Positions 1 through 64,000 of a stretch of 64,000 nucleotides of DNA are shown here, piece after piece. The notes beneath the pieces were generated by a model. That model saw only the letters and a list, made by a program, of their open reading frames with translations. It searched no databases and was not told the origin of the DNA. Position numbers and translations under genes: made by a program. This stretch comes from Pseudoflavonifractor sp. Marseille-P3106 (GTDB taxonomy: Bacteria > Bacillota > Clostridia > Oscillospirales > Oscillospiraceae): positions 1 to 64,000 of the forward strand of contig LT827120.1 of NCBI GenBank assembly GCA_900169975.1, in the 5' to 3' direction. The first letter of the stretch is position 1. Each line of letters opens with the position of its first letter.

Positions 1-22
1 GGACCTGTCCCACCCTTTCTCA

Positions 23-64
23 CAGCAGACCCCCCGGCCGCAAATGCGGCCGGGGGGTCTGCTG
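23..64 (-). terminator. Strong hairpin after the carbamate kinase gene
   Basis: A perfect 20-bp inverted repeat (arms 23-42 and 45-64, two-base loop) lies two bases beyond the carbamate kinase stop. No long T-run follows on the minus strand, so it may act as a mRNA-end stabiliser or a weak intrinsic terminator closing the purine catabolic operon. Confidence 0.7.
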
Positions 65-66
65 TT

Positions 67-1008
67 TTACCGGCGGATGACGGTGCCGGTCTTGCCTTCG
101 ATGCCGTCCTTGGCCTTCTCCAGCAGAGTGATGAGGGCGGAGCGGCCGGGCTTGCTCTCGGCGAAGGCCACGGCGGCCTGGACCTTGGGGAGCATGGAGC
201 CGGGGGCGAACTGCCCCTCGTCCATATAGGCCCGGGCCTGCTCCGGGGTGAGGGCGTCCAGCCACTTCTGGTCGGGCTTGCCGAAGTTCACAGCGACCTT
301 CTCCACCGCGGTGAGGATGATGAGCATGTCGGCGTCCAGCTGCTGGGCCAGGGTGCAGGAGGCGAAGTCCTTGTCGATGACGGCGGCCGCGCCCTTGAGG
401 TGATGCCCCTCGGTCTGGAACACGGGGATGCCGCCGCCGCCGCAGGCAACCACCACCAGTCCGGCGTCCACCATGTCCCGGATGGACTCGATCTCCACGA
501 TGGAGACGGGCTTGGGGGAGGCGACCACCCGGCGGTAGCCCCGGCCGGCGTCCTCGATGACGTCATAGCCGCGCTCGGCCACCAGCCTGTCGGCCTCTTC
601 CTTGCTCATGAAGGCGCCGATGGGCTTGGTGGGATGCTGGAAGGCGGGGTCGGCGGGGTCCACCTCCACCTGGGTGAGCACGGTGGAGACCCCCTTTTGG
701 ATGCCCCGGTCCAGCAGCTCCTCCCGCAGGCCGTTCTGCAGGTCGTAGCCGATGTAGCCCTGGCTCATGGCCACGCAGACGGAGAGGGGGCAGGGGATGT
801 ACTTCTCCGGATCGGTGCGGGTGAGCTCGGCCATGGCCTTCTGGATCATGCCCACCTGGGGGCCGTTGCCGTGGGCGATGACCACCTGGTTGCCCGCCTG
901 GATGAGATCGGCGATGGCCCTGGAGGTCTGCTTCACGGCCACCATCTGCTCGGGCAGGTTGCTGCCCAGGGCGTTGCCGCCCAGAGCGATCACGATTCGT
1001 TTACCCAT
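67..1008 (-). CDS. arcC: Carbamate kinase
   Basis: A 313-residue cytoplasmic carbamate kinase, which makes ATP from carbamoyl phosphate and ADP and releases ammonia and CO2. The family signatures are visible: a GGNALG phosphate-binding loop at about residues 10-15, an HGNGPQVG segment and a CGGGGIPV segment. The ATG at 1008 is chosen because a clean AGGAGG lies just upstream; the frame stays open further upstream but has no start context. It is the last gene of a set that also contains ygeW, ygeY, ygeX and hyuA, matching the yqeA position in the E. coli purine/hydantoin cluster. By inference it harvests the carbamoyl phosphate made by the YgeW-type transferase. It could equally serve arginine catabolism, but no arcA or arcB is present here. 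Confidence 0.93.
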   Translation of the reverse strand: MGKRIVIALGGNALGSNLPEQMVAVKQTSRAIADLIQAGNQVVIAHGNGPQVGMIQKAMAELTRTDPEKYIPCPLSVCVAMSQGYIGYDLQNGLREELLDRGIQKGVSTVLTQVEVDPADPAFQHPTKPIGAFMSKEEADRLVAERGYDVIEDAGRGYRRVVASPKPVSIVEIESIRDMVDAGLVVVACGGGGIPVFQTEGHHLKGAAAVIDKDFASCTLAQQLDADMLIILTAVEKVAVNFGKPDQKWLDALTPEQARAYMDEGQFAPGSMLPKVQAAVAFAESKPGRSALITLLEKAKDGIEGKTGTVIRR

Positions 1009-1051
1009 ATTCAAACAATACCTCCTGTATAACCTGTATCCTGTATCATGA

Positions 1052-1099
1052 GAAAAGACGGCCCGCCCCGCACACAGTATGTCGTATCCGGGACGGGCC
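1052..1099 (-). terminator. Intercistronic hairpin between ygeW and arcC
   Basis: The arms GGCCCGTCCC (minus strand, 1099-1090) and GGGGCGGGCC (1069-1060) pair over ten positions with one wobble and are followed by GTCTTTTC. This is a terminator-like element inside the operon that could lower arcC expression relative to ygeW. Confidence 0.55.
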
Positions 1100-1118
1100 A
1101 GAGGTGAGGGGGGAACTC

Positions 1119-2318
1119 TTATTTGGAGAACTGGCGCTTCACGCCGCGCTCTTCCAGAGCCTTGAGCACGGCCTGGGGATCCCGGCACTTGGCCAGGAAG
1201 ATCATGGCGGCGATGACGTAGGGCTTGAAGGAAGCCTCTTTGTAGAGCGGATCGCGGTAGCGGTCAAACACGGAGGCCTCCACCTCGCCGTCCACGCAGG
1301 AGACGCCGTTGATGTCGGCGGGCAGGCAGTGCAGGTAGAGGGCCTTGCCGTCCCGGGTGGTCTTCATCAGCTCCTCGGTGCAGCACCAGTCCTTGTGCTG
1401 GGCGTTCTGGGCCAGCAGCTCCTTCTCCAGAGCCTTGATGCCGTCGCTGTCGCCCTTGGCGTAGAGGTCGGTGCGCTTCTCCATGGCGGCGAAGGGGGCC
1501 CAGCTCTTGGGATAGACGATGTCGGCGTCCCGGAAGGCCTCGGCCATGGAGTTGGTCTTGGTGAAGCTGCCGCCGGTCTTGGCGGCGTTGGCCCTGGCGA
1601 CCTCCTCCACCTCGGGCATGACCTCGTAGCCCTCGGGATGGGCCAGGACCACGTCCATGCCGAAGCGGGTCATCAGGCCGATGACGCCCTGGGGCACGGA
1701 GAGGGGCTTGCCGTAGGAGGGGGAGTAGGCCCAGGACATGGCGACCTTCTTGCCCTTGAGGTTCTCCACGCCGCCGAAGGTGTGGATGATGTGGAGCATA
1801 TCGGCCATGCACTGGGTGGGGTGGTCGATGTCGCACTGGAGGTTGACCAGAGTGGGCTTCTGCTCCAGGACGCCGTCCTTGCGGCCCTGGGTGACGGAGT
1901 TGACCACTTCGTGCATGTAGGCGTTGCCCTTGCCGATGTACATGTCGTCCCGGATGCCGATGACGTCTGCCATGAAGGAGATCATGTTGGCGGTCTCACG
2001 GACGGTCTCGCCGTGGGCGATCTGGCTCTTGCCCTCGTCCAGGTCCTGGACCTCCAGGCCCAGCAGGTTGCAGGCGGAGGCGAAGGAGAAACGGGTGCGG
2101 GTGGAGTTGTCGCGGAAGAGGGAGATGCCCAGGCCGGACTCGAAGATCTTGGTGGAGATGTTGTTCTCGCGCATGTAGCGCAGGGCGTCGGCGACGGTAA
2201 AGACGGCCTCCAGCTCGTCGTCGGTCTTTTCCCAGGTGAGGAAGAAGTCGCCCTCGTACATCTCCTTGAAGTTGAGCTTGTTGAGCTTGTCGATGTACAT
2301 CTGCAAAGTCTTATCCAT
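1119..2318 (-). CDS. ygeW: Knotted carbamoyltransferase, YgeW family
   Basis: A 399-residue member of the aspartate/ornithine carbamoyltransferase fold. The carbamoyl-phosphate motif STRTR (within FRDNSTRTRF, about residues 70-79), the HPTQ motif and the HCLP motif are all present. Sequence and length fit the YgeW 'knotted' group, whose natural substrate was long unknown and which is tied to purine/selenium-linked clusters. The ATG at 2318 is preferred because AAGGAG sits eight bases upstream; a GTG at 2327 would overlap that site. Likely role, by inference: phosphorolysis of a carbamoylated intermediate (ureido or oxamate type) to give carbamoyl phosphate for ArcC. The start of transcription is probably shared with ygeX and ygeY. 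Confidence 0.88.
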   Translation of the reverse strand: MDKTLQMYIDKLNKLNFKEMYEGDFFLTWEKTDDELEAVFTVADALRYMRENNISTKIFESGLGISLFRDNSTRTRFSFASACNLLGLEVQDLDEGKSQIAHGETVRETANMISFMADVIGIRDDMYIGKGNAYMHEVVNSVTQGRKDGVLEQKPTLVNLQCDIDHPTQCMADMLHIIHTFGGVENLKGKKVAMSWAYSPSYGKPLSVPQGVIGLMTRFGMDVVLAHPEGYEVMPEVEEVARANAAKTGGSFTKTNSMAEAFRDADIVYPKSWAPFAAMEKRTDLYAKGDSDGIKALEKELLAQNAQHKDWCCTEELMKTTRDGKALYLHCLPADINGVSCVDGEVEASVFDRYRDPLYKEASFKPYVIAAMIFLAKCRDPQAVLKALEERGVKRQFSK

Positions 2319-2427
2319 GGTCAGCACTCCTTAAAAATAATAAATGATGGGTGGATCGGTTCAGCGTCGTACAGGGAGTTTGGCCCTCTTCCCCCGGAAG
2401 AGGAGGAAACTGTGGAAGTTCTTTTTG

Positions 2428-2455
2428 CCTGCTTTTTCCGGAAAGAAAAAGCAGG
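2428..2455 (-). other. Hairpin touching the ygeY stop codon
   Basis: An 11-bp stem (arms 2428-2438 and 2445-2455, six-base loop) directly follows the ygeY stop. The minus-strand side is followed by an A-rich stretch rather than a T-run, so it looks more like an mRNA processing or stabilising structure than an intrinsic terminator. Confidence 0.45.
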
Positions 2456-3838
2456 TTATTTGATGTCGTTGTCGGTCTTCCCGGCGCGGAACTGGGAGAC
2501 GTCGGACGTCTTGTTCTCGGCCTTGTAGAGGCCGGGGACGGCGGCGTAGAGGGCGGCGCAGGTGACGAGATCCTGCTTCCAGGTGATCTCGTTGGGGGCG
2601 TGGGCCTGGCTCTCGGCGCCGGGGCCGAAGCCGACGCAGGGGATGCCGTAGCGGCCCTGGATGGCCACGCCGTTGGTGGAGAAGGTCCACTTGTCGATGA
2701 GGGGGCGGTGACGCAGGTGCATGGCGCCGTCGGGCCCGATGCGCTCCTCGCCGAACAGGGCGTGGTGGGCGTCCACCAGGGCCTGGACGTGGGCGGCGTT
2801 CTCCTTGTTGATCCAGGTGGGGAAGTAGGACTCGGTCTCATAGACCTCGCCGGTCCAGGAGGGGCGGTCGTACATGTACATGGACACCTTCACGTCGCCG
2901 CCGTACTTCTTCACGCTGGGCAGGCTGCGGATCTCCTCCAGGCAGGAATCCCAGGTCTCGCCGGCGGTCATGCGGCGGTCGATGGAGATGGAGCAGGAGT
3001 CGGCCACGGCGCAGCGGCTGGGGGAGGTGTAGAAGATCTGGCTGGTGGTGCAGGTGCCCCGGCCCAGGAAGCGGGCGTCCTCGTAGTGCTCGGGGTTGAA
3101 TTTGGGATCGAGCATCTTCACAAGGCCCTTGATCTCCACAGAGTCGTCGGCGGGGTTTTCGTTGAGGGCGCGGACGTCCTGGAGGATGTCGGCCATCTTG
3201 TAGATGGCGTTGTCGCCGCGCTCGGGGGCGGAGCCGTGGCAGGAGACGCCCTTCACGTCCACCCGGATCTCCATGCGGCCCCGGTGGCCGCGGTAGATGC
3301 CGCCGTCGGTGGGCTCGGTGGAGATGACGAACTCGATCTTGTCCTTCAGCTCGGGGTGGCCCTTGTTGACGATGTACTGCCAGCACATGCCGTCGCAGTC
3401 CTCTTCCTGCACGGAGCCCACCACCATCAGCTTGTAGCCGGCGGGGATGAGGCCCAGGTCCTTCATGATCTTTACGCCGTAGGTGGCGGAGGCCATGCCG
3501 CCCTCCTGGTCGGAGCCGCCGCGGCCGTAGATGACCTCATCGTCCTCGTAGCCCTGGTAGGGGTCGTGGGTCCAGTTGCTGAGGTTGCCGATGCCCACGG
3601 TGTCGATGTGGGAGTCGATGGCGATGATCTTGTCGCCCTCGCCCATCCAGCCGATGACGTTGCCCAGGCCGTCCACTTCCACCTTGTCGTAGCCCAGCTT
3701 CTCCATCTCGGCCTTGATGCAGGCCACCACTTCCTTCTCCTCGCAGCTCTCGCTGGGATGGGAGATCATGGCCCGCAGGAACGCGGTCATGTCCGCCTGA
3801 TAGCCGGCGGCCGCCTTCTTGATCGCTTCGAAATCCAT
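2456..3838 (-). CDS. ygeY: YgeY-family M20 metallohydrolase
   Basis: A 460-residue M20-type metal-dependent amidohydrolase. The di-zinc site is recognisable: H77 and D79 in DSHIDT, D110 in SDQEGG, the catalytic and ligand pair E145-E146 in VQEEDCDG, and a C-terminal histidine in SQAHAPNE. Sequence matches the YgeY 'selenium metabolism-linked hydrolase' group rather than a general dipeptidase. It sits between ygeX and ygeW, so it probably hydrolyses an amide or ureido bond of a ring-opened purine intermediate in the cytoplasm. The ATG at 3838 has GGAGG upstream. The exact substrate cannot be read from the sequence. Confidence 0.88.
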
Positions 3839-3894
3839 AATAGTGTCAACCTCCAGAATTGATTTGTATTTCTGTTATTTTGGAAGGGAAAAGA

Positions 3895-5106
3895 TCAGCA
3901 GCAGGGGTAGCCGCCGTCCCAGACGACTTTCTTGTAGTTGACGGGGTCGGTGTCTCCCTCGGTGGAGAACAGCAGCACCCGGCTGGAGCCGTCCAGGCCC
4001 ACGGCGGCGCGGAAATCGGCGTAGGCCTCGTCGGTCATCACGGTGGAGATGACGCCCATGCCCACGGCGCCCGACTCGCCGGAGATGACGCGGGGATCGC
4101 CCTTGACGGGGGCGGAGAGCATCCGCATGCCCTTGGCGGCCACCCAGTCGGGGCAGGAGAGGAAGGCGGCGGTGTGGTTCTTCAGGATGTCCCAGCCGAT
4201 GGTGTTGGGCTCACCGCAGGCCAGCCCGGCCATGATGGTCCGGAGATCGCCGGTGACGAACCGGGGCTTGCCGTCCCCGGCCACCGCGCCCTGGTAGAGG
4301 CAGTCGGCGGCCCCGGCCTCCATCACCACCACGGCGGGGGGGCAGTCGGGGTAGCGGTTGACGAAGAAGCCCTGGATGGCCCCCGCCAGGGAGCCCACGC
4401 CCGCCTGCACGAACACGTGGGTGGGCCGGCCCGCGCCGATCTCCCGGAGCTGATCGGCGGCCTCGGAGGCCATGGTGCCGTAGCCCTGCATGATCCAGGC
4501 GGGGATCTCCTCATAGCCCTCCCAGGCGGTGTCCTGGACCACCACGCCGTTGGGGGTGGCGGCGGCCTCGGCGGCGGCCATGCGGACGCAGTCGTCGTAG
4601 TTGACCTCCTCGATGGTCACCTGGGCGCCCTCCCGGGCGATGTTGTCGAAGCGGGTCTTGACGCTGCCCTTGGGCATGTGGACCACGGCCTTCTGACCCA
4701 GCTTGTTGGCCGCCCATGCCACGCCCCGGCCGTGGTTGCCGTCGGTGGCGGTGAAGAAGGTGGCCTGACCGAACTCCTCCTTCAGCTTGTCGCTGGTGAG
4801 GTAGTCATAGCTCATCTCGGACACGTCCTTGCCCGTTTTCTGGGCGATGTAGCGGGCCATGGCGAAGGAGCCGCCCAGGACCTTGAAGGCGTTGAGGCCG
4901 AAGCGGTAGCTCTCGTCCTTGACGTACAGCCCCGCCAGGCCCAGCTCCCGCGCCATCCCGCTCAGCTCCGCCAGCGGAGTGACCGAGTACTGGGGGAAGC
5001 TGCGGTGGAAGGCCCGGGCCTTGGCCACGTTCTCCAGAGACATCACCGCCAGATCCTTGTCCTCGCTCTTCGGCAGCCGGTTTGCCGCCCATTTGATCGT
5101 TTCCAT
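3895..5106 (-). CDS. ygeX: Diaminopropionate ammonia-lyase (YgeX/DpaL)
   Basis: A 403-residue fold-type II PLP enzyme that converts 2,3-diaminopropionate to pyruvate and ammonia. The PLP lysine is K75 in GLNAFKVLGGS, and a glycine-rich phosphate loop follows the TATDGNHGRG segment. Sequence fits DpaL closely from end to end. It is followed after 56 bases by ygeY and preceded by its own extended -10 promoter, so it is the first gene of a ygeX-ygeY-ygeW-arcC unit. Known work on anaerobic urate use places ygeX in the same gene set, with diaminopropionate as a proposed intermediate; that link is established for the cluster type, and inferred for this organism. Confidence 0.92.
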   Translation of the reverse strand: METIKWAANRLPKSEDKDLAVMSLENVAKARAFHRSFPQYSVTPLAELSGMARELGLAGLYVKDESYRFGLNAFKVLGGSFAMARYIAQKTGKDVSEMSYDYLTSDKLKEEFGQATFFTATDGNHGRGVAWAANKLGQKAVVHMPKGSVKTRFDNIAREGAQVTIEEVNYDDCVRMAAAEAAATPNGVVVQDTAWEGYEEIPAWIMQGYGTMASEAADQLREIGAGRPTHVFVQAGVGSLAGAIQGFFVNRYPDCPPAVVVMEAGAADCLYQGAVAGDGKPRFVTGDLRTIMAGLACGEPNTIGWDILKNHTAAFLSCPDWVAAKGMRMLSAPVKGDPRVISGESGAVGMGVISTVMTDEAYADFRAAVGLDGSSRVLLFSTEGDTDPVNYKKVVWDGGYPCC

Positions 5107-5167
5107 TGCCCCATCTCCGTTCTATAAAAATTTTTGTATTCCTTACTTATTTTTTTGACCTTTTGGT

Positions 5168-5195
5168 ATTATAGCATACCTTTGAGGGAAAACAA
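5168..5195 (-). promoter_or_regulatory. Promoter upstream of ygeX
   Basis: On the minus strand TTGTTT (5195-5190), a 16-base spacer and TATAAT (5173-5168) with an extended TG two bases upstream form a good vegetative promoter. The surrounding 150 bases are AT-rich, unlike the rest of the cluster. It allows ygeX-ygeY-ygeW-arcC to be transcribed apart from hyuA. Confidence 0.65.
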
Positions 5196-5351
5196 CAGAC
5201 ATTCCAACAAAAATTTCGGATCTCGTTTTCTACATTTTGCTGCACTATGCCTGTGGATATCGGAAAAGAATTATCGGATCCGTCCTGCCTGCTGCCTTCT
5301 GCCGCCGCAAAAGGGGGAGCGCCCAGTCCAGCGGCCTGTTTCAATGGCTTT

Positions 5352-6740
5352 TTACAGCCTGCGGGCCAGGAAACGTCCGGTGCTCTCCTTGCCCAGGAAC
5401 TTGCCGTCCTCCACCAGAACCTCGCCACGGCGGATGGTGACGACGGGCCAGCCCTTGGAGGTCACGTCCTCGTAGAGAGAGTAGTCCAGGCCGTAGTGCA
5501 TGTTCTCCGCCGTGAGCGGCATGACTTTTTCCGGGTCTACCACGACGATGTCGGCGTCGCTGCCCACCTCCAGACAGCCCTTCTGGGGATAGCAGCCAAA
5601 AACTCTGGCGGGATTGGTGCTTCCAACTTCAACGAGTTTGTTCAGTGTGATGGTCCCGTTGTTGACGGCGTTCATCAGCAGACCGAAACGCTCCTCGATG
5701 CCGGGAGTCCCGTTGACCGGTTTCCGGAAGTCCACGATCAGGTTGCCGTTTTCATCGCGATCCAGGAAACTTTCCTTCTGCTCCCGGGTGAAAGCCTCGT
5801 TGTCCGAAGTCACAAGGCTGAGAGTGCCGTCATTGAGCGCGCCCCACAGGGCCATCCGGTCTTCGTCGGTACGCAGCGGGGGGCTCATCAGGAAGTTGAT
5901 GCCGTCAGGACTGTCGTTTTTCTCTTTGGTCAGAGTCAGGTAGTGGCCGCAGGTCTCCGCCTGGACCTTCACGCCCCGGGCCTGAGCATGGCGCACCATT
6001 TCCACCGCCTCTTTGGTGGACAGGTGATAGAAGTAGACAGGAGCGTCCAGATATTCGGCAAAAGTCAGGATGCGCTGAACGGCCTCGGCTTCGCAGGCGT
6101 TGGGCTTGGCCTCATTGAAGTATTTCCAGTCCAGCTTTCCCTCGGCGGCCAGCTTCTCCCGGGTGAATTCGGCGATGGGGTTGCTCTCGGCATGGAAGCC
6201 GCACAGACCGCCGCACCGCCGAGCCTCATCCATGATGCGCAGAATGTCCGTATCCTCGATCATTACACCGGGGTAGGTGGTGAACATTTTGAAGGTGGGA
6301 ACGCCGAAGTCAATCAACTCCTTGACTTCGCCGATGACCTTGCTGTTGGCCTCCACAAATTTGGCATGAACACTGTAATCCAGGGCGGCGTGGGACATCT
6401 CGTCCAGACGTTCCTTCACGGCCTGCATGACAGACATGCCGCGCACGGTGGTGCTGAAATCCATAAAAGAGGTCACGCCGCCGAAGGCACCGCACTTACT
6501 GGCGGAGTAAAAGTCCAGCACGTCAATGGTTCCGCCGAAAGGAGCGGCAACGTGCATATGGGGCTCGATGAGACCGGGCATGACATACCGGCCGGCAGCG
6601 TCGATCTCTTTTGCGGCTTTTTCCTGAATGGTACCGGGAGCGGCGATGAGGGCGATTTTCTCGTCCTTTACACCGATGTCAGCCCGAAAAGTGCTCTCGG
6701 CAGTGACAACAGTCCCGTTTTTAATAATCATATCCAGCAT
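5352..6740 (-). CDS. hyuA: Hydantoinase / dihydropyrimidinase-type amidohydrolase
   Basis: A 462-residue cyclic amidohydrolase of the dihydropyrimidinase-hydantoinase family. The metal-binding HMH (61-63) follows the MPGLIEP segment; a conserved lysine lies in the FKMFTTY segment, a histidine in ETCGHYL, and an aspartate in VTSDNEA. These enzymes open hydantoin or dihydropyrimidine rings. In this cluster it corresponds to HyuA/YgeZ of E. coli. It follows the racemase after a strong terminator-like hairpin, and no good promoter is visible in between, so expression may depend on readthrough. Its codon use and GC are slightly lower than ygeX-ygeW, as are those of the transporter genes. The in vivo substrate is unproven. 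Confidence 0.9.
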   Translation of the reverse strand: MLDMIIKNGTVVTAESTFRADIGVKDEKIALIAAPGTIQEKAAKEIDAAGRYVMPGLIEPHMHVAAPFGGTIDVLDFYSASKCGAFGGVTSFMDFSTTVRGMSVMQAVKERLDEMSHAALDYSVHAKFVEANSKVIGEVKELIDFGVPTFKMFTTYPGVMIEDTDILRIMDEARRCGGLCGFHAESNPIAEFTREKLAAEGKLDWKYFNEAKPNACEAEAVQRILTFAEYLDAPVYFYHLSTKEAVEMVRHAQARGVKVQAETCGHYLTLTKEKNDSPDGINFLMSPPLRTDEDRMALWGALNDGTLSLVTSDNEAFTREQKESFLDRDENGNLIVDFRKPVNGTPGIEERFGLLMNAVNNGTITLNKLVEVGSTNPARVFGCYPQKGCLEVGSDADIVVVDPEKVMPLTAENMHYGLDYSLYEDVTSKGWPVVTIRRGEVLVEDGKFLGKESTGRFLARRL

Positions 6741-6800
6741 ATAGCGTCATCCTTTCCAGAGGGCCCTGCCCTCCTGCGCAATCGTATCCGGCGTAAACGG

Positions 6801-6850
6801 AAAAAGGCAGGCCGCCCGCAACGGGTAGAATCTCCCGCCGCAGACGGCCT
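6801..6850 (-). terminator. Terminator between racemase and hyuA
   Basis: Minus-strand arms at 6850-6834 and 6825-6809 pair over 17 positions with two wobbles and two mismatches, then CC and five T residues (6805-6801). It is a convincing intrinsic terminator or attenuator after the transporter-racemase genes. Confidence 0.75.
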
Positions 6851-6854
6851 TGCG

Positions 6855-7547
6855 TCAGGCGTAAAGTCCGACGTGCGAAACGGAGAAACCACCCCGCAGC
6901 ATTGCTTTCAGCTGCTCCACCCCTGCCTTAATCGGATCGATGATCAAAATGTCGGAAAGGGTATCCAGTTCCTGACTGAGCATCGTCATCCCGGCGCAGC
7001 CCAGCAGTAAAACATCCGCACCTTTGGCAGCGGCAGAACCCACTGTGCGGCGAATGCTGCTGCGCAGAACCTCCGGATCTTTCATAAAGGCATCGATGGG
7101 CAGTGCGAAGGTCTCCACCGAGGCCAGACGGTCTGTCAGGCCGTAGGTCATGACCATGGATTCCATCATGGGCTTTGCCTTTTCCGAGGAGGCGAGGATG
7201 GAGAATTTATACCCGGCCAGCAGAGCTGTGGAAATGCCGGCCTCCGCGATCCCCACCAGGGGAACAGGGCAGACCTCCTTTACCGCATACAGGCATGGAT
7301 CGCCCATGCAGGCCAGCAAAACTCCGTCATAGGGAAACGGGCCTTGCTCCTGCAGCTGACGCAGATAGGCAATTGCCTGAGCACCTGCCAGAGTGTAATC
7401 GGAAAAGCTCTCCAGAACATGGGGACTGCCGGCCATGCATACCACGTCGATAGACCAATCACCATCAACGGCATATGCTACGGTATTGCGGATATCCCGG
7501 GTCATTTCCTCAGAACTGTTGGGGTTGATGATCAATAACTTCTTCAT
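6855..7547 (-). CDS. Hydantoin/allantoin racemase-type protein (Asp/Glu racemase superfamily)
   Basis: A 230-residue cytoplasmic protein with the two catalytic cysteines of the Asp/Glu/hydantoin racemase superfamily, C80 in LLACMGDP and C184 in LLGCAGM, and the N-terminal LLIINPNSS strand typical of HyuE-like racemases. The start at 7547 has AGAGGG upstream. It lies 55 bases behind the second permease, so it is the last gene of the transporter operon, and directly precedes hyuA. The likely job is racemisation of a chiral hydantoin, dihydropyrimidine or allantoin-type intermediate so that HyuA can use both forms. Standard E. coli ygeW-yqeA clusters lack this gene, so it is an addition here. 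Confidence 0.8.
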   Translation of the reverse strand: MKKLLIINPNSSEEMTRDIRNTVAYAVDGDWSIDVVCMAGSPHVLESFSDYTLAGAQAIAYLRQLQEQGPFPYDGVLLACMGDPCLYAVKEVCPVPLVGIAEAGISTALLAGYKFSILASSEKAKPMMESMVMTYGLTDRLASVETFALPIDAFMKDPEVLRSSIRRTVGSAAAKGADVLLLGCAGMTMLSQELDTLSDILIIDPIKAGVEQLKAMLRGGFSVSHVGLYA

Positions 7548-7601
7548 GTTTATCCCTCTGCGCGACACAAGCGAAACGCTCTGCCGCCAATCCAAAATAG
7601 G

Positions 7602-8525
7602 TCAGACGTCCTTAGGATCGTAAGCGGCGCCCCAGGTTTTGGGCACAATGGACCGTTTGACCATGATCGCCAGCGCCACAATGGTGATGATGTAAGGCAG
7701 CATTTGCAGAAACTGATAGGGAATGACCGAGTTGGCTGTTTGGAAGCGAAGCTGAGCCGCATCCGCAGCGCCGAAGGCCAAGCAGATGAACGCGGTGCGG
7801 ATGGGGTCCCAGCCGCCGACCACGCAGGCCGCCATAACGATGAATCCACGGCCGGCTGCCATACCGCCGGCGGAGAAATAGCCAACCTCGGCCAGTGTCA
7901 AGACGCAGCCGCCCAGAGCGGCAAAAATGCCGCTGAGCACCACGGTCTGATACTTGATCTTGATGACAGACAGGCCGGCAGTCGCGGCGGCCTTGGGATT
8001 GTCGCCCACGGCGCGTACGTTCAGGCCCCAGCGGGTCTTGTAGAGGATAAAGCCCGCGATGAACGGAAGAATGAAGGCGACCCAGGTGCTGACGGGCTGT
8101 GAGAAAAACAGGGGACCGAGCACCGGGATGTTGTGCATGCTCTGCGGAAACAGCGCGGGGAAGGTGGCCACGCGGGACTGACGGGTCTCGCTCATCAGGG
8201 AGAACAGAGCGTCCGTAGCGCCCAGGCAGGCCATGTTCACCATCAGGCCGGTCACGACCTGATTGGTGCGGCGGGAGACCGTGAGAAACGCCACGATCAA
8301 GCCTAGCAGAGCGCCGATCAAAATGGTGATGATCACAGCCATCAAAAGGCTCTTCATGTAGAAGCCCACGGCAATACCGGCAAGGGCGCCGAAGAGCATG
8401 ATTCCCTCGATACCCATATTGATGACGCCAGAGCGTTCCGCATACACTTCGCCAATGGAGACGATCAACAGCGGAGCTGCCCAACGCAGGGCTGCCTGCA
8501 GCCAGTCAATGATAATTTCAACCAT
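7602..8525 (-). CDS. BMP-family ABC transporter permease (second subunit)
   Basis: A 307-residue polytopic membrane protein of the BPD_transp_2 type, the permease class used by nucleoside/purine (BMP family) importers. Several hydrophobic helices are evident, and the early segment EVYAERSGVINMGIEGIML is the hallmark of the second permease in these systems. The ATG at 8525 has AAGGAGGG and starts one base after the preceding permease's stop, so translation is probably coupled. With the 380-residue partner it would form the membrane channel. Substrate assignment (purine base or nucleoside) rests on family and the catabolic neighbours, not on residues. Confidence 0.9.
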   Translation of the reverse strand: MVEIIIDWLQAALRWAAPLLIVSIGEVYAERSGVINMGIEGIMLFGALAGIAVGFYMKSLLMAVIITILIGALLGLIVAFLTVSRRTNQVVTGLMVNMACLGATDALFSLMSETRQSRVATFPALFPQSMHNIPVLGPLFFSQPVSTWVAFILPFIAGFILYKTRWGLNVRAVGDNPKAAATAGLSVIKIKYQTVVLSGIFAALGGCVLTLAEVGYFSAGGMAAGRGFIVMAACVVGGWDPIRTAFICLAFGAADAAQLRFQTANSVIPYQFLQMLPYIITIVALAIMVKRSIVPKTWGAAYDPKDV

Positions 8526-8526
8526 A

Positions 8527-9669
8527 TCATTTACCCTCCTTCGCGACAGAAGCCTCGGCTTTTTCTTGGTCGTCCTCGTCGTCCTTGCTGTTGTCCACAA
8601 TTTTTTTCATGCGGCGGCCGTCCACGACGCCCACGCCGATTACAAACAGCATGCACAGGGCAATGATGATGGAGTTCATCGAGGAGATCACGCCGGTTTC
8701 AATGGACATGGTGGCCCCGCCGGCTTTCAGCGCTGCAAAGAACAGGGCGGCGGCAATTACGCCCAGAGGGTTGCCACCGGCCAGCAGAGCCACGGCCACG
8801 CTCTCATAGCCGACGCCGGTCACGAATTCCATAAACAGGCGGCGCTTCAATCCCATGGACTCCACGGCTCCAGAGAAGCCGCCGATGACTGCGCCGATCA
8901 TAATGATGATCATGATCTGCTTGCGGGAATCCACACCTGCGTAACGGGCCGCATGGGGGTTTGCACCCAGCATTTTGGTACGGTAGCCAAAGGGAGTGTA
9001 GTTGAGGATAAAATGAAACACCAGGCACAGCACAATGGCGATAAAGGGACCGGGATGGAGGCTGGTGCCCTTCATCAGAATGGGCAGCAGTGCGCTGGAG
9101 ACAAATTTCTTACTCATGGGGTAGAAGGAGCCCACCTCGGCAACGAACGGTACGTTGGAAACGACCCAGTTGGTCAGATAGATGGCGATATAGCTCATCA
9201 TAATAGTTGAGGTAACTTCATTGACGCCCTTATAAGCCCGCAGATAACCGGGGATCAGGCCCCAGGCAGCGGAAAAGATGGCTGCGCAGATAAAGCACAG
9301 GAAGATATGTACCACGGGAGGAAGGCCCAGATCCATTACGCCAACGATGGAAGCACCAATGGCGCCCAGATACATATAACCTTCCATGCCGATGTTCCAG
9401 ACACCGGCCTTAATGCCCAGCGCCACGCCGACGCCGCCCAGCAGCAACGGGGAAGCGCGCACCAGAACGTTGCTCAGCGCCTGCATGCTGCCAAAAGCGC
9501 CCCGCAGGAGGGAGCCGTACGCCAAAAAGGGATTTACGCCGGAAAAAGCGATCAGGATGCCGCCGGTGATCAGGCCCAGTACAATACCGAGGACTGTCCG
9601 TCCAAAAGAGACTGCCAGGTCGCCCAGAAAGGGGATCTTCAGAGTTTTTACGTTCTTTTTCTCGTTCAT
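8527..9669 (-). CDS. BMP-family ABC transporter permease (first subunit)
   Basis: A 380-residue multi-spanning permease of the nucleoside/purine BMP class. It has an N-terminal cytoplasmic stretch, then about eight to ten hydrophobic helices; the segment KAGVWNIGMEGYMYLGAIGA is typical of the larger permease subunit. The C-terminal tail is acidic and lysine-rich. Its ATG overlaps the ATPase stop as ATGA (9666-9669), and its stop nearly touches the next permease, so the three genes are tightly coupled. Confidence 0.9.
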   Translation of the reverse strand: MNEKKNVKTLKIPFLGDLAVSFGRTVLGIVLGLITGGILIAFSGVNPFLAYGSLLRGAFGSMQALSNVLVRASPLLLGGVGVALGIKAGVWNIGMEGYMYLGAIGASIVGVMDLGLPPVVHIFLCFICAAIFSAAWGLIPGYLRAYKGVNEVTSTIMMSYIAIYLTNWVVSNVPFVAEVGSFYPMSKKFVSSALLPILMKGTSLHPGPFIAIVLCLVFHFILNYTPFGYRTKMLGANPHAARYAGVDSRKQIMIIIMIGAVIGGFSGAVESMGLKRRLFMEFVTGVGYESVAVALLAGGNPLGVIAAALFFAALKAGGATMSIETGVISSMNSIIIALCMLFVIGVGVVDGRRMKKIVDNSKDDEDDQEKAEASVAKEGK

Positions 9670-11186
9670 GCTTGTACCTCCGGGGACTGCCCCAACATCA
9701 TTTGACCAATGACCTGCTGATCCGCAGTCTCGCCGTTCAAGTCGCCCATGCTCTCGCCGCTGTACAACACGACGATGCGGTCGCTCAGGGCCATAACCTC
9801 CTGCAACTCGGCAGAAATGAAGAGCACCGCCGCGCCACGATTGCGCTCTTTCAGCAGAATATCGTGAACATTGGACACAGCGCCCAGATCAAGGCCGCGG
9901 GTGGGGTGGGCGGCAATGTCCAAAACCGGCTCCGGATCCAGCTCGCGGGCGATGACCACCTTCTGCTGGTTGCCGCCGGAAAGATTTCTGACATGCACAT
10001 CTTCGTTGGGCGTCTTGACGTGATATTTTTTGATCATGTCCCGGGCGTGGCGCTTGATCTCCTTGTACCGGAGAACATGCTTGTGGGCAAAGGGCTCATT
10101 GTAATAGTCCTTCACGATCATATTGTCTGCAATGCTGAAATCCATGACCAGGCCGGTCTTTTGCCGGTCCTCAGGAATAAAGCCCAGGAAGGAGGGGTCG
10201 GCAATGACTCCGGTGACAGGCTTTCCTTTAATGGTAATGGAGCCGCTCGTCATTTTGCGCATGCCGGAAATGCACTCTGCCAGTTCGCGCTGTCCGTTTC
10301 CGTCAACACCGGCGATGCCGACGATCTCGCCGGCGTGTACCACAAGGTTAAAGTTTTTCAAGGCCGGTACGCCGCGGTCATCTACTGCGCAGACGTCCTT
10401 CATAACCAGAATTGGCTCGGGATTTTCGAATGGGGGATGTGCTTTCCGCTCAATGGAGACCGGACGGCCGACCATCATAGCGGCCAGCTTCAGCTCCGTG
10501 GCGTCCTTTGTGTCAATCGTACCGATAAATTTACCATCCCGGAGGACCGTAACGCGATTTGTGATTTCAATCAGCTCACGCAGCTTGTGGCTGATGATAA
10601 TCACCGAGCGGCCCTTGGCGGTGATATGCCGAATGGCGTTGCACAACTGGTCGCTCTCTGCGGGAGTCAGAACGGCGGTGGGCTCATCCAGTACCAGCAC
10701 CTTGCAGTCGCGGTACAGGGCTTTCAGGATCTCCACCCACTGCTGCTTGCCCACCGGCAGCTTCCAGACGATCTCGTCGGGGTCCACATACAGCTCATAC
10801 TCTTTGCAAAGCTCCAAAAGGCGCTTTTTGGCCGGCTCCAGATCCAACTTCTGCTTTTTGTCCGAAATGCCCAGAATCACGTTTTCAATCACGGAAAGAG
10901 TGTCTACAAGTTTAAAGTGCTGGTGAACCATGCCGATACCGTGGGCAATGGCCTCAGTGGGGGCGTTGATCTTGACCTCTTGACCATCCAGCAGGATCCT
11001 GCCGGTGGTCGCGGGATAAAGGCCGTAGAGGACGTTCATCAGGGTCGTCTTGCCGGCGCCGTTTTCACCCAGCAGGCCCAGAACCTCGCCCTTCTTACAG
11101 TCAATGCTGACGTGGTCATTGGCCAGCACGCCCGGAAACTCTACTGTGATGTCCTGCATCTGCAGGGCGTAATTATTTTCTTCCAT
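9666..11186 (-). CDS. BMP-family ABC transporter ATP-binding protein (duplicated ATPase)
   Basis: A 506-residue protein with two fused ABC ATPase halves, the normal form in BMP nucleoside/purine importers. The first half has a full Walker A (GENGAGKTT from residue 40) and VLDEPTAVL Walker B; the second has the usual degenerate Walker A (GVDGNGQRE), an LSGGNQQK signature and a Walker B region reading LDIAAHPTRGLD. The ATG at 11186 gives the usual family length and has AGGAG 12 bases upstream; an ATG at 11198 sits directly on that site and is less likely. It energises the two permeases encoded next to it. Confidence 0.9.
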   Translation of the reverse strand: MEENNYALQMQDITVEFPGVLANDHVSIDCKKGEVLGLLGENGAGKTTLMNVLYGLYPATTGRILLDGQEVKINAPTEAIAHGIGMVHQHFKLVDTLSVIENVILGISDKKQKLDLEPAKKRLLELCKEYELYVDPDEIVWKLPVGKQQWVEILKALYRDCKVLVLDEPTAVLTPAESDQLCNAIRHITAKGRSVIIISHKLRELIEITNRVTVLRDGKFIGTIDTKDATELKLAAMMVGRPVSIERKAHPPFENPEPILVMKDVCAVDDRGVPALKNFNLVVHAGEIVGIAGVDGNGQRELAECISGMRKMTSGSITIKGKPVTGVIADPSFLGFIPEDRQKTGLVMDFSIADNMIVKDYYNEPFAHKHVLRYKEIKRHARDMIKKYHVKTPNEDVHVRNLSGGNQQKVVIARELDPEPVLDIAAHPTRGLDLGAVSNVHDILLKERNRGAAVLFISAELQEVMALSDRIVVLYSGESMGDLNGETADQQVIGQMMLGQSPEVQA

Positions 11187-11256
11187 CGTCGAATCCATCT
11201 CCTGCACACGGAATGTGGAACACTTACAGGCTTCCTTTTTCTCTCGAAATATAGAG

Positions 11257-11317
11257 TGGCTTGCCGGGCGCTTGGAAATCAATGTGTGATTGTTTCCCCG
11301 CAGTCCCCGGCAAGCCA
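11257..11317 (-). other. Long-arm hairpin between the BMP lipoprotein and ATPase genes
   Basis: Arms 11257-11268 and 11306-11317 form a perfect 12-bp stem around a 37-base loop that holds a smaller AATCA/TGATT stem. Such structures between a binding-protein gene and the rest of an ABC operon usually keep the binding protein in excess. There is no T-run. Confidence 0.6.
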
Positions 11318-11361
11318 ACCCTTTACATGGCCAACTCGGAATTTTAAATTAAAGGTTGTAT

Positions 11362-12354
11362 TTAGTCGTCGATGTCGATCTTGCCGGCGAGCAGGTCGGC
11401 GATTGCGGCATCATAGACAGCCTGGGCATCCGCGTCCAACTTGGCGTTGATTACAGGGCGGATGCCTTCCTCAGCCATGCCGACCACGTGGGCCTTGCCG
11501 TCACAGACCTCGCCTGTGGCCTCCAGATAGGCCAGGGAGTCCCAGGCAAACACAGCGCTGCCAGCAGTCACGTCCTCCGCACCGTAATCCTTTGCGTAAT
11601 CGGCCACGGCGCCGACGACCCAAACATTCTTGGAGTCCTGAGCGGCGGCGGCAACACCGGCACCGGCGGCGTCCAGGCAGGGGAACAGGACGTCGTAGCC
11701 CTGCGCGATCAGAGCCAGAGAAGCTTCGCGGGCCTTTACAGTGTCAGCCCAGTCGCCGGTGGTGATGGCGGTAGCTTCAATGTCGGGGTTGACGTACTTC
11801 AGTCCTTCATAGAAGCTGGCCTCCATCTGGCGGTGGGGGGCATAGAACTCACCGGTGATCATGGCGACCTTGTTGGTTTTGGTGGTCAGGCCGGCCAGTA
11901 CACCGCCGATGAAGCCTGCGTGGCTGTAGCTGACGGTAGCGGCGGACATGTTGGGCAGATCGTAAGTATCCACACCCACGGAGAACACAAACTTGGTCTC
12001 AGGATACTCTTCGGCGACGATGGATACGGCTTCGCCGAACTGGCCGCCCTGGCCGATGACGATCTCATAGCCCTGCTGGGCAAACTGGCGAAGAACCTCG
12101 ACCTGCTCGTCCTGGGCGACATTCTCTTTGTAGGCATACTTCTTGATGCCCTTCTCCTCAACGGCCTTCATCAGGCCCTCGTAAGTAAACTGGTTGAAGG
12201 CCTCGTCTGTGATCAGGCCGGGAAAAGCCATTGCAACGCTGCCCTTCCACTCGTCGCTGTCCGCAGCGGGCTTCTCGCCCGAGCCGCCGCAACTGGTCAA
12301 AGCCATGGTAAACATAAGCGCGAGGGCCAGAATTCCGGTGAACTTCTTTTTCAT
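11362..12354 (-). CDS. BMP-family substrate-binding lipoprotein
   Basis: A 330-residue lipoprotein with a lysine-rich start, a hydrophobic segment and the lipobox LTSC (lipidated C22), followed by a Gly/Ser linker. The rest matches Bmp/PnrA-type periplasmic-binding proteins for purine nucleosides and related ligands. Tethered outside the membrane, it would hand substrate to the two permeases. It is the first gene of the operon, with a GAGGAGAAAT ribosome site and a strong promoter about 270 bases upstream. The ligand may be a purine base, nucleoside or urate-like compound; the neighbouring hydantoin/purine enzymes favour this, but it is inferred. Confidence 0.9.
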   Translation of the reverse strand: MKKKFTGILALALMFTMALTSCGGSGEKPAADSDEWKGSVAMAFPGLITDEAFNQFTYEGLMKAVEEKGIKKYAYKENVAQDEQVEVLRQFAQQGYEIVIGQGGQFGEAVSIVAEEYPETKFVFSVGVDTYDLPNMSAATVSYSHAGFIGGVLAGLTTKTNKVAMITGEFYAPHRQMEASFYEGLKYVNPDIEATAITTGDWADTVKAREASLALIAQGYDVLFPCLDAAGAGVAAAAQDSKNVWVVGAVADYAKDYGAEDVTAGSAVFAWDSLAYLEATGEVCDGKAHVVGMAEEGIRPVINAKLDADAQAVYDAAIADLLAGKIDIDD

Positions 12355-13195
12355 CTTTCATTTCTCCTCACTATAAAATTTTTGCTGGAACTTTTTTGCT
12401 TACCCAAACAAACGGTACAGCATCTCCTCGCTATGTTGACAAATGTGCACCCCCTTTTTACATGCTGGCTACACCAAAATTTAATTTTGTTTGCTAAATA
12501 AAACCTCCTGAAAATACCAGAATACTTTCCCCCAAAATACTGAAATATTTTTTGACGTACAAACTCATTTTTGAATTATTGTAGATATAGCCGAAACTGA
12601 TAAAATGTTGTCGCTTTCTTTTATTGCATTGTAACAGCGTACGCTTACGATGTCAACAATAATTATATGAAGTTCAAAAATTTTTTATGGAGCTTTTGAG
12701 TTCGGGGGGCGGGAAGGGCGTATGCGGATATCCTGCGGGGAAAATGGAAGAAAATTTTAGCTGTTGCCTGCATACTATCCGTGCCAGCTGTATTTTCCCA
12801 TGCGTTATCTTGTCCGTATAGATTATGTCAGAAAGGAAAGGCGTGTCCCGTTTGTGATTTGTCCCAAAGTGAATTGTCAAACTAAGTGCAGCAGGAATTA
12901 AGCTCGAAGTCCTACAATTCCTGTGCAGAATGGAAGTTAAGAACCTTGCGAGGCCTGGCGCTCAGCAACGCCGGGTTTCGTTTTAGTGTGGCGGGAGCAG
13001 CACGAGAAAGATTTCTACCCTTGGGATAAAACTCCCTAATGGACACACATTGCGAATACGGATACAGGGTAATATCTTAACATGTTTTTCAGAGTATGCA
13101 GAGGCTATCTGTTCCATTTGTGTCCTTTCGGCTTGACAAGGGGGGACAAATGGTGATATCTTGAAAAAAATATCCGGCTGCGCCGGGTGCTGTTT
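12355..13195. other. Long intergenic region between the purine and molybdenum clusters
   Basis: This AT-rich region separates the divergent purine operon (left) and Moco operon (right). The left part is the 5' leader of the BMP gene (about 265 bases, no recognised purine riboswitch). The promoter lies at 12628-12656. A possible hairpin-rich segment with a terminator-like end lies at 12880-12985. A TTGACA is present at 13133-13138. An open frame at 12674-12880 on the minus strand has no ribosome site and no recognisable product, and is not called. Confidence 0.6.
12628..12656 (-). promoter_or_regulatory. Consensus promoter with embedded palindrome, BMP/purine operon
   Basis: Minus-strand TTGACA (12656-12651), a 17-base spacer and TACAAT (12633-12628). 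The spacer holds the near-palindrome GTAAGCGTACGCTGTTAC, whose core GCGTACGC is perfect. Its position between -35 and -10 suggests an operator for a repressor that is not encoded in this window. Confidence 0.75.
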
Positions 13196-13201
13196 TATAA
13201 T
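13196..13201 (+). promoter_or_regulatory. -10 element upstream of the first Moco riboswitch
   Basis: TATAAT at 13196-13201 would place the transcript start at about 13208, exactly where the aptamer begins. The -35 region (near 13173-13178) is weak. Confidence 0.5.
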
Positions 13202-13206
13202 ACTGA

Positions 13207-13301
13207 TTCTCCGAGCCTGTCTGCCTACGGCGTTTCGCTAGGGCAGTCCGGCCTGGGTTCTGCTGGAAACGGCGGGGCCTTCCGTGCTTGAAAAGGAGAG
13301 A
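13207..13301 (+). promoter_or_regulatory. Candidate Moco riboswitch upstream of mobB operon
   Basis: About 95 bases that resemble the Moco RNA family: a P1 stem TCTCC/GGAGA (13208-13212 with 13295-13299), then CGAGCC, internal GGAAAC, and the conserved 3' end TTGAAAAGGAGAGA. A second copy with the same landmarks lies upstream of modA, which supports a shared conserved RNA rather than chance. It is followed by a strong terminator and the mobB ribosome site. The family (known to sense molybdenum or tungsten cofactor and control Moco genes) is assigned by eye, so a covariance search would be needed to prove it. Confidence 0.75.
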
Positions 13302-13335
13302 CCGCCGGGACGCAGACCTTCTGCGCCTCCAGTTG

Positions 13336-13368
13336 GTCCCTGCTTTTTCAAAAAGCAGGGACTTTTTT
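13336..13368 (+). terminator. Riboswitch-controlled terminator upstream of mobB
   Basis: A near-perfect hairpin GTCCCTGCTTTTT / AAAAAGCAGGGAC followed by six T residues (13363-13368), just 23 bases before the mobB start. Placed between the aptamer and the first gene, it is the expected expression platform. Upstream bases 13322-13330 are also perfectly complementary to the mobB Shine-Dalgarno region 13379-13387, a possible second control on translation. Confidence 0.85.
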
Positions 13369-13391
13369 ATCCCCCAAAGGAGGCGCATCCT

Positions 13392-13883
13392 ATGCCCGCC
13401 ATCCCCGTGTGGTCTCTTGTCGCTCTGTCCAACACCGGCAAGACCACCTTCCTGGAAAAGCTGATTCCCGCCCTGCGGGTTCTGGGCCTGTCGGTGGGTG
13501 TGGTCAAGCACGACTCCCACGACTTTGAACTGGACCACGAGGGTAAGGACACCTTTCGCCTGAGTCAGGCAGGGGCAGAGGTGACCGCCATCCTCTCAGA
13601 CACTCAGTTTGCCCTCCGCCAAAGAGGGGCCCTTTCCCCTGAGGAGGCAGTGGCCCGGGTGACGGGCGTGGATCTCATCCTCACCGAGGGCTTCAAGCAC
13701 GGTCCCTGGCCCAAGCTGGCCCTCTGCCGGGCGGGCAGCGCCCCGGCGGTGCCGCTGGAAAACTGCGCCGCCCTCATCACCGACACGCCCCCGGCCTCCT
13801 GCCCCATTCCCGTCTTTTTTATCGACGACCCCACACCCCTGGCCCTCTGGCTGGCGGGCCAATGCAAGGAGGAAACGCCATGA
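13392..13883 (+). CDS. mobB: MobB-like molybdopterin-guanine dinucleotide synthesis GTPase
   Basis: A 163-residue MobB-type P-loop protein, thought to help MobA or insertion factors when the dinucleotide form of the cofactor is made. The P-loop reads ALSNTGKTT (residues 11-19), so the first Walker A glycine is alanine; the KHDSHDFELD segment and LTEGFKH motif are typical of MobB. The start at 13392 has AAAGGAGG. It begins the Moco operon after the riboswitch, and its stop overlaps the next gene as ATGA. No mobA is present in the window. Confidence 0.85.
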   Translation: MPAIPVWSLVALSNTGKTTFLEKLIPALRVLGLSVGVVKHDSHDFELDHEGKDTFRLSQAGAEVTAILSDTQFALRQRGALSPEEAVARVTGVDLILTEGFKHGPWPKLALCRAGSAPAVPLENCAALITDTPPASCPIPVFFIDDPTPLALWLAGQCKEETP

Positions 13884-14908
13884 AGCTCATTCGTACCGAA
13901 GACGCGGCGGGGCACGTGCTCTGCCACGACATGACCCGCATCGTCAAGGGGGTCTCCAAGGGCCCCGCCTTCCGGAAGGGGCACATCGTCGCTCCGGAGG
14001 ACATCCCCCTGCTGCTGTCCATGGGGAAGGAAAATCTCTACGTCTGGGAAAAGGAACCGGGGATGCTCCATGAGGATGAGGCCGCCCGGATCCTCTATCA
14101 GATCTGCGCGGGGGACGCAGAGAACCTGCGTCCCTCCGAGGTGAAGGAGGGCAAGATCGAAGTTTCCGCCGGAGAGGACGGCCTGCTGCTGGTGGACATC
14201 CCAAGGCTGAAGGCCGTCAATTCTCTGGGTGGACTCATGATTGCCACCCGGCACAGCCATCTCCCGGTAAAACGGGGGGACAAGCTGGCGGGGACCCGGA
14301 TCATTCCCCTGGTCATCCGGGAGGACAAGCTGGCTGAGGCCCGCGCCGCCGCCGGGGAGATCCCCCTGCTCTCTCTCAGGCCCTTCCGGGCCAGGAAGGT
14401 GGCCATTGTCACCACCGGCAGCGAGGTGCGAAAGGGGCTCATCACCGACACCTTCACCCCCGTGCTGGAGGAAAAGGTGGGTGAGTACGGCTGCTCTGTC
14501 TTGGGCCACGTCTGCCCCGGGGATGACCCCGCCGCCATCACTGCCGCCATCCTGGACTTCAAGCGGCAGGGGGCCGAGCTCATTCTCTGTTCCGGCGGCA
14601 TGAGTGTGGACCCCGACGACAAGACCCCCCTGGCCATCAAAAACACCGGCGCGCGGGTGGTGAGCTACGGTTCCCCCGTCCTCCCGGGAGCCATGCTGAT
14701 GGTGTCCTATCTGGACGCTGTGCCTGTGGTGGGCCTGCCCGGCTGCGTCATGTACGCCAGGCGCACCGTATTTGACCTGGTCCTCCCCTGCTTCCTGGCC
14801 GACGTGCCGGTGACGGCGGAGGACCTGGCCGCCATGGGCCACGGCGGTCTGTGCCTGAGCTGCGGGACCTGCACCTGGCCCAACTGCGGCTTCGGAAAGG
14901 GGTGGTGA
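13880..14908 (+). CDS. Molybdopterin-binding MoeA/MogA-like protein with Cys-rich tail
   Basis: A 342-residue protein with a MoCF-biosynthesis (MogA/MoeA) domain in the second half: [34 protein letters not shown] and [15 protein letters not shown] match molybdopterin-binding loops. It lacks the complete MoeA architecture of the separate moeA at 20234. The C-terminus ends [18 protein letters not shown], with four cysteines spaced C-x2-C-x2-C-x4-C, which could hold a metal. Start and upstream stop overlap as ATGA. It is conserved in Moco clusters of clostridia, but its exact step is not settled; a role in cofactor handling for molybdenum hydroxylases is inference. Confidence 0.75.
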
Positions 14909-14910
14909 GG

Positions 14911-15405
14911 ATGCCTCTCAACCACTTTGACGCCGCCGGGAACGCCATCATGGTGGACGTCTCTCAAAAGGCGGATACCGTCCGTCAGGCCACCGCGGCG
15001 GGCCGCATTCTGGTCAGTTCGGACTGCTTCGAGGCCATTCGCTCCGGCACCGCCAAAAAAGGGGACGTGCTGGGGGTGGCCCGGGTGGCCGGGATCATGG
15101 CCACCAAGCGCACCAGCGAGCTCATTCCACTCTGCCACCCCCTGCCTCTCACCAAGGTCTCGGTGGAGTTTGCCCTTCTGGAGGAACTGCCCGGGGTGGA
15201 GGCGGTGTGCACCGCATCCTGCACCGGCAAGACGGGGGTGGAGATGGAGGCTCTCACGGGCTGCACTGTCGCCCTTCTCACCATCTACGACATGTGCAAG
15301 GCCATGGATCGGGGCATGACCCTCACCGGGGTCTACCTCCGGGAGAAAGACGGGGGCAAGAGCGGCCGCATTGAAAACGCCGTCCCCCGGGGGGAGGCCC
15401 GATGA
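14911..15405 (+). CDS. moaC: Cyclic pyranopterin monophosphate synthase
   Basis: A 164-residue MoaC, which acts with MoaA to convert GTP to cyclic pyranopterin monophosphate, the first committed Moco intermediate. The signature stretches [21 protein letters not shown] and GVEMEALT are present. The ATG at 14911 gives the standard family length, with AAAGGGG eight bases upstream. It starts two bases behind the preceding gene and overlaps moaA as ATGA, so moaC and moaA are likely made in step. Confidence 0.95.
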
Positions 15406-16367
15406 CGGACGGGTTCGGGCGGAAAATCGACTATCTCCGGCTTTCCATCACCGACCGGTGCAATCTGCGCTGCCGGTACTGCATGCCCGAGGAGGTTCCC
15501 TTTGTGCCCCATGGGGACATTCTTCGCTACGAGGAGATGGTGCGTGTCTGCGCCGCCGCCGCCCGGCTGGGGGTGGACACCATCAAGGTCACCGGCGGAG
15601 AGCCGCTGGCCCGAAAGGGCTGCGCCGGTCTGGTCGCCGCGCTGAAGGCCGTCCCCGGTATTCGAAAGGTGACTCTCACCACCAACGGTGTCCTGCTGGC
15701 CCAGCAGCTTCCCAGACTTCTGTCGGCGGGGCTGGATGGGGTCAACATCAGTCTGGATACGTTGGACCGGGAGGCCTACCGCCGTCTCACCGGTCGGGAT
15801 GAGCTGCCCCGGGCGCTGGACGGGCTGGAGGCCGCGCTGGCTGCCGGTGTGCGGACCAAGATCAACGCCGTTCCCCTGGCCGAAACCGGACGGGAAGGTC
15901 TGCTGGCCCTGGCCGCGCTGGCCGAGACCCGGCCGGTGGACGTGCGGTTTATTGAACTCATGCCTGTGGGGCACGGCAGCGAGCTGGCCCCCTTTGGCCA
16001 GAATGCCCTGCTGGCCGCGCTGAAAGAGCGCTGGCCCGGACTCGCCCCTACGGACGAAAAGCGGGGAAACGGCCCCGCCCGCTACTGGATCGCCCCCGAA
16101 CTGAAGGGGGCCGTCGGATTCATCAGCGCGGTCAGCCACGAGTTCTGCGCGCACTGCAACCGGGTGCGGCTGACCAGCGAGGGATTTTTAAAGCTGTGCC
16201 TATGTTACGGCGACGGGGTGGATCTCCGGGCCCCGCTGCGGGGAGGGGCGTCCGAGGCCGAACTGGAAGAACTGCTGCGGCAGGCTGTTCTTCAAAAGCC
16301 CGCCCGCCATTCCTTTGGGAAAGGCCGGGCACCGGAGGGACGGATCATGTCTCAGATCGGGGGATAG
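15402..16367 (+). CDS. moaA: GTP 3',8-cyclase
   Basis: A 321-residue radical SAM enzyme catalysing the GTP cyclisation that starts Moco synthesis. The radical SAM cluster motif is C20-x3-C24-x2-C27, and the C-terminal second cluster cysteines are in [11 protein letters not shown] and the following LKLCL. The protein ends in Gly-Gly (MSQIGG), the conserved tail needed for activity. It overlaps moaC by four bases. A 203-base gap follows, in which no riboswitch or clear promoter was found. Confidence 0.95.
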
Positions 16368-16570
16368 GCCGCGGCCTCCGGACAGGCGGGACCCAGGCAT
16401 TGCCGCTTGGCTGTCAGGTGACGGCCCGTTCCGCGTCCATGCTCTGAAAGGCCGTCCGTTTCTGCGAAAAAAGAATCGTCGCCCGAACCCCTCGCTCAGA
16501 GAGATGCAATCACATTGCAAATAAACGGAACCACACCCTCATCTCAACTTACAGAACGGAGTCTGATCCC

Positions 16571-17500
16571 ATGTCAAAGATCAAAGCCATCTGCATCAGT
16601 GAAAAAAAGGGCACACAAAAGCACCCTGTCGATTCCGCGAATTTGGTGGAGGACTGGGGTATCGAGGGAGATGCCCACGCCGGGCACTGGCACCGCCAGG
16701 TGTCTCTCCTCTCCTTCGAGAAGGTGGAGGCCTTTCGCGCCAGGGGGGCCCGGGTGGACTTCGGCGCGTTCGGGGAAAACCTGGTGGTGGAGGGCTTCGA
16801 CTTCCGGAGCCTGCCCGTAGGTACCCGTTTCCAGTGCGGCGGCGTTCTGTTGGAGATGACCCAGATCGGCAAGGAATGCCACGCCCACTGCGCCATCTAT
16901 CAGGTGATGGGCGACTGCATCATGCCCCGGGAGGGGGTCTTCGCCCGGGTCATTCGGGGCGGGAAACTCCATGTGGGCGACGAGCTGACCCTCCTCCCCC
17001 CCGACCCCGCCGTCCGCCGGGCGGCGGTGGTGACCCTCAGCGACAAGGGCTCCCGGGGCGAGCGCGCCGACGAGAGCGGGCCCCTGCTGGCCCGTCTGCT
17101 CGCCGAGGCGGGCTACGAGGTGGTGGAGGAACTTCTCCTTCCCGACGAGCAGGGCCGCATCCAGACTGAGCTGATCCGCCTCTCCGACGGCCGGCAGTGT
17201 CATCTGGTGCTCACCACCGGCGGCACCGGCTTCTCCCCCCGGGACGTGACCCCGGAGGCCACCCTGGCCGTGGCCACCCGGAACGCCCCCGGCATCGCGG
17301 AGGCCATCCGGGCCCATTCCATGACCATCACGCCCCGTGCCATGCTCAGCCGGGGGGCCTCGGTGCTCCGAAACGGCACCCTCATCGTCAATCTCCCCGG
17401 CAGCCCCAAGGCCGCCCGGGAGGGGCTGGAGTATATCTTACCCGCTCTGGGCCACGGCCTGGACATTCTTCGGGGGACAACGGGCGAATGCGCCCGTTAA
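16571..17500 (+). CDS. MOSC domain - MogA/MoaB fusion protein
   Basis: A 309-residue two-domain protein. Residues 1 to about 145 form a MOSC domain, a fold used in sulfur or molybdenum cofactor handling, with a conserved GKECHAHCAIY cysteine segment. From about 150 the protein is MogA/MoaB-like, with VVTLSDKGS, LVLTTGGTGFSPRDVTPEA and NLPGSPKAA, the molybdopterin adenylyltransferase signatures. MogA adenylylates molybdopterin before Mo insertion by MoeA. A fused MOSC domain suggests channelling of the product. The ATG at 16571 has ACGGAG upstream. Confidence 0.85.
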   Translation: MSKIKAICISEKKGTQKHPVDSANLVEDWGIEGDAHAGHWHRQVSLLSFEKVEAFRARGARVDFGAFGENLVVEGFDFRSLPVGTRFQCGGVLLEMTQIGKECHAHCAIYQVMGDCIMPREGVFARVIRGGKLHVGDELTLLPPDPAVRRAAVVTLSDKGSRGERADESGPLLARLLAEAGYEVVEELLLPDEQGRIQTELIRLSDGRQCHLVLTTGGTGFSPRDVTPEATLAVATRNAPGIAEAIRAHSMTITPRAMLSRGASVLRNGTLIVNLPGSPKAAREGLEYILPALGHGLDILRGTTGECAR

Positions 17501-17514
17501 TATAAAATCCCGCA

Positions 17515-17608
17515 ATCTTCGAGCCCGTCCGTCCTAAAGCCCCGGCCACGGCGGCGGGCCAATGGGTGCGTCCGGAAACAGGCGCGCCTTCCGTTTGAAA
17601 AGGAGAGA
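17515..17608 (+). promoter_or_regulatory. Candidate Moco riboswitch containing the modA Shine-Dalgarno
   Basis: A second copy of the RNA at 13207-13301: TCTTC/GGAGA P1 pairing (17516-17520 with 17602-17606), CGAGCC, GGAAAC and the same TTGAAAAGGAGAGA end. Here the 3' P1 strand is itself the modA ribosome site (AAGGAGAG, 17600-17607, six bases before ATG), and no terminator intervenes. Ligand binding should therefore block translation of modA. A TATAAA at 17501-17506 would start transcription at the aptamer's first base. Confidence 0.75.
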
Positions 17609-17613
17609 ATACG

Positions 17614-18432
17614 ATGAAAAAGCACCTCATTTCCGCCCTGTCCCTGGCCCTCTGTCTGGGCCTCACCGCCTGTTCCGGCGGCGGCGCCGCCCCCTCCGCC
17701 ACACCCGCGCCCTCCGAATCCGCCGCTGCGGCCGCAGGGCCTGTGGAGCTCCACGTCTTTGCCGCCGCCTCCCTGAAGGAGGCCCTTACACAGATCGGGG
17801 AAAACTACAAGGCCGTGGCTCCCAACGTCACCCTCACCTTTACCTTCGACTCCTCCGGAACCCTTCAAAAGCAGATCGAGGAGGGAGCCGCGTGCGACCT
17901 CTTCCTCTCCGCCGCCCAGAAGCAGATGAACGCGCTGGCGGAGGGCAAGTACATCGACGAGGCCTCCCGGATCGACCTGCTGGAAAACAAGGTGGTCCTG
18001 GCCGTCCCCGAGGGCAACCCCGCCGGGGTCAGCGCCTTTGAGGATGTGAACACCGACAAGGTGAAGATGATCGCCCTGGGCAACTCCGACGTCCCCGTGG
18101 GCCAGTACTCCGAGGAGCTGTACACCTCTCTGGGCATTTGGGATGCCATTCAGGGCAAGATCACCTTCGGCTCCAATGTAAAGGAAGTCACCACCTGGGT
18201 CGGCGAGGGCACCGTGGACTGCGGCGTGGTCTACGCCACCGACGCCCACTCCGCCGGACTGGAGATCGTGGCCGAAGCTGACCCCGCCCTGCTCACCAAC
18301 AAGGTCGTCTACCCCGCCGCCATCCTCTCTGCCTCCACCCACGCCGACGACGCCAGGGCCTTCCTGGACGATCTGACCGCCGCAGACAGCGTGGCCGTGT
18401 TCCAGTCTGTGGGCTTTGCCATGGCGAACTGA
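17614..18432 (+). CDS. modA: Molybdate-binding lipoprotein
   Basis: A 272-residue ModA. It has a lysine-rich signal peptide with lipobox LTAC, a low-complexity Ala/Ser/Pro linker to about residue 42, then the molybdate-binding domain beginning VELHVFAAASLKEAL, in which AAASL provides the first oxyanion contacts; TFDSSGTLQKQ supplies the second. Anchored outside the membrane, it delivers molybdate (or tungstate) to ModBC. Its ribosome site lies in the second Moco riboswitch, so uptake should fall when cofactor is plentiful. A hairpin follows the stop. Confidence 0.95.
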   Translation: MKKHLISALSLALCLGLTACSGGGAAPSATPAPSESAAAAAGPVELHVFAAASLKEALTQIGENYKAVAPNVTLTFTFDSSGTLQKQIEEGAACDLFLSAAQKQMNALAEGKYIDEASRIDLLENKVVLAVPEGNPAGVSAFEDVNTDKVKMIALGNSDVPVGQYSEELYTSLGIWDAIQGKITFGSNVKEVTTWVGEGTVDCGVVYATDAHSAGLEIVAEADPALLTNKVVYPAAILSASTHADDARAFLDDLTAADSVAVFQSVGFAMAN

Positions 18433-18441
18433 CCCGTTTGA

Positions 18442-18470
18442 GGCGGAGCGTCCCGGACGCCCCGCCTTTT
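18442..18470 (+). terminator. Attenuating hairpin between modA and modB
   Basis: Arms 18442-18451 and 18457-18466 (one A/C mismatch) are followed by TTTT and a second T-run at 18475-18480. It would reduce modB and modC transcripts relative to the binding protein. Confidence 0.65.
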
Positions 18471-18499
18471 CCCACTTTTTAAAGAAAGCCGGTGTCACC

Positions 18500-19189
18500 A
18501 TGGACTGGTTTCCCCTTTTGAACTCCCTGCGCATCGCCCTCATCTCCACCGTCTGCGTCTTTTTTCTCGGGATTCTGGCCGCCTGGTACGTGGCCAAACT
18601 GCCCAGAGGCCTCAAAGGGGCGCTGGACTGCGTGCTCACCCTGCCTCTGGTGCTCCCCCCCACGGTGGTTGGTTTCTTTCTGCTCAAGCTGCTGGGGCCA
18701 AAAACTCCGCTGGGGGCCTGGCTGCTCAACACCTTTGACCTCCGGCTCACCATGACCTGGCCGGCCGCCATCTTCGCGGTCATATTAGTGACCTTTCCGC
18801 TGATGTACCGCACAGCCCGGGGCGCTTTTGAGTCCTTTGACCCCAATCTTCTCTCCGCCGGGCGGACACTGGGCCGCTCCAACGCTTGGGTGTTTTGGCG
18901 GGTGCTGATGCCCGGCTGCCGCCAGGGCCTGCTGGCGGGCACCGTGCTGGCCTTCGCCCGGGGGCTGGGGGAATACGGGGCCACATCCATGGTCTCGGGC
19001 TACACCCCCGGCCGCACCGCCACCATCGCCACCACTGTCTACCAGCTCTGGCGGGAGGGGGACGACGCCCTGGCCTACCGCTGGGTGGCAGTGAACGTGG
19101 CGATCTCTCTGGCGGTCCTGATGGCCGTCAACCTGCTGGAGCGCCGGGAACACTGGGAAAAGTGGCCCAGCGGCTGGTCGGAGGTATGA
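18500..19189 (+). CDS. modB: Molybdate ABC transporter permease
   Basis: A 229-residue inner-membrane permease with about five hydrophobic helices and the EAA-type coupling loop (AGRTLGRSNAWVFWRVLMP) that contacts the ATPase. It forms the channel for molybdate delivered by ModA. The ATG at 18500 is preferred on length; the ribosome site in front is poor (AAAGAAAG), which together with the upstream hairpin predicts low expression. Its stop overlaps the modC start region. Confidence 0.93.
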   Translation: MDWFPLLNSLRIALISTVCVFFLGILAAWYVAKLPRGLKGALDCVLTLPLVLPPTVVGFFLLKLLGPKTPLGAWLLNTFDLRLTMTWPAAIFAVILVTFPLMYRTARGAFESFDPNLLSAGRTLGRSNAWVFWRVLMPGCRQGLLAGTVLAFARGLGEYGATSMVSGYTPGRTATIATTVYQLWREGDDALAYRWVAVNVAISLAVLMAVNLLERREHWEKWPSGWSEV

Positions 19190-19191
19190 TT

Positions 19192-20232
19192 ATGGCGTTG
19201 GAAGTGCAGATCGAAAAGAAGTTTGAGAAATTCCACCTTCAGGTGTCCTTCACCTCCTCCGATGGCATCACCGGCCTGCTGGGGGCTTCCGGGTGCGGCA
19301 AGAGCATGACCCTCAAGTGCGTGGCCGGGCTCATCACCCCCGACGCCGGCCGCATCGTGCTGGACGGACGCACACTCTACGACTCCGCCCAAAAGATCGA
19401 CCTTCCCCCTCAGCAGCGGCAGGTGGGCTACCTTTTTCAGAATTACGCCCTTTTCCCCAACATGACGGTGACGGAGAACATCCGCGCCGGGGTCCGGGAC
19501 CGCACCCGGCGGCAGGCGGCAGCCGACGAGCTGCTGGAGCGCTTCCGGCTGACCGACATTGCGGGCAAATACCCCCGGCAGATCTCCGGCGGACAGCAGC
19601 AGCGCACCGCTCTGGCCCGGCTCTTTGCCAGCCGTCCGGCCTGCCTGCTGCTGGACGAGCCCTTCTCCGCCCTGGACGGCTACCTGCGCTGGGAGATGGA
19701 GCTGGAGCTGGGGGAACTGCTGAAGGACTTTTCCGGCCCATCGGTGCTGGTGACCCACGACCGGGGGGAAGTCTATCGGCTGTGCCAAAACGCCTGCGTC
19801 CTCTCCCGGGGCCGCTCTGAGCCTCTCCGTCCGGTCCGGGACCTCTTCCAATCCCCGGACACCCTTTCCGCCTGTCTCCTCTCCGGCTGCAAAAATATCT
19901 CCCGCGCCCGCCCGGCAGGAAGACAGCGGGTAGAAGCTCTGGACTGGGGCGTGATCTTGGACGCGGGTCGCCCCGTGCCGGATGATTTGGCCTACGTGGG
20001 CATCCGGGCTCACTTCCTCGCCCCCCACCCCGGCCCCAACCCCATCCCCTGCCGGGTGGAGCGGGTGGTGGAGGATGTGTTCTCCACCGTGGTCATGCTT
20101 TCCACCCCGGGCGGGTACGAGGGCAGCGCCCGGCTCCGCTGGGAGCTGGAGAAAGACGCCTGGGCCGCTCTGGGCGGGCCGGAGGCCGTCACCCTCTCGG
20201 TCTCTCCCGGCGACATCATGCTGCTGAAATGA
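19192..20232 (+). CDS. modC: Molybdate ABC transporter ATP-binding protein
   Basis: A 346-residue ABC ATPase with Walker A GASGCGKS, signature SGGQQQR and Walker B LLLDEPFSAL, and a C-terminal TOBE/Mop-type region from about residue 280. It energises molybdate uptake by ModB. The ATG at 19192 is chosen because GGAGG lies seven bases before it; an ATG six bases earlier overlaps the modB stop and sits too close to that site. Confidence 0.93.
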   Translation: MALEVQIEKKFEKFHLQVSFTSSDGITGLLGASGCGKSMTLKCVAGLITPDAGRIVLDGRTLYDSAQKIDLPPQQRQVGYLFQNYALFPNMTVTENIRAGVRDRTRRQAAADELLERFRLTDIAGKYPRQISGGQQQRTALARLFASRPACLLLDEPFSALDGYLRWEMELELGELLKDFSGPSVLVTHDRGEVYRLCQNACVLSRGRSEPLRPVRDLFQSPDTLSACLLSGCKNISRARPAGRQRVEALDWGVILDAGRPVPDDLAYVGIRAHFLAPHPGPNPIPCRVERVVEDVFSTVVMLSTPGGYEGSARLRWELEKDAWAALGGPEAVTLSVSPGDIMLLK

Positions 20233-20233
20233 G

Positions 20234-21403
20234 GTGAACCCCACGGAACAAATCTCCTTGGAGGCGGGTCTGGCCCGGCTCATGGCCCTGATCTCCCCCC
20301 TGTCCCGGTGGGAGCAGGTTTCCCTGTCCGCCGCACCCGGTCGGGTGCTGGCCGAGCCGGTCATCGCCCGGCTGGACACGCCGCCCTTCCCCCGTTCGCC
20401 TCTGGACGGGTACGCCCTCCGCGCCGCCGAGACCGTCGGTGCCTCTCCCGGTCAGCCGGTGCGTCTGGCTCTGGCGGGACAGGCCGTACCGGTCTCCACC
20501 GGCTCCCCCATCCCCGTGGGGCTGGACTGTGTGGTCAAGGCGGAGGACACCCGCCGGGAGGGCGGCATGATCGTACTCACTGCCCCGCTCTCCCCCTGGC
20601 AGAACTATATTTTTCAGGGAGAAGACATGCGGGCGGGCGCGGCCCTCTTTCCCGCCGGAACCCGGCTGGACTGGACCTGTATGGGGGCATTGGCCGCACA
20701 GGGTGTGGAGACGCTCTCCGTCTGTGCCCGACCCCGGGTGGGCGTGCTCTCCACCGGCGGGGAACTGGCATCCCCCGGCGCGGCTCTTCCCCCGGGCGGC
20801 ATTTACGACGCCAACGGCCCTCTGCTGGCCGCCCGGCTGGCCGTCCTGGGCATGGAACCGATCCTCCTCCCCCCTGTAAGCGATGACGCCGCCGCCATTG
20901 CCGGATGCATCCATGCCGCTTTTACGGAGATGGCCTGTGATTTTCTGCTCACCACCGGCGGGGTCTCCGTGGGGGCGGAGGACTCCCTGCCCCAGGCGGC
21001 GGAGCTGTTGAAGGGTTCCGTCCTGTTCCACGGCCTTGCGGTCCGGCCCGGCTCTCCCGCCATGGCTTTTTCTGTGGAGGCCCGTCCGGTGCTTTCTCTC
21101 TCCGGCAATCCCTTTGCGGCTCTGGCCGTTTTTGAGGCGATCGGCCGACCGGCCCTGGATGTCCTGGCCGGACAGCCTTCCCCGCAGCCCCGCCGCATTT
21201 TTCTTCGGCTGGCGGACAGGCTGCCTGCCTCCTCCGTCCGGCGGCTGATCCGGGCTGTCTCCGTTGGCGAAACGGTGACTCCGGCCCCCGGCGGACACGC
21301 TTCGGGGCAGGTGTACTCTCTGGCCGGCTGCAACTGCCTGATCGACCGTCTCCCCGGTCCAGCGCTCCCCCCCGGCGCGCCGGTCAGCGTCCTTCCGCTG
21401 TAA
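20234..21403 (+). CDS. moeA: Molybdopterin molybdenumtransferase MoeA
   Basis: A 389-residue MoeA, which inserts molybdate into adenylylated molybdopterin. Visible landmarks are PRSPLDGYAL near the N-terminus, GVLSTGGEL, LTTGGVSVG and SLSGNPFAAL. It begins with GTG two bases after the modC stop and has only a weak upstream site, so it is probably translated by coupling. It is the last gene of the modABC-moeA transcript and is closed by a perfect terminator. Confidence 0.93.
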   Translation: MNPTEQISLEAGLARLMALISPLSRWEQVSLSAAPGRVLAEPVIARLDTPPFPRSPLDGYALRAAETVGASPGQPVRLALAGQAVPVSTGSPIPVGLDCVVKAEDTRREGGMIVLTAPLSPWQNYIFQGEDMRAGAALFPAGTRLDWTCMGALAAQGVETLSVCARPRVGVLSTGGELASPGAALPPGGIYDANGPLLAARLAVLGMEPILLPPVSDDAAAIAGCIHAAFTEMACDFLLTTGGVSVGAEDSLPQAAELLKGSVLFHGLAVRPGSPAMAFSVEARPVLSLSGNPFAALAVFEAIGRPALDVLAGQPSPQPRRIFLRLADRLPASSVRRLIRAVSVGETVTPAPGGHASGQVYSLAGCNCLIDRLPGPALPPGAPVSVLPL

Positions 21404-21411
21404 GCGCAAAA

Positions 21412-21450
21412 ACACGCCAGGTTCTCGAAAGAGAACCTGGCGTGTTTTTT
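21412..21450. terminator. Bidirectional terminator, moeA / Rrf2 gene
   Basis: A perfect 15-bp stem with a GAAA loop (21412-21426, 21431-21445), flanked by T residues on the plus side and A residues on the left, so it serves both converging genes. Confidence 0.95.
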
Positions 21451-21862
21451 ATACTCGAAAGATTTTCCGTTCCACGTCCCCAACCGTAACGTTTTGCAGC
21501 CGTTCCCGGCAGAGCTCATCCAGCTCGGCGTAGAGCCCGTCCATCACATCGGCCATGCCGGAGGCCACCAGGCATTCCATATCGCTGTCGCCGCTGCGCC
21601 AGGCGGCGTCTACAAAGCGGATGTCCAGCGCCTTGGCCACCTGCCCCAGGGTGATCCGATCCGGGTTGCCGGAGAAGCGGTAGCCGCCCACGTTCCCCTC
21701 CCGGGAGTCCACCAGCCCGGCCCTACGGAGAGCGGCCATCACCTTCCGTACCCGGGCGGGGTTGGTGCAGATATTTTCCGCCAGCGCCTCGCTGGAGAGC
21801 AGGCAGTCCTTATGGTGCAGATACACCAGTGCGTGGACCGCCACATTGAACGAACTGTCCAT
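21449..21862 (-). CDS. Rrf2-family transcriptional regulator
   Basis: A 137-residue Rrf2-type winged-helix protein. The N-terminal wHTH (about residues 1-60, with SSEALAENICTNPARVRKVMAALR as recognition region) is followed by a C-terminal dimer helix. The IscR-like cysteine cluster in the wing/dimer region is missing; the cysteines present (about 20, 32, 97, 118) are not in the iron-sulfur spacing. It is three bases downstream of a rhodanese lipoprotein gene, so it may sense sulfur or redox state and control that gene. Confidence 0.85.
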   Translation of the reverse strand: MDSSFNVAVHALVYLHHKDCLLSSEALAENICTNPARVRKVMAALRRAGLVDSREGNVGGYRFSGNPDRITLGQVAKALDIRFVDAAWRSGDSDMECLVASGMADVMDGLYAELDELCRERLQNVTVGDVERKIFRV

Positions 21863-21865
21863 ATC

Positions 21866-22282
21866 CTACTCCTTAACCACGTCATAGGGCCAGTCAATCA
21901 TGCCCCCAAAATCATAGACGTTCCGGTAGCCCAGAGCCAACAGCTTATCGCTGGCCTCCTTGCTGCGGCGGCCGCTGCGGCAGTAGACCAGCAGTGTGGC
22001 GTCCGTGTCGTGCAGGGCTTCGGGCATCGTGCCGCCGATGCTTTCGTTTGGGACCAGCACGGCATCTTTGATGTGCCCCTCGTCGTACTCCTCCTGGGTG
22101 CGCACGTCCACCACCACAACGTCCCCCGCATCCATTTTTTCTTTTGCCTCTTCTGGAGTGATCTTATGATACTCCGCGGCGGGGGTACCGTCCCCAGGCA
22201 CGGGCGGCTCCTCTCCCGGAGCCTGACATCCCACCAGCAGCACCAGAGCCGCCAATCCTCCCAAAAACAGGGGTTTCATCAT
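21866..22282 (-). CDS. Rhodanese-domain lipoprotein
   Basis: A 138-residue protein with a signal peptide ending in lipobox LVGC (C19) and one rhodanese domain with active-site loop CRSGRRS. Rhodaneses move sulfane sulfur. Being lipid-anchored outside the membrane is unusual for a transferase that needs reduced sulfur, so it may detoxify or deliver sulfur at the surface. The start has AAGGAG eight bases upstream. It is transcribed with the Rrf2 regulator. Confidence 0.88.
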   Translation of the reverse strand: MMKPLFLGGLAALVLLVGCQAPGEEPPVPGDGTPAAEYHKITPEEAKEKMDAGDVVVVDVRTQEEYDEGHIKDAVLVPNESIGGTMPEALHDTDATLLVYCRSGRRSKEASDKLLALGYRNVYDFGGMIDWPYDVVKE

Positions 22283-22312
22283 CGTGTATACTCCTTCGCC
22301 GTTCTTACTGTT

Positions 22313-22341
22313 ACTTTATCAAATACAGTTCATGCTGTCAA
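22313..22341 (-). promoter_or_regulatory. Promoter of the rhodanese-Rrf2 operon
   Basis: Minus-strand TTGACA (22341-22336), 17-base spacer, TAAAGT (22318-22313). An ACAG...CTGT inverted repeat overlaps the -35, a plausible Rrf2 operator. Confidence 0.7.
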
Positions 22342-22362
22342 GAGGGAGGAATAAAAGTTCAT

Positions 22363-22457
22363 GTCTACCAAAAGTCTACCAAAAAAAGCCGCAAACGCTT
22401 GGGGCGCAAGGGGTTGGAAGAGCATTCCAAAAAGCCGGTCTACCAAAAAGTCTACCA
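22363..22457 (+). repeat. Four GTCTACCA direct repeats
   Basis: GTCTACCA occurs at 22363-22370, 22374-22381, 22438-22445 and 22450-22457: two pairs with 11- and 12-base periods, about 64 bases apart, in the A-rich region upstream of the S-layer promoter. No gene covers them. They could be binding sites for one face of the helix, or relics of a recombinase attachment site. Confidence 0.6.
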
Positions 22458-22467
22458 TGGTTATCTT

Positions 22468-22495
22468 TTGATTGTAAACTTGTTGTTTTTATAAA
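22468..22495 (+). promoter_or_regulatory. Promoter candidate of the left S-layer gene
   Basis: TTGATT (22468-22473), 16-base spacer, TATAAA (22490-22495), giving an untranslated leader of about 95 bases. Confidence 0.55.
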
Positions 22496-22571
22496 AAAGA
22501 AGTCAAAATTCATCATGTTTTTTTAAAAAGCAGAGGTGTCGTTCTCCTATTATCCGGAAAGATTTTCCCTG

Positions 22572-22638
22572 CCAAAAATAAGAAGGAGGAATATCCATGA
22601 ACAACCTCAAGCGCGTTCTCAGCCTGGGCCTCACCGGC
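22572..22638 (+). repeat. 67-bp inverted repeat, left copy
   Basis: The ribosome site and first 14 codons of the left S-layer gene. It is identical, base for base, to the reverse complement of 30489-30555, and similarity continues past it with single differences. Confidence 0.95.
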
Positions 22639-25290
22639 GCCATGCTGACCGGCATGATGGTCATGGGCGCCAGCGCCGCTAAGTTTAACGATGCTGACAA
22701 GATCACCCATACCGAAGCCGTCAACACCATGGTCGCCCTGGGCGTACTCAAGGGCAAGGACACCGGCAACTATGATCCCGAGGGGATCGTCACCCGTGCC
22801 GAGATGGCCAAGATCATCTGCGTCTCCCTCAACGGCGGCGAAGATCCCACTCTGGGCGTCAAGGCCACTCCCACCTACAAGGACATCAAGGGCCACTGGG
22901 CCGAGAGCTACATCGAGTACTGTACCAGCATCGGCGTGATCGCCGGCCAGGGCGACGGCACCTTCGCTCCCGACACCACCGTCACCGGCTCCGCCGCCGC
23001 CAAGATGTTCCTGGTGGCTCTGGGCTACGACTCCGACGTGTTCGGCTTCACCGGCATGGACTGGGAGATCAACACCAACGTCCAGGCCAACGACGCCAAG
23101 CTGTACGACGAGCTGAAGGGCATGAACGCCTCCGCCGGCCTGTCCCGCGACAACGCCGCCCAGATGGCCTTCAACGCCATGGAAGCCAAGCTGATGACCA
23201 AGACCTATGACAAGGTCCTCTCCAACGGCGAGATCAGCTACAACTACAATCTGGGCAGCCAGACCTTCCTGAACAAGTACTTCGGCGCCGACACCTTTAT
23301 CGGCACCTACATGGGCAACGACAAGACCATCTCCTCCCTGGACGAGGGCTCCATCCAGGTTAAGGGCAAACTGGACACCGCCGAGGCCAATGCGAATGAC
23401 GTGACCGCCAACCTGCCCTCCGACCTGGACATCTCCAACATCGGCGAGGAAGTCAAGGTTATCTTCAAGGACGGCAAGGGCGGCCAGGCCGGCAAGCCTG
23501 ACAAGCGCGACACCATCTACGGCGTGTTCAACACTGGCGCCACCGACGTGGTCACCGGCACCATGGGCCTGGTGAAGGACAACAAGTCCGACAAGGCTCA
23601 GCTCAACATCGACGGCACCAAGTACGACACCAAGGACACCGTCGCCGTCTATGTCAACTATGTCCTGTCCGACGGCAACAGCGATGCTGAGGGCACCGAC
23701 TACTCCGCCAAGGGCAACTCTTCCACGAACAGCGCCCTGACCACTGTCCTGAAGCAGGCCAACGGCAACACCATCAAGGCCGTGACCGATCCCGAGGACG
23801 GCAAGATCGAGACCGTTTACGTCACCGCCTCCAAGATCGCCGCCGTCACCGCCAAGAACAGCGAGAAGATCACCCTGAACAACGGCGTGGGCACCATTAA
23901 GATCGCTGACAACGAGGTGTACGAGGACGTGAAGAAGGGCGACGTGGTCGTGGCCACCACCCTGTACGCCTCCAGCGCCGCTGACGACAACGCCTACACC
24001 ATCGTGAAGAAGGCCGAGGTCGTCTCCGGCAAGGTGGACAGCTACAAGACCACCACCAAGGAGAGCGTCACTTCCTATGAGAACGTGAAGCTGGACGGCA
24101 CCACCTACAAGATCTACAACAAGGCCACCATGCTGAACGCCATCCCCGACGAGACCGTCACCACCACCTTTGGCGATGACGACATCGGCGAGACCTTCGA
24201 CCTGTACCTGGTCAACGGCTACGTGGGCGCCGCCATCCAGACCTCCGAGTCCGCCAGCAACTACTCCCTGGTCACCGCCGTGAAGACGGGCGCCTCCGCC
24301 GGCTCCACCTTCAACGCCCTGGAGCTCCAGGTCATGGACGCCGAGGGCAAGAAGACCCTCATCACCGTCAGCGATGACAGCGACAAGAAGAACGCCTCCG
24401 ACTACACCGTGGGCGACATCGTGGTCTACACTGGCTCCGCCGACGACGCCGTGGTCACCATCAAGGGCGAGCTGAGCACCGGCACGGTCTCCTACAACGA
24501 AAAGACCAAGGCGGTCAGCGGCAAGGTGACCACCTCCGACGCCGTCCTGTTCGCCGAGACCACCGATTACACTGTGGGCGGAACCAGCGAAGTCAACGCG
24601 GGCAAGTCCCCCAAGTACAAGGCTTACAGCATCCGCTCCCTGGACAGCTTCAGCGCTGTGAAGGGCGTGTCCGTCACCAACTCTGACGGCAAGGTCGTGG
24701 CCGTGTTCGCCGACCTGGGCGGCACCGCCTCCGGCGCGACCGACACCACCGTGTACGGCATCGTGACCGGTCTGGCCGGCCGTGTCTCCATTGACGACAC
24801 CAAGTACTATCAGTACACCGTGGCCGTCAACGACAAGGAGTACGTGGTCAACCTGGCCGCGAACACCGTGATCGCCGTGGGCGACCTGGTCTCCTTCGAG
24901 CCCTCCTCCGACGACACCTACGCCAACAGCGGCGACATCACTGTCTACGGCTCTTCTGCGACCACCAACAAGGTTGTCGCCTACGTCAAGGAGTACAACG
25001 AGGCCGACGGAACCCTGACCTACTTCACCGCCAAGGAAGGCAGCGTGGGGAACTACACCGGCAAGGCTGACACCCAGGCCACCCTGGCTCTGGACGACGA
25101 CTGCGCCATCGTCTACGTCAACGCCGACGACGATGAGGCCGGTTCCGAGATCGGCGTCAACGCCTTTGACTCCGTCACCGGCTACGCCAACGCCCTCGTG
25201 GTCACCAAGACCACCGGCACCGGCGATTCCGCCGAGACCGTGATCGTCGCCATCTTCGTGGAGACCTCCAACGAGTGCGACATCATGTAA
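22597..25290 (+). CDS. SLH-domain surface (S-layer) protein 1
   Basis: An 897-residue exported protein. The signal peptide runs to about residue 27 (cleavage near GASA-AKF). Two SLH repeats follow at about 28-80 and 88-145, the second with the KGHWAESYIEYC and GQGDGTFAPD signatures; these bind secondary cell-wall polymer. The remainder is long, Thr/Ser/Asp/Lys-rich and beta-repeat-like, with no recognised enzyme domain, as in S-layer proteins. Codon use is strongly biased, fitting very high expression. The start has AAGGAGGAATATCC. It has an inverted paralogue at 27777-30530 with the same leader. Confidence 0.9.
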   Translation: MNNLKRVLSLGLTGAMLTGMMVMGASAAKFNDADKITHTEAVNTMVALGVLKGKDTGNYDPEGIVTRAEMAKIICVSLNGGEDPTLGVKATPTYKDIKGHWAESYIEYCTSIGVIAGQGDGTFAPDTTVTGSAAAKMFLVALGYDSDVFGFTGMDWEINTNVQANDAKLYDELKGMNASAGLSRDNAAQMAFNAMEAKLMTKTYDKVLSNGEISYNYNLGSQTFLNKYFGADTFIGTYMGNDKTISSLDEGSIQVKGKLDTAEANANDVTANLPSDLDISNIGEEVKVIFKDGKGGQAGKPDKRDTIYGVFNTGATDVVTGTMGLVKDNKSDKAQLNIDGTKYDTKDTVAVYVNYVLSDGNSDAEGTDYSAKGNSSTNSALTTVLKQANGNTIKAVTDPEDGKIETVYVTASKIAAVTAKNSEKITLNNGVGTIKIADNEVYEDVKKGDVVVATTLYASSAADDNAYTIVKKAEVVSGKVDSYKTTTKESVTSYENVKLDGTTYKIYNKATMLNAIPDETVTTTFGDDDIGETFDLYLVNGYVGAAIQTSESASNYSLVTAVKTGASAGSTFNALELQVMDAEGKKTLITVSDDSDKKNASDYTVGDIVVYTGSADDAVVTIKGELSTGTVSYNEKTKAVSGKVTTSDAVLFAETTDYTVGGTSEVNAGKSPKYKAYSIRSLDSFSAVKGVSVTNSDGKVVAVFADLGGTASGATDTTVYGIVTGLAGRVSIDDTKYYQYTVAVNDKEYVVNLAANTVIAVGDLVSFEPSSDDTYANSGDITVYGSSATTNKVVAYVKEYNEADGTLTYFTAKEGSVGNYTGKADTQATLALDDDCAIVYVNADDDEAGSEIGVNAFDSVTGYANALVVTKTTGTGDSAETVIVAIFVETSNECDIM

Positions 25291-25393
25291 CCGTCGTCTC
25301 TGAGGCCTGATTTTCCGCACCCCTTCGGCTCACGCCGAAAAAAAGCCCCCCGCCATTGAACAGCTCCAGTAAAACCGGACAATAGACAAAAGG

Positions 25394-25429
25394 CCCCCTA
25401 ATGTAGGAAAATAAAGCTACATTAGGGGG
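25394..25429 (+). other. Hairpin at the left end of the IS, over the orfA ribosome site
   Basis: A perfect 13-bp stem (25394-25406 with 25417-25429, ten-base loop). Its right arm ends in the AGGGGG that precedes orfA, so transcripts entering from outside would fold and hide the site, protecting against transposase made by readthrough. Confidence 0.65.
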
Positions 25430-25436
25430 TCTTGCT

Positions 25437-25709
25437 ATGTCCGGAAAAAAAGGGATGAAAAAGTATCCGGTAGGGATACGAGAAGAAGTGGTGTCACGAA
25501 TCCGCGGAGGAGAAAGCCAGCGTGCTTTATGTCGGGAGTATGGGATCAGCCGGTGGGCTATTCAGTGCTGGCTAAAGGAGCCTGCCCTTCCAAAAGCGCG
25601 GGGGCGTAAACCCGCAAAAACACTGGCGGAGTACAAGTATGAGAACAAACGGCTAAAGATGGAAAACGAGCTGTTGCGGGATTTTCTGCGCTCCACAGGA
25701 AGGAAGTGA
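25437..25709 (+). CDS. IS3-family transposase OrfA
   Basis: A 90-residue helix-turn-helix protein (HTH at about residues 14-45: VVSRIRGGESQRALCREYG) with a leucine-zipper-like C-terminal part (KYENKRLKMENELLRDFL). OrfA of IS3 elements binds the terminal repeats. Its stop overlaps the orfB start as GTGA. No A-rich slippery heptamer is seen in the overlap, so a fused OrfAB by frameshift is less likely than reinitiation. Confidence 0.9.
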   Translation: MSGKKGMKKYPVGIREEVVSRIRGGESQRALCREYGISRWAIQCWLKEPALPKARGRKPAKTLAEYKYENKRLKMENELLRDFLRSTGRK

Positions 25710-26563
25710 GGCCAAGGGCAAAATACGCAGTAATCTACCGGCACAGAAACGAATATCCGGTAACCGTTATGTGTCGCTTCTTTCAGGTATCCCGCAGCGG
25801 ATACTATGATTTCGTCCATCGTTTGGGCAGGCCGGAGAAAGACGCGGCCCTTGCAGAAATCATCGCGGAACAGCGAGAGCGCAGCTTTCGTACGTATGGC
25901 TACCGCAGAATGTGGCTGGTGCTGAAGAAGCGAGGCATCCACCGTAATCCCAAGACCATCCTGCGTATCATGGAGAAATATGGTTTGCTTGCGGAGATCC
26001 GGAGACGCAGAAAATGGCAGCAGATGGGGCAGCAAGTCCACAAGTACAAGAATCTGCTGAATAGGGAGTTTTATGCGAACAGGCCCAACAGCAAATGGGT
26101 GACGGACATCTCCTACATCCACACCAAGCAGGGCGTATTGTACCTGTCCATGATCCGGGACCTTTACGACAACAGCATTGTTGCCTACAAGACCGGCACA
26201 AAGCAGACAGTCAACCTGGTGCTGGACACCATTCGCCTGGCCATGCGCAAGGAGAAAAAGAGGGCCGCTGCGGAGTTGCAGCTCCACAGCGACCAGGGGT
26301 TCCAGTACACCTCGCAAGCATACTTCGACCTGACAAAATCTTATGGCATTACGCCTTCCATGTCAAGACGCGGAAACTGTTACGACAACGCTATGGCGGA
26401 AAATTTCTTTTCCATCCTCAAGACAGAGTGTATCTACCGCCATAAACCGGCCTCATTCTGTGAGGCCAATGAGATGATTGACCGCTATATCAATTTTTAC
26501 AACCACGAGCGCATCCAGCTAAAAACTGGAGTGGCGCCGCTCACGCTGCGCCACTCCGCTTAA
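25706..26563 (+). CDS. IS3-family transposase OrfB (DDE integrase)
   Basis: A 285-residue catalytic subunit with an N-terminal HTH_21 region (RTYGYRRMWLVLKKRG) and an rve integrase core. The DDE triad is in WVTDISY, LHSDQGFQY and AMAENFFSILK; the spacing and the following K/R fit the IS3 family. It starts with GTG inside the orfA stop, with AAGGAA before it. Full-length and free of stops. Confidence 0.92.
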   Translation: MRPRAKYAVIYRHRNEYPVTVMCRFFQVSRSGYYDFVHRLGRPEKDAALAEIIAEQRERSFRTYGYRRMWLVLKKRGIHRNPKTILRIMEKYGLLAEIRRRRKWQQMGQQVHKYKNLLNREFYANRPNSKWVTDISYIHTKQGVLYLSMIRDLYDNSIVAYKTGTKQTVNLVLDTIRLAMRKEKKRAAAELQLHSDQGFQYTSQAYFDLTKSYGITPSMSRRGNCYDNAMAENFFSILKTECIYRHKPASFCEANEMIDRYINFYNHERIQLKTGVAPLTLRHSA

Positions 26564-26653
26564 AACTTCATATTTCCCTACATTGAGGCCTTTTTGTGCT
26601 GTCCGCACAATTTGGGGCGGTTCACATCGCGGGGGGCTTTTGCCGTCCTCCTT

Positions 26654-27052
26654 TTATTGCAGGGCCCAGTAATAAAAGACCGCGCCCTGCGTGTTCACGC
26701 TGATATAGGACTCCCAGTGGTGGATGGTAAAGCCGGCGCCGGTCAGCTCCATCACCTGGGTGGCGGAGCCCTGGAGCTTCAGCGGGTGTCCGGGAAGCGC
26801 CAGACCGCCCTCAACGTGGTAAGTGCCGGGTGCGGACCCCAGCATACCGCCGTCCGTGATGACGAATACGGCGCGGGGCGCGAAGCCCAAGTCGATGACC
26901 CGGCTGGACGCACCGTCGCCGGTATAGGCGCCCACGGTCATCCGGGCTGAGGCGTCCAGCTTGGTGAAGTTCTCATTGAACTCCTCCCGCAAAAAGTCAT
27001 CCCCCGGTTCCCACTTGTGGAGCTGGTAGTGCTCCGTCTTTTGACTTGACAT
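26654..27052 (-). CDS. Small phage-tail-like protein A in the S-layer locus
   Basis: A 132-residue protein without a signal peptide or membrane segment. Residues 7-33 (YQLHKWEPGDDF then NENFTKLD) and the GAYTGDG...IDLGFAPRAVFV stretch resemble terminal parts of phage tail fibre or tail-spike associated proteins, and the C-terminal part is rich in beta-type residues. The start at 27052 has GGGGAGG. It converges on S-layer gene 1, with the shared terminator between. A paralogue is at 27288-27692. Function unknown; a surface-binding or pilot role is a guess. Confidence 0.75.
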   Translation of the reverse strand: MSSQKTEHYQLHKWEPGDDFLREEFNENFTKLDASARMTVGAYTGDGASSRVIDLGFAPRAVFVITDGGMLGSAPGTYHVEGGLALPGHPLKLQGSATQVMELTGAGFTIHHWESYISVNTQGAVFYYWALQ

Positions 27053-27287
27053 GATACCTCCCCTTTCGTTGGGGCGGCGGCCTGCCGCCCCAACCGGGCG
27101 GGGGCGGCGTACAACGTTGCCGGAAGGAGTCCTCCTTCTTTTTCCGAGGGGTTTTTGCGCCCCGGCCACAAAAATTTTGGGCAAAAGGGCGCAAAAACCC
27201 CCCGGAAACAGTGGGGGGACGGCTTCGTCCCAGGTTGCATCCCCCGCCGCCAGAGGGGGAACCAACATTTGAAAAGGGGGATGCAGC
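27053..27287. other. Intergenic centre of the palindromic S-layer locus
   Basis: This 235-base gap lies between two divergent small genes. It has a ten-base stem GTTGGGGCGG/CCGCCCCAAC near 27069-27095, and a perfect 14-base inverted repeat GGGGTTTTTGCGCC / GGCGCAAAAACCCC separated by a short loop near 27148-27203. No clear -10/-35 pair was found. It is the symmetry axis of the locus. Confidence 0.6.
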
Positions 27288-27692
27288 ATGTCAACCAACA
27301 AAAGCGAGCGCTATCAGTTAAACCTCTGGGAGCCGGGGGACGACTTTATCCGCACGGAATTCAACGAGAACTTCACCAAGCTGGACGGGGCGGCCCGGGT
27401 GGTATTCGGCACCTACACCGGGGACGGCGCCGCAACACGACACATCGAACTGGGTTTTCAGCCCGCGGGAATCATCCTGATGCGCGAGGATGGAATCATG
27501 GCGCCAAGCGCGACCTCTATCTATGGAGGATTGGCCTTTCAGAACAGACCGGCCCATTCGACCATGTGGGGGAACAAAGACCTTTTTTCGGTGGATGAAA
27601 GCGGCTTCACCGTTCACTATCAGCTATTTGAACATCTAACCATCACTGTGAACACGTTAGACTATGTCTATTTCTACATGGCGATCCGGTGA
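27288..27692 (+). CDS. Small phage-tail-like protein B in the S-layer locus
   Basis: A 134-residue paralogue of protein A: YQLNLWEPGDDF, NENFTKLD and GTYTGDGA...IELGFQPAGIIL align from end to end, and then diverge in the C-terminal half. No signal peptide or membrane helix. The ribosome site is AAAAGGGGG. It is convergent with S-layer gene 2, with a bidirectional terminator between. Divergent from protein A across the central spacer. Function unknown. Confidence 0.75.
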   Translation: MSTNKSERYQLNLWEPGDDFIRTEFNENFTKLDGAARVVFGTYTGDGAATRHIELGFQPAGIILMREDGIMAPSATSIYGGLAFQNRPAHSTMWGNKDLFSVDESGFTVHYQLFEHLTITVNTLDYVYFYMAIR

Positions 27693-27707
27693 TCAACGAA
27701 GAGGAAA

Positions 27708-27739
27708 AGCGGCGCTCCCCGAAGGGAGCGCCGCTCTTT
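27708..27739. terminator. Bidirectional terminator, protein B / S-layer gene 2
   Basis: A perfect 12-bp stem (27708-27719, 27724-27735) with T residues after it and A residues before it. It is the counterpart of the IS-split terminator in the other half of the locus. Confidence 0.9.
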
Positions 27740-27776
27740 TGTCATTCCGCTCAGACAGAGTGAAGAGACCCGGCAA

Positions 27777-30530
27777 TTAGCCGTTCACGTTCAGGATGTC
27801 GTTGCAGTAGACGATCAGTTCAGCAGTCTTGTCGCCGAAAACCAGGACGTTGGCGTAGTAGTTGTCCTTGGCAGTCTTATCAGCCAGAGCCAGCTCGCCG
27901 CCGGGCACACCTTCCTTGTCCGCCACGTTGACAGTCAGGATGACGGTGTTCTTGTCGATCTCCACGTTGTTGTGAGCGGTGCCGTCAGCCTTGATCACGT
28001 CCATGCCGTCCTCGGTCGTGGTGCCGGTGATGTAGCTGAACTCGTCATCGCCGTTGTAGGAGACGATAGCGCCGATAGACTGGTTGCTCTTATCCAGCTT
28101 GGCAACGGACTTGACGTCGATGTAGTCGCCGTCGGCCGCATAGGTGATCACGGTGTTCTTGGCCAGGTTGGTCAGATCAGCGCTGTTGGCCTTGTCGCTG
28201 GTGGTCACAGTGATGGTCTCGGTGCCGTTGAAGATCTTGAAGGTGGCGACCAGGCCGTTGTCCTTGTTGTCCACAGTCTCAATGGAGGAGACCACGTAGC
28301 CGTACTGGTTGTCAGCGGAGGAAATATCCTTGGTGCCCTCCACATAGGCCAGAGAGATGGTCTTGTAGCCGGTGGCGGAGTTCTCATCGGCGTAAGCGTT
28401 GTTCACCTTGGTGACAGAGCTATCGGAGTACTTCATCAGGGTGGCGCCGGTGACGACAGAATAGCTGTCATCAGACTTCTTCACAAAGACCACGGCGTCC
28501 TCGGCGATATAGTTGCCGCCGATGGTGCTCTTGCCGTTCTTGGCATAAGCGTAATTACCGGTGACAACCTTGTCAAAGCCGGCTTCGTCGGCCTTGCCGG
28601 AAGCCGGGGTCAGAACGTACTTGTCGTCCTCGACCTTGTAAGTGACCAGCTTGCCAACCTGAGAATCCTTGTTCTGAGTCTGCTCGTTGTCGGTGTACGC
28701 GGAGTAGTTCTTGTCGGTATCGACAACCTTCTTGGTGCCGTCGGTGAAGATCAGCTTCGCCTGGTTGCCGTTCAGGCCGTTGGCATAAGAGCCGACAGCG
28801 GAAACGACCACGGCGTAGTCCTTGGTCTCCACGGACTTGGTGGTATCCAGGTAGAAGGCGTAGCCGTTGACGATGACAGCCTTGCTGGCGGTGCCGCCGG
28901 CAGTAGCGGTCTTGGAGCTGCCGGAGATCAGCAGGCTCTCGTCAGCGATGTCGTACCAGGTGTCAGCGATCTTGAAGCTCTTGCCGCTGTTCTTGGTGGA
29001 GGTGATGGCGCCGGAAACAATGGTATCCACCTTAGCGTAGGTAGTGGTGTCGTCCACAGTGTTCTTTTTATCCACAACGGTGACGTAGTCGTTCTTGGCC
29101 ATGCCCTCGTAAACGTTGGCATCCTCAAACTTCACGGTCTTGCCGCCGGCGGTGAAGGACTTGGAGCCCACGTAGGTCACCTTGGCGACAGTGAAGGGAG
29201 TGTAGACGACCTGATCGACCTTGCCGTCGCCGTCCAGATCCACGGCCTTGAAGGAAGCGGCCTTATTGGTGGGCAGGGTGCCCAGGTTCTTGGCAGCGCC
29301 GTCAAAGTTGTTGAAGGCGTACACGGGGGTCTTGGCGGCGGTGGTGTTGTCCAGCTTGTAGCTGTTGTCGCCAAAGTCCACGGTGGTGTCGGTAGCCTTG
29401 CAGTCGATGTCGCCGATCACGCCGGTAGCCAGAACGGCGCCGCCGGAGGCGAACACGCCGTAGACATCGTCAGAAGCCTTGGACAGGACCTTGACCTTCT
29501 CGCCCATCAGAGCGCTGAAGTCCTCAGCGACCTTGGTGTAGGTCACGCCGTCAGACAGAGTGACGGTGTAGGTGCCCTTGGCGTCCTTCTCTACCTTCTT
29601 CAGGTAGACCATATCCTCGTCATAGGTATCCAGAGAGAGATACTTGTGGCCGAAGGTCTCGTCCTTGGTCTTGGTCACGGACTGAGTGCCGTAAACAACC
29701 TTGGAGAGAGAAGCCAGAGTGTAGTCGGTGCCCAGCTTAGCGTCGCTCTTGACAGCAGTGGCGGCAGCGGCGGCATCGGCGTAGGAGTTGTACTCCTCGT
29801 CGTTCAGCACGTTCAGCTCATCCACCTTGGCGGTGAACACATAGACCTTCTCGCTGCCCACAGCCACGGACTCGGTGCCGGTGTAGGTGTAGGTGCTGGT
29901 CTTGTAGTCAGTGCCGCTGGAGCCCAGCTCCACGGTCTTGGCGTCCAGAGCGTTGTAAAGCATCTGGGCGGCGTTGTCACGGCTCATGGCAACGGAGGTG
30001 TTGATGCCGCTGAGCTTCTTGTACAGGCCGACCTGGTTGGCCTGGGAGTTGGTGTTGATGGCCCAGTCCAGACCCACAAAGCCGGAAACCTCAGCCTTGT
30101 AGCCCATGGCGGTCAGGATCATCTTGGCGGCCTCGGTGGAGGTCACAGTGGCATCGGGGCCATAGCTGCCGTCGCCGCGGCCGGCAACGTAGCCCATGGA
30201 AGAGCAGTACTCGATGTAGCTCTCAGCCCAGTGGCCCTTGATGTCCTTGTAGGTAGGAGTGGTCTTGACGCCCAGGACGGGCTCCTTGCCGCCGTTGATG
30301 GCGACGCAGAGCATCTTGGCCATCTCGGCACGGGTGACGTTGCCGGTGGGATCAAAGGCACCGGTGTCCTTGCCCTTGATGACGCCCAGGGCGACCATGG
30401 TGTTGACGGCATCGGTGTTGGTGATCTTGTCGGCGTCGCTGAAGTTGGCAGCGCCGGCGCCCATGACCATCATGCCGGCCAGCATGGTGCCGGTGAGGCC
30501 CAGGCTGAGAACGCGCTTGAGGTTGTTCAT
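27777..30530 (-). CDS. SLH-domain surface (S-layer) protein 2
   Basis: A 917-residue exported protein, paralogous to the left S-layer protein. The signal peptide and first 14 codons are identical at the DNA level. Two SLH repeats occupy about residues 28-145 (KGHWAESYIEYC and GRGDGSYGPD); the rest of the protein has diverged strongly in sequence but keeps the Thr/Ser/Lys/Asp-rich beta-repeat composition. It ends ...VNG. The strong consensus promoter at 30620-30648 is unlike the weaker one for gene 1. Function: cell-envelope array, with the variable part exposed. Confidence 0.9.
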   Translation of the reverse strand: MNNLKRVLSLGLTGTMLAGMMVMGAGAANFSDADKITNTDAVNTMVALGVIKGKDTGAFDPTGNVTRAEMAKMLCVAINGGKEPVLGVKTTPTYKDIKGHWAESYIEYCSSMGYVAGRGDGSYGPDATVTSTEAAKMILTAMGYKAEVSGFVGLDWAINTNSQANQVGLYKKLSGINTSVAMSRDNAAQMLYNALDAKTVELGSSGTDYKTSTYTYTGTESVAVGSEKVYVFTAKVDELNVLNDEEYNSYADAAAAATAVKSDAKLGTDYTLASLSKVVYGTQSVTKTKDETFGHKYLSLDTYDEDMVYLKKVEKDAKGTYTVTLSDGVTYTKVAEDFSALMGEKVKVLSKASDDVYGVFASGGAVLATGVIGDIDCKATDTTVDFGDNSYKLDNTTAAKTPVYAFNNFDGAAKNLGTLPTNKAASFKAVDLDGDGKVDQVVYTPFTVAKVTYVGSKSFTAGGKTVKFEDANVYEGMAKNDYVTVVDKKNTVDDTTTYAKVDTIVSGAITSTKNSGKSFKIADTWYDIADESLLISGSSKTATAGGTASKAVIVNGYAFYLDTTKSVETKDYAVVVSAVGSYANGLNGNQAKLIFTDGTKKVVDTDKNYSAYTDNEQTQNKDSQVGKLVTYKVEDDKYVLTPASGKADEAGFDKVVTGNYAYAKNGKSTIGGNYIAEDAVVFVKKSDDSYSVVTGATLMKYSDSSVTKVNNAYADENSATGYKTISLAYVEGTKDISSADNQYGYVVSSIETVDNKDNGLVATFKIFNGTETITVTTSDKANSADLTNLAKNTVITYAADGDYIDVKSVAKLDKSNQSIGAIVSYNGDDEFSYITGTTTEDGMDVIKADGTAHNNVEIDKNTVILTVNVADKEGVPGGELALADKTAKDNYYANVLVFGDKTAELIVYCNDILNVNG

Positions 30531-30555
30531 GGATATTCCTCCTTCTTATTTTTGG
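30489..30555 (-). repeat. 67-bp inverted repeat, right copy
   Basis: Reverse complement of 22572-22638, identical over all 67 bases; it covers the ribosome site and the first 14 codons of the right S-layer gene. Confidence 0.95.
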
Positions 30556-30619
30556 TTTGAGGCATCGTCTTTTTGCCAGGCGGAGGCAAAAGAACGACTC
30601 CCCTTACCTTACAGAGGCC

Positions 30620-30648
30620 ATCATACCCTATCCGCCTCTCATCGTCAA
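30620..30648 (-). promoter_or_regulatory. Promoter of S-layer gene 2
   Basis: Minus-strand TTGACG (30648-30643), 17-base spacer, TATGAT (30625-30620): close to consensus, about 90 bases upstream of the ATG. Confidence 0.8.
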
Positions 30649-30774
30649 GAGCGCCGGGGCATTTGTAACACAAGCGTAATCTTGCGCGGCAAACTCCCAT
30701 TTCTGTATGGCGGATTCCTTAAAACAGTTGCACGAACCGATACATCCGGCGCCGGAAAAACTTCGGACCATCGC

Positions 30775-31272
30775 TCAGGACATCACGTTCAGCGCCAGTT
30801 CGCCCAGCCGTTTCAGGTCTTCCTCGTTCGGATGCGTAAGAGCGCGGTCAAAATTTTCTATCCACTCCCGCGCCTGCTCGGGCTGCCGTACGGCCATGGC
30901 CTCATAGCGCTGTCGGACCGACGGCGGCATCCTGCCCTGGCACAGGAAAGATCCTGCCAGCGTATTGGAGGGATCCAGGCGGGCAGCCACCCTGCCCAGG
31001 ATCTGGTCAAAATACGACTGGCTGCCGCCGAAGCCCGCAGTCCCAAACAGAAATATCTTTTTGTTATGCAGCCGCTCCAAAAACGCGGCGCTCTCCTGAT
31101 CGGCCCCTCCTCGATCCGTCCAAAAACCCGTAAAAATCAGCTCGGCCGCCTCTCCCCGGGGGTCCGGTCCGCCCAAGTAGACGCGCTCCTCCGCCGGCAG
31201 TGCATCCGCCAGCTTCTCCGCCAACAGCGCGGTATTGCCGGTTCTGCTGCTGTATACAATGGAATATTTCAT
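30775..31272 (-). CDS. Flavodoxin-family protein
   Basis: A 165-residue flavodoxin-like protein. The FMN phosphate loop is SSRTGNT (residues 8-14), and the FGTAGFGGS segment forms the second flavin contact. No transmembrane part. Its ATG overlaps the end of a broken MarR-type gene (ATGA), so the two once formed an operon. Flavodoxin plus MarR pairs occur with flavin-dependent reductases in gut clostridia, including the bilirubin reductase set (BilS with BilQ), but no BilR-like reductase lies here, so this is only a possibility. Confidence 0.8.
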   Translation of the reverse strand: MKYSIVYSSRTGNTALLAEKLADALPAEERVYLGGPDPRGEAAELIFTGFWTDRGGADQESAAFLERLHNKKIFLFGTAGFGGSQSYFDQILGRVAARLDPSNTLAGSFLCQGRMPPSVRQRYEAMAVRQPEQAREWIENFDRALTHPNEEDLKRLGELALNVMS

Positions 31273-31537
31273 CGATCAGATTCCTCCTTACTCCGGCAGC
31301 ACTCCGGGTACTGCGCCGTCTTCTTCAGCAGGGACAAAAGCTGCATCCGTTCTCCGCCTGAGAGTCCCACGGTCACCCGTTCCTCCCACCGTCCAAACAG
31401 GTCGTGGCTCAGCCGGAAGACTTCCAGGCCCCGCTCCGTCAGGCGCAGCAGGCAGGAGCGCCGGTCAGCCTGTCATTGCAGTACTCCACAAAGCTTTTGC
31501 GCAGCGAGGTCACATAATTGGCAAGCGACTGGTCCAT
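31269..31537 (-). pseudogene. MarR-family regulator, internally deleted
   Basis: The first 21 codons from ATG 31537 (MDQSLANYVTSLRKSFVEYC) and a C-terminal piece in another frame (DRRSCLLRLTERG to CRSKEESDR, ending at the ATGA overlap with the flavodoxin gene) clearly belong to one MarR protein. The wing-helix core of about 70 codons between is gone, leaving a frameshift and early stop. The C-terminal part starts with the DRR...LT-ERG wing motif of MarR proteins. DNA-binding activity is lost, while promoter and operator upstream remain. Confidence 0.85.
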
Positions 31538-31563
31538 GGTCCACCTCCGGTTTTCTCAGACTC

Positions 31564-31592
31564 AGCATAAGAAAAACAGTTGACTTTGTCAA
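31564..31592 (-). promoter_or_regulatory. Promoter and operator of the MarR-flavodoxin operon
   Basis: Minus-strand TTGACA (31592-31587), 17-base spacer, TATGCT (31569-31564). The inverted repeat TTGACAAAGTCAA (31592-31580) covers the -35, a typical MarR-type autoregulatory site. With the regulator deleted, expression may now be constitutive. Confidence 0.7.
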
Positions 31593-31611
31593 GTATTTTT
31601 GGGGGTGCAAA

Positions 31612-31661
31612 AAAAGCTCCCGTCGTATCCCGGGCATTCCAGGGATACGACAGGAGCTTTT
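31612..31661 (-). terminator. Terminator of the ribosomal/rpoA/rplQ operon
   Basis: Long hairpin with arms AAAAGCTCC...GTATCCC and GGGATACG...GGAGCTTTT (31612-31630 with 31641-31661, one mismatch), ended by T residues on the minus strand. It closes the S10-spc-alpha operon. Confidence 0.9.
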
Positions 31662-31691
31662 GCGTGTGGATGAAACGGGTTCCGGCCGGAA

Positions 31692-32033
31692 TTACACCAG
31701 TTGGACCACGGCCATCTCAGCGGCGTCACCGCGGCGGGGCCCGATGCGGACCACGCGGGTGTAGCCGCCGTCACGAGTGGCGTACTTGGCGCCGATCTGG
31801 TCGAAGAGCTTCTTCGCCACATCCTCCTTGGTCAGGAAGGCCAGCGCCTGACGGTAGGCGGCCAGGTCGTTCTTCTTGGCCAGGGTGATCATCTTCTCGG
31901 CCATGGGAGCCACTTCCTTGGCGCGGGTGACAGTGGTCTTGATCTGGCCGTTCTCCAGCAGGTAGGTGGTCATGGCGCGGAGCATGGCCATACGCTGGTC
32001 GGTGGGCTTCCCCAGTTTACGATTCGCGGGCAT
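31692..32033 (-). CDS. rplQ: 50S ribosomal protein L17
   Basis: A 113-residue L17, a large-subunit protein near the exit tunnel region. N-terminal NRKLGKPTDQRMAML and KAKEVAPMAEKMITLAKK fit the family. It is the last gene of the operon, 25 bases behind rpoA and followed by the hairpin terminator. Length is typical for clostridia. Confidence 0.97.
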   Translation of the reverse strand: MPANRKLGKPTDQRMAMLRAMTTYLLENGQIKTTVTRAKEVAPMAEKMITLAKKNDLAAYRQALAFLTKEDVAKKLFDQIGAKYATRDGGYTRVVRIGPRRGDAAEMAVVQLV

Positions 32034-32058
32034 GTTGTCTCACTCCTCTCGGCGTGTA

Positions 32059-33012
32059 TTAGTTGTTGTTCTCGTCGTCAGCAAGGTTCAGACCCATCAT
32101 GGCCAGCTTGTTGATGACTTCCTCCAGGCTCTTGCGGCCCAGATTGCGCACCTTCATCATCTCGTCCTGGGTCTTGGAGATCAGATCCTCGACGGTGTTG
32201 ATGTTGGCCCGCTTCAGGCAGTTGAAGGACCGGACGGAAAGATCCAGCTCCTCGATGGTCATCTCCAGCACCTTGTCCCGCTGGGCCTCAGCCTTCTCCA
32301 CCACGGTGGATGCGGAGCCCATGGTCTCGGACAGGTCGGTGAACAGCAGGAAGTGGTCCACCAGGATCCGGGCGCCCAGGCTGACCGCGTCGCGGGCATC
32401 GATGGTGCCGTTGGTCCAGACCTCCAGGGTCAGCTTGTCGAAGTCGGTCCGATCGCCCACACGGGTGTTCTCCACGGTGTAGTTGACCTTCTTCACAGGG
32501 GTGTAGACCGAATCCACAGGGATGACGCCGATGACGGTCTGGGGAGTCTTGTTCCGGTCGGCGGGGTCGTAGCCCCGGCCGTGGGACAGGGTCAGCTCCA
32601 TGTTGAGGCTGGCCCCGGGGCCCAGAGTGGCGATGTGGAGCTCCGGATTCAGGACCTCCACCTCGCCGTCGGCCTTGATGTCGCCTGCGGTGACTTCGCA
32701 CTCGCCGCTGGCTTCAATATACACCGTCTTGACTCCCTCGCTGTGGAGCTTGGCGATGATGGACTTGACGTTGAGGACGATCTCGGTGACATCTTCCTTC
32801 ACGCCGGGAATGGTGCAGAATTCGTGCTGGACCCCGGCGATCTTGATGGAGGTCACCGCGGTGCCGGGCAGGGAGGAGAGGAGCACCCGCCGCAGGGCGT
32901 TGCCCAGAGTGGTGCCATAGCCCCGCTCCAGCGGCTCCACCACGTACTTGCCGTAGGTGTTGTCGCCCACGTTCTCCTGACAGTCAATGCGGGGTTTTTC
33001 GATTTCAACCAT
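32059..33012 (-). CDS. rpoA: RNA polymerase subunit alpha
   Basis: A 317-residue alpha subunit. The N-terminal domain (to about residue 230) dimerises and seeds the core enzyme; a linker of about 15 residues leads to the C-terminal domain (about 245-310, ending [15 protein letters not shown]), which contacts UP elements and activators. AAGGAGGG precedes the ATG. It lies between rpsD and rplQ, the standard alpha-operon place. Confidence 0.98.
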
Positions 33013-33089
33013 AGATTACCCTCCTTCTGAGGGCGGCGGGGCAGACCCGCCGCCGATTCGATGTGCTCGTCTGAATTCGAGGGTAAGGC

Positions 33090-33692
33090 TTACTTGGAGT
33101 ACAACTCGACGATGAGGTGCTCCTCGATGGGCAGGTCGATATCCTCGCGGGCAGGCATCTTGGTAACGGTGCCCTTGAGGGTGTTCTTCTCTTTCTCCAG
33201 CCACTGGGGAACGTTGACGATGATGGCGTCCTCGCCCAGGAACCGCTTGAACTTCACGGAGGACCGGCTGGTCTCACGGACCTCGATCACATCGCCCACC
33301 TTCACCAGGTAGGAGGGGATGTTGACCTTCCGGCCGTTGACGGTGAAGTGGCCGTGGTTCACCAGCTGACGGGCCTCGCGGCGGGTCATGGCGAAGCCCA
33401 GGCGGTAGACTGCGTTGTCCAGGCGGCGCTCCACCATGACCAGCAGGTTCTCACCGGTCTTGCCGGGCATCCGGGCGGCCTTCTCGTAGTACGCGCGGAA
33501 CTGCTTCTCCATGATGCCGTACACGAACTTGACCTTCTGCTTCTCCTGCAGCTGCATGGCGTACTCGCTCTGCTTGCGGCGGACGTTGGCCTTGGGCTTG
33601 CGATTGGTGGTCTTCTTGTCGTAACCCATGGCGGCGGGAGAAATGTTCAGCGCCTTGCAGCGCTTGGCGACGGGCTGCATATTCTTAGCCAT
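33090..33692 (-). CDS. rpsD: 30S ribosomal protein S4
   Basis: A 200-residue S4, an early assembly protein that binds 16S rRNA. The S4 RNA-binding domain is at about residues 95-155 ([24 protein letters not shown]). The N-terminal segment lacks the four zinc cysteines found in many S4 proteins, so this is the C-minus form, common in clostridia. In many bacteria S4 feeds back on this operon; no such site was checked here. Confidence 0.97.
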
Positions 33693-33712
33693 ATTCTGAT
33701 TTCTCCTCCTTC

Positions 33713-34111
33713 TTACACTCTGCGGCGCTTGGGCGGGCGGCAGCCGTTGTGGGGCACGGGAGTCACGTCCTTGATGAGGGTGACTTCCAGGCCCACGGCC
33801 TGCAGCGCGCGGATGGCGGCCTCACGGCCGGCGCCGGGTCCCTTCACGTAGACCTCAACGGTCTTCAGGCCATGCTCCATGGCGGCCTTGGCGGCCGTCT
33901 CGGCGGCGGTCTGAGCGGCGAAGGGGGTGGACTTCCGGGAGCCCCGGAAACCCATCTCGCCGGAGGATGCCCAGGACAGGGCGTTGCCGTTGGCGTCGGT
34001 CATGGTGACCATGGTGTTGTTGAAGGAGGAGCGGATATGCACCTGGCCCTTCTCCACGTTCTTCTTCTCGCGGCGCTTGCGCACCACTTTTTTCGCGTTA
34101 TTCGCAGCCAT
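33713..34111 (-). CDS. rpsK: 30S ribosomal protein S11
   Basis: A 132-residue S11, which sits on the platform of the small subunit and helps mRNA selection. [18 protein letters not shown] and the C-terminal [17 protein letters not shown] are diagnostic. It follows rpsM by 12 bases with a strong GGAGG site, as in other alpha operons. Confidence 0.98.
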
Positions 34112-34123
34112 TGATATCCCTCC

Positions 34124-34492
34124 TTACTTCTTCTTATTCGCGACGGTACGCTTCGGGCCCTTGCGGGTACGGGCGTTGGTCTTGGTCCGCTGGCCCCGGA
34201 CAGGCAGGCCGCGGCGATGCCGCACGCCCCGGTAGCAGCCGATCTCGGTCAGCCGCTTGATGTCCATAGCCAGGTCGCGGCGGAGGTCGCCCTCCACGGT
34301 ATAGCTGTGCGCGATCACCTCACGCAGCTTCGCTTCCTCGTCCTCAGTCAGGTCCTTGACCCGGGTATCGGGGTTGATCCCGGTTTCCGCCAGGATCTTA
34401 TTGGCGCTGGTGCGCCCAATGCCGAAGATATAGGTCAGACCGATCTCGATCCGTTTGTCCTTCGGCAGGTCAATGCCAGCAATACGAGCCAT
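34124..34492 (-). CDS. rpsM: 30S ribosomal protein S13
   Basis: A 122-residue S13, which forms bridges between subunits and contacts tRNA in the P site. [21 protein letters not shown], the [11 protein letters not shown] helix and the basic tail ending KKK are characteristic. It directly follows rpmJ in the operon. Confidence 0.98.
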
Positions 34493-34513
34493 ACTGTTTC
34501 AGCACCTCCTACT

Positions 34514-34627
34514 TTAACCTTGTCTCTGTTTATGCTTGGGGTTTTCGCAGATAACCATGACCTTGCCCTTGCGCTTGATGATCTTGCACTTCTCGCACAT
34601 GGGCTTCACGGACGGTCTTACTTTCAT
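34514..34627 (-). CDS. rpmJ: 50S ribosomal protein L36
   Basis: A 37-residue protein, [10 protein letters not shown] then a zinc-binding pattern C11-x2-C14, C27 and H32. The zinc form is normal for organisms not starved of metal. The start at 34627 has AAGGAGG upstream; the gene sits between infA and rpsM, its usual place. Its four ligands are all present, so no zinc-free variant is expected here. Confidence 0.97.
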
Positions 34628-34721
34628 GATAAACCTCCTTGAATGCCTGAATGGCCCCAGCAGGGAGTGGGCAAGGCCCAGCTTCTCCCTCGCCGGTCGT
34701 TGATGGTAACTTTCACGGCGC

Positions 34722-34940
34722 TCATTTCGTGCGCCAAGTGATTCTGCCTCGGGTCACATCGTAGGGCGACATCTGGACCGTGACCTTGTCTCCGGGCAGG
34801 ATGCGGATGAAGTTCATCCGCAGCTTCCCGGAGATGTGGGCCAGGATGATGTGGCCGTTTCCGATGTCCACGTGAAACGTGGTGTTGGGAAGGGATTCTG
34901 TGACGACGCCCTCCACCTCGATCATATCGTCCTTTGCCAA
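34722..34940 (-). CDS. infA: Translation initiation factor IF-1
   Basis: A 72-residue OB-fold factor that binds the ribosomal A site during initiation. Sequence from [10 protein letters not shown] to ITWRTK is standard. The start codon is TTG at 34940: AAGGAGGG lies nine bases before it, and this gives the exact family length. Using a rare TTG for a high-demand factor suggests deliberate damping of expression. It overlaps the 3' end of the KOW gene by translation context only. Confidence 0.95.
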
Positions 34941-34944
34941 AGCG

Positions 34945-35199
34945 TCAAACCCTCCTTGACTGGGCTCGGAAAGCGGCCAGCGCTCTCCGGATCTCATTGT
35001 CGGTGACCGGTGTCTGCCGGTCCAGCTTCCGGGCATAGGCCCCTGCGGGTTCGGTGTGCCTTCGCTTCTTCCGCTTGGGGGCGGACAGACGGCGGTGCTT
35101 TCCGTCGCAGAGCAGGAGGTAAGGTTCCTCCACGCCCACCACGAAAAAGAGCTCTCCGCTGTCACGCCCGGCCAGGGATCGCACGACGGCCCACTCCAT
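34945..35199 (-). CDS. KOW-domain RNA-binding protein
   Basis: An 84-residue basic protein with an N-terminal KOW-type fold ([30 protein letters not shown]) and a positively charged tail. It resembles the small L14e-like proteins that many clostridia carry between map and infA. The start at 35199 is one base after the map stop. It is probably a ribosome-associated protein; role not established. Confidence 0.8.
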
Positions 35200-35200
35200 C

Positions 35201-35962
35201 TCAGCCCTCGCCCGGATCGGTGAGGATCTCGGGCTCGCCGTCGGTGATGAGGATCGTGTTCTCATAGTGGGCGGTGAGGCTGCCGTCGGCGGACACCGTG
35301 GTCCACCGGTCCCCCAGCACACGTACATGCCAGTCGCCGGCGCACACCATGGGCTCCACAGCGATCACCATGCCCGGCTGGAACCGGGCCCCATGGCCGG
35401 CCGCCCCGTAGTTGGGGACTTCCGGTGCCTCGTGCATCTTGGAACCCACACCGTGGCCCACAAAGTCCCGCACCACGCCGTAGCCGAAGCTCTCGACATA
35501 CTGCTGGACCGCGTGGCCCACATCGGAGACCCGCTGTCCCACCCTGGCGAATTTGATGCCCTCAAAGAAGCTCTGCCGAGTGACCTCGATGAGCTTTCGG
35601 GCCTCGTCGCTCACCTCCCCGCAGGGGAAGGTGGCGGCACAGTCGCCGTGAAAACCGTCCAGATAAGCGCCCACGTCAATGGAGACGATGTCGCCCTCTT
35701 CCAGCTTTCTGTGGTTGGGAATGCCGTGGATCACCACCTCGTTGACCGAGGCGCACACAGAGGCGGGATACCCGCCATACCCCAGGAACGACGGCTTCGC
35801 ACCGTGGCTTTCGATGAACTTCCGAACCTCCCGGTCGATCTCCAGCGTGGTGACGCCCGGGCGGACCAGGGAGCCGGCCAGCGCGCGGGCCTGAGCGGTG
35901 AGCCGCCCGGCCGCGCGCATCTTCTCGATCTCCCTGGGGGACTTGATGGAAATCATGTCCAC
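35201..35962 (-). CDS. map: Methionine aminopeptidase
   Basis: A 253-residue type I enzyme that removes the initiator methionine from nascent chains. The di-metal ligands are spread through the usual segments, including [28 protein letters not shown] and [13 protein letters not shown] at 35962 with GGGGAAG upstream is chosen; an ATG six bases later is the alternative. It is four bases after the adk stop. Confidence 0.95.
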
Positions 35963-35966
35963 AGGA

Positions 35967-36602
35967 TCACTTCCCCAGTACCGCCATAATCCGACGGTTG
36001 ACGCTCTCGATGTCCCCCGCGTCCTCCACCAGGCTCAACACGTTCCGCTCCTGGTAAAAGGCCTTGAGCGGCTCGGTCTCGCTGTGGTAGACCTCCAGGC
36101 GGTGGCGTACTGTGGCGGCAGAGTCGTCCGGGCGCTGGATCAGCGCATGGCCGCAGTTGTCACAGGTGCCCTCGCTCTTGGGGGGATTGTTGGTCAGGTG
36201 ATAGGTAGCGCCGCAGTTCTGGCACACTCTGCGCCCTTCCAGGCGCTCCTCCACCACGTTGTCGGCGGTCTCGATGGAGATGACGTGGTCGAACCGGACG
36301 CCCGCGCTCTCCAGGGCCTGAGCCTGGGCGATGGTGCGGGGCACCCCGTCCAGGATATAGCCCAGAGCGCAGTCGGGCTTTTCCACCCGCTCCGCCACGA
36401 TGCCGATGATGACATCGTCGGGGACCAGCTTGCCGGCGTCCATAAAGGACTTGGCCTTCTTGCCCACCTCGGTGCCCTCCTTGACGGCGGCACGGAGCAT
36501 ATCTCCGGTGGAGATGGTGGGAATGCCCAGTTTTTTGCTGACGATGGCCGCCTGAGTGCCCTTACCGGCACCCGGAGGGCCCAAAAAGATCAGTTTCATC
36601 AT
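35967..36602 (-). CDS. adk: Adenylate kinase
   Basis: A 211-residue kinase that balances ATP, ADP and AMP. The P-loop is GPPGAGKGT (8-16). The lid holds a structural zinc site with C127, C130, C147 and C150, the form found in Gram-positive bacteria. The start has GGAGG; a second ATG follows directly. It sits between secY and map in the spc-region as usual. Confidence 0.97.
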   Translation of the reverse strand: MMKLIFLGPPGAGKGTQAAIVSKKLGIPTISTGDMLRAAVKEGTEVGKKAKSFMDAGKLVPDDVIIGIVAERVEKPDCALGYILDGVPRTIAQAQALESAGVRFDHVISIETADNVVEERLEGRRVCQNCGATYHLTNNPPKSEGTCDNCGHALIQRPDDSAATVRHRLEVYHSETEPLKAFYQERNVLSLVEDAGDIESVNRRIMAVLGK

Positions 36603-36622
36603 TTTTTACTACGCCTCCGGTA

Positions 36623-37972
36623 TCACTCAAGGAATCCCTTGTAGTGACGCATCATGAGCTGAGCCTCCAGCGCCTTGCTGGTCTCCAGGGCAACACCCAC
36701 CACGATGATGATGGAAGTGCCGCCGATGGCCAGGCTCTGAACACCGATGATGTTTCCGGTGACGATAGGAGCGATGGCGATCACGGAGAGGAAGATGGCA
36801 CCGAAGAAAGTGATCTTATTCAGCACCTTGCGAATAAAATCAGCGGTGGGCTTGCCCGGACGGAAGCCGGGGACAAAGCCGCCGTTCTTCTTCAGGTTGT
36901 TGGCCACCTCCACCGGATCAAACTGCATGGTGGAGTAGAAGTAGCTGAACGCCAGGATCAGGAGGAAATACACCACGGTGTACACGATCCCGTTGGCGTC
37001 AAACACTTTCAGAAAACCGCCCCAGAACCCCTCGTCCCCGGCCTGCACGCCTGCAAAGGCGCAGATGGTGGCGGGGAGGGAGGCAATGGACTGTGCGAAG
37101 ATGATGGGCAGCACGCCGGACATATTCACCTTCATGGGGATGTGGCTGGACTGGCCGCCGTACATCTTCCGGCCCACCACCCGCTTGGCATACTGCACGG
37201 GGATGCGGCGCTCGGCGTTCTGGATCCAGACCACAAAGAGGATCAGGGCCAGCATGCCGATGATGATGAGTGCCAGGCCCCAGGGGGGCATGACGAAATA
37301 GTTGGCCAGCTGCTGCGCGGTGAAGTCGGTGGTGTCCACGGGGTGGGCCCAGTGGCTCACGCCGGTGGCCATGGTGCGGATCATCTGGGGCATCCGGGAG
37401 AGGATACCGGCAAACAGGATCATGGAGATGCCGTTGCCGATTCCCTTGTCGGTGATCTGCTCGCCCAGCCACATGACGAAAGCGGAGCCGGCGGCAAAGG
37501 TGGCCACGATGACGATGGCCGCCCAGATGCCGTTCATGCCGCCCAGGTCCAGCAGGTTGTTGGTACGGATGATGGTGTAGTAGCCGAAGCCCTGGAGAAT
37601 GGCGATGGCCACGGTGACATAGCGGGTGATGGCGGCGATCTTCTTCTTGCCCTCTTCTCCCCCGTCCTTGGCCAGCCGCTCCAGGGCCGGAACGGCCACC
37701 GTGAGGAGCTGGATGATGATGGAGGAGTTGATATAGGGCTGTACGCCCAGAGCAAACACGGCGGCGATGGAGAAAGCCGTGCCGTTCATGGTGCCCAGAA
37801 GGCCGAAGATGGTGCCGGACATGCTGCTGATATAATCGGCCAGCGCGTCTGTCTGAATGAAGGGGACAGGCACGGCGGAGCCGAGGCGGAAGATCAAAAG
37901 CGCAAAGACGGTAAACAGGATCTTGTTTTTAAGCTCAGGGACCTTCCACGCGTTTTTCAGTGTCTGAATCAC
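36623..37972 (-). CDS. secY: Protein translocase subunit SecY
   Basis: A 449-residue membrane channel protein with ten hydrophobic helices, beginning MIQTLKNAWKVPELKNKILF. It is the core of the Sec translocon for signal-peptide proteins such as the S-layer proteins in this window. It follows rplO with a one-base gap and precedes adk by 20 bases. Length and helix pattern are standard. Confidence 0.98.
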   Translation of the reverse strand: MIQTLKNAWKVPELKNKILFTVFALLIFRLGSAVPVPFIQTDALADYISSMSGTIFGLLGTMNGTAFSIAAVFALGVQPYINSSIIIQLLTVAVPALERLAKDGGEEGKKKIAAITRYVTVAIAILQGFGYYTIIRTNNLLDLGGMNGIWAAIVIVATFAAGSAFVMWLGEQITDKGIGNGISMILFAGILSRMPQMIRTMATGVSHWAHPVDTTDFTAQQLANYFVMPPWGLALIIIGMLALILFVVWIQNAERRIPVQYAKRVVGRKMYGGQSSHIPMKVNMSGVLPIIFAQSIASLPATICAFAGVQAGDEGFWGGFLKVFDANGIVYTVVYFLLILAFSYFYSTMQFDPVEVANNLKKNGGFVPGFRPGKPTADFIRKVLNKITFFGAIFLSVIAIAPIVTGNIIGVQSLAIGGTSIIIVVGVALETSKALEAQLMMRHYKGFLE

Positions 37973-37973
37973 T

Positions 37974-38414
37974 TCAGATCACCTCGGCCTTTCCACCTGC
38001 CGCTTCGATCTTTTCCTTGGCGGAGGCGGAGAAAGCCGTGGCGCGCACCGTCAGCTTCTTGGTCAGGTTGCCGTTGCCCAGAACCTTCACGCCGTACTCG
38101 CACTTGGAAAGGATGCCCATTTCCAGCAGGTCGCAGACATTGACGGTGGCACCGTCCTCAAATTTGTTCAGAGAAGCCACGTTGATGGCCTCCAGGGGCT
38201 TGGCGAAAATGTTGTTGAAGCCGCGCTTGGGCAGGCGGCGGGCCAGAGGCATCTGGCCGCCTTCGAAACCGACGCGGATGCTGCCGCCGGAGCGGGCCTT
38301 CTGGCCCTTGTGTCCCCGGCCGCCGGTCTTACCGTTGCCGGTACCGGGACCGCGGCCCTTGCGCTTGCCCACCTGGGTGGAGCCGGCCGCGGGGGAAAGA
38401 TCATGCAAATTCAT
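37974..38414 (-). CDS. rplO: 50S ribosomal protein L15
   Basis: A 146-residue L15, a late assembly protein of the large subunit. Residues 1-50 ([29 protein letters not shown]) are the flexible basic extension that enters rRNA; the C-terminal half forms the globular domain. The start at 38414 has AGGAG upstream. Placed between rpmD and secY. Confidence 0.97.
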
Positions 38415-38427
38415 GCTACGCTCCTCC

Positions 38428-38610
38428 TTACTTGTCCTCGGTGACCTGCAGGAGGTAACCGATGCTGGCGATCTTGCCGCGGGTGGCGGCATTGTCCGGC
38501 TGGACGGTGGTATCACCGATCTTGCGCAGGCCCAGAGCTTCCGCGGTGGCCTTGTGCTTGGCGAGACGGCCGTTCAGGCTCTTGGTCAGCTTGATAGTCA
38601 GGTTAGCCAT
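38428..38610 (-). CDS. rpmD: 50S ribosomal protein L30
   Basis: A 60-residue L30. [27 protein letters not shown] is the usual N-terminal ferredoxin-like fold. It is the optional, non-zinc small protein of the spc operon, present here between rpsE and rplO with 13- to 15-base spacers. Confidence 0.96.
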
Positions 38611-38625
38611 TTCGTTCCGTCCTCC

Positions 38626-39126
38626 TTAACCGACGATTTCTTCCACGCTCTTGCCCCGGGTCCGGGCGACCTCTTCGGGCGTCCGCAGAGAGCGGAGACC
38701 CTGGAAGGTGGCGGAGACCACGTTCTGGGGGTTGTTGGAGCGCAGGCATTTGGCACGGATGTCACGGATGCCGGCGGCCTCCATGACAGCGCGCACCGGG
38801 CCGCCGGCGATGATGCCGGTACCGGGGGCAGCGGGCTTGAGCAGCACGCGGCCGGCGCCGAACTCACCGATGACCTCGTGGGGAATAGTCGTGCCGGAAA
38901 CACTGATCTTGGTCATGTTCTTCTTGGCATCCTCGATGCCCTTGCGGATGGCCTCGGGGACTTCGGCGGCCTTACCGGTGCCGAAACCCACATTTCCCTT
39001 TTCGTCGCCGACCACCATGAGGGCGGCGAACTTCATGACGCGGCCGCCCTTGACGGTCTTGGACACGCGGTTCAGGGAAACGAGCTTCTCGCTGTACTCG
39101 CTTTGTTCTCTTTCAAATCTAGCCAA
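38626..39126 (-). CDS. rpsE: 30S ribosomal protein S5
   Basis: A 166-residue S5, which with S4 helps keep the decoding site accurate. The S5 signature ([19 protein letters not shown] then [16 protein letters not shown]) and the C-terminal domain from about residue 95 are complete. AGGAGGAAAC precedes the start; rplR is 18 bases upstream. Confidence 0.97.
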
Positions 39127-39144
39127 TTTCGTTTCCTCCTCCCG

Positions 39145-39504
39145 TTAAAATTCCAGGCCGCCCTCGCGGGCGCCTTCGGCCAGGGCCGCGACGCGGCCGT
39201 GGAAAACATAGCCGCCCCGGTCGAACACCACGGTCGTGATGCCGGCAGCCTTGGCGCGCTCGGCAACCATCAGGCCCACCTTCTTGGCGGCCTCACAGTT
39301 GGAGCCGTTTCCCTCAAAGGCCTTGTCCAGGGAGGAAGCGGAAACCAGAGTCTTGCCCGCGACATCGTCGATGATCTGGGCATAGATGTTGGTCCCGCTG
39401 CGGAACACGTTCAGACGGGGTCTCTCGGGCGTGCCGGAGATTTTCCCGCGGACTCTCTTGTGGCGCTTAAGCCGCTGCGCGTTGGTATCGGGTCTCTTGA
39501 TCAT
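39145..39504 (-). CDS. rplR: 50S ribosomal protein L18
   Basis: A 119-residue 5S rRNA-binding protein of the central protuberance. [23 protein letters not shown] and the C-terminal [23 protein letters not shown] are typical. It lies between rplF and rpsE and has AAGGAGG upstream. Confidence 0.97.
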
Positions 39505-39521
39505 TTTGGCACACCTCCTTA

Positions 39522-40070
39522 TTATTTCTTCTTGGCGCCGGTCTTGCCTTCCTTGCGGCGGATGACTTCATCGGCATATTTGATGCCCTTGCCCTTGTAA
39601 GGCTCAGGCGGTCTTTTCTCTCTCACTTCGGCGGCAAACTGGCCCACCTTCTGCTTGTCAGCACCGCGGATCACAATGTGGTTGGGATCGGGCACATCGA
39701 TGGTGATGCCGTCAATCTCCTCCACGATGACCTGGTGGGAGAAGCCCAGGGTCATCACGAGCTTCTTGCCGTCCTTTGCCACACGGTAACCAACACCGTT
39801 GACATCCAGCCTCTTCTCGAAGCCGTCAGTCACGCCCACCACCATGTTGTGGAGCAGGCTCCGGGTCAGGCCGTGGAGGCTGCGGTTCTCTTTGGTGTCG
39901 TCAGGACGGGACACATGGAGCTCGGCGCCCTCCTGGGTAATGTTCATGGCGGGGCACAGCTGCTCGGTCAGGGTGCCCTTGGGGCCCTTGACGGTGACCA
40001 GGTTGCCCGCCTCGATCTTCACGTCCACACCAGCGGGGACAGAGATCGGCATTCTACCAATTCTAGACAT
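39522..40070 (-). CDS. rplF: 50S ribosomal protein L6
   Basis: A 182-residue L6 with its two related beta/alpha domains; the second contains the diagnostic [22 protein letters not shown]. It binds 23S rRNA near the factor site. The protein ends in lysines. Intact, with GGAGG, 15 bases downstream of rpsH. Confidence 0.98.
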
Positions 40071-40085
40071 TCTCTATTCCCCTCC

Positions 40086-40487
40086 TTACCACACGAACGC
40101 CAGGACTTCACCGCCGACGTGGGCCGCACGGGCAGCCTTGTCGGTCATGACGCCCTTGGACGTGGAAACGATGGCGATGCCCAGGCCCTTGATGACCCGG
40201 GGCAGCTCTTCAGCACCGGCATACACCCGCAGGCCGGGCTTGGAGACCCGGCGCAGGCCGGTGATGACCTTTTCCTTGTTGGGCTGGTTGTACTTCAGGG
40301 CGATGCGGATGATGCCCTGCGTGCCGTCGTCAATGAGCTGATAGCTCTTGACATAGCCCTCGTCCAACAGGATCTGTGCGATGGACTTCTTCATGTTGGA
40401 AGCGGGGACGTCAACCGTGTCATGCTTGGCATTGTTGGCATTGCGGATGCGGGTGAGCATATCCGCAACAGGATCTGTAATGTGCAT
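40086..40487 (-). CDS. rpsH: 30S ribosomal protein S8
   Basis: A 133-residue S8, a primary binder of 16S r[25 protein letters not shown] and the C-terminal [27 protein letters not shown] are diagnostic. In E. coli S8 also represses this operon; no matching leader was sought. The gap to rpsZ upstream is unusually long (178 bases) and holds a repeat, described separately. Confidence 0.97.
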
Positions 40488-40591
40488 GAGTGTTACCTCC
40501 TTATAGAATTACAGGCTTCGCCTGTATCAGCGGCAAGGTATCGGAGTTAGGCGCTCTCCGACCTGTTGTCCGCCGGCGGGGGATATTGTAA

Positions 40592-40648
40592 AAGTGAAAC
40601 GTGAAGCGTGAAAGGTGAAAAGTGGGCTGCACTTTTCACGTTTCACTT
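40592..40648. repeat. Inverted-repeat insert between rpsZ and rpsH
   Basis: AAGTGAAACGTGAA (40592-40605) and its exact complement TTCACGTTTCACTT (40635-40648) flank further GTGAA-like units. The gap is low in GC compared with the neighbours. It resembles a short mobile or regulatory hairpin inserted in an otherwise tight ribosomal operon. Confidence 0.7.
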
Positions 40649-40665
40649 ACTTCCCTTTTCACGAT

Positions 40666-40851
40666 TTACCAGGAAGCCTTCTTCACGCCGGGGATCTGGC
40701 CCTTGTAGGCCAGCTCGCGGAAGCAGATACGGCAGATGCCGTAGTCCCGCAGGTAGGCGTGGGGACGGCCGCAGATCTTGCAGCGATTATAGCGGCGGCT
40801 GGAGAATTTCGGCTCGGCCTGCTGCTTGAGGATCATGGATTTCTTAGCCAT
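40666..40851 (-). CDS. rpsZ: 30S ribosomal protein S14, zinc-binding type
   Basis: A 61-residue type Z S14 with zinc ligands C24-x2-C27 and C40-x2-C43. Small zinc-type S14 is usual in Firmicutes. [20 protein letters not shown] and the C-terminal [11 protein letters not shown] are typical. The start has AGGGAAAACGAG upstream and the gene lies between rplE and rpsH. Confidence 0.97.
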
Positions 40852-40865
40852 CTCGTTTTCCCTCC

Positions 40866-41426
40866 TTAGGCGCGGGCGGCGAAGGGAGCGCCGATGAGCG
40901 TCAGCAGCTCACGAGCCTCTTCGTCGGTATTGGCGGTGGTGCAGAGCACGACGTCCATGCCCCGGATCTTGTCGATCTTGTCGTACTCGATCTCAGGGAA
41001 GATCAGCTGCTCCTTGATACCCAGGGCATAGTTGCCGCGGCCGTCGAAGGAGTTGGGGTTGATGCCGCGGAAGTCGCGCACGCGGGGCAGGGCCACGTTG
41101 AACAGGCGGTCCAGGAACTCCCACATCCGGTCGCCTCGGAGGGTGACCTTGGCGCCGATGGGCATCTCCTCACGGAGCTTGAAGTTGGCCACGGACTTCT
41201 TGGCCTTGGTGATGATGGCCTTTTGGCCGGTGATCTTGTTCAGATCGCCCACGACGGCCTCCAGGACCTTGGAGTTGTCCCGGGCCTCGCCGCAGCCGCA
41301 GTTGACCACGATCTTATCCAGCTTGGGGATCTGCATGACGGACTTGTAGCCGAACTTCTGCATAAGAGCAGGAGCGACCTCGGCCTGATACTTCGCCTTC
41401 AGGTTGGGCATTTTCTTTTCAGCCAT
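40866..41426 (-). CDS. rplE: 50S ribosomal protein L5
   Basis: A 186-residue L5, which binds 5S rRNA and contacts P-site t[52 protein letters not shown] and [18 protein letters not shown] are standard. AGGAGGAG precedes the ATG. Complete. Confidence 0.98.
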
Positions 41427-41443
41427 TTGTTACTCCTCCTCTC

Positions 41444-41761
41444 TCAGATCTCGGCGCCGCACTTCTTGCAGACGCGCACACGCTTGCCGTCCGCGCCCAC
41501 CTTGCTGGCGGGACGGGTGGGCTTGTTGCACTTGGGGCACACCCGCATGACCTTGCAGGCGTAAATGGGGGCTTCCTTCTTCACGATGCCGCCCTCTTCG
41601 CCCTGCTTGCGGGGCTTGGTGTGGCGGGTGGCCACATTGACCTTCTCCACAATGACCTTGCGGGTCTCGGGCATGGCCTCCAGGACCTTGCCCTGCTTGC
41701 CCTTGTCCTTGCCGGAGAGGACGATGACAGTATCGCCCTTCTTGATGCTCATAGTGTTCAT
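41444..41761 (-). CDS. rplX: 50S ribosomal protein L24
   Basis: A 105-residue L24 with the KOW RNA-binding motif at the N-terminus (KGDTVIVLSGKDKGKQGKVLE). The C-terminus has CPKC and CKKC pairs that could bind zinc, as in many Firmicutes L24 proteins. It initiates assembly of the large subunit. Usual order rplN-rplX-rplE is kept. Confidence 0.97.
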   Translation of the reverse strand: MNTMSIKKGDTVIVLSGKDKGKQGKVLEAMPETRKVIVEKVNVATRHTKPRKQGEEGGIVKKEAPIYACKVMRVCPKCNKPTRPASKVGADGKRVRVCKKCGAEI

Positions 41762-41778
41762 GTTCTTCTCCTACCCCC

Positions 41779-42147
41779 TTACAGCACTTCGGGAGCCAGG
41801 GACAGGATCTTCATGTAATCCTTATCCCGGAGCTCACGGGCCACGGGCCCAAAGATACGGGTGCCCTTGGGGTTCTTGTCGTCCTTGATGAGGACGGCGG
41901 CGTTCTCGTCAAAGCGGACGTAGCTGCCGTCGGCACGGTGGATACCCTTGGCGGTACGGACGATAACGGCCTTGACCACTTCGCCCTTCTTCACGGTGCC
42001 GCCGGGCTGAGCCTTACGGACAGAGGCCACAACGACGTCGCCGATGTTGCCGAACTTCCGCTTGGAGCCGCCCAGGACACGAATGGCTTTGATTTCCTTG
42101 GCGCCGGTATTATCGGCCACCTTCAGATAGCTTTCCTGCTGAATCAT
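41779..42147 (-). CDS. rplN: 50S ribosomal protein L14
   Basis: A 122-residue L14, [22 protein letters not shown] then the core ending [16 protein letters not shown]. It forms an intersubunit bridge and is one of the most conserved ribosomal proteins. Placed between rpsQ and rplX with GGAGG. Complete. Confidence 0.98.
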
Positions 42148-42159
42148 ACTGGCACCTCC

Positions 42160-42423
42160 TTATTTGGCTTTCTCGAGGATCTCGACCACGCGCCAGCGCT
42201 TGTCCTTAGACAGGGGCCGGGTCTCCATGACCCGCACGCGGTCGCCCACGTTGCAGGCGTTCTGCTCATCGTGGGCCTTGAGTTTGTAAGTTCTCTTGAC
42301 GATCTTCTTGTACAGGGGATGGGCCACACGGTCGGCGATGGCCACAACCACGGTCTTGTCCATCTTATCGGAAACCACCAGGCCGACTCTGGTCTTGCGG
42401 GAAGAAGTTCTCACTTCGCTCAT
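42160..42423 (-). CDS. rpsQ: 30S ribosomal protein S17
   Basis: An 87-residue OB-fold S17, with [22 protein letters not shown] and the [13 protein letters not shown] tail. It binds 16S rRNA early in assembly. Between rpmC and rplN, complete and with strong AAGGAGG spacing. Confidence 0.97.
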
Positions 42424-42439
42424 GTTTTACTCCTCCTTC

Positions 42440-42643
42440 TTATCGGCCTGCGAGCTGCTGCTCGCGGATGATGGTCTTGACCCGGGCAATGTCCCGCTTG
42501 ACCTGAGCGATCTTCACGGGATTGTCCAGCTGGTTGGTCGCGTGCTGAAGACGGAGCTGGAACAGGTCCTTCTTCAGGTCGCCCAGCTTCGTCTCCAGCT
42601 CGGCGGCGCTCATTTTACGGACGTCATTCGCTTTCATCTTCAT
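42440..42643 (-). CDS. rpmC: 50S ribosomal protein L29
   Basis: A 67-residue two-helix L29, at the exit tunnel where factors dock. [23 protein letters not shown] and the [17 protein letters not shown] helix are typical. Its ATG overlaps the rplP stop as ATGA, so translation is coupled. Confidence 0.97.
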
Positions 42644-43077
42644 TCACCACCATTCTCGGTCACAGAAGGAGCTTCCTTCTTCACGATCTTGCACTTGACA
42701 GGCAGCTTGTGGCTGGCCAGACGGAGGGCCTCCTTGGCCACTTCCTCGGTCACGCCGCCGATCTCGAACATCACGCGCTCGGGCTTGACCACGGCGATCC
42801 AGTACTCGGGGGCGCCCTTACCGGAACCCATACGAGTGCCCAGCGCCTTCTTGGTCACGGGCTTATCGGGGAAGATCTTGATCCAGACCTTGCCGCCGCG
42901 CTTGGTGTAGCGGGTCATGGCGATACGGGCGGCCTCGATCTGGTTGGAGGTGATCCACGCGGGCTCCAGAGACTGGAGGCCCCAATCACCGTAAGTCACG
43001 GTGTTGCCGCGGGTGGCCTTGCCGGTCATGCGGCCACGGTGCACACGGCGGTATTTGCTTCTCTTGGGCAGCAGCAT
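42640..43077 (-). CDS. rplP: 50S ribosomal protein L16
   Basis: A 145-residue L16 ([25 protein letters not shown]), close to the A-site tRNA elbow and needed late in assembly. The C-terminus GGGE is shorter and more acidic than some homologues. It begins directly at the rpsC stop (TAAATG) and overlaps rpmC. Confidence 0.97.
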
Positions 43078-43935
43078 TTAATTCTGGCCTCCTTCCTGAG
43101 TCTGAGGGGCAGCGGGCGCAGCGGCGGGGCGGGGGGCCGGCCGGCTCTGCACGCGGTTGTAAGTGGGGCCCTGGTTTGGACCGCGGCGGTCATCGCGGCG
43201 GAAGCCGCCGCTGCGGCGGTCGCCGTCCCGGCGATCCCGACGGGGACGATCCGGGCGCTCCTTGAAGTTCTTGGTGTCCAGGGTGCGGGGGGTGGTCCGC
43301 AGGGTCTGGGTCAGGACCTCGCCCTTGTAGATCCACACCTTCACGCCGATGCGGCCGTAAGTGGTGGCAGCCTCGGTGAAGCCGTAGTCGATATCGGCAC
43401 GCAGGGTCTGCAGGGGAATGGTGCCGTCATGATAGTGCTCGGTACCGGCGATCTCGCGTCCGCCCAGACGGCCGGAGCAGGAGACCTTGATGCCCAGAGC
43501 GCCGCCGCGCATGGCGCGGCCCATGGCGTTCTTCATCGCGCGGCGGTGGCCGATGCGGGCCTCCAGCTGCTGGGCGATGCTCTCGGCCACCAGCTGAGCG
43601 TCGGTGTCGACGCTCTTGACCTCCACGATGTTGAGGGCGACCGGCTTGCCGATCATCTTCTCCACCTGAAGGCGGATGCGCTCGATCTCAGTGCCGCCCT
43701 TGCCGATGACCACGCCGGGCTTGGCGCAGTGCAGGTAGATGCGGACCTTGGCGTTGTCTCGCTCGATCTCGATCTTGGGCACTCCGGCGGAGTACAGGGC
43801 CTTCTTCAGGTAGCCGCGGATCTTGTGATCCTCCACCAGCAGGTCGCCCACGTTCTCGTTTTTGGCGTACCAACGGGAGTCCCAATCTTTGATAACACCC
43901 ACGCGAAGACCGTGGGGATTGACTTTCTGTCCCAT
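43078..43935 (-). CDS. rpsC: 30S ribosomal protein S3 with long tail
   Basis: A 285-residue S3, about 55-65 residues longer than usual. The KH domain ([17 protein letters not shown]) and C-terminal domain through about residue 215 are normal. The extra tail is rich in Arg, Asp, Gly, Pro and Gln ([18 protein letters not shown], then [12 protein letters not shown]). S3 lines the mRNA entry tunnel, so a flexible tail may touch incoming mRNA. No stop or frame error explains it. Confidence 0.95.
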
Positions 43936-43950
43936 ATTGTTCCTCCTCCC

Positions 43951-44283
43951 TTAGCGCTCGGCCACCGCGATGGTGATATGAGAAGTGCGCTTGTTGATCC
44001 GGTAGCCGCGTCCCTGGGCACGAGGCATCATCCGCTTGATGATGGGGCCGGGGGTGGCGAAGGTCTCGGAGACATACAGCTTCTCGGGATCCATCTGGTG
44101 GTTGTTCTCGGCGTTGGCGGCGGCACTCTTCAGCAGCTTCAGCAGAAGCTCAGAAGCGGCCTTGGGCGTGGTCATGAGAATGGCGGTGGCCTGGGCCACG
44201 CTCTTGCCGCGGATCAGGTCGCACACGATGCCGACCTTACGGGGAGAGATACGGGCGTATCTCAGAACTGCTTTCGCTTCCAT
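43951..44283 (-). CDS. rplV: 50S ribosomal protein L22
   Basis: A 110-residue L22, whose hairpin lines the nascent-peptide tunnel. [27 protein letters not shown] and the hairpin [22 protein letters not shown] are intact. No macrolide-type insertion was noted. Sits between rpsS and rpsC. Confidence 0.98.
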
Positions 44284-44297
44284 CTACTCTCTCCTCC

Positions 44298-44570
44298 TTA
44301 CTTACCGGTCTTGGTGCCGGCGTGACCCTTGAAGGTACGGGTGGGGGCGAACTCGCCCAGCTTGTGGCCCACCATATCCTCAGTGACGTACACGGGCACG
44401 TGCTTGCGGCCGTCATGGACGGCGAAGGTGTGACCGACGAAGGAGGGGAAGATGGTGGAGGCGCGGCTCCAGGTCTTCATGACCTTCTTCTCGTTCGTTT
44501 CATTGAGCTTGTCGACCCGCTTCAGAAGCTCGGGAGCGCAAAACGGGCCTTTCTTGATGCTTCTAGACAT
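44298..44570 (-). CDS. rpsS: 30S ribosomal protein S19
   Basis: A 90-residue S19, of the small subunit head. [22 protein letters not shown] and [24 protein letters not shown] are diagnostic. AGGAG precedes the ATG, 13 bases after rplB stop. Complete. Confidence 0.98.
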
Positions 44571-44583
44571 GTTTTACTCCTCC

Positions 44584-45417
44584 TTACTTCGCGTTACGGT
44601 GCTTGACGATGAACTTCTCGGTCCGGTTCTTGCCCTTGCGGGTCTTGTAACCCATCGCCGGCTTGCCCCAGGGAGTGACAGGGCCGGGACGGCCGACCGG
44701 GCTCTTGCCCTCGCCGCCGCCGTGGGGGTGGTCATTGGGGTTCATGACGGAACCGCGGACGGTGGGCCGCCAGCCCATGTGGCGTTTCCGGCCGGCCTTG
44801 CCGATCTGGATGTTCTCGTGATCGGTGTTGCCCACCTGGCCGATGGTGGCGATGCAGTCCAGCCGGATATAGCGCATCTCGCCGGAGGGCAGACGGACCT
44901 GGGCCATGCCGTTCTCCTTGGCCATCAGCTGAGCGGCCACACCGGCGGAACGGACCAGCTGGCCGCCCTTGCCGGGATAGAGCTCAATGTTGTGGATCAG
45001 AGTGCCCACGGGGATCTCGCTGATGGGCATGGCGTTGCCGGGCAGGATGTCCGCGCCGGTACCGGTCATGATGATGTGGCCGGCCTTCAGGCCCACAGGA
45101 GCCAGGATATAGCGGCGCTCGCCGTCCTCGTACTCGATGAGGGCAATGTTGGCGGAGCGGTTGGGATCGTACTGCAGGTTGATGACGGTGGCCTTGCCGG
45201 CCTTGTCACGCTTGAAGTCCACAATGCGGTACTTCTTCTTGTTGCCGCCGCCGCGATGGCGGACGGTGATGCGGCCGTAGCTGTTGCGGCCGGCATTCTT
45301 CTTCAGGTTCTCCAGAAGGCTGCGCTCGGGCTTGGCCTTCTTGTCGATCCCCTCGAAGGCGGACACGGTCATGTGGCGCCGGGAGGGGGTCGTCGGTTTA
45401 TAAGTCTTGATCGCCAT
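44584..45417 (-). CDS. rplB: 50S ribosomal protein L2
   Basis: A 277-residue L2, a primary 23S rRNA binder needed for peptidyl transferase centre formation. [18 protein letters not shown], the [17 protein letters not shown]-like segment ([16 protein letters not shown]) and [19 protein letters not shown] are standard. The conserved histidine in [17 protein letters not shown] is present. Confidence 0.98.
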
Positions 45418-45431
45418 TTTCCTTCTCCTCC

Positions 45432-45731
45432 TTACACCATGCCCTCAAAGAACTCGATGGACTTGGAATCGGCGGTCAGGGTGACCATTGCCTTCTTCCA
45501 GGAGGCGCGGCGTCCGGCGGGGAACCGTCCGGTGCGCTTTTCCTTGCCAATCATGTTCAGAGTGTTGACCTTGGCAACCTTTACGCCGAAGATCTCCTCG
45601 ATCGCCTTGGCGATCTCGATCTTGTTGGCGCTCTTGGCCACCTCGAAGGTGTATTTTTTGTTTTCGGTCTCGCCCATGGACTGCTCGGTGATGATGGGGC
45701 GCTTAATGATGTCGTAAGCAGTGGTAGCCAT
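45432..45731 (-). CDS. rplW: 50S ribosomal protein L23
   Basis: A 99-residue L23 at the tunnel exit, the docking site for SRP and trigger factor. [32 protein letters not shown] is typical. Its ATG shares a base with the rplD stop (TAATG), so the two are translationally coupled. Confidence 0.97.
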
Positions 45732-46345
45732 TACGCGAACACCTCCTCGATCTCGGCCAGAGCCGCCTTGTCCACGATGAACTCATTGGCGTTGACGATG
45801 TCGTAAACGTTGATGAGCTTGGCGGGGGTGGTCAGCACGCCGGGGATGTTCCGGGCGGACTTGACCACGTTGGGGCAGGCGGTGACCACAACGGCCTTGT
45901 CGCCGCCCACCGCGTTCAGGAAGCCCTGGAAGGTCTTGGTCTTGATCTCGTCCATGCCGAGATCCTCCACCACGATGACCTTGCCCTGGGCCGCCTTGGC
46001 GGAGAGGGCAGACTTCAGAGCCAGACGGCGGACCTTCTTGTTCAGGGTATAGCGGTAAGAGCGGGGCTTGGGGGCGAACACGATGCCGCCGTGGGTCCAC
46101 TGGGGAGCCCGGGTGGAACCCTGACGGGCCCGGCCGGTGCCCTTCTGGCGCCAGGGTTTCCGGCCACCGCCGGAGACCTCCGCGCGGGTCAGGGCAGACT
46201 GGGTACCCTGACGGCAGTTGGCCAGGTGGTTCTTCACCACGTCGTGCATCACGCTGACGTTGGGCTCAATGCCGAAAATGGCGTCGGACAGGTCGATCTC
46301 GCCGACCTGAGTGCCGGCCATGTTGAAAACGTTAGCCTTAGGCAT
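45731..46345 (-). CDS. rplD: 50S ribosomal protein L4
   Basis: A 204-residue L4 whose long loop ([29 protein letters not shown]) reaches the peptide tunnel. In many bacteria L4 represses its own operon through the S10 leader; a terminator hairpin is seen in this leader. The gene starts 18 bases after rplC. Confidence 0.98.
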
Positions 46346-46363
46346 GTCTCTTCTCTCCTCTCC

Positions 46364-47089
46364 TTAAGCTTTGCGGGCCGAGGCCTTCTGGGGATTACGG
46401 CCGGAAGCCTTCTGCGGGTTCTTGCTGATGTCGGCCGCAGCGCTCTTCTCCTTGACGTTGATCACGCTGTTGCGCAGGTAGACGATGCCGCCCTTGGGGC
46501 CGGGGATGGCGCCCCGAACGGCGATGACGCCCAGCTCGGTATCCACCTTGATGACGTCCAGGTTCAGCACAGTGACCTGATCCACGCCCATGTGGCCGGC
46601 GCCGATCTTGCCCTTGAAGATCCGGGAAGGATCGGTGCTGGAGCCCATGGAGCCGGCGTGACGGTGCACGGGGCCGCTGCCGTGGGTCTCCTTCAGGCGG
46701 TGAGCGCCCCAGCGCTTGATGACGCCCTGGTAGCCGTGGCCCTTGCTGACGCCGGTGACATCCACCCGGTCGCCCGCCGCAAAGACAGAGCAGTCCACGG
46801 TATCGCCCACGTTGAGCTTGTCGCAGTCCTTGAGTTTGAACTCCTTGAGGACCTTTTTGAGCACGCCCTCGCCCGCCTTCTTCAGGTGACCCAGTTCAGG
46901 CTTGGTGAGCTTGCGCTCGGGCACGTCCTCGTAGCCCAGCTGCACGGCGGTGTAGCCGTCCTTCTCCTCGGTCTTCTTCTGCACCACGGTGCAGGGGCCC
47001 GCCTCAATGACGGTGACCGGGATGACGCGGCCGGCTTCGTCGAAGATCTGCGTCATGCCGACCTTCTTGCCGATGATGGCCTTTTCCAT
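46364..47089 (-). CDS. rplC: 50S ribosomal protein L3 with extended tail
   Basis: A 241-residue L3, about 25-30 residues longer than usual. The core from [15 protein letters not shown] to [12 protein letters not shown] is standard, including the Gln/Arg-rich loop [19 protein letters not shown]. The extra tail repeats [18 protein letters not shown], a short internal duplication of NPQKAS. L3 is methylated on its loop in many bacteria. First assembly protein, 128 bases downstream of rpsJ. Confidence 0.95.
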
Positions 47090-47216
47090 GTGTTTTCCTC
47101 CTTAATAAGGTTATTGGTTGAGAGAGTTGCCGGATCGGCATTGCTCTGTCAACTTGACCCGTCCGCCTCAAAAGCGCGGCGGACTGCGGTACAAACAATG
47201 TCAGACGCCGGGAAAC

Positions 47217-47531
47217 TTACAGCTTGATCTCGATGTCCACACCGGCGGGGAGCTCCAGGCTCATCAGGGCCTCGACCGTCTTGGGAGAGGGCTTGATGAC
47301 GTCGATGAGGCGCTTGTGAGTGCGGCGCTCGAACTGCTCACGGCTGTCCTTGTACTTGTGGACGGCGCGCAGGATGGTGACGACTTCCTTCTTGGTGGGC
47401 AGGGGAATGGGGCCGGAGACAGTGGCGCCGGTGCGCTTGGCGGTCTCCACGATCTTTTCCGCGCTCTGGTCGATGAGCTGGTGATCGTAAGCCTTGAGGC
47501 GGATGCGGATCATTTCTTTCTGAGCTGCCAT
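47217..47531 (-). CDS. rpsJ: 30S ribosomal protein S10
   Basis: A 104-residue S10, also NusE, the antitermination partner. [29 protein letters not shown] and [33 protein letters not shown] are diagnostic. The start at 47531 has AAGGAGG upstream and gives the correct length. It opens the S10-spc-alpha operon, with a promoter about 265 bases upstream and an attenuator-like hairpin in the leader. Confidence 0.98.
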
Positions 47532-47630
47532 GATTTTTTCCTCCTTAAACATACGAAGTGGTGATGGGTGCCGCCCTTCGTACGGTGAGAACTTTTTCTG
47601 TCCACTTTATCGTGCGTATCACTCCACGAC

Positions 47631-47662
47631 AGAAAGAAAACCGGCAGGATAAGCCGGCCGGT
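47631..47662 (-). terminator. Attenuator hairpin in the S10 leader
   Basis: Minus-strand arms ACCGGC (47662-47657) and GCCGGT (47645-47640) with an 11-base loop, then TTTTCTTTCT. It lies between promoter and rpsJ and could be the target of feedback control by a ribosomal protein, as L4 does in some bacteria. The protein that binds is unknown. Confidence 0.65.
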
Positions 47663-47803
47663 CTCTGCCTCAGCGTGACGATATACGCTGGTACAGAACG
47701 TTCTCAGCCGCCCGATTCAACGGACATACTCCGCGGAAGTTACCGGCTTGCGCCGCAATCTCCCGCATCATCGCATAATGCGCCCCGAAACAGGCACTGG
47801 GGT

Positions 47804-47832
47804 ATTGTATCGCAAAAGGTACCGTAAGTCAA
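47804..47832 (-). promoter_or_regulatory. Promoter of the S10 operon
   Basis: Minus-strand TTGACT (47832-47827), exactly 17 bases, TACAAT (47809-47804). Very close to consensus, giving a leader of about 265 bases before rpsJ. No further genes occupy 47532-47852. Confidence 0.85.
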
Positions 47833-47852
47833 GCACTTTCTCACTTTTTTCT

Positions 47853-47885
47853 CCGGAATATCAAAGGAGGCCCTTCCATATCCGG
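47853..47885. other. Hairpin between the aro operon end and the S10 promoter
   Basis: CCGGAATATCAAAGG...CCTTCCATATCCGG pairs over 14 positions with two small mismatches. It follows the last gene of the aro operon (stop at 47916), but the minus-strand side runs into A residues, so it is not a classical T-run terminator. Confidence 0.45.
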
Positions 47886-47915
47886 AAAAGCCCCCTTTTT
47901 CTTCCTCCCCGGCGG

Positions 47916-48785
47916 TTATACCCCCCGGCTCCACTCCGGCCGGAGCGCCACATCGCCCGCCAGGGCCCCGTCCAGGGCGGTCAAAAATTCCTCCCGCCGG
48001 TCGGGCAGCGTCCCTTTCAGGGGCAGATAGTTGGAAGCGTGGTCGCAGGTAAAGTGGAGCGGGTCCACTGTCAGCTTCTCCACCAGCAGGCGCACCTCCT
48101 CCAGGCTCTCCCGGGCGGTGACGGGGGTGAAGCGCCCGGCCTTCCAGTCCCGATAGAGAACCGTCCCGGGCTGGAGGATCAGAGAAAGCGCCGACAGATG
48201 CCGGGGCCGCATCTCATTGACCATGGCCGCGGTGTCCAGGATGTGGCGCGTCCCGCCGCCGGAGCCGGCCAGGCCCAGCAGCACCATGACCCACAGGTCC
48301 ATTCCCGCCTGGCGCAGGCGCACTCCGGCCTCCAGCATCCCGGCGGCGTCCACCCCCTTGCATACGGCCTTCAGCAGGGCGTCATTTCCGGTCTCGAGCC
48401 CCAGGTAGGCCCGGGTCAGCCCCGCCTCCCGGAGCGTCCGCAGCTCCTCCGGCGTCTTTTCCAGCGTGCTCTCCGGCCCGGCGTAGGTCGTGACCCTTTC
48501 CAGTGCGGGAAAGGTCTCATACAGCGCCCGCAGAATGGCCAGCAGATCCCCGGTGGGCAGGGCGATGGCGTCCCCGTCGCAGAGAAACACCCGCCGCACG
48601 TCTCCATAATAGGCCCGGGCCATCTGAATGTCCTCCATCACGTCGGACAGCGGCCGGACGTGATAGCGCTTGTCCTTATACATGCCGCAAAAGGTGCAGG
48701 CGTTGTGGGAGCAGCCCACGGTGACCTGAAGCAGATAGCTCTTCCACTCTCCGGGCGGACGGTAAATCGTTCCCTCGTATCGCAT
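47916..48785 (-). CDS. Radical SAM protein, CX4CX2C type
   Basis: A 289-residue radical SAM protein. Its cluster motif is unusual, C-x4-C-x2-C (GCSHNACTFCGM), a form known in a family of clostridial radical SAM proteins of unknown function. LGLETGNDALL is the SAM-binding GE-type segment. The ATG at 48785 has AAGGAG seven bases upstream. It is the last gene of the aro operon, 22 bases after aroE, suggesting a link to aromatic metabolism but no reaction can be named. Confidence 0.8.
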   Translation of the reverse strand: MRYEGTIYRPPGEWKSYLLQVTVGCSHNACTFCGMYKDKRYHVRPLSDVMEDIQMARAYYGDVRRVFLCDGDAIALPTGDLLAILRALYETFPALERVTTYAGPESTLEKTPEELRTLREAGLTRAYLGLETGNDALLKAVCKGVDAAGMLEAGVRLRQAGMDLWVMVLLGLAGSGGGTRHILDTAAMVNEMRPRHLSALSLILQPGTVLYRDWKAGRFTPVTARESLEEVRLLVEKLTVDPLHFTCDHASNYLPLKGTLPDRREEFLTALDGALAGDVALRPEWSRGV

Positions 48786-48806
48786 CGGCACTCTCCTTTT
48801 TTACGC

Positions 48807-50210
48807 TCAGGTATTCTCTTCCAAAGCCTTCCGGGCCGCGGCCTTGGCCTTTTCCACATCCAGCGCCTCTCCGGTGAAGTGCTCCAATGCCAAAATGGCC
48901 TGGTGGAGAAGCATCCCCATCCCATTCATGACGGGATGGCCCAGTTCTCTGGCCCGGCGGAGCAGCGCGGTCTCCGCCGGAGCGTAGATCACATCGCACA
49001 CCGCGGCCCCGGCGGGCAGGGCGTCCACAAAGGACAGATCCTCAAACCCCCTGCCGGTCCCCGCCATTCCAAGGCAGGTGCAGTTGACCAGCATGTCGCT
49101 CTCCCCGGCGACCCTGCGCAGCGTCTCCGGATCAAACCCCTCCGGGGTCAAATTGGGCCGGTCGGCTGCGCACAGCGCCTGCGCCTTTTCCAATGTCCGG
49201 TTGCACACGGTGACCGCGGCCCCAGCTCCGGCCAGCGCCAGCGCCACGGCTTTGGCGGCGCCTCCCGCGCCCAGCAGGATCACCCGCTTCCCCGCGGGAT
49301 CCACCCCCAGCTCGGCCAGCGCCCGGAGAAACCCGCCGCCGTCGGTGTTGTAGCCGTAATATTTTCCGTCTCGAAGGCAGACGGTATTCACCGCGCCGCA
49401 CCGCCGGGCCGCCTCGTCCACCTCGTCCATCAGGGGGAACAGCTCCTCCTTGTGGGGCATGGTGGCGTTGAACCCGGCATATCCCGCAAAGGCGGCACAT
49501 TCCAGCCAGCGCCGGGTCTCACCCCGCGGCACCGGCTGGCAGAGGTAGATATAGTCCAGGCCCAGGGCCTCGATCATGGCGTTCTGGATCACCGGCGATT
49601 TGGAGTGGAGCACCGGGTCCCCAATGACGCAGAGCTTCCGGGTGGTATTTTTCACTTCCACGCGCATGTCTCTCTTCTCCTTCTCTTCCGTCTGGATCGG
49701 CGCGGGCAGGGCGGCGTTGACCAAAAAGGCCACGGCCACTCCCACCACCGTTTCGATGATCCGGGCGGCGGCATAGTCAACCCGGGATGCGCCGGTGACG
49801 CCGGTGACCAGCATGGCGCAGGGGACAATGCTGGCCATGGCGCAGGCGGCGGGCCGCCGGATCAGCTGACAGATCCACAGTCCCGCCACGCACACCGCCC
49901 CCAGGGTGGGCACCAAGACCAGGGGGGAATCCAGCCGCTCCCCCAGCAGCAGGGCGGCGGCTCCCAGCGCACCGCCCACCAAAACGCCCATAAACCGGGA
50001 GATCCCCTGCTGCACCGTCTGTCCCAGACTGCTCTGGGTACATACAATGCAGGCAATGCAGGCATAAAGCGGGCCAATACAGCCCAGCACTCCCCCCCGG
50101 GCCTCGTCATACAAAAGGCCAAAGGGGACGAACAGCAGATAGGAGATCATCACCGCCACGGCGGTCTTGATGACCCGCATCCCCACCCGGGGCACCCTCG
50201 GGTTGGTCAT
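48807..50210 (-). CDS. aroE: Fusion: aromatic acid exporter (FUSC-like) membrane domain - shikimate dehydrogenase
   Basis: A single open frame of 467 residues. Residues 1 to about 172 have five hydrophobic stretches and resemble the short aromatic-acid-exporter/FUSC domain. From residue 182 it is AroE: HSKSPVIQN, NATMPHKEELF (catalytic lysine), YNTDGGGF and GAGGAAKAV. No stop separates them; the linker EEKEKRD is itself encoded by a purine-rich AAGGAG ribosome site, with an in-frame ATG at 49667. So either one fused membrane-bound enzyme or two products from one frame are made. AroE reduces 3-dehydroshikimate to shikimate. Confidence 0.8.
   Translation of the reverse strand: MTNPRVPRVGMRVIKTAVAVMISYLLFVPFGLLYDEARGGVLGCIGPLYACIACIVCTQSSLGQTVQQGISRFMGVLVGGALGAAALLLGERLDSPLVLVPTLGAVCVAGLWICQLIRRPAACAMASIVPCAMLVTGVTGASRVDYAAARIIETVVGVAVAFLVNAALPAPIQTEEKEKRDMRVEVKNTTRKLCVIGDPVLHSKSPVIQNAMIEALGLDYIYLCQPVPRGETRRWLECAAFAGYAGFNATMPHKEELFPLMDEVDEAARRCGAVNTVCLRDGKYYGYNTDGGGFLRALAELGVDPAGKRVILLGAGGAAKAVALALAGAGAAVTVCNRTLEKAQALCAADRPNLTPEGFDPETLRRVAGESDMLVNCTCLGMAGTGRGFEDLSFVDALPAGAAVCDVIYAPAETALLRRARELGHPVMNGMGMLLHQAILALEHFTGEALDVEKAKAAARKALEENT
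49667..49684 (-). promoter_or_regulatory. Internal ribosome site and start for stand-alone AroE
   Basis: AAGGAG nine bases before an in-frame ATG at 49667 would start a 286-residue AroE of normal length. This favours separate production of soluble AroE from the longer frame. Confidence 0.6.
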
Positions 50211-50245
50211 GTCTTTCCTCCCTCTTTATCCGGCCGGAAGCGCCT

Positions 50246-50677
50246 TCAGCCCTCCCGCGCCAGAAAATAATCCATGGCGGCCTCGTAGCCGTACAGCCCC
50301 AGCCCGCAGATCTGACCCACGCAGGCGGGCGCGGTGACACTCTTGTGCCGGAACTCCTCCCGCTGGTGGATGTTGGAGATATGCACCTCCACGCAGGGAA
50401 CGCTCACCGCCTTGAGCGCATCCAGGATGGCCACGCTGTAATGGGTGTAGGCCCCCGGATTCATGATGATGGCGTCATAGACCCCGTCGGCGGCCTGGAT
50501 GGCATCCACGATGGCCCCCTCGTGGTTGGACTGGAAGCACTCCGCCGTGGCACCGCGGGCCTCGGCCCGCACCTTCAGCCGGGCGCAGAGACTTTCATAG
50601 TTCTCCTCCCCGTAGATCCCCGGCTCACGCCTGCCCAGCAGATTCAGGTTGGGCCCGTTGATGATGAGAAATTTCAT
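50246..50677 (-). CDS. aroQ: 3-dehydroquinate dehydratase, type II
   Basis: A 143-residue AroQ. NGPNLNLLGRREPGIYG (with the catalytic tyrosine), the loop arginine, and the HISNIHQREEFRHKS segment (catalytic histidine region) are present. It dehydrates 3-dehydroquinate. Start at 50677, overlapping the aroK stop as ATGA, 35 bases before the fusion gene. Confidence 0.96.
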   Translation of the reverse strand: MKFLIINGPNLNLLGRREPGIYGEENYESLCARLKVRAEARGATAECFQSNHEGAIVDAIQAADGVYDAIIMNPGAYTHYSVAILDALKAVSVPCVEVHISNIHQREEFRHKSVTAPACVGQICGLGLYGYEAAMDYFLAREG

Positions 50678-51165
50678 TCCAATCCCTCCAGCACTCTCGC
50701 CGCCGTGGAAATGGGCGAGGTAAAATCGGTGACTGTCACATCGGCCCACCGGCGGTAGGTCTCCTCCCGCCGGGCGGCCTTCGCCAGGAAGGCCTCTCTT
50801 CCCCCCCTGGCCAGCGGGCGGCCCTCCATGGACACATGGTCGTAGATCTCTCCGGCGTCCCGGTTCAGCCAGAACACCGTGCCGCTCTCCTTCAGAGGGG
50901 CCATGGCCGTCTCCCGCAGGGGCAGGCCGCCGCCGCAGGCGATGATCAGGCCGCTGCGCAGCGAAAGGCCCTGCGCCACTCCCACCTCGAGAGAGCGGAA
51001 GTAGTCCTCCCCCTGGGTGGCGAAGATCTCCTCCACGGTGAGGCCCTCCCGGGCCTCGATGAGCTTGTCGGTGTCCACCAGGGTCTTTTTCAGCCGCCCG
51101 GCCAGAAGCTGGCCCACGGTGGACTTGCCCGCGCCCATCATCCCGATCAAAACAATGTTTTTCAT
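50674..51165 (-). CDS. aroK: Shikimate kinase
   Basis: A 163-residue P-loop kinase, GMMGAGKST (9-17), DTDKLIE for shikimate binding, and GGGLPLR. It phosphorylates shikimate. The ATG at 51165 overlaps the pheA stop (ATGA) and has CAGGGGG upstream; it overlaps aroQ in the same way. All catalytic residues expected are present. Confidence 0.95.
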   Translation of the reverse strand: MKNIVLIGMMGAGKSTVGQLLAGRLKKTLVDTDKLIEAREGLTVEEIFATQGEDYFRSLEVGVAQGLSLRSGLIIACGGGLPLRETAMAPLKESGTVFWLNRDAGEIYDHVSMEGRPLARGGREAFLAKAARREETYRRWADVTVTDFTSPISTAARVLEGLE

Positions 51166-52319
51166 TCCTGATACCCCCTGAAATTGCCCAGCACCCGGAA
51201 GTCGGCGGAGAGCTGGCTCAGCTCGTGGAGCACCCCGTCCATCCCGGGAGCCAGCAGATCGCCGGAGCACTCCAGGAAGAACAGGTAGTCCCACCCCCGG
51301 TCCGGGATGGGCCGGGACTCGATCTTCAGCAGATTGAGGCCGTGGACGGCGAAGATGGTCAGGATCTCGTGGAGGGAGCCTGCCTGATGGGGCAGCGAAA
51401 AGAGGGCGGAGATCTTGTCTCTCCCCTCCCGCAGCTCGGGCACGGGGGACACCGCCACAAAGCGGGTGTGGTTGGCCGAGTTGTGGTTGATCCCCTCGGC
51501 CAGAACGTCCAGCCCGTAGAGCCGGGCGGCCCGCCGGGAGCAGATGGCCGCCGCCGTCCGGTCCCCGGTCTCCTTCACCTGCTTGGCCGACCCGGCGGTG
51601 TCCAGGGTGGGCACCCGCCGCCAGGCACGGTGGGCGTCCAAAAACCGGTCGCACTGCATCAGGCCCTGCTCATGGGAGTAAACGGTCCGGATCTCCTCCA
51701 GCCCCACACCGGGGAGCACCGCCAGGCAGTGCTCCACCTTGACCTGCCACTCCCCCACCAGGGAGAAGTCGTACTGGGCCAGCAGGTCATAGACCTGGCG
51801 GATGGAGCCGGTGGAGGAATTTTCAATGGGAAGCATGGCGTAGTCGGCCTCGCCGCCGGCCAGCGCACGGAACACGTCTCCGAACCAGGCCAGGCCCCGG
51901 GCGGACACGCCCTCTCCGAAAAATCCCGCGGCAGCCTCCTCGCTGTATGCCCCCGACTCACCCTGATAGACCACCCGGGGGTTCGCCACCGGCTCCCGGC
52001 GGCGCTCCAGCGCGCTGAGCCACCGGGCATAGCCCGCGTCCTCCGCCCCCTCCCGCACCAGGGCGCGCTGCTGGCGGCGGGAAATAGCCATGACGCTCTC
52101 GTAGAGGGCGGCCACGTCGGCCTTGGCGGCGGGGGTGTCGGCCAGGGCTGTCTTGGCGGCGATGACCTGCCGCTCCCGGGCGCTGTCCAGCACCGGGATG
52201 CCCCGCTCCTTTTTATACTCTCCCACTCGCCCGGTCACCGCCATCCGGCGAAGGAAGAGGGGAACCAGCTGGCCGTCGATCTCGTCGATCTCCCCGCGCA
52301 GCTCATCCAGTTGAGACAT
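51162..52319 (-). CDS. pheA: Bifunctional chorismate mutase / prephenate dehydratase (P-protein)
   Basis: A 385-residue P-protein. Residues 1 to about 90 are an AroQ-type chorismate mutase (DELRGEIDEID, FLRRM). The dehydratase domain starts at YQGESGAYSEEA, with the NHTRF motif; the C-terminal ACT domain (from about 300) contains KIESRPIPDRGWDY, the Phe-binding ESRP segment, so feedback inhibition by phenylalanine is expected. The ATG at 52319 has AAGGAG nine bases upstream. It makes phenylpyruvate for phenylalanine. Confidence 0.95.
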   Translation of the reverse strand: MSQLDELRGEIDEIDGQLVPLFLRRMAVTGRVGEYKKERGIPVLDSARERQVIAAKTALADTPAAKADVAALYESVMAISRRQQRALVREGAEDAGYARWLSALERRREPVANPRVVYQGESGAYSEEAAAGFFGEGVSARGLAWFGDVFRALAGGEADYAMLPIENSSTGSIRQVYDLLAQYDFSLVGEWQVKVEHCLAVLPGVGLEEIRTVYSHEQGLMQCDRFLDAHRAWRRVPTLDTAGSAKQVKETGDRTAAAICSRRAARLYGLDVLAEGINHNSANHTRFVAVSPVPELREGRDKISALFSLPHQAGSLHEILTIFAVHGLNLLKIESRPIPDRGWDYLFFLECSGDLLAPGMDGVLHELSQLSADFRVLGNFRGYQE

Positions 52320-52362
52320 GGGTATCCGCTCCTTTGTTTTCAAATCCTGCCCCAGAGGCAAT

Positions 52363-53406
52363 TCAAATCCCCAGCACCTCGCACGCCGCCAGGGCCGCCG
52401 CCGCCTCGATCACCGGCACCGCCCTCGGCACGATGCAGGGGTCGTGGCGGCCCTTGATCTCGATCTCCACTTCCTCCCCGGTGCGCAGGTCTACGCTCTC
52501 CTGGGGGAGAGAGATGGAGGGCGTGGGCCGCAGGGTCACCTCGAACACCACCGGCATCCCGTTGGTGATGCCGCCGTTGACTCCCCCGGCGTTGTTGGTC
52601 TTTGTGGCGATCTGCCCGTCCCGCGCCTCAAAGGGGTCGTTGGCCTCGGTGCCCTTAAGATAGGCGAAGGCCACTCCCGCGCCGAAGGCCACCGCCTTGA
52701 CGGCGGGGACGGCGAAGAGATATTGAGAAAAAATGCCCTCCACGTTGCAGCCAAAGTCGGGCTGGCCCAGTCCGGCGGGCAGGCCGGTGACGGCGCACTC
52801 AATCGAGCCGCCCACCGAATCCCGGCCCTCCTTGGCCTCCCGGATGGCCCGGCGCATCTCCTCCCCCTTTTCCTCGTCCAGCACGGGGAAGTCCTTTTCC
52901 GCCAGCGGGAAGAGTTCGGCGGGGTCATCGAAGGCAGAGTCGTTGACTCCGTAAATGGAGCTGATATGGGCCCCCACCCGGACGCCCCGCTGGGCCAGCA
53001 GCTGCTTGGCCACCGCCCCCGCCGCCACCAGCGGCGCGGTGAGCCGCCCGGAGAAGTGCCCTCCTCCCCGGTAGTCCAGGCAGCCCCGGCTGCGGACAAA
53101 TCCGGCGTAGTCCCCGTGGCTGGGCCGGGGGGTATAGCGCAGGGCCTCGTAGTCCCCGGAGTGCTGGTCACCGTTTTCGATGACCATGGCCAGCGGCGCG
53201 CCGGTGGTCTTGCCCTCAAAGACGCCGGAGAGGATCTTTACCTCGTCGGCCTCCTTCCGGGCAGTGGAAAACTCATTTTTCCCCGGGGCCCGGCGGCCCA
53301 TCTCCTTTTGCAGCCGGTCCAGATCCAGGCTCAGGCAGGAGGGCACCCCCTCCAGCACCACGCCGATGGCGGGGCCGTGGGATTCCCCGAAAATCGTATA
53401 TCTCAT
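52363..53406 (-). CDS. aroC: Chorismate synthase
   Basis: A 347-residue FMN-dependent enzyme that converts EPSP to chorismate. FGESHGPAIG near the N-terminus, the YRGGGHFSGR segment and NNAGGVNGGITNG are present. It starts 33 bases after aroA and is followed by pheA. AAGGAG precedes the start. The step lies directly after the broken aroA, which matters for the pathway. Confidence 0.96.
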   Translation of the reverse strand: MRYTIFGESHGPAIGVVLEGVPSCLSLDLDRLQKEMGRRAPGKNEFSTARKEADEVKILSGVFEGKTTGAPLAMVIENGDQHSGDYEALRYTPRPSHGDYAGFVRSRGCLDYRGGGHFSGRLTAPLVAAGAVAKQLLAQRGVRVGAHISSIYGVNDSAFDDPAELFPLAEKDFPVLDEEKGEEMRRAIREAKEGRDSVGGSIECAVTGLPAGLGQPDFGCNVEGIFSQYLFAVPAVKAVAFGAGVAFAYLKGTEANDPFEARDGQIATKTNNAGGVNGGITNGMPVVFEVTLRPTPSISLPQESVDLRTGEEVEIEIKGRHDPCIVPRAVPVIEAAAALAACEVLGI

Positions 53407-53439
53407 ACCGTCATTTCTCCTTCCGCGCAGGGCGTTTTT

Positions 53440-54692
53440 TCACACCCCGGCGAGCTTTCCGCCCAGGCGGGCATAGTCCTCCCAAAAGTCGGGGTAGGAT
53501 TTGCGGACGCTCTCCGCCCCGGTGAGGGTCACAGGCGCGGCGCACCGGGTGGCGGCCACGGCCGCCATCATGGCGATGCGATGGTCGTTGTGGCTGTCCG
53601 CAGTCCCGCCGGAGAGGGTCTCCACTCCGACAACGGTCAGGCTGTCCGGTCCCTCGGTCACCCGCGCCCCCAGGCGGTTCAGCTCCTCCCGGACGGCGGC
53701 GAGCCGGTCGCTCTCCTTGATGCGGAGCCGTCCGGCATTGACGATGCGGGTGATCTCCCCCGCCCGGAGGGCGGCGTGAACCGCCAGGGCGGGCACCAGG
53801 TCGGGGCACTGGGACACGTCCAGCTCCACCGTCCCGCCTCCCCGCAGCAGCTCTTCATAGGGGACGATCCGTCTGTCCCCCTGGGTCGAACGGGGATCCA
53901 TCCCGGTGACCTCCACCGGGTTGCCCAGCCCCCGGGCGGCATACCAGAACCCCGCCTGGGACCAGTCGGCCTCCACGGCGGCCTCCGCCGCGCGGTAGAC
54001 CTGCCCGCCGGGCACGTCCAGGGTGCGGTCGTCCCGCCACGCCGCCTTCACGCCGAACGCGGCCAACGCCTCCAGCGTCATGTCCACATAGTTCCGGGAT
54101 TCCAGCTCCGTGGTCAGCACGATGGCGGAATCCCCCTCCAGCAGCGGCAGAGCGCAGAGCAGGCCCGTGACAAACTGGGAGGACACGTCCCCGGGAAGGC
54201 GGTACTCCCCCGGAGACAGCAGCCCCCGGATCGTGAGCACCCCCTCCTTTTGCCCGTAAAAAATCCCCTTTTCCGCGAAGAGATCAAAGAAGGGTTTCTG
54301 GGGACGCTCCATCAGCCGCCCCCGCCCGGTAAAGATCAAGAACCGGTAAAGATCCCCCCGCCCCGTATCGCAAGGGCCACCGGGATCAAAAATCGGAGGG
54401 TGGAGCCCGACTCGCCGCAGTCCAGCCTGGGCAGCGCCAGCCGCCGGAGGGGGGACATGGCCCCCGCATCCAGCCCGGTCAGATGCAGCGTCCGCCCCGC
54501 CCTTCTGTACTCCGCCCCCAGCTCGGTCAGGCAGCGGAGGGTCGCCTCCATGTCCTGGGACTGGGCCACGTTGGTGAGCGTGCTCTCTCCCGCCGCCAGG
54601 GCGGCGGCGATGAGCACCCGGTGGGCCTGGGATTTGGAGGGGGGCGGGGTAATGGCCCCGGCAAGCCGGGCAGGGGTAATGGTAACGGTCAT
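53440..54692 (-). pseudogene. aroA: EPSP synthase, interrupted by a 17-bp insertion
   Basis: The N-terminal 118 residues (ATG 54692, AAGGAG before it; PSKSQAHR motif present) are cut off by a TGA at 54338. A second frame begins at a TTG at 54339 and continues 299 residues with the rest of the enzyme (GDVSSQF, SDRL, HNDHRIAMM, KSYPDFW), ending at 53440. At the junction CCGGTAAAGATC occurs twice (54326-54337, 54343-54354) with AAGAA between, a 17-bp unit; its removal restores one 411-codon frame. TGA and TTG overlap as TTGA, so limited reinitiation is possible. Confidence 0.85.
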
Positions 54693-54723
54693 GGGCGTTC
54701 TCCTTTGTTCCATGGTTTCAGCC

Positions 54724-55785
54724 TCACAGAAGCTCCAGCAGCGCGGCCTTGGGCATTTTGTGGGGGATGGCCCGCCCCAGTTCGGCCAGCAGGATGAGGG
54801 AGATGTCCTCCCCTTCTCCCTTTTTGTCCCGGCCGACGGCGGCGGCATAGTTGTCCCGGGCGCAGGGAATGGCGGTGGGCAGCCCGAGAGCGGCCAGCGC
54901 CTCCTCCACCTGTCCGGGCACCTCCGGAGGCGTGATCCCCAGGGTCACACCCACTCGACAGGCGGCAGCCATTCCTGCGGCCACCGCCTGGCCGTGGGTC
55001 CAGGTTTCGTAGTGTCCCGCCAGCTCATAGGCGTGGCCCAGGGTGTGTCCAAAGTTCAGGAGCATCCGTTCCCCGGTGTCCCGCTCGTCCGACTCCACCA
55101 CCTGCCGTTTGATGTCGCAGCAGGTGTACAAGACCGGCTCGATCTCTGCCATGATCTCCGCCCGGGACGGGCGGGCACGGAGGAAGTCAAAAAATTCCCG
55201 GTCCCGGATGCAGCCGTATTTGATGACCTCGGCCATGCCGTCGGCAAAGGTGGAGTCGGGCAGGGTGGCCAGCGTGTCGGTGTCCATGAGCACCAGCTTC
55301 GGCTGCCAGAAGGCCCCAGCCAGATTCTTCCCGGCCTTCAGATCCACCGCCACCTTGCCCCCAACGGAGGAATCCACCTGGGCCAGCAAGGTGGTGGGGA
55401 TCTGGATGAAGTCCACCCCCCGCAGCACGGTGGCGGCGGCGAAGCCGGCCAGATCCCCCACCACGCCGCCGCCCAGAGCGATCACGGCGTCGGTGCGGGT
55501 GAGTGGAACGTCCATCATCTGTTCCCACAGTTCAGAGAGCTGTCCGGCGCACTTGGAGCTCTCCCCGGCGGGGATGACGTGCCGGGCCACTTCAAACCCG
55601 GCCCCTGTCAGGCTCTCTTCCAGCTTTCGGGCGTAGAGGGGGGCGACATGGCTGTCCGTCACCAGAAAAAGCCGTCCGGCCCGGGGGCAGACCGCCCGGA
55701 CGGCGGCCCCGGCTCCGGCCAGCAGGCCGGAGCCGATGTGGATCTCATAGGAGCGGCGCTCCAGCGCCACTGTGAGGGTTTTCAT
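54724..55785 (-). CDS. aroB: 3-dehydroquinate synthase
   Basis: A 353-residue NAD- and zinc-dependent enzyme making the first carbocycle of the pathway. GGGVVGDLAGF (NAD loop), DSSVGGKVAVD and the LLNFGHTLGHAYE metal-site segment are all present. The ATG at 55785 has AAGGAG eight bases upstream. It lies 27 bases after aroF and 31 bases before aroA. Confidence 0.96.
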   Translation of the reverse strand: MKTLTVALERRSYEIHIGSGLLAGAGAAVRAVCPRAGRLFLVTDSHVAPLYARKLEESLTGAGFEVARHVIPAGESSKCAGQLSELWEQMMDVPLTRTDAVIALGGGVVGDLAGFAAATVLRGVDFIQIPTTLLAQVDSSVGGKVAVDLKAGKNLAGAFWQPKLVLMDTDTLATLPDSTFADGMAEVIKYGCIRDREFFDFLRARPSRAEIMAEIEPVLYTCCDIKRQVVESDERDTGERMLLNFGHTLGHAYELAGHYETWTHGQAVAAGMAAACRVGVTLGITPPEVPGQVEEALAALGLPTAIPCARDNYAAAVGRDKKGEGEDISLILLAELGRAIPHKMPKAALLELL

Positions 55786-55812
55786 GGGGAACACTCCTTT
55801 TTGCGAACCGGT

Positions 55813-56832
55813 TTATTTGATCAGGGTCTTCCCCACCATATCCACCAGTGCGGAGACCTTGCCCATCAGGCCGTCAAAGCGCTCTGGGGTCAGGGACTGC
55901 TGGCCGTCGCACTTGGCGTTGGCGGGGTCGTTGTGAACCTCGATGATGAGGCCGTCCGCCCCGGCGGCCACTGCCGCCAGCGCCAGCGGCTCCACCATCC
56001 AGTACATCCCGGCGGAGTGGGAGGGATCCACCACTACGGGCAGATGGCTCATCCGCTTCACGGCGGGGATGGCGGAGACGTCCAGGGTATTGCGGGTGTA
56101 GGTCTCAAAGGTGCGGATGCCCCGTTCGCAGAGGATGACGTTCTCATTGCCCTCGGCCATGATGTACTCGGCCGACATGATCCACTCCTCGTAGCTGTTG
56201 GCCAGCCCCCGCTTGAGGAGGATGGGCTTGGACATCTTGCCCACCTCCTTCAGGAGGTCAAAATTCTGCATGTTCCGTGCGCCGATCTGCACCACGTCCA
56301 CCTTGTCCTCGAAGAGCTGGCAGTACTTGGGGCTCATCAGCTCGGTAACCACGGGCAGACCGGTCTCCGCCTTGGCGGCCAGCAGCAGGTCCAGCCCCTC
56401 CGGCCCCATGCCCTGAAAGGAGTAGGGAGATGTGCGGGGCTTGAACGCGCCGCCCCGGAGCATGGCCGCGCCGGAGCGCTGGACGTCCCGGGCCACCTCG
56501 GCGATCTGCGCCTCGCTCTCCACAGAGCAGGGCCCGGCAATGACGGAGAAGCTGCCGCCGCCGATGCTGGCGCTCCCCACATGCACCACGGTATCCTCAG
56601 GGTGGAACTTGCGGTTGGCCTTTTTATAGGGTTCCTGCACCCGCATGACCCGCTCCACGTGCTCGTTGATGGCGATCTTGTCCATGTCCACGGCGGTGGT
56701 GTCCCCCACCAGGCCCAGGATGGTGCAGCCGATGCCGTTGGTGACCCCCACCTGAAGTCCCTGGAGCTGGAACCGGGCCACCAGCTTGTCGATCTCCCGC
56801 TGCTGTGTGCCCGGCTTCATCACTACTACCAT
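55813..56832 (-). CDS. aroF: 3-deoxy-7-phosphoheptulonate synthase
   Basis: A 339-residue type I-beta DAHP synthase, the entry enzyme. The catalytic barrel starts near SFSVIAGPCSVES and includes KPRTSPYSFQG, LKRG and DPSHS. The first 70 or so residues form a ferredoxin-like regulatory domain, so feedback control by an aromatic amino acid or prephenate is expected. It is the first structural gene, 31 bases after the leader terminator, with AAAGGAAG upstream. Confidence 0.95.
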   Translation of the reverse strand: MVVVMKPGTQQREIDKLVARFQLQGLQVGVTNGIGCTILGLVGDTTAVDMDKIAINEHVERVMRVQEPYKKANRKFHPEDTVVHVGSASIGGGSFSVIAGPCSVESEAQIAEVARDVQRSGAAMLRGGAFKPRTSPYSFQGMGPEGLDLLLAAKAETGLPVVTELMSPKYCQLFEDKVDVVQIGARNMQNFDLLKEVGKMSKPILLKRGLANSYEEWIMSAEYIMAEGNENVILCERGIRTFETYTRNTLDVSAIPAVKRMSHLPVVVDPSHSAGMYWMVEPLALAAVAAGADGLIIEVHNDPANAKCDGQQSLTPERFDGLMGKVSALVDMVGKTLIK

Positions 56833-56856
56833 ATTTCATCTTCCTTTCTCTTCCGC

Positions 56857-56897
56857 AAAAAAGGGGGCTCATTGATGATGAACATCAATGAGCCCCC
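56857..56897 (-). terminator. Attenuator terminator in the aro leader
   Basis: Perfect 15-bp stem (56863-56877 with 56883-56897, five-base loop) and six T residues on the minus strand (56862-56857), between the leader peptide and aroF. A second hairpin (56916-56938, nine pairs with one wobble) lies directly after the leader stop codon. Confidence 0.95.
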
Positions 56898-56940
56898 TCC
56901 AGAGTACGGGTATTCCTGTCCGCGGATCACGCGGGCAGCC

Positions 56941-57048
56941 TCATTTCGTCCATCCTTTTTTGCCCATGCCAAAATAGCCGGCGCCCATAAATCGAGCCCA
57001 GCCAAAGGAGGTAAAAAAGGATGCAGTTGTGAGGGCGGATCGGTTCAT
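56941..57048 (-). CDS. Aromatic-rich leader peptide of the aro operon
   Basis: A 35-codon frame with five Phe (11, 12, 15, 20, 26), two Trp (17, 33) and one Tyr (25): the middle reads SFFTSFGWARF then GYFG. A GAGG lies six bases before the ATG. It stands about 30 bases after the promoter and 43 bases before a strong terminator, the geometry of ribosome-mediated attenuation. When aromatic aminoacyl-tRNAs are scarce, ribosomes should stall here and prevent termination. The antiterminator pairing was not identified by eye. Confidence 0.8.
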   Translation of the reverse strand: MNRSALTTASFFTSFGWARFMGAGYFGMGKKGWTK

Positions 57049-57081
57049 GTCTGGACCTCACTCTTCGGAAATGTTAGAACT

Positions 57082-57110
57082 ATTATATACCCCACTGAAA
57101 AAAAAGGCAA
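57082..57110 (-). promoter_or_regulatory. Promoter of the aro operon
   Basis: Minus-strand TTGCCT (57110-57105), a 17-base spacer with a T8 tract, TATAAT (57087-57082). Transcripts would start near 57075 and first encode the leader peptide. Confidence 0.8.
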
Positions 57111-57127
57111 CAAAAAGTTTCTCACAG

Positions 57128-57154
57128 GCCGGAGCGCAGGCTGCGCTCCGGCCT
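57128..57154 (-). terminator. Terminator of proS
   Basis: GGCCGGAGCGCA / TGCGCTCCGGCC, perfect over 12 pairs with a three-base loop, then TGTGAGAAACTTTTTG on the minus strand. Confidence 0.8.
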
Positions 57155-57169
57155 TCAGACGGCACGGTT

Positions 57170-58609
57170 TTAGTACGCCACGCCCCAGTAGATCATGTGC
57201 TTGGCGGGCTTTCCGCAGATGGGGCAGACCTCCCCCAGCTGCTCCTGCTCCAGCGGCATGCAGCGGGAGGACATCCCCGCCTCGTCCTTCATCCTGAGCT
57301 CGCACTCCAGATCGCCGCACCACATGGTCTTGATAAAGCCGCCCTTCTCCTGCTGGATGGCCTTGGCCTCCTCCAGGGAGAAGGCGGGATAGGTGTTCTC
57401 CTCCCGGTTCTTGAGGGCCTTGGCGTAAAGCCCGTCATGGATGGCGTCCAGCAGTCCGGCCACCGTCTCCTCAATGCCGTCCAGAGAGACAAAACTCTTC
57501 TCGCCGGAATCCCGGCGCACCAGCACACATTGGTTCTTCTCCATGTCCTTGGGGCCCAGCTCCAGCCGGAGAGGCACGCCCTTCATTTCGTACTCGGCAA
57601 ACTTCCAGCCGGGGGACTGGTCGGAGTCGTCCATCTTCACCCGGAAGCCCGCCTTCCGGAGCCGCTCCATCACGGCCCGGTTGGCCTCGACGACACCCTC
57701 CTTGTGCTGGGCCACGGGGATGATGATCACCTGAGTGGGGGCGATGCGGGGGGGCAGCACCAGGCCGTTGTTGTCGCCGTGGGTCATGATGATGCCGCCG
57801 ATGAGCCGGGTGGACACGCCCCAGGAGGTCTGATGGGGATAATGGGGCTGGTTGTCCCTGCCGGTGAAGGTAATGTCGAAGGCCTTGGCAAAGCCGTCCC
57901 CGAAGTAGTGGGAGGTTCCCGCCTGGAGGGCCTTTTTATCGTGCATCATGCACTCCACGGTATAGGTCTCCTCCGCGCCGTTGAACTTCTCCTTGTCGGT
58001 CTTGCGGCCCTTGACCACGGGCATGGCCAGCACGTTCTCGCAGAAGTCGGCGTAGATGTTCAGCATCTGCATGGTCTCTTCCCGGGCCTCTTCGGCGGTG
58101 GCGTGCATGGTGTGGCCCTCCTGCCACAGGAACTCCCGGTGGCGGAGGAAGGGGCGGGAGGTCTTTTCCCAGCGGAGCACGGAGCACCACTGATTGTACT
58201 TTTTGGGCAGGTCCCGCCAGGAGTGGATGATGTGGGAGTAATGCTCGCAGAACAGGGTCTCGGAGGTGGGGCGGACGCAAAGCCGGTCCTCCAGCTTGTC
58301 GTCGCCTCCCATGGTCACCCAGGCACACTCGGGGGCGAAGCCCTCCACATGGTCCCGCTCCTTCTGGAGCAGGCTCTCGGGAATGAGCACAGGGAGATAG
58401 ACGTTTTCATGGCCGGTCCGCTTGAACTCCGCGTCCAGGCCGTGCTGGATATTCTCCCAAATGGCGTAGCCGTAGGGGCGGTAAATGAACATGCCCTTGA
58501 CGCTGGTGTAGTCGATGAGCTCCGCCTTCCGGCAGACGTCGGTGAACCACTGGGCGAAGTCCACCTCCATATCGGTGATCTGCTCCACCTGTTTCTTATC
58601 CTGTGCCAT
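57170..58609 (-). CDS. proS: Prolyl-tRNA synthetase, short (type 3) form
   Basis: A 479-residue class II synthetase without the bacterial-type editing insertion; the length and the zinc-like C-terminal [21 protein letters not shown] fit the short type found in clostridia and archaea. Motif 2 lies in [23 protein letters not shown] and motif 3 in [16 protein letters not shown]. It charges tRNA-Pro. It is transcribed from its own promoter, not with the aro operon. Confidence 0.96.
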
Positions 58610-58644
58610 CGTTTCTCCATCCTTTATCGGTAAAAATCGTTTCC

Positions 58645-58673
58645 ATTTTATGCGGAATGTATGGGAAAGTCAA
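58645..58673 (-). promoter_or_regulatory. Promoter of proS
   Basis: Minus-strand TTGACT (58673-58668), 17 bases, TAAAAT (58650-58645). Only about 30 bases of leader, no T-box motif seen. Confidence 0.75.
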
Positions 58674-58694
58674 GAGCCCCGGAGGGGATTGCAC

Positions 58695-59537
58695 TCACCG
58701 GCGGGCAAACCGTTCGATCCTCTCCCCCTGGTCGTAGCCCATCCGGTAGAGCCGCTGAATGGCCGCCTTGTCCCGGGTGAGGGTGGACATACCGGAGATG
58801 TCGGCGGGGGCCACCAGAAGGGCCTTCCCCTCCTCCTCCAGCTTCTTCACCGCCGCCACATCCTGATTATAGCGGATATACCGGCGCTTGAGGGCGGCGT
58901 AGGCGTTGGGCCAGCGGCGCAGGCTCCGCTCCATCACTTTGGCGTGCTCCAAAGGCGGGCGGACAAAATCGGCCGGGCGGGTCAGCAGCACCACCACCCG
59001 GTCGCAGCCCTGCTCGAAGGCGCGGCGGTAGGGCACCGGGTCAGCCACGCCGCCGTCAAAGCCGGGGCGGCCGTGGACCGGGTAGGGCCGGCAGGCCCCG
59101 GGGACGGCGCAGGACGCCTTGATGACCGAAAAATCCCCCTGGGCCAGCTCCGCCTTGTCAAAGTAGAGCGGCTGGCCGGTGGCGGCGTCGGTGACCACCG
59201 CCTCGTACCGGGCGGGATTTGCGTTGAAGGCCTCCAGATCCACCGGGTCCTCCCCGCCGGGGCCGGAGAGCGTGGTGTAGACGTAGTCCAGGTCGATATA
59301 GGAGCCCCCGCGCAGGAAATTGCCCGCCGACATATACCGGCTGCGGAAGGCGTACTCCGTGTAAAACCTCTGGTTCCGCCCCCGCTGCCCCGCCAGATAG
59401 GTGACCATGTTGGCGCTCCCCGCCGACACACCCAGCAGATAGCCGAAGGGCTGGACCTTCCGGTCCAGAAAATAGTCGTAAACTCCGGCGGTGAAGGCCC
59501 CTCTCAGTCCGCCGCCCACGTCGATGATCCCAAGCAA
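58695..59537 (-). CDS. Patatin-like phospholipase family protein
   Basis: A 280-residue protein with a patatin catalytic dyad: oxyanion loop GGGLRG (8-13), nucleophile S38 in GVSAG and D161 in FDGGVADP. These are lipid acyl hydrolases; the Ypto/RssA-like small bacterial forms act in the cytoplasm. The start is TTG at 59537 with GAGGCGA upstream; this matches the conserved N-terminus. No signal peptide. Biological substrate not known. Confidence 0.85.
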   Translation of the reverse strand: MLGIIDVGGGLRGAFTAGVYDYFLDRKVQPFGYLLGVSAGSANMVTYLAGQRGRNQRFYTEYAFRSRYMSAGNFLRGGSYIDLDYVYTTLSGPGGEDPVDLEAFNANPARYEAVVTDAATGQPLYFDKAELAQGDFSVIKASCAVPGACRPYPVHGRPGFDGGVADPVPYRRAFEQGCDRVVVLLTRPADFVRPPLEHAKVMERSLRRWPNAYAALKRRYIRYNQDVAAVKKLEEEGKALLVAPADISGMSTLTRDKAAIQRLYRMGYDQGERIERFARR

Positions 59538-59565
59538 GTGACGTTTCGCCTCTTTCTATTCCTAC

Positions 59566-59593
59566 AAAAAATCCGGTTTTCCTGAGAGACCGG
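59566..59593 (-). terminator. Terminator after the 97-residue protein gene
   Basis: Short CCGGT / ACCGG stem with T6 on the minus strand (59571-59566). Confidence 0.55.
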
Positions 59594-59602
59594 GTTCCTC
59601 AC

Positions 59603-59896
59603 TCAATAACCTTCCAATACCTGCTCGATCCGTTTTAAAAGCGGGGCGGAGATCCCATTCAGCGCCTCTGCTGCCTGGGCGGTCAACAAATCTTCCTCGG
59701 CCGCGGAGCCCCGTTCATCCGAATCCGACCGCAGCAGGTCCCGAAACAGCATCAGATCCTCACGGGTGGAGGCATTTTGGAGCAGCCGCTCCACGATACC
59801 CTCCGGCGGCATGGAGGCCAGACCCATCGCCCCCTCCCCCATCCTCCGGGACAGCAGCGTCAATAAAACGGGAAATTCATTGGATAAAATCTCCAT
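59603..59896 (-). CDS. Small helical protein of unknown function
   Basis: A 97-residue protein, mostly helical by composition, with acidic stretches and no cysteine, signal or membrane segment. The ATG at 59896 has a strong AAGGAGG. It follows the yloV gene by 59 bases and a GAAA-loop hairpin. I do not recognise the family; it could be a regulatory partner of the FakA-like protein, but only position suggests that. Confidence 0.7.
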   Translation of the reverse strand: MEILSNEFPVLLTLLSRRMGEGAMGLASMPPEGIVERLLQNASTREDLMLFRDLLRSDSDERGSAAEEDLLTAQAAEALNGISAPLLKRIEQVLEGY

Positions 59897-59919
59897 TCTG
59901 TCTCTCCTCCTTGAAATTC

Positions 59920-59946
59920 GAAAGGGGGGCCTTTCGGCCCCCTTTC
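59920..59946 (-). other. Hairpin after yloV
   Basis: GAAAGGGGGCC / GGCCCCCCTTTC-type stem with a GAAA loop, just past the yloV stop. No clear T-run; probable mRNA-end structure. Confidence 0.45.
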
Positions 59947-59955
59947 AATTCTTTG

Positions 59956-61581
59956 TCATTCCGCGGAGATCATGTAGTAGTAGACCGGCTGACCGCCGGA
60001 CAGAAGCGTGATCTCGGCGCCGGGGCAGAGCCCGGAAAAGAGCTTCAGCGTCTTTTCCGCCTCGGGCTCCTTCACGTCCTCCCCATAATAGATGTTGATA
60101 AACTCGGCCTGCCGGTAGGTGTCCTCCTGGGCCAGGCGGCGGAGAATTTTGTCCAGGTTCCGCTCCGTGGCGAAGAGCTGTCCGTTCAGAAGGGCCATAT
60201 AGTCCCCGTGCTTGATGCTGAACCCGCCGAACTCAGAGTCCCGGGCGGCATAGGTCACCTCGGCGGTGGACACCGCTCCCATGGCCTCGGTCATGGCCTG
60301 GGTGTTGGTCTCCACATCGGTCTCGGGATCCATCATCAGCAGGGCGGAGATGCCCTGGGGCACCGTCCTGCTGGGCAGGACCACCACCTGCTTGCCCTCG
60401 GCCAGGGGGATGCACTGCTCGGCTGCCATGATGATGTTCTTGTTGTTGGGCAGGACGAAAACCACCTCCGCAGGGGTGGCGTCGATCTGCCGGAGAATGT
60501 CCTCGGTGGCGGGGTTCATGGTCTGCCCGCCGCTGATGATCCCGTCCACGCCCAGATCCCGGAACACGGCGGCCAGGCCCGCGCCCGCGGCCACCGCCAC
60601 CACGCCGTACTTCTTCTCCGGCGGGGCGATTTTCCGCACCCCGGCGTCCTCGGCCAGGATCTCGGTGTGCTGGTTGCGCATGTTCTCCACTTTGACGGTC
60701 TGGAGCGCGCCGTAAGTCAGGGCCTCCTCCAGCACCTTGCCCGGATGGTCGGTGTGGACGTGGACCTTGATGATGTCGTCGTCATCCACCAGCACCAGGG
60801 AATCACCCAGAGCGGAGAGGAAGCCCCGCAGAGCCTCCGGGTCCTTTTTGGTGTCCCGGGCGCAGATGAACTCGGTGCAGTAGCCGAAGGTGATCTCCTC
60901 GGTGGAGAACGCCTCAAAGTCAGCTTTTTCCTTCCGCTCCACGGCGGCGGCCCCCTCCGGGAGAGGCAGGCCCCGCAGCTCGTCCATCATCCCCTGGAGG
61001 ATGACCAGAAAGCCCTTTCCGCCGGAGTCCACCACCCCGGCCTTTTTCAGCACCGGATTCTGATTGATGGTGTCGTCCAGGGCGATCAGGCCGGCCTGGA
61101 TGGCCTCGTCCAGCACATGCTCGGCCCCGGCGTCCTCCCGGGCGGCAGCGGCAGCGGCGGCGGCAGCCATGCGGGAGACGGTGAGGATGGTGCCCTCGGC
61201 GGGCTTCATGACCGCCTTGTATGCGGCGGCCACGCCGAAGTCCAGCGCGATGGCCAGATCCCGGCCGTCAATGGTCTCCTTGTCCTTCACCGCCTTGGCA
61301 AAGCCCCGGAACAGCAGGGAGAGGATGACGCCGGAGTTGCCCCGGGCGCCCCGGAGCAGCGCGTTGGCGGTGACCGACGCGGCCTGCCCCACGGTGTCGC
61401 AGGGCTTTTTGCCCAGCTCTTCGGCAGCGGTGCCGATGGTCATGGACATATTGGTGCCGGTGTCCCCGTCGGGCACCGGGAATACGTTGAGCTCATTGAT
61501 GTGCTGCTTTTGGGCATTGATGCAGGCCGAGCCGTGGATGACCATTTTGGCAAACAGCGCCCCGTCGATGGTAGTTATCAT
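59956..61581 (-). CDS. yloV: DAK2-domain fatty acid kinase-like protein (YloV/FakA)
   Basis: A 541-residue protein. The N-terminal DhaL/DAK2 domain has the nucleotide-Mg motif NVFPVPDGDTGTNM (about 32-45) and an Ala-rich helix (AAAAAAAAAR). A middle and a C-terminal FakA-like domain follow, with VHVHTDHPG and GGQTMNPATED segments. FakA proteins phosphorylate fatty acids bound to FakB and feed phospholipid synthesis. Upstream yloU overlaps in order as in Bacillus. ATG at 61581 with AAGGAAGG. Confidence 0.88.
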   Translation of the reverse strand: MITTIDGALFAKMVIHGSACINAQKQHINELNVFPVPDGDTGTNMSMTIGTAAEELGKKPCDTVGQAASVTANALLRGARGNSGVILSLLFRGFAKAVKDKETIDGRDLAIALDFGVAAAYKAVMKPAEGTILTVSRMAAAAAAAAAREDAGAEHVLDEAIQAGLIALDDTINQNPVLKKAGVVDSGGKGFLVILQGMMDELRGLPLPEGAAAVERKEKADFEAFSTEEITFGYCTEFICARDTKKDPEALRGFLSALGDSLVLVDDDDIIKVHVHTDHPGKVLEEALTYGALQTVKVENMRNQHTEILAEDAGVRKIAPPEKKYGVVAVAAGAGLAAVFRDLGVDGIISGGQTMNPATEDILRQIDATPAEVVFVLPNNKNIIMAAEQCIPLAEGKQVVVLPSRTVPQGISALLMMDPETDVETNTQAMTEAMGAVSTAEVTYAARDSEFGGFSIKHGDYMALLNGQLFATERNLDKILRRLAQEDTYRQAEFINIYYGEDVKEPEAEKTLKLFSGLCPGAEITLLSGGQPVYYYMISAE

Positions 61582-61600
61582 TCTATTCGGTACCTTCCTT

Positions 61601-61951
61601 TCAGCCGACGACCATGGAGTCCACATAGACGTCCACGCGCTTCACGTCCACCCCTGTGGCCCGGCTGACATTGTAGCGCACCTCGCTCATGATGGAGCGG
61701 CTCACCGCCATGAGGTTGACCCCGTTGTCCACAATAATGTGCAGTTCCAGGGAGATGGTGGCGTCGTCGTTATAGGTGACCTTCACGCCCTTGGCCATGG
61801 ACTCCCGCCGCAGGAGATGCACCAGTCCGTCGGTGGTGGAGCGAATGGCCATGCCCTTGACGCCGTAGCAGTTGGTGGCGGCGGCGCCGGTGATATTGGT
61901 GAATACGTCGCTGCTGATGGTGATCGCACCTTTTTCAGTCTGCAGCTTCAT
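61601..61951 (-). CDS. Asp23/Gls24-family envelope stress protein
   Basis: A 116-residue Gls24/Asp23 protein: KGAITISSDVFTNITGAAATNCYGVKGM at the start and YNVSRATGVDVKRVDVYVDSM at the end fit the family. Such proteins are membrane-surface associated and linked to cell-wall stress. It begins the yloU-yloV operon, 19 bases before yloV, and is driven by the promoter at 62019-62047. Confidence 0.9.
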   Translation of the reverse strand: MKLQTEKGAITISSDVFTNITGAAATNCYGVKGMAIRSTTDGLVHLLRRESMAKGVKVTYNDDATISLELHIIVDNGVNLMAVSRSIMSEVRYNVSRATGVDVKRVDVYVDSMVVG

Positions 61952-62018
61952 AAAGACCCTTCCTTTCCGTCTGAGGCGTATCCCAGCGCCTGCGTGCTTT
62001 TTTCCGATTGTACTGAGT

Positions 62019-62047
62019 ATTGTATTCTATTTTCTCTGAAATTACAA
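62019..62047 (-). promoter_or_regulatory. Promoter of the Gls24-yloV operon
   Basis: Minus-strand TTGTAA (62047-62042), 17 bases, TACAAT (62024-62019). Confidence 0.75.
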
Positions 62048-62069
62048 GGGAAAAAGTGTTCCGAAACGA

Positions 62070-62098
62070 TTGTAATTTCCCCACAAACCGTGTACACT
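62070..62098 (+). promoter_or_regulatory. Promoter of the small membrane protein gene
   Basis: TTGTAA (62070-62075), 17 bases, TACACT (62093-62098). It is divergent to the Gls24 promoter; the two -35 elements are 23 bases apart, so one regulator could reach both. Confidence 0.65.
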
Positions 62099-62146
62099 AA
62101 AGGAGACTGTAAGATCCACCAACTTGAAAAAGGAGGCGTCGGGGAC

Positions 62147-62332
62147 ATGAAAGTTGCCCGCTTCGTACTGAAAATCGTAGGTTTCTGTCTGGCCGCGGCC
62201 GCGGCCGCCTGCTGCGTCATCGCCTACTGGGACAAGATCGTCGCCGGATTCCAGGCGATCGGGGGAAAGCTGGGCTGCACCCGCTGTGCCCATTCTGCCG
62301 AGTATGACGATTACGCCGACTGGGACGAATAA
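62147..62332 (+). CDS. Small membrane protein with CxxC-like C-terminus
   Basis: A 61-residue protein. MKVARFVLKIV leads into one hydrophobic segment (FCLAAAAAACCVIAYW), then a short loop with CTRC and an acidic end (EYDDYADWDE). AAAGGAGG lies ten bases before the ATG and a perfect terminator follows. It is probably a single-pass inner-membrane protein. Function unknown; the codon pattern suggests it is real. Confidence 0.75.
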   Translation: MKVARFVLKIVGFCLAAAAAACCVIAYWDKIVAGFQAIGGKLGCTRCAHSAEYDDYADWDE

Positions 62333-62340
62333 GAAGTAAA

Positions 62341-62371
62341 ACGGGGACTGCCTGAGGCAGTCCCCGTTTTT
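62341..62371 (+). terminator. Terminator after the small membrane protein gene
   Basis: Perfect 12-bp stem ACGGGGACTGCC / GGCAGTCCCCGT with loop TGA and T residues after. Confidence 0.95.
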
Positions 62372-62481
62372 GCCTGCGCCTGCATTTTCCTCTTTTCTTT
62401 TCGGAGAGCCGATGTTATAATGCAGGCGTCATCTCATTTTGAAAACCAGATTCTGCTTTTTTCTTAAAGGAACGTGACTGC

Positions 62482-63318
62482 ATGCCCAATTATTATGCCC
62501 ATCTGGTCTTTGGCCGGGAGGTACTGGCCCAGCTCCCGCCCATCCTACGAGGCCAGCTGGAGGGGGAGCGCGGCGCCTTTGACATCGGGCTCTACGGCCC
62601 CGATCCGCTCTTCTGTTACCATCCCATGACCCGGAATTTTGCCCGGACCACAGGACTGTCCATACACAAGGAGCCGGTGCGTCCGGCGGCAGAGCGGCTG
62701 CGGCAGGCGGTCGAGGACGGCCTCCCCTACGCCCGAGGCTACGCCGCCGGATTCCTCTGTCACTTTGCCCTGGACAGCCGCTGCCACTACTACATTGAGG
62801 AGCGTCATGCTCGGGGGCTCTCCCACGCGGGGATGGAGGCCGAGCTGGAGCGGGCGCTGATGCTGGCCGACGGCATCGATCCGCTCCACGAAACTCCCAT
62901 GCCCTGTCCCGAGCTGCCCGGGGCCTTCTATGAAACGGTGACTGCGGCCGCCTATCCCGGCGTGCGCCCCGACCAGTTTCAAAAGGGGCTGCGGGTCTTT
63001 CGGCGGTTCTGCCGCCTCCAGACCCGGGCCGCCGGAACCTACGTCCACCGCTTTGCCAACTGGGCGGGCGGACACTCCACCCGGCTCTCCCGGGTCCGGG
63101 GCACCGTTCTCTCCCCCAGCCCGGATCCCGTCTATGCCGAGAGCACCCGGGTCCTCCTCTCCCTCCTCCACGGGGAGGCCGCCTCCACAGCCGCGGAGCT
63201 GACCCGCTTTTTTGCTGTGGTGGCCCGCGGCGGCGTGCTGGGCAGCTGGTACGACCGACCTTTTTCCGGCCAGTGGCAGTCCGAACAGGCAGTGATCCTC
63301 CGCACGGCCTTCCGCTGA
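62482..63318 (+). CDS. Zinc-dependent phospholipase C family protein
   Basis: A 278-residue protein with the pattern of the zinc phospholipase C/S1-P1 nuclease-like family: H6 in NYYAHL, the FDIGLYGPDPLFCYH segment and HFALDSRCHYYIE provide histidine and aspartate ligands for three zinc ions. No signal peptide is visible, so it is probably intracellular. Clostridial genomes carry several such proteins of unproven substrate. AAAGGAAC precedes the ATG. Confidence 0.8.
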   Translation: MPNYYAHLVFGREVLAQLPPILRGQLEGERGAFDIGLYGPDPLFCYHPMTRNFARTTGLSIHKEPVRPAAERLRQAVEDGLPYARGYAAGFLCHFALDSRCHYYIEERHARGLSHAGMEAELERALMLADGIDPLHETPMPCPELPGAFYETVTAAAYPGVRPDQFQKGLRVFRRFCRLQTRAAGTYVHRFANWAGGHSTRLSRVRGTVLSPSPDPVYAESTRVLLSLLHGEAASTAAELTRFFAVVARGGVLGSWYDRPFSGQWQSEQAVILRTAFR

Positions 63319-63351
63319 AGCCTGTTCTCAATCAGAAATTTTTCTCTGCCG

Positions 63352-63402
63352 ATCAGTCAAGGGCGCCGCCACGTTTCCGTGGCGGCGCCCTTGACTGATT
63401 TT
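63352..63402 (+). terminator. Terminator after the phospholipase gene
   Basis: A perfect 22-bp stem (63352-63373 with 63378-63399), loop TTTC, then TTTTC. It separates this gene from the convergent thioredoxin reductase. Confidence 0.9.
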
Positions 63403-63439
63403 CTCGGTTCGCTCCTTCGCATCAGCGGGCTCCGGGCCC

Positions 63440-64000
63440 TCACAGCCCGGCCTGATCCAGCCAGCCGCAGGCCGCTGCGGCGGCCTGCGCGCCGTCGGCG
63501 GCGGCGGTGGTGAGCTGCCGCAGCTCCTTGGTACGGCAGTCCCCGGCGGCAAAAACCCCGGGGGTAGAAGTCCGGCAGTCCTCTCCCGCCCGCACATAGC
63601 CCGCCGCGTCCAACTCCGCCAGCTCCGCAAAGACCCGGTTGTCCGGCTCCTGCCCCACCGCCACGAAAAGTCCGGTGACCGGCAGCCGTTCCCGGACGCC
63701 GCCCGCAGCGGTGAGCTCCACCCCGGTGAGGCTGTCCGCACCCTCCAGGGCTGTCACCTGGCGGGACAGGCAGAGCGTGATGTTCTCCCGTTTTTTGAGG
63801 GCGGCGACATGGCAGGGCTCACCCCGAAATTCCTCCCGCCGATGCACGAGGTAGACCCGCCCGCACCGCTTGGACAGGAAGAGCGCCGCCTGGAGGGCGC
63901 TGTCCCCTCCCCCGGCCACCGCCACATCCTCTCCGGCGAAAAAGGCCCCGTCGCACGCGGCGCAGTAGCTCACCCCGTTTCCCACCAGGCGTTCCTCCCC
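63440..64000 (-). CDS. trxB: Thioredoxin reductase, 3' part
   Basis: An incomplete frame: the last 186 or so residues, with the beginning outside the window. It contains the redox-active CAAC (in SYCAACDG), the NADPH-binding GGGDSALQAALFL and HRR segments, and the FAD-binding GVFAAGDCRTK. The product reduces thioredoxin with NADPH. Frame continues to the window edge as EERLVGNGVSYC, with no start there. Its stop lies 38 bases from the terminator. Confidence 0.93.
   Translation of the reverse strand, partial: GEERLVGNGVSYCAACDGAFFAGEDVAVAGGGDSALQAALFLSKRCGRVYLVHRREEFRGEPCHVAALKKRENITLCLSRQVTALEGADSLTGVELTAAGGVRERLPVTGLFVAVGQEPDNRVFAELAELDAAGYVRAGEDCRTSTPGVFAAGDCRTKELRQLTTAAADGAQAAAAACGWLDQAGL

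Follow-up and report, generated by a model that had tools for sequence, protein, structure and literature searches.

The 64,000-nucleotide stretch of DNA analysed here, referred to as the window, comes from the gut bacterium Pseudoflavonifractor sp. Marseille-P3106 (contig LT827120.1, positions 1 to 64,000) and carries an operon of the order aroF-aroB-aroA-aroC-pheA-like-kinase-like-aroQ-aroE, called type 1 below (Table 1). Its first gene encodes DAHP synthase, the enzyme with which aromatic biosynthesis begins. The pheA-like and kinase-like genes score under the curated NCBIfam cut-offs (205.6 bits against 219, and 104 against 204, respectively), and aroB, aroC and pheA lie downstream of a type 1 aroF in all four relatives fetched. 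The aroA gene (EPSP synthase) is found in two frames (54848-54336 and 54339-53440, reverse strand), the frame breaking at a direct repeat of 12 nt with 17-nt spacing (54326-54354, reverse strand); the split may be either a broken gene or an assembly fault. Other RNA elements of the window are two riboswitches of the Moco (molybdenum/tungsten cofactor) class, separated by about 4 kb on the forward strand (13197-13314 and 17505-17621) and an S10-Clostridia ribosomal protein leader on the reverse strand (47708-47779), before the L3 gene side of the window.

Table 1. Features of the aroF leader and operon in window coordinates, with the leader of the other DAHP synthase operon in this genome
Feature	Position	Strand	Basis or remark
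Promoter-like site TTGCCT-17-TATAAT	57082..57110	-	consensus scan
Shine-Dalgarno GTGAGG of leader ORF	57056..57061	-	sequence
Leader ORF MNRSALTTASFFTSFGWARFMGAGYFGMGKKGWTK	56941..57048	-	35 codons: 5 Phe, 2 Trp, 1 Tyr; stop TGA 56943-56941
Region 1: CCTCA 57034-57030 and CATCCTTTTTT 57023-57013	57013..57034	-	pairs with region 2 in MFE fold; arm-permutation test, 75 loci
Inner hairpin H2: GGCUGG.GCUC / GGGC.CCGGCU, loop CGAUUUA	56976..57003	-	fold, covariation, covariance-model matches
CGA-UUU (Arg-Phe) codon pair in H2 loop	56989..56994	-	codon alignment of 75 leaders
Predicted RNA polymerase pause: T-tract at 56976-56971, RNA 3' end expected at T 56966, followed by G 56965	56965..56976	-	inferred from column counts and published geometry
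Region 2: AAAAAAGGATG 56961-56951 and AATGAGG 56945-56939 (contains stop codon)	56939..56961	-	fold and comparison
Antiterminator element AATGAG within region 2		-	positional comparison with stop codon in relatives
Small hairpin CUG.CCGCG / CGCGG.CAG directly after stop	56916..56938	-	fold
Region 3, terminator 5' arm GGGGGCTCATTGATG	56883..56897	-	CTCATT 56892-56887 can pair with antiterminator element
Region 4, terminator 3' arm CATCAATGAGCCCCC and T6	56857..56877	-	sequence, fold, script
aroF, DAHP synthase, first operon gene	55813..56832	-	NCBIfam, over cut-off
aroB, aroA (two frames), aroC, pheA-like, shikimate-kinase-like, aroQ, aroE	48807..55794	-	NCBIfam
Tyr-rich type 2 leader of second DAHP synthase operon (L002)	contig C18, 321721-321796		

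An earlier note on this DNA had described a promoter, a short aromatic-rich frame, a hairpin at its stop codon and a terminator upstream of aroF, and all four are confirmed from the sequence. The -10-like TATAAT (57087-57082), with TTGCCT 17 nt upstream, gives 10 of 12 consensus matches, where shuffled sequence holds 0.3 such sites on average, and TATAAT is also the consensus at the same place in 75 aligned relatives. The terminator, GGGGGCTCATTGATG-TTCAT-CATCAATGAGCCCCC-T6 (56897-56857), is a perfect 15-bp helix with -32.7 kcal/mol for the stretch and a fold z of -8.9 against 200 dinucleotide shuffles. A pattern scan for terminators gave none at the leader site; the call is based on sequence, fold and a separate hairpin script. 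From the leader stop codon to the aroF start there are 108 nt, and the leader as a whole is much more stably folded than its shuffles (z -5.5). Two features had been missed in the earlier note, namely a long helix inside the frame that pairs 57023-57013 with 56961-56951 and nucleotide-level conservation within the frame. No Rfam family matches the leader site at the gathering score, riboswitch models included, and the matches below it are weak, chance-level and to unrelated families. The earlier remark that no T-box is present agrees with the absence of an RF00230 match over threshold at this site; elsewhere in the genome there are 14 T-box matches, four of them over the gathering score.

For comparison, 109 loci with an aroF N-terminus were collected, yielding 95 distinct upstream regions, and further upstream regions were added from the family (60), from other families of the order (40) and from other orders of the class (40). 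The loci were picked from match lists and are non-random, the last two sets holding one or a few per family. A leader was defined by a Shine-Dalgarno sequence, 14-50 codons and at least 6 aromatic residues within 16 codons, in the last 320 nt before a DAHP synthase gene. This rule is satisfied at 112 of 149 distinct family loci, 25/40 loci from other families and 21/40 from other orders, compared with 0/149, 1/40 and 3/40 on the reverse strand and 2/447, 2/120 and 1/120 on shuffles. Earlier runs agree closely (the family count there, 117/154, included a few loci twice). Within the 95 distinct upstream regions, 76 passed the strict rule, and several of the failures are leaders that miss the Shine-Dalgarno requirement or are cut by contig ends. 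By eye, ten of the 95 have no convincing leader (L013, L028, L060, L062, L064, L071, L077, L090, L094 and L096). Close relatives with a terminator and no aromatic-rich frame, which the earlier note took to speak against its proposal, are approached in a few of these: in L071 and L077, and more doubtfully in L013 and L060 (aroF 80-82% identical), an unrelated short GC hairpin is seen by eye near aroF. Since the leader is found in part of the loci only, such leaders are common but not universal. The GC hairpin of L060, L071 and L077 is accompanied by a T-run.

The reading frame is conserved in its own right. An aligned set of 77 rows left out L002, L106, L107, L115, L117, identical cores, loci without a core (including L078) and N-containing sequence (L004); removal of the type 2 rows L128 and L142 gave the 75-row set used below, of which 50 rows form the covariation alignment and 40 a first view. 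These loci were selected by nucleotide core and not by ORF, and an in-frame start is present in 75/75, as ATG with a Shine-Dalgarno sequence in 74; the available sequence of the remaining locus, L008, starts too late to show one. Over a fixed stretch, stop codons interrupt the leader frame in 1 of the 75 loci and the other two frames in 18 and 26. The aromatic fraction is 0.225 in frame, compared with 0.087 and 0.155 in the other frames.

The long helix, termed 1:2, joins a 5' part CCUCAC...GCAUCCUU to a 3' part AAGGAUG...AUGAGG. Over the 75 loci a leader's own arms pair with a mean of -20.7 kcal/mol, against -16.95 +/- 0.35 for permuted arms (lowest of 2000 permutations, -18.48), in a test that, like the shuffle tests, ignores relatedness. 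Own arm pairs beat every distant swap in 18/75 loci, 12 of the listed pairs do not stand out, and the support for the helix is a group result. In L116, L025, L017 and L063 the pairing is made by quite different sequences. The antiterminator element is the part used by the best duplex with the terminator arm in most of 71 listed loci (L014, L023, L043 and L076 are not counted because the script chose another hairpin there). Of these 71 loci, 64 have an [AG]TG[AG]G element between -10 and +24 relative to the stop codon, against an expectation of 20.7 in shuffles, and CTCA[TC] is found in the terminator 5' arm of 68/75 loci. Duplex energies are modest (mean z -1.3 against shuffles; below -2 in 17/71), and the support for the 2:3 pairing comes from position and conservation rather than energy. 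Because the leader's TGA stop in the window falls inside the antiterminator element, a ribosome terminating there would cover the element.

The locus thus combines an aromatic-rich leader ORF predicted to be translated, a terminator before aroF and mutually exclusive 1:2, 2:3 and 3:4 pairings with region 2 overlapping the stop codon. The alignment of relatives' leaders, which the earlier note had recommended as a check, has the aromatic frame conserved and the 1:2 helix covarying. Ribosome-mediated attenuation, as proposed there, is well supported by comparison through the frame, its aromatic codons, the 1:2 helix, the antiterminator element at the stop codon and the terminator.

Very probably, the aroF leader acts as a ribosome-mediated transcription attenuator whose main input is charged Phe-tRNA. 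From the frame, the helices, the antiterminator match and the pause-like spacing, all established by comparison, we infer the amino acid sensed, the stalling, the pause and the on/off outcome as follows. With ample Phe, the leader ribosome would reach the TGA inside AAUGAGG and mask the element, the 3:4 terminator would form, and the aroF-...-pheA operon would be off. When Phe-tRNA is scarce, the ribosome would stall at Phe codons in or just after region 1 and leave region 2 free, and the free AAUGAG would pair with CUCAUU of the terminator 5' arm, allowing the operon to be transcribed. In an untranslated leader, the 1:2 helix would form and the operon would stay off. The hairpin inside the ORF, followed by the T-tract and T/G, would most likely pause RNA polymerase, keeping ribosome and polymerase in step.

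The leaders sort by sequence patterns into two types that differ in composition. Type 1 leaders (n=71) have on average 5.04 Phe, 1.32 Tyr and 0.90 Trp codons, and type 2 leaders (n=17) have 5.12 Tyr, 2.47 Phe and 0.24 Trp. Both occur in the genome under study, whose second DAHP synthase is 63% identical to the first and is preceded by the type 2 leader MNFGLWHGYCDSYRYYDSGFLPCP, with a GTG start, its own hairpin, a T-tract and conserved GC-rich terminator arms. A tyrA-like gene follows this second DAHP synthase; it matches the prephenate dehydrogenase family (E 6e-49), other models being less similar, with all matches under the curated cut-offs. A relative of this gene lies downstream in all 16 further type 2 loci fetched, in L316 after about 1.15 kb. 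Sensing of Phe for the pheA operon and of Tyr for the tyrA operon fits this gene content.

Conservation among the 75 codon-aligned leaders acts at the nucleotide more than at the codon level, third codon positions being as conserved as second positions, or more so, at many columns. For instance, the residue at column 23 varies between A, F, T, S and Y and the third-position C is kept. The conserved core is the inner hairpin H2. In 50 sequences, H2 has 31 doubly changed cells compared with 11.0 +/- 4.5 in shuffles (0/500 as high), and its true register pairs 83.3% of cells compared with at most 60.0% for slid registers; a second register fits part of the sequences. Searched with an H2 covariance model, the own genome has a single strong copy and 45 of 250 family genomes have one each, and all 45 family matches were traced upstream of aroF (29 from earlier locus coordinates, 16 fetched). 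Order-wide, 15 of 295 genomes match, 13 of them family members and 2 weakly elsewhere. The weak matches, in G417 and G469 of another family and in the own genome (E 0.47, read as L209), have no aroF in the stretches fetched. No conserved partner for the CGAUUUA loop, be it a T-loop, kissing or pseudoknot contact, was seen by eye; AAAUCG lies downstream in 2/11 of the non-type-1 loci with CGATTT.

The loop of H2 holds the codon pair CGA-UUU in frame. CGA makes up 73/73 aligned Arg codons and is followed by TTT in 74/75 rows, counts that are partly circular because the rows were chosen by an R-F peptide pattern or CGATTT. Synonymous changes at both codons are nearly absent. CGA is rare in ordinary genes: eight genes of the window use it for 5 of their 183 Arg codons, and relatives' aroF for 22/1077. 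The pair recurs in leaders of other shapes (L106, L117, L118, L226, L231, L233, L240, L248 and L253 among them) and in L267 and L290 from other orders. In non-type-1 leaders, Arg is encoded by CGA in 13/23 cases before Phe, 0/21 before Tyr or Trp and 3/122 elsewhere, a bias with a Fisher probability of 4e-10 that ignores relatedness, spans about seven lineages by eye and skips four type-1-like names. Of the CGATTT occurrences in these leaders, 16 are in frame and 6 are not, and several other codon pairs are more enriched than CGA-UUU. Literature cited on CGA-UUU as a stalling pair is a B. subtilis paper (PMC10454642, in the part available). Simple attenuation does not explain the nucleotide-level conservation of CGAUUUA.

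Because third codon positions are so conserved, a riboswitch has to be taken seriously. The conserved inner hairpin, its CGAUUUA loop and a U-rich bulge would bind a small molecule, and the ORF would be secondary or incidental. Such an RNA would be in keeping with a core conserved at the nucleotide level, the covarying H2 stem and its single copy per genome, before one gene. Its probability is lowered to very unlikely because the frame, start codon and Shine-Dalgarno sequence are kept in 74 or 75 of 75 loci and the hairpin is found only before type 1 aroF among the family matches traced; moreover, other leader types with a different RNA still keep aromatic frames, and Rfam gives no match at gathering score. 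Peptide similarity across many genera might instead point to an arrest peptide, like TnaC, in which an aromatic amino acid would cause the nascent chain, with its conserved FGWARFMGAGFFGM-like stretch, to stall the ribosome. We find this scarcely credible in view of the nucleotide-level pattern, in which residues vary where bases stay (column 23) and CGA and TTT show few synonymous changes.

The identity of the amino acid sensed is a separate matter. According to the earlier note, the leader would gauge Phe, Tyr and Trp together; codons for all three are present in the window's leader, and the TGG codon is kept in 57/75 aligned leaders, with Tyr or Phe instead in 11. This part of the earlier proposal is unsupported, since gene content and leader composition make a three-amino-acid gauge unlikely. 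The operon has a pheA-like gene, type 1 leaders are rich in Phe (mean 5.0, compared with 0.9 Trp per leader), and a separate Tyr-rich leader serves the sister operon with tyrA. The trpE, trpC and trpA families have no match in the own genome (99.15% complete), whereas 14/14 control genomes matched each; judging from these searches, Pseudoflavonifractor sp. Marseille-P3106 is probably a Trp auxotroph. The TGG codon belongs to the H2 stem and may be kept for pairing. Furthermore, C. glutamicum aroR, with its Phe-Tyr-Phe run, answers to Phe limitation only, according to the portion of PMC11802643 available. The reading preferred here remains an attenuator governed mainly by Phe-tRNA.

Downstream of H2, the type 1 leaders (n=75) share a fixed series of bases, with T at +1 in 67, a free base at +2, T at +3 in 66 and TTT at +4 to +6 in 71, 73 and 72, followed by T at +11 in 62 and G at +12 in 72. 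Type 2 leaders (n=19) carry a different hairpin (CCGCUAUUACGAUAGCGG in several) and have T at +4 to +6 in 15, 18 and 13, T at +11 in 13 and G at +12 in 15. The exact tract TTNTTT occurs in 29/75 type 1 and 3/19 type 2 leaders, and at least 5 T of 6 in 64/75 type 1 leaders. Residues of the genome's own NusG, which reads VRNIRGSTGFVG, are assigned through what we take to be its alignment to B. subtilis NusG. At the two recognition residues named in a review (PMC12288461), N is kept and T is not. In NusG-dependent pauses of B. subtilis, as described in the accessible part of that review, the hairpin precedes the RNA 3' end by 11-12 nt and TTNTTT occupies -11 to -6, and the spacing of the leader's hairpin, T-rich tract and T/G fits this geometry. 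A pause of this kind is used by vmlR, an antibiotic-sensing uORF leader of B. subtilis (PMC9226507, as excerpted). Unlike those B. subtilis pauses, the pattern here lies inside a leader ORF, the tract is often TATTTT, and the pause is predicted from sequence. On this spacing, an RNA polymerase pause signal is most likely written into the leader frame.

A broader proposal is possible but doubtful. The leader would be doubly coded, the same bases serving as a Phe-control frame, a 1:2 helix and a polymerase pause signal that dictates codon choice (CGA-UUU, UNU-UUU, NTG). The in-frame CGA-UUU would be a control codon pair, an inosine-read Arg codon in the P site sharpening the response to scarce Phe-tRNA, and in many Clostridia the paired DAHP synthase operons would each be governed by a pause-and-stall leader specific for its own amino acid.

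Of the DAHP synthase genes sampled across Clostridia, between roughly half and three quarters have an aromatic leader in front. Phe control of the pheA operon and Tyr control of the tyrA operon through separate leaders would amount to a division of labour within one genome, which E. coli obtains by repressors and feedback-specific isozymes. The nucleotide-level constraint in the leader ORF makes the idea of a polymerase pause inside the coding sequence of an attenuator open to direct test.

Among the matches listed, a literature search whose coverage leaves most subscription journals outside gave nothing on such leaders in Oscillospirales or other Clostridia. The aroR leader was reportedly described in Corynebacterium glutamicum by Neshat et al. 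in 2014. As far as the available excerpts go, this leader of the C. glutamicum aroF operon is the experimental precedent, an aromatic leader peptide before DAHP synthase at which ribosome stalling at Phe codons raises transcription (PMC11802643, PMC4046766). It has a short Phe-Tyr-Phe control run and belongs to an actinobacterium, the two sets being compared by description only, as far as the excerpts describe aroR. Unlike aroR, the leader described here spreads at least five Phe codons along its frame, is paired with a Tyr leader on a second operon and is conserved at the nucleotide level within the ORF. The pheA and trp attenuators of E. coli (pheL, trpL; PMC11802643, in part) differ in belonging to other genes and another phylum and in having their control codons in runs. 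They share with it a leader peptide, alternative 1:2, 2:3 and 3:4 helices and a terminator. A further likeness is the prediction uORFC-13-1, a uORF with Phe codons, promoter, ribosome-binding site and terminator before the aroF (DAHP synthase) gene; the accessible text (PMC8632094) lists 24 sequences from Acholeplasma and unnamed environmental sources only, and the comparison is again by description only. Amino-acid leaders of regular form outside Proteobacteria are represented by the his-gene leader peptides of some Firmicutes, which replace T-boxes and differ in concerning histidine and other genes (PMC2965389, PMC9413887, both as excerpted); leader-peptide attenuation in Firmicutes is treated as an exception in the portion of PMC2965389 available. 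For Actinobacteria, the part at hand of a 2005 survey (PMC1262725) reports no RNA element before phenylalanine or tyrosine operons. Set beside these systems, the kind of switch at the aroF locus is classical, and the leader family, its Tyr counterpart in the same genome and the hairpin inside the small, unannotated leader gene appear undescribed.
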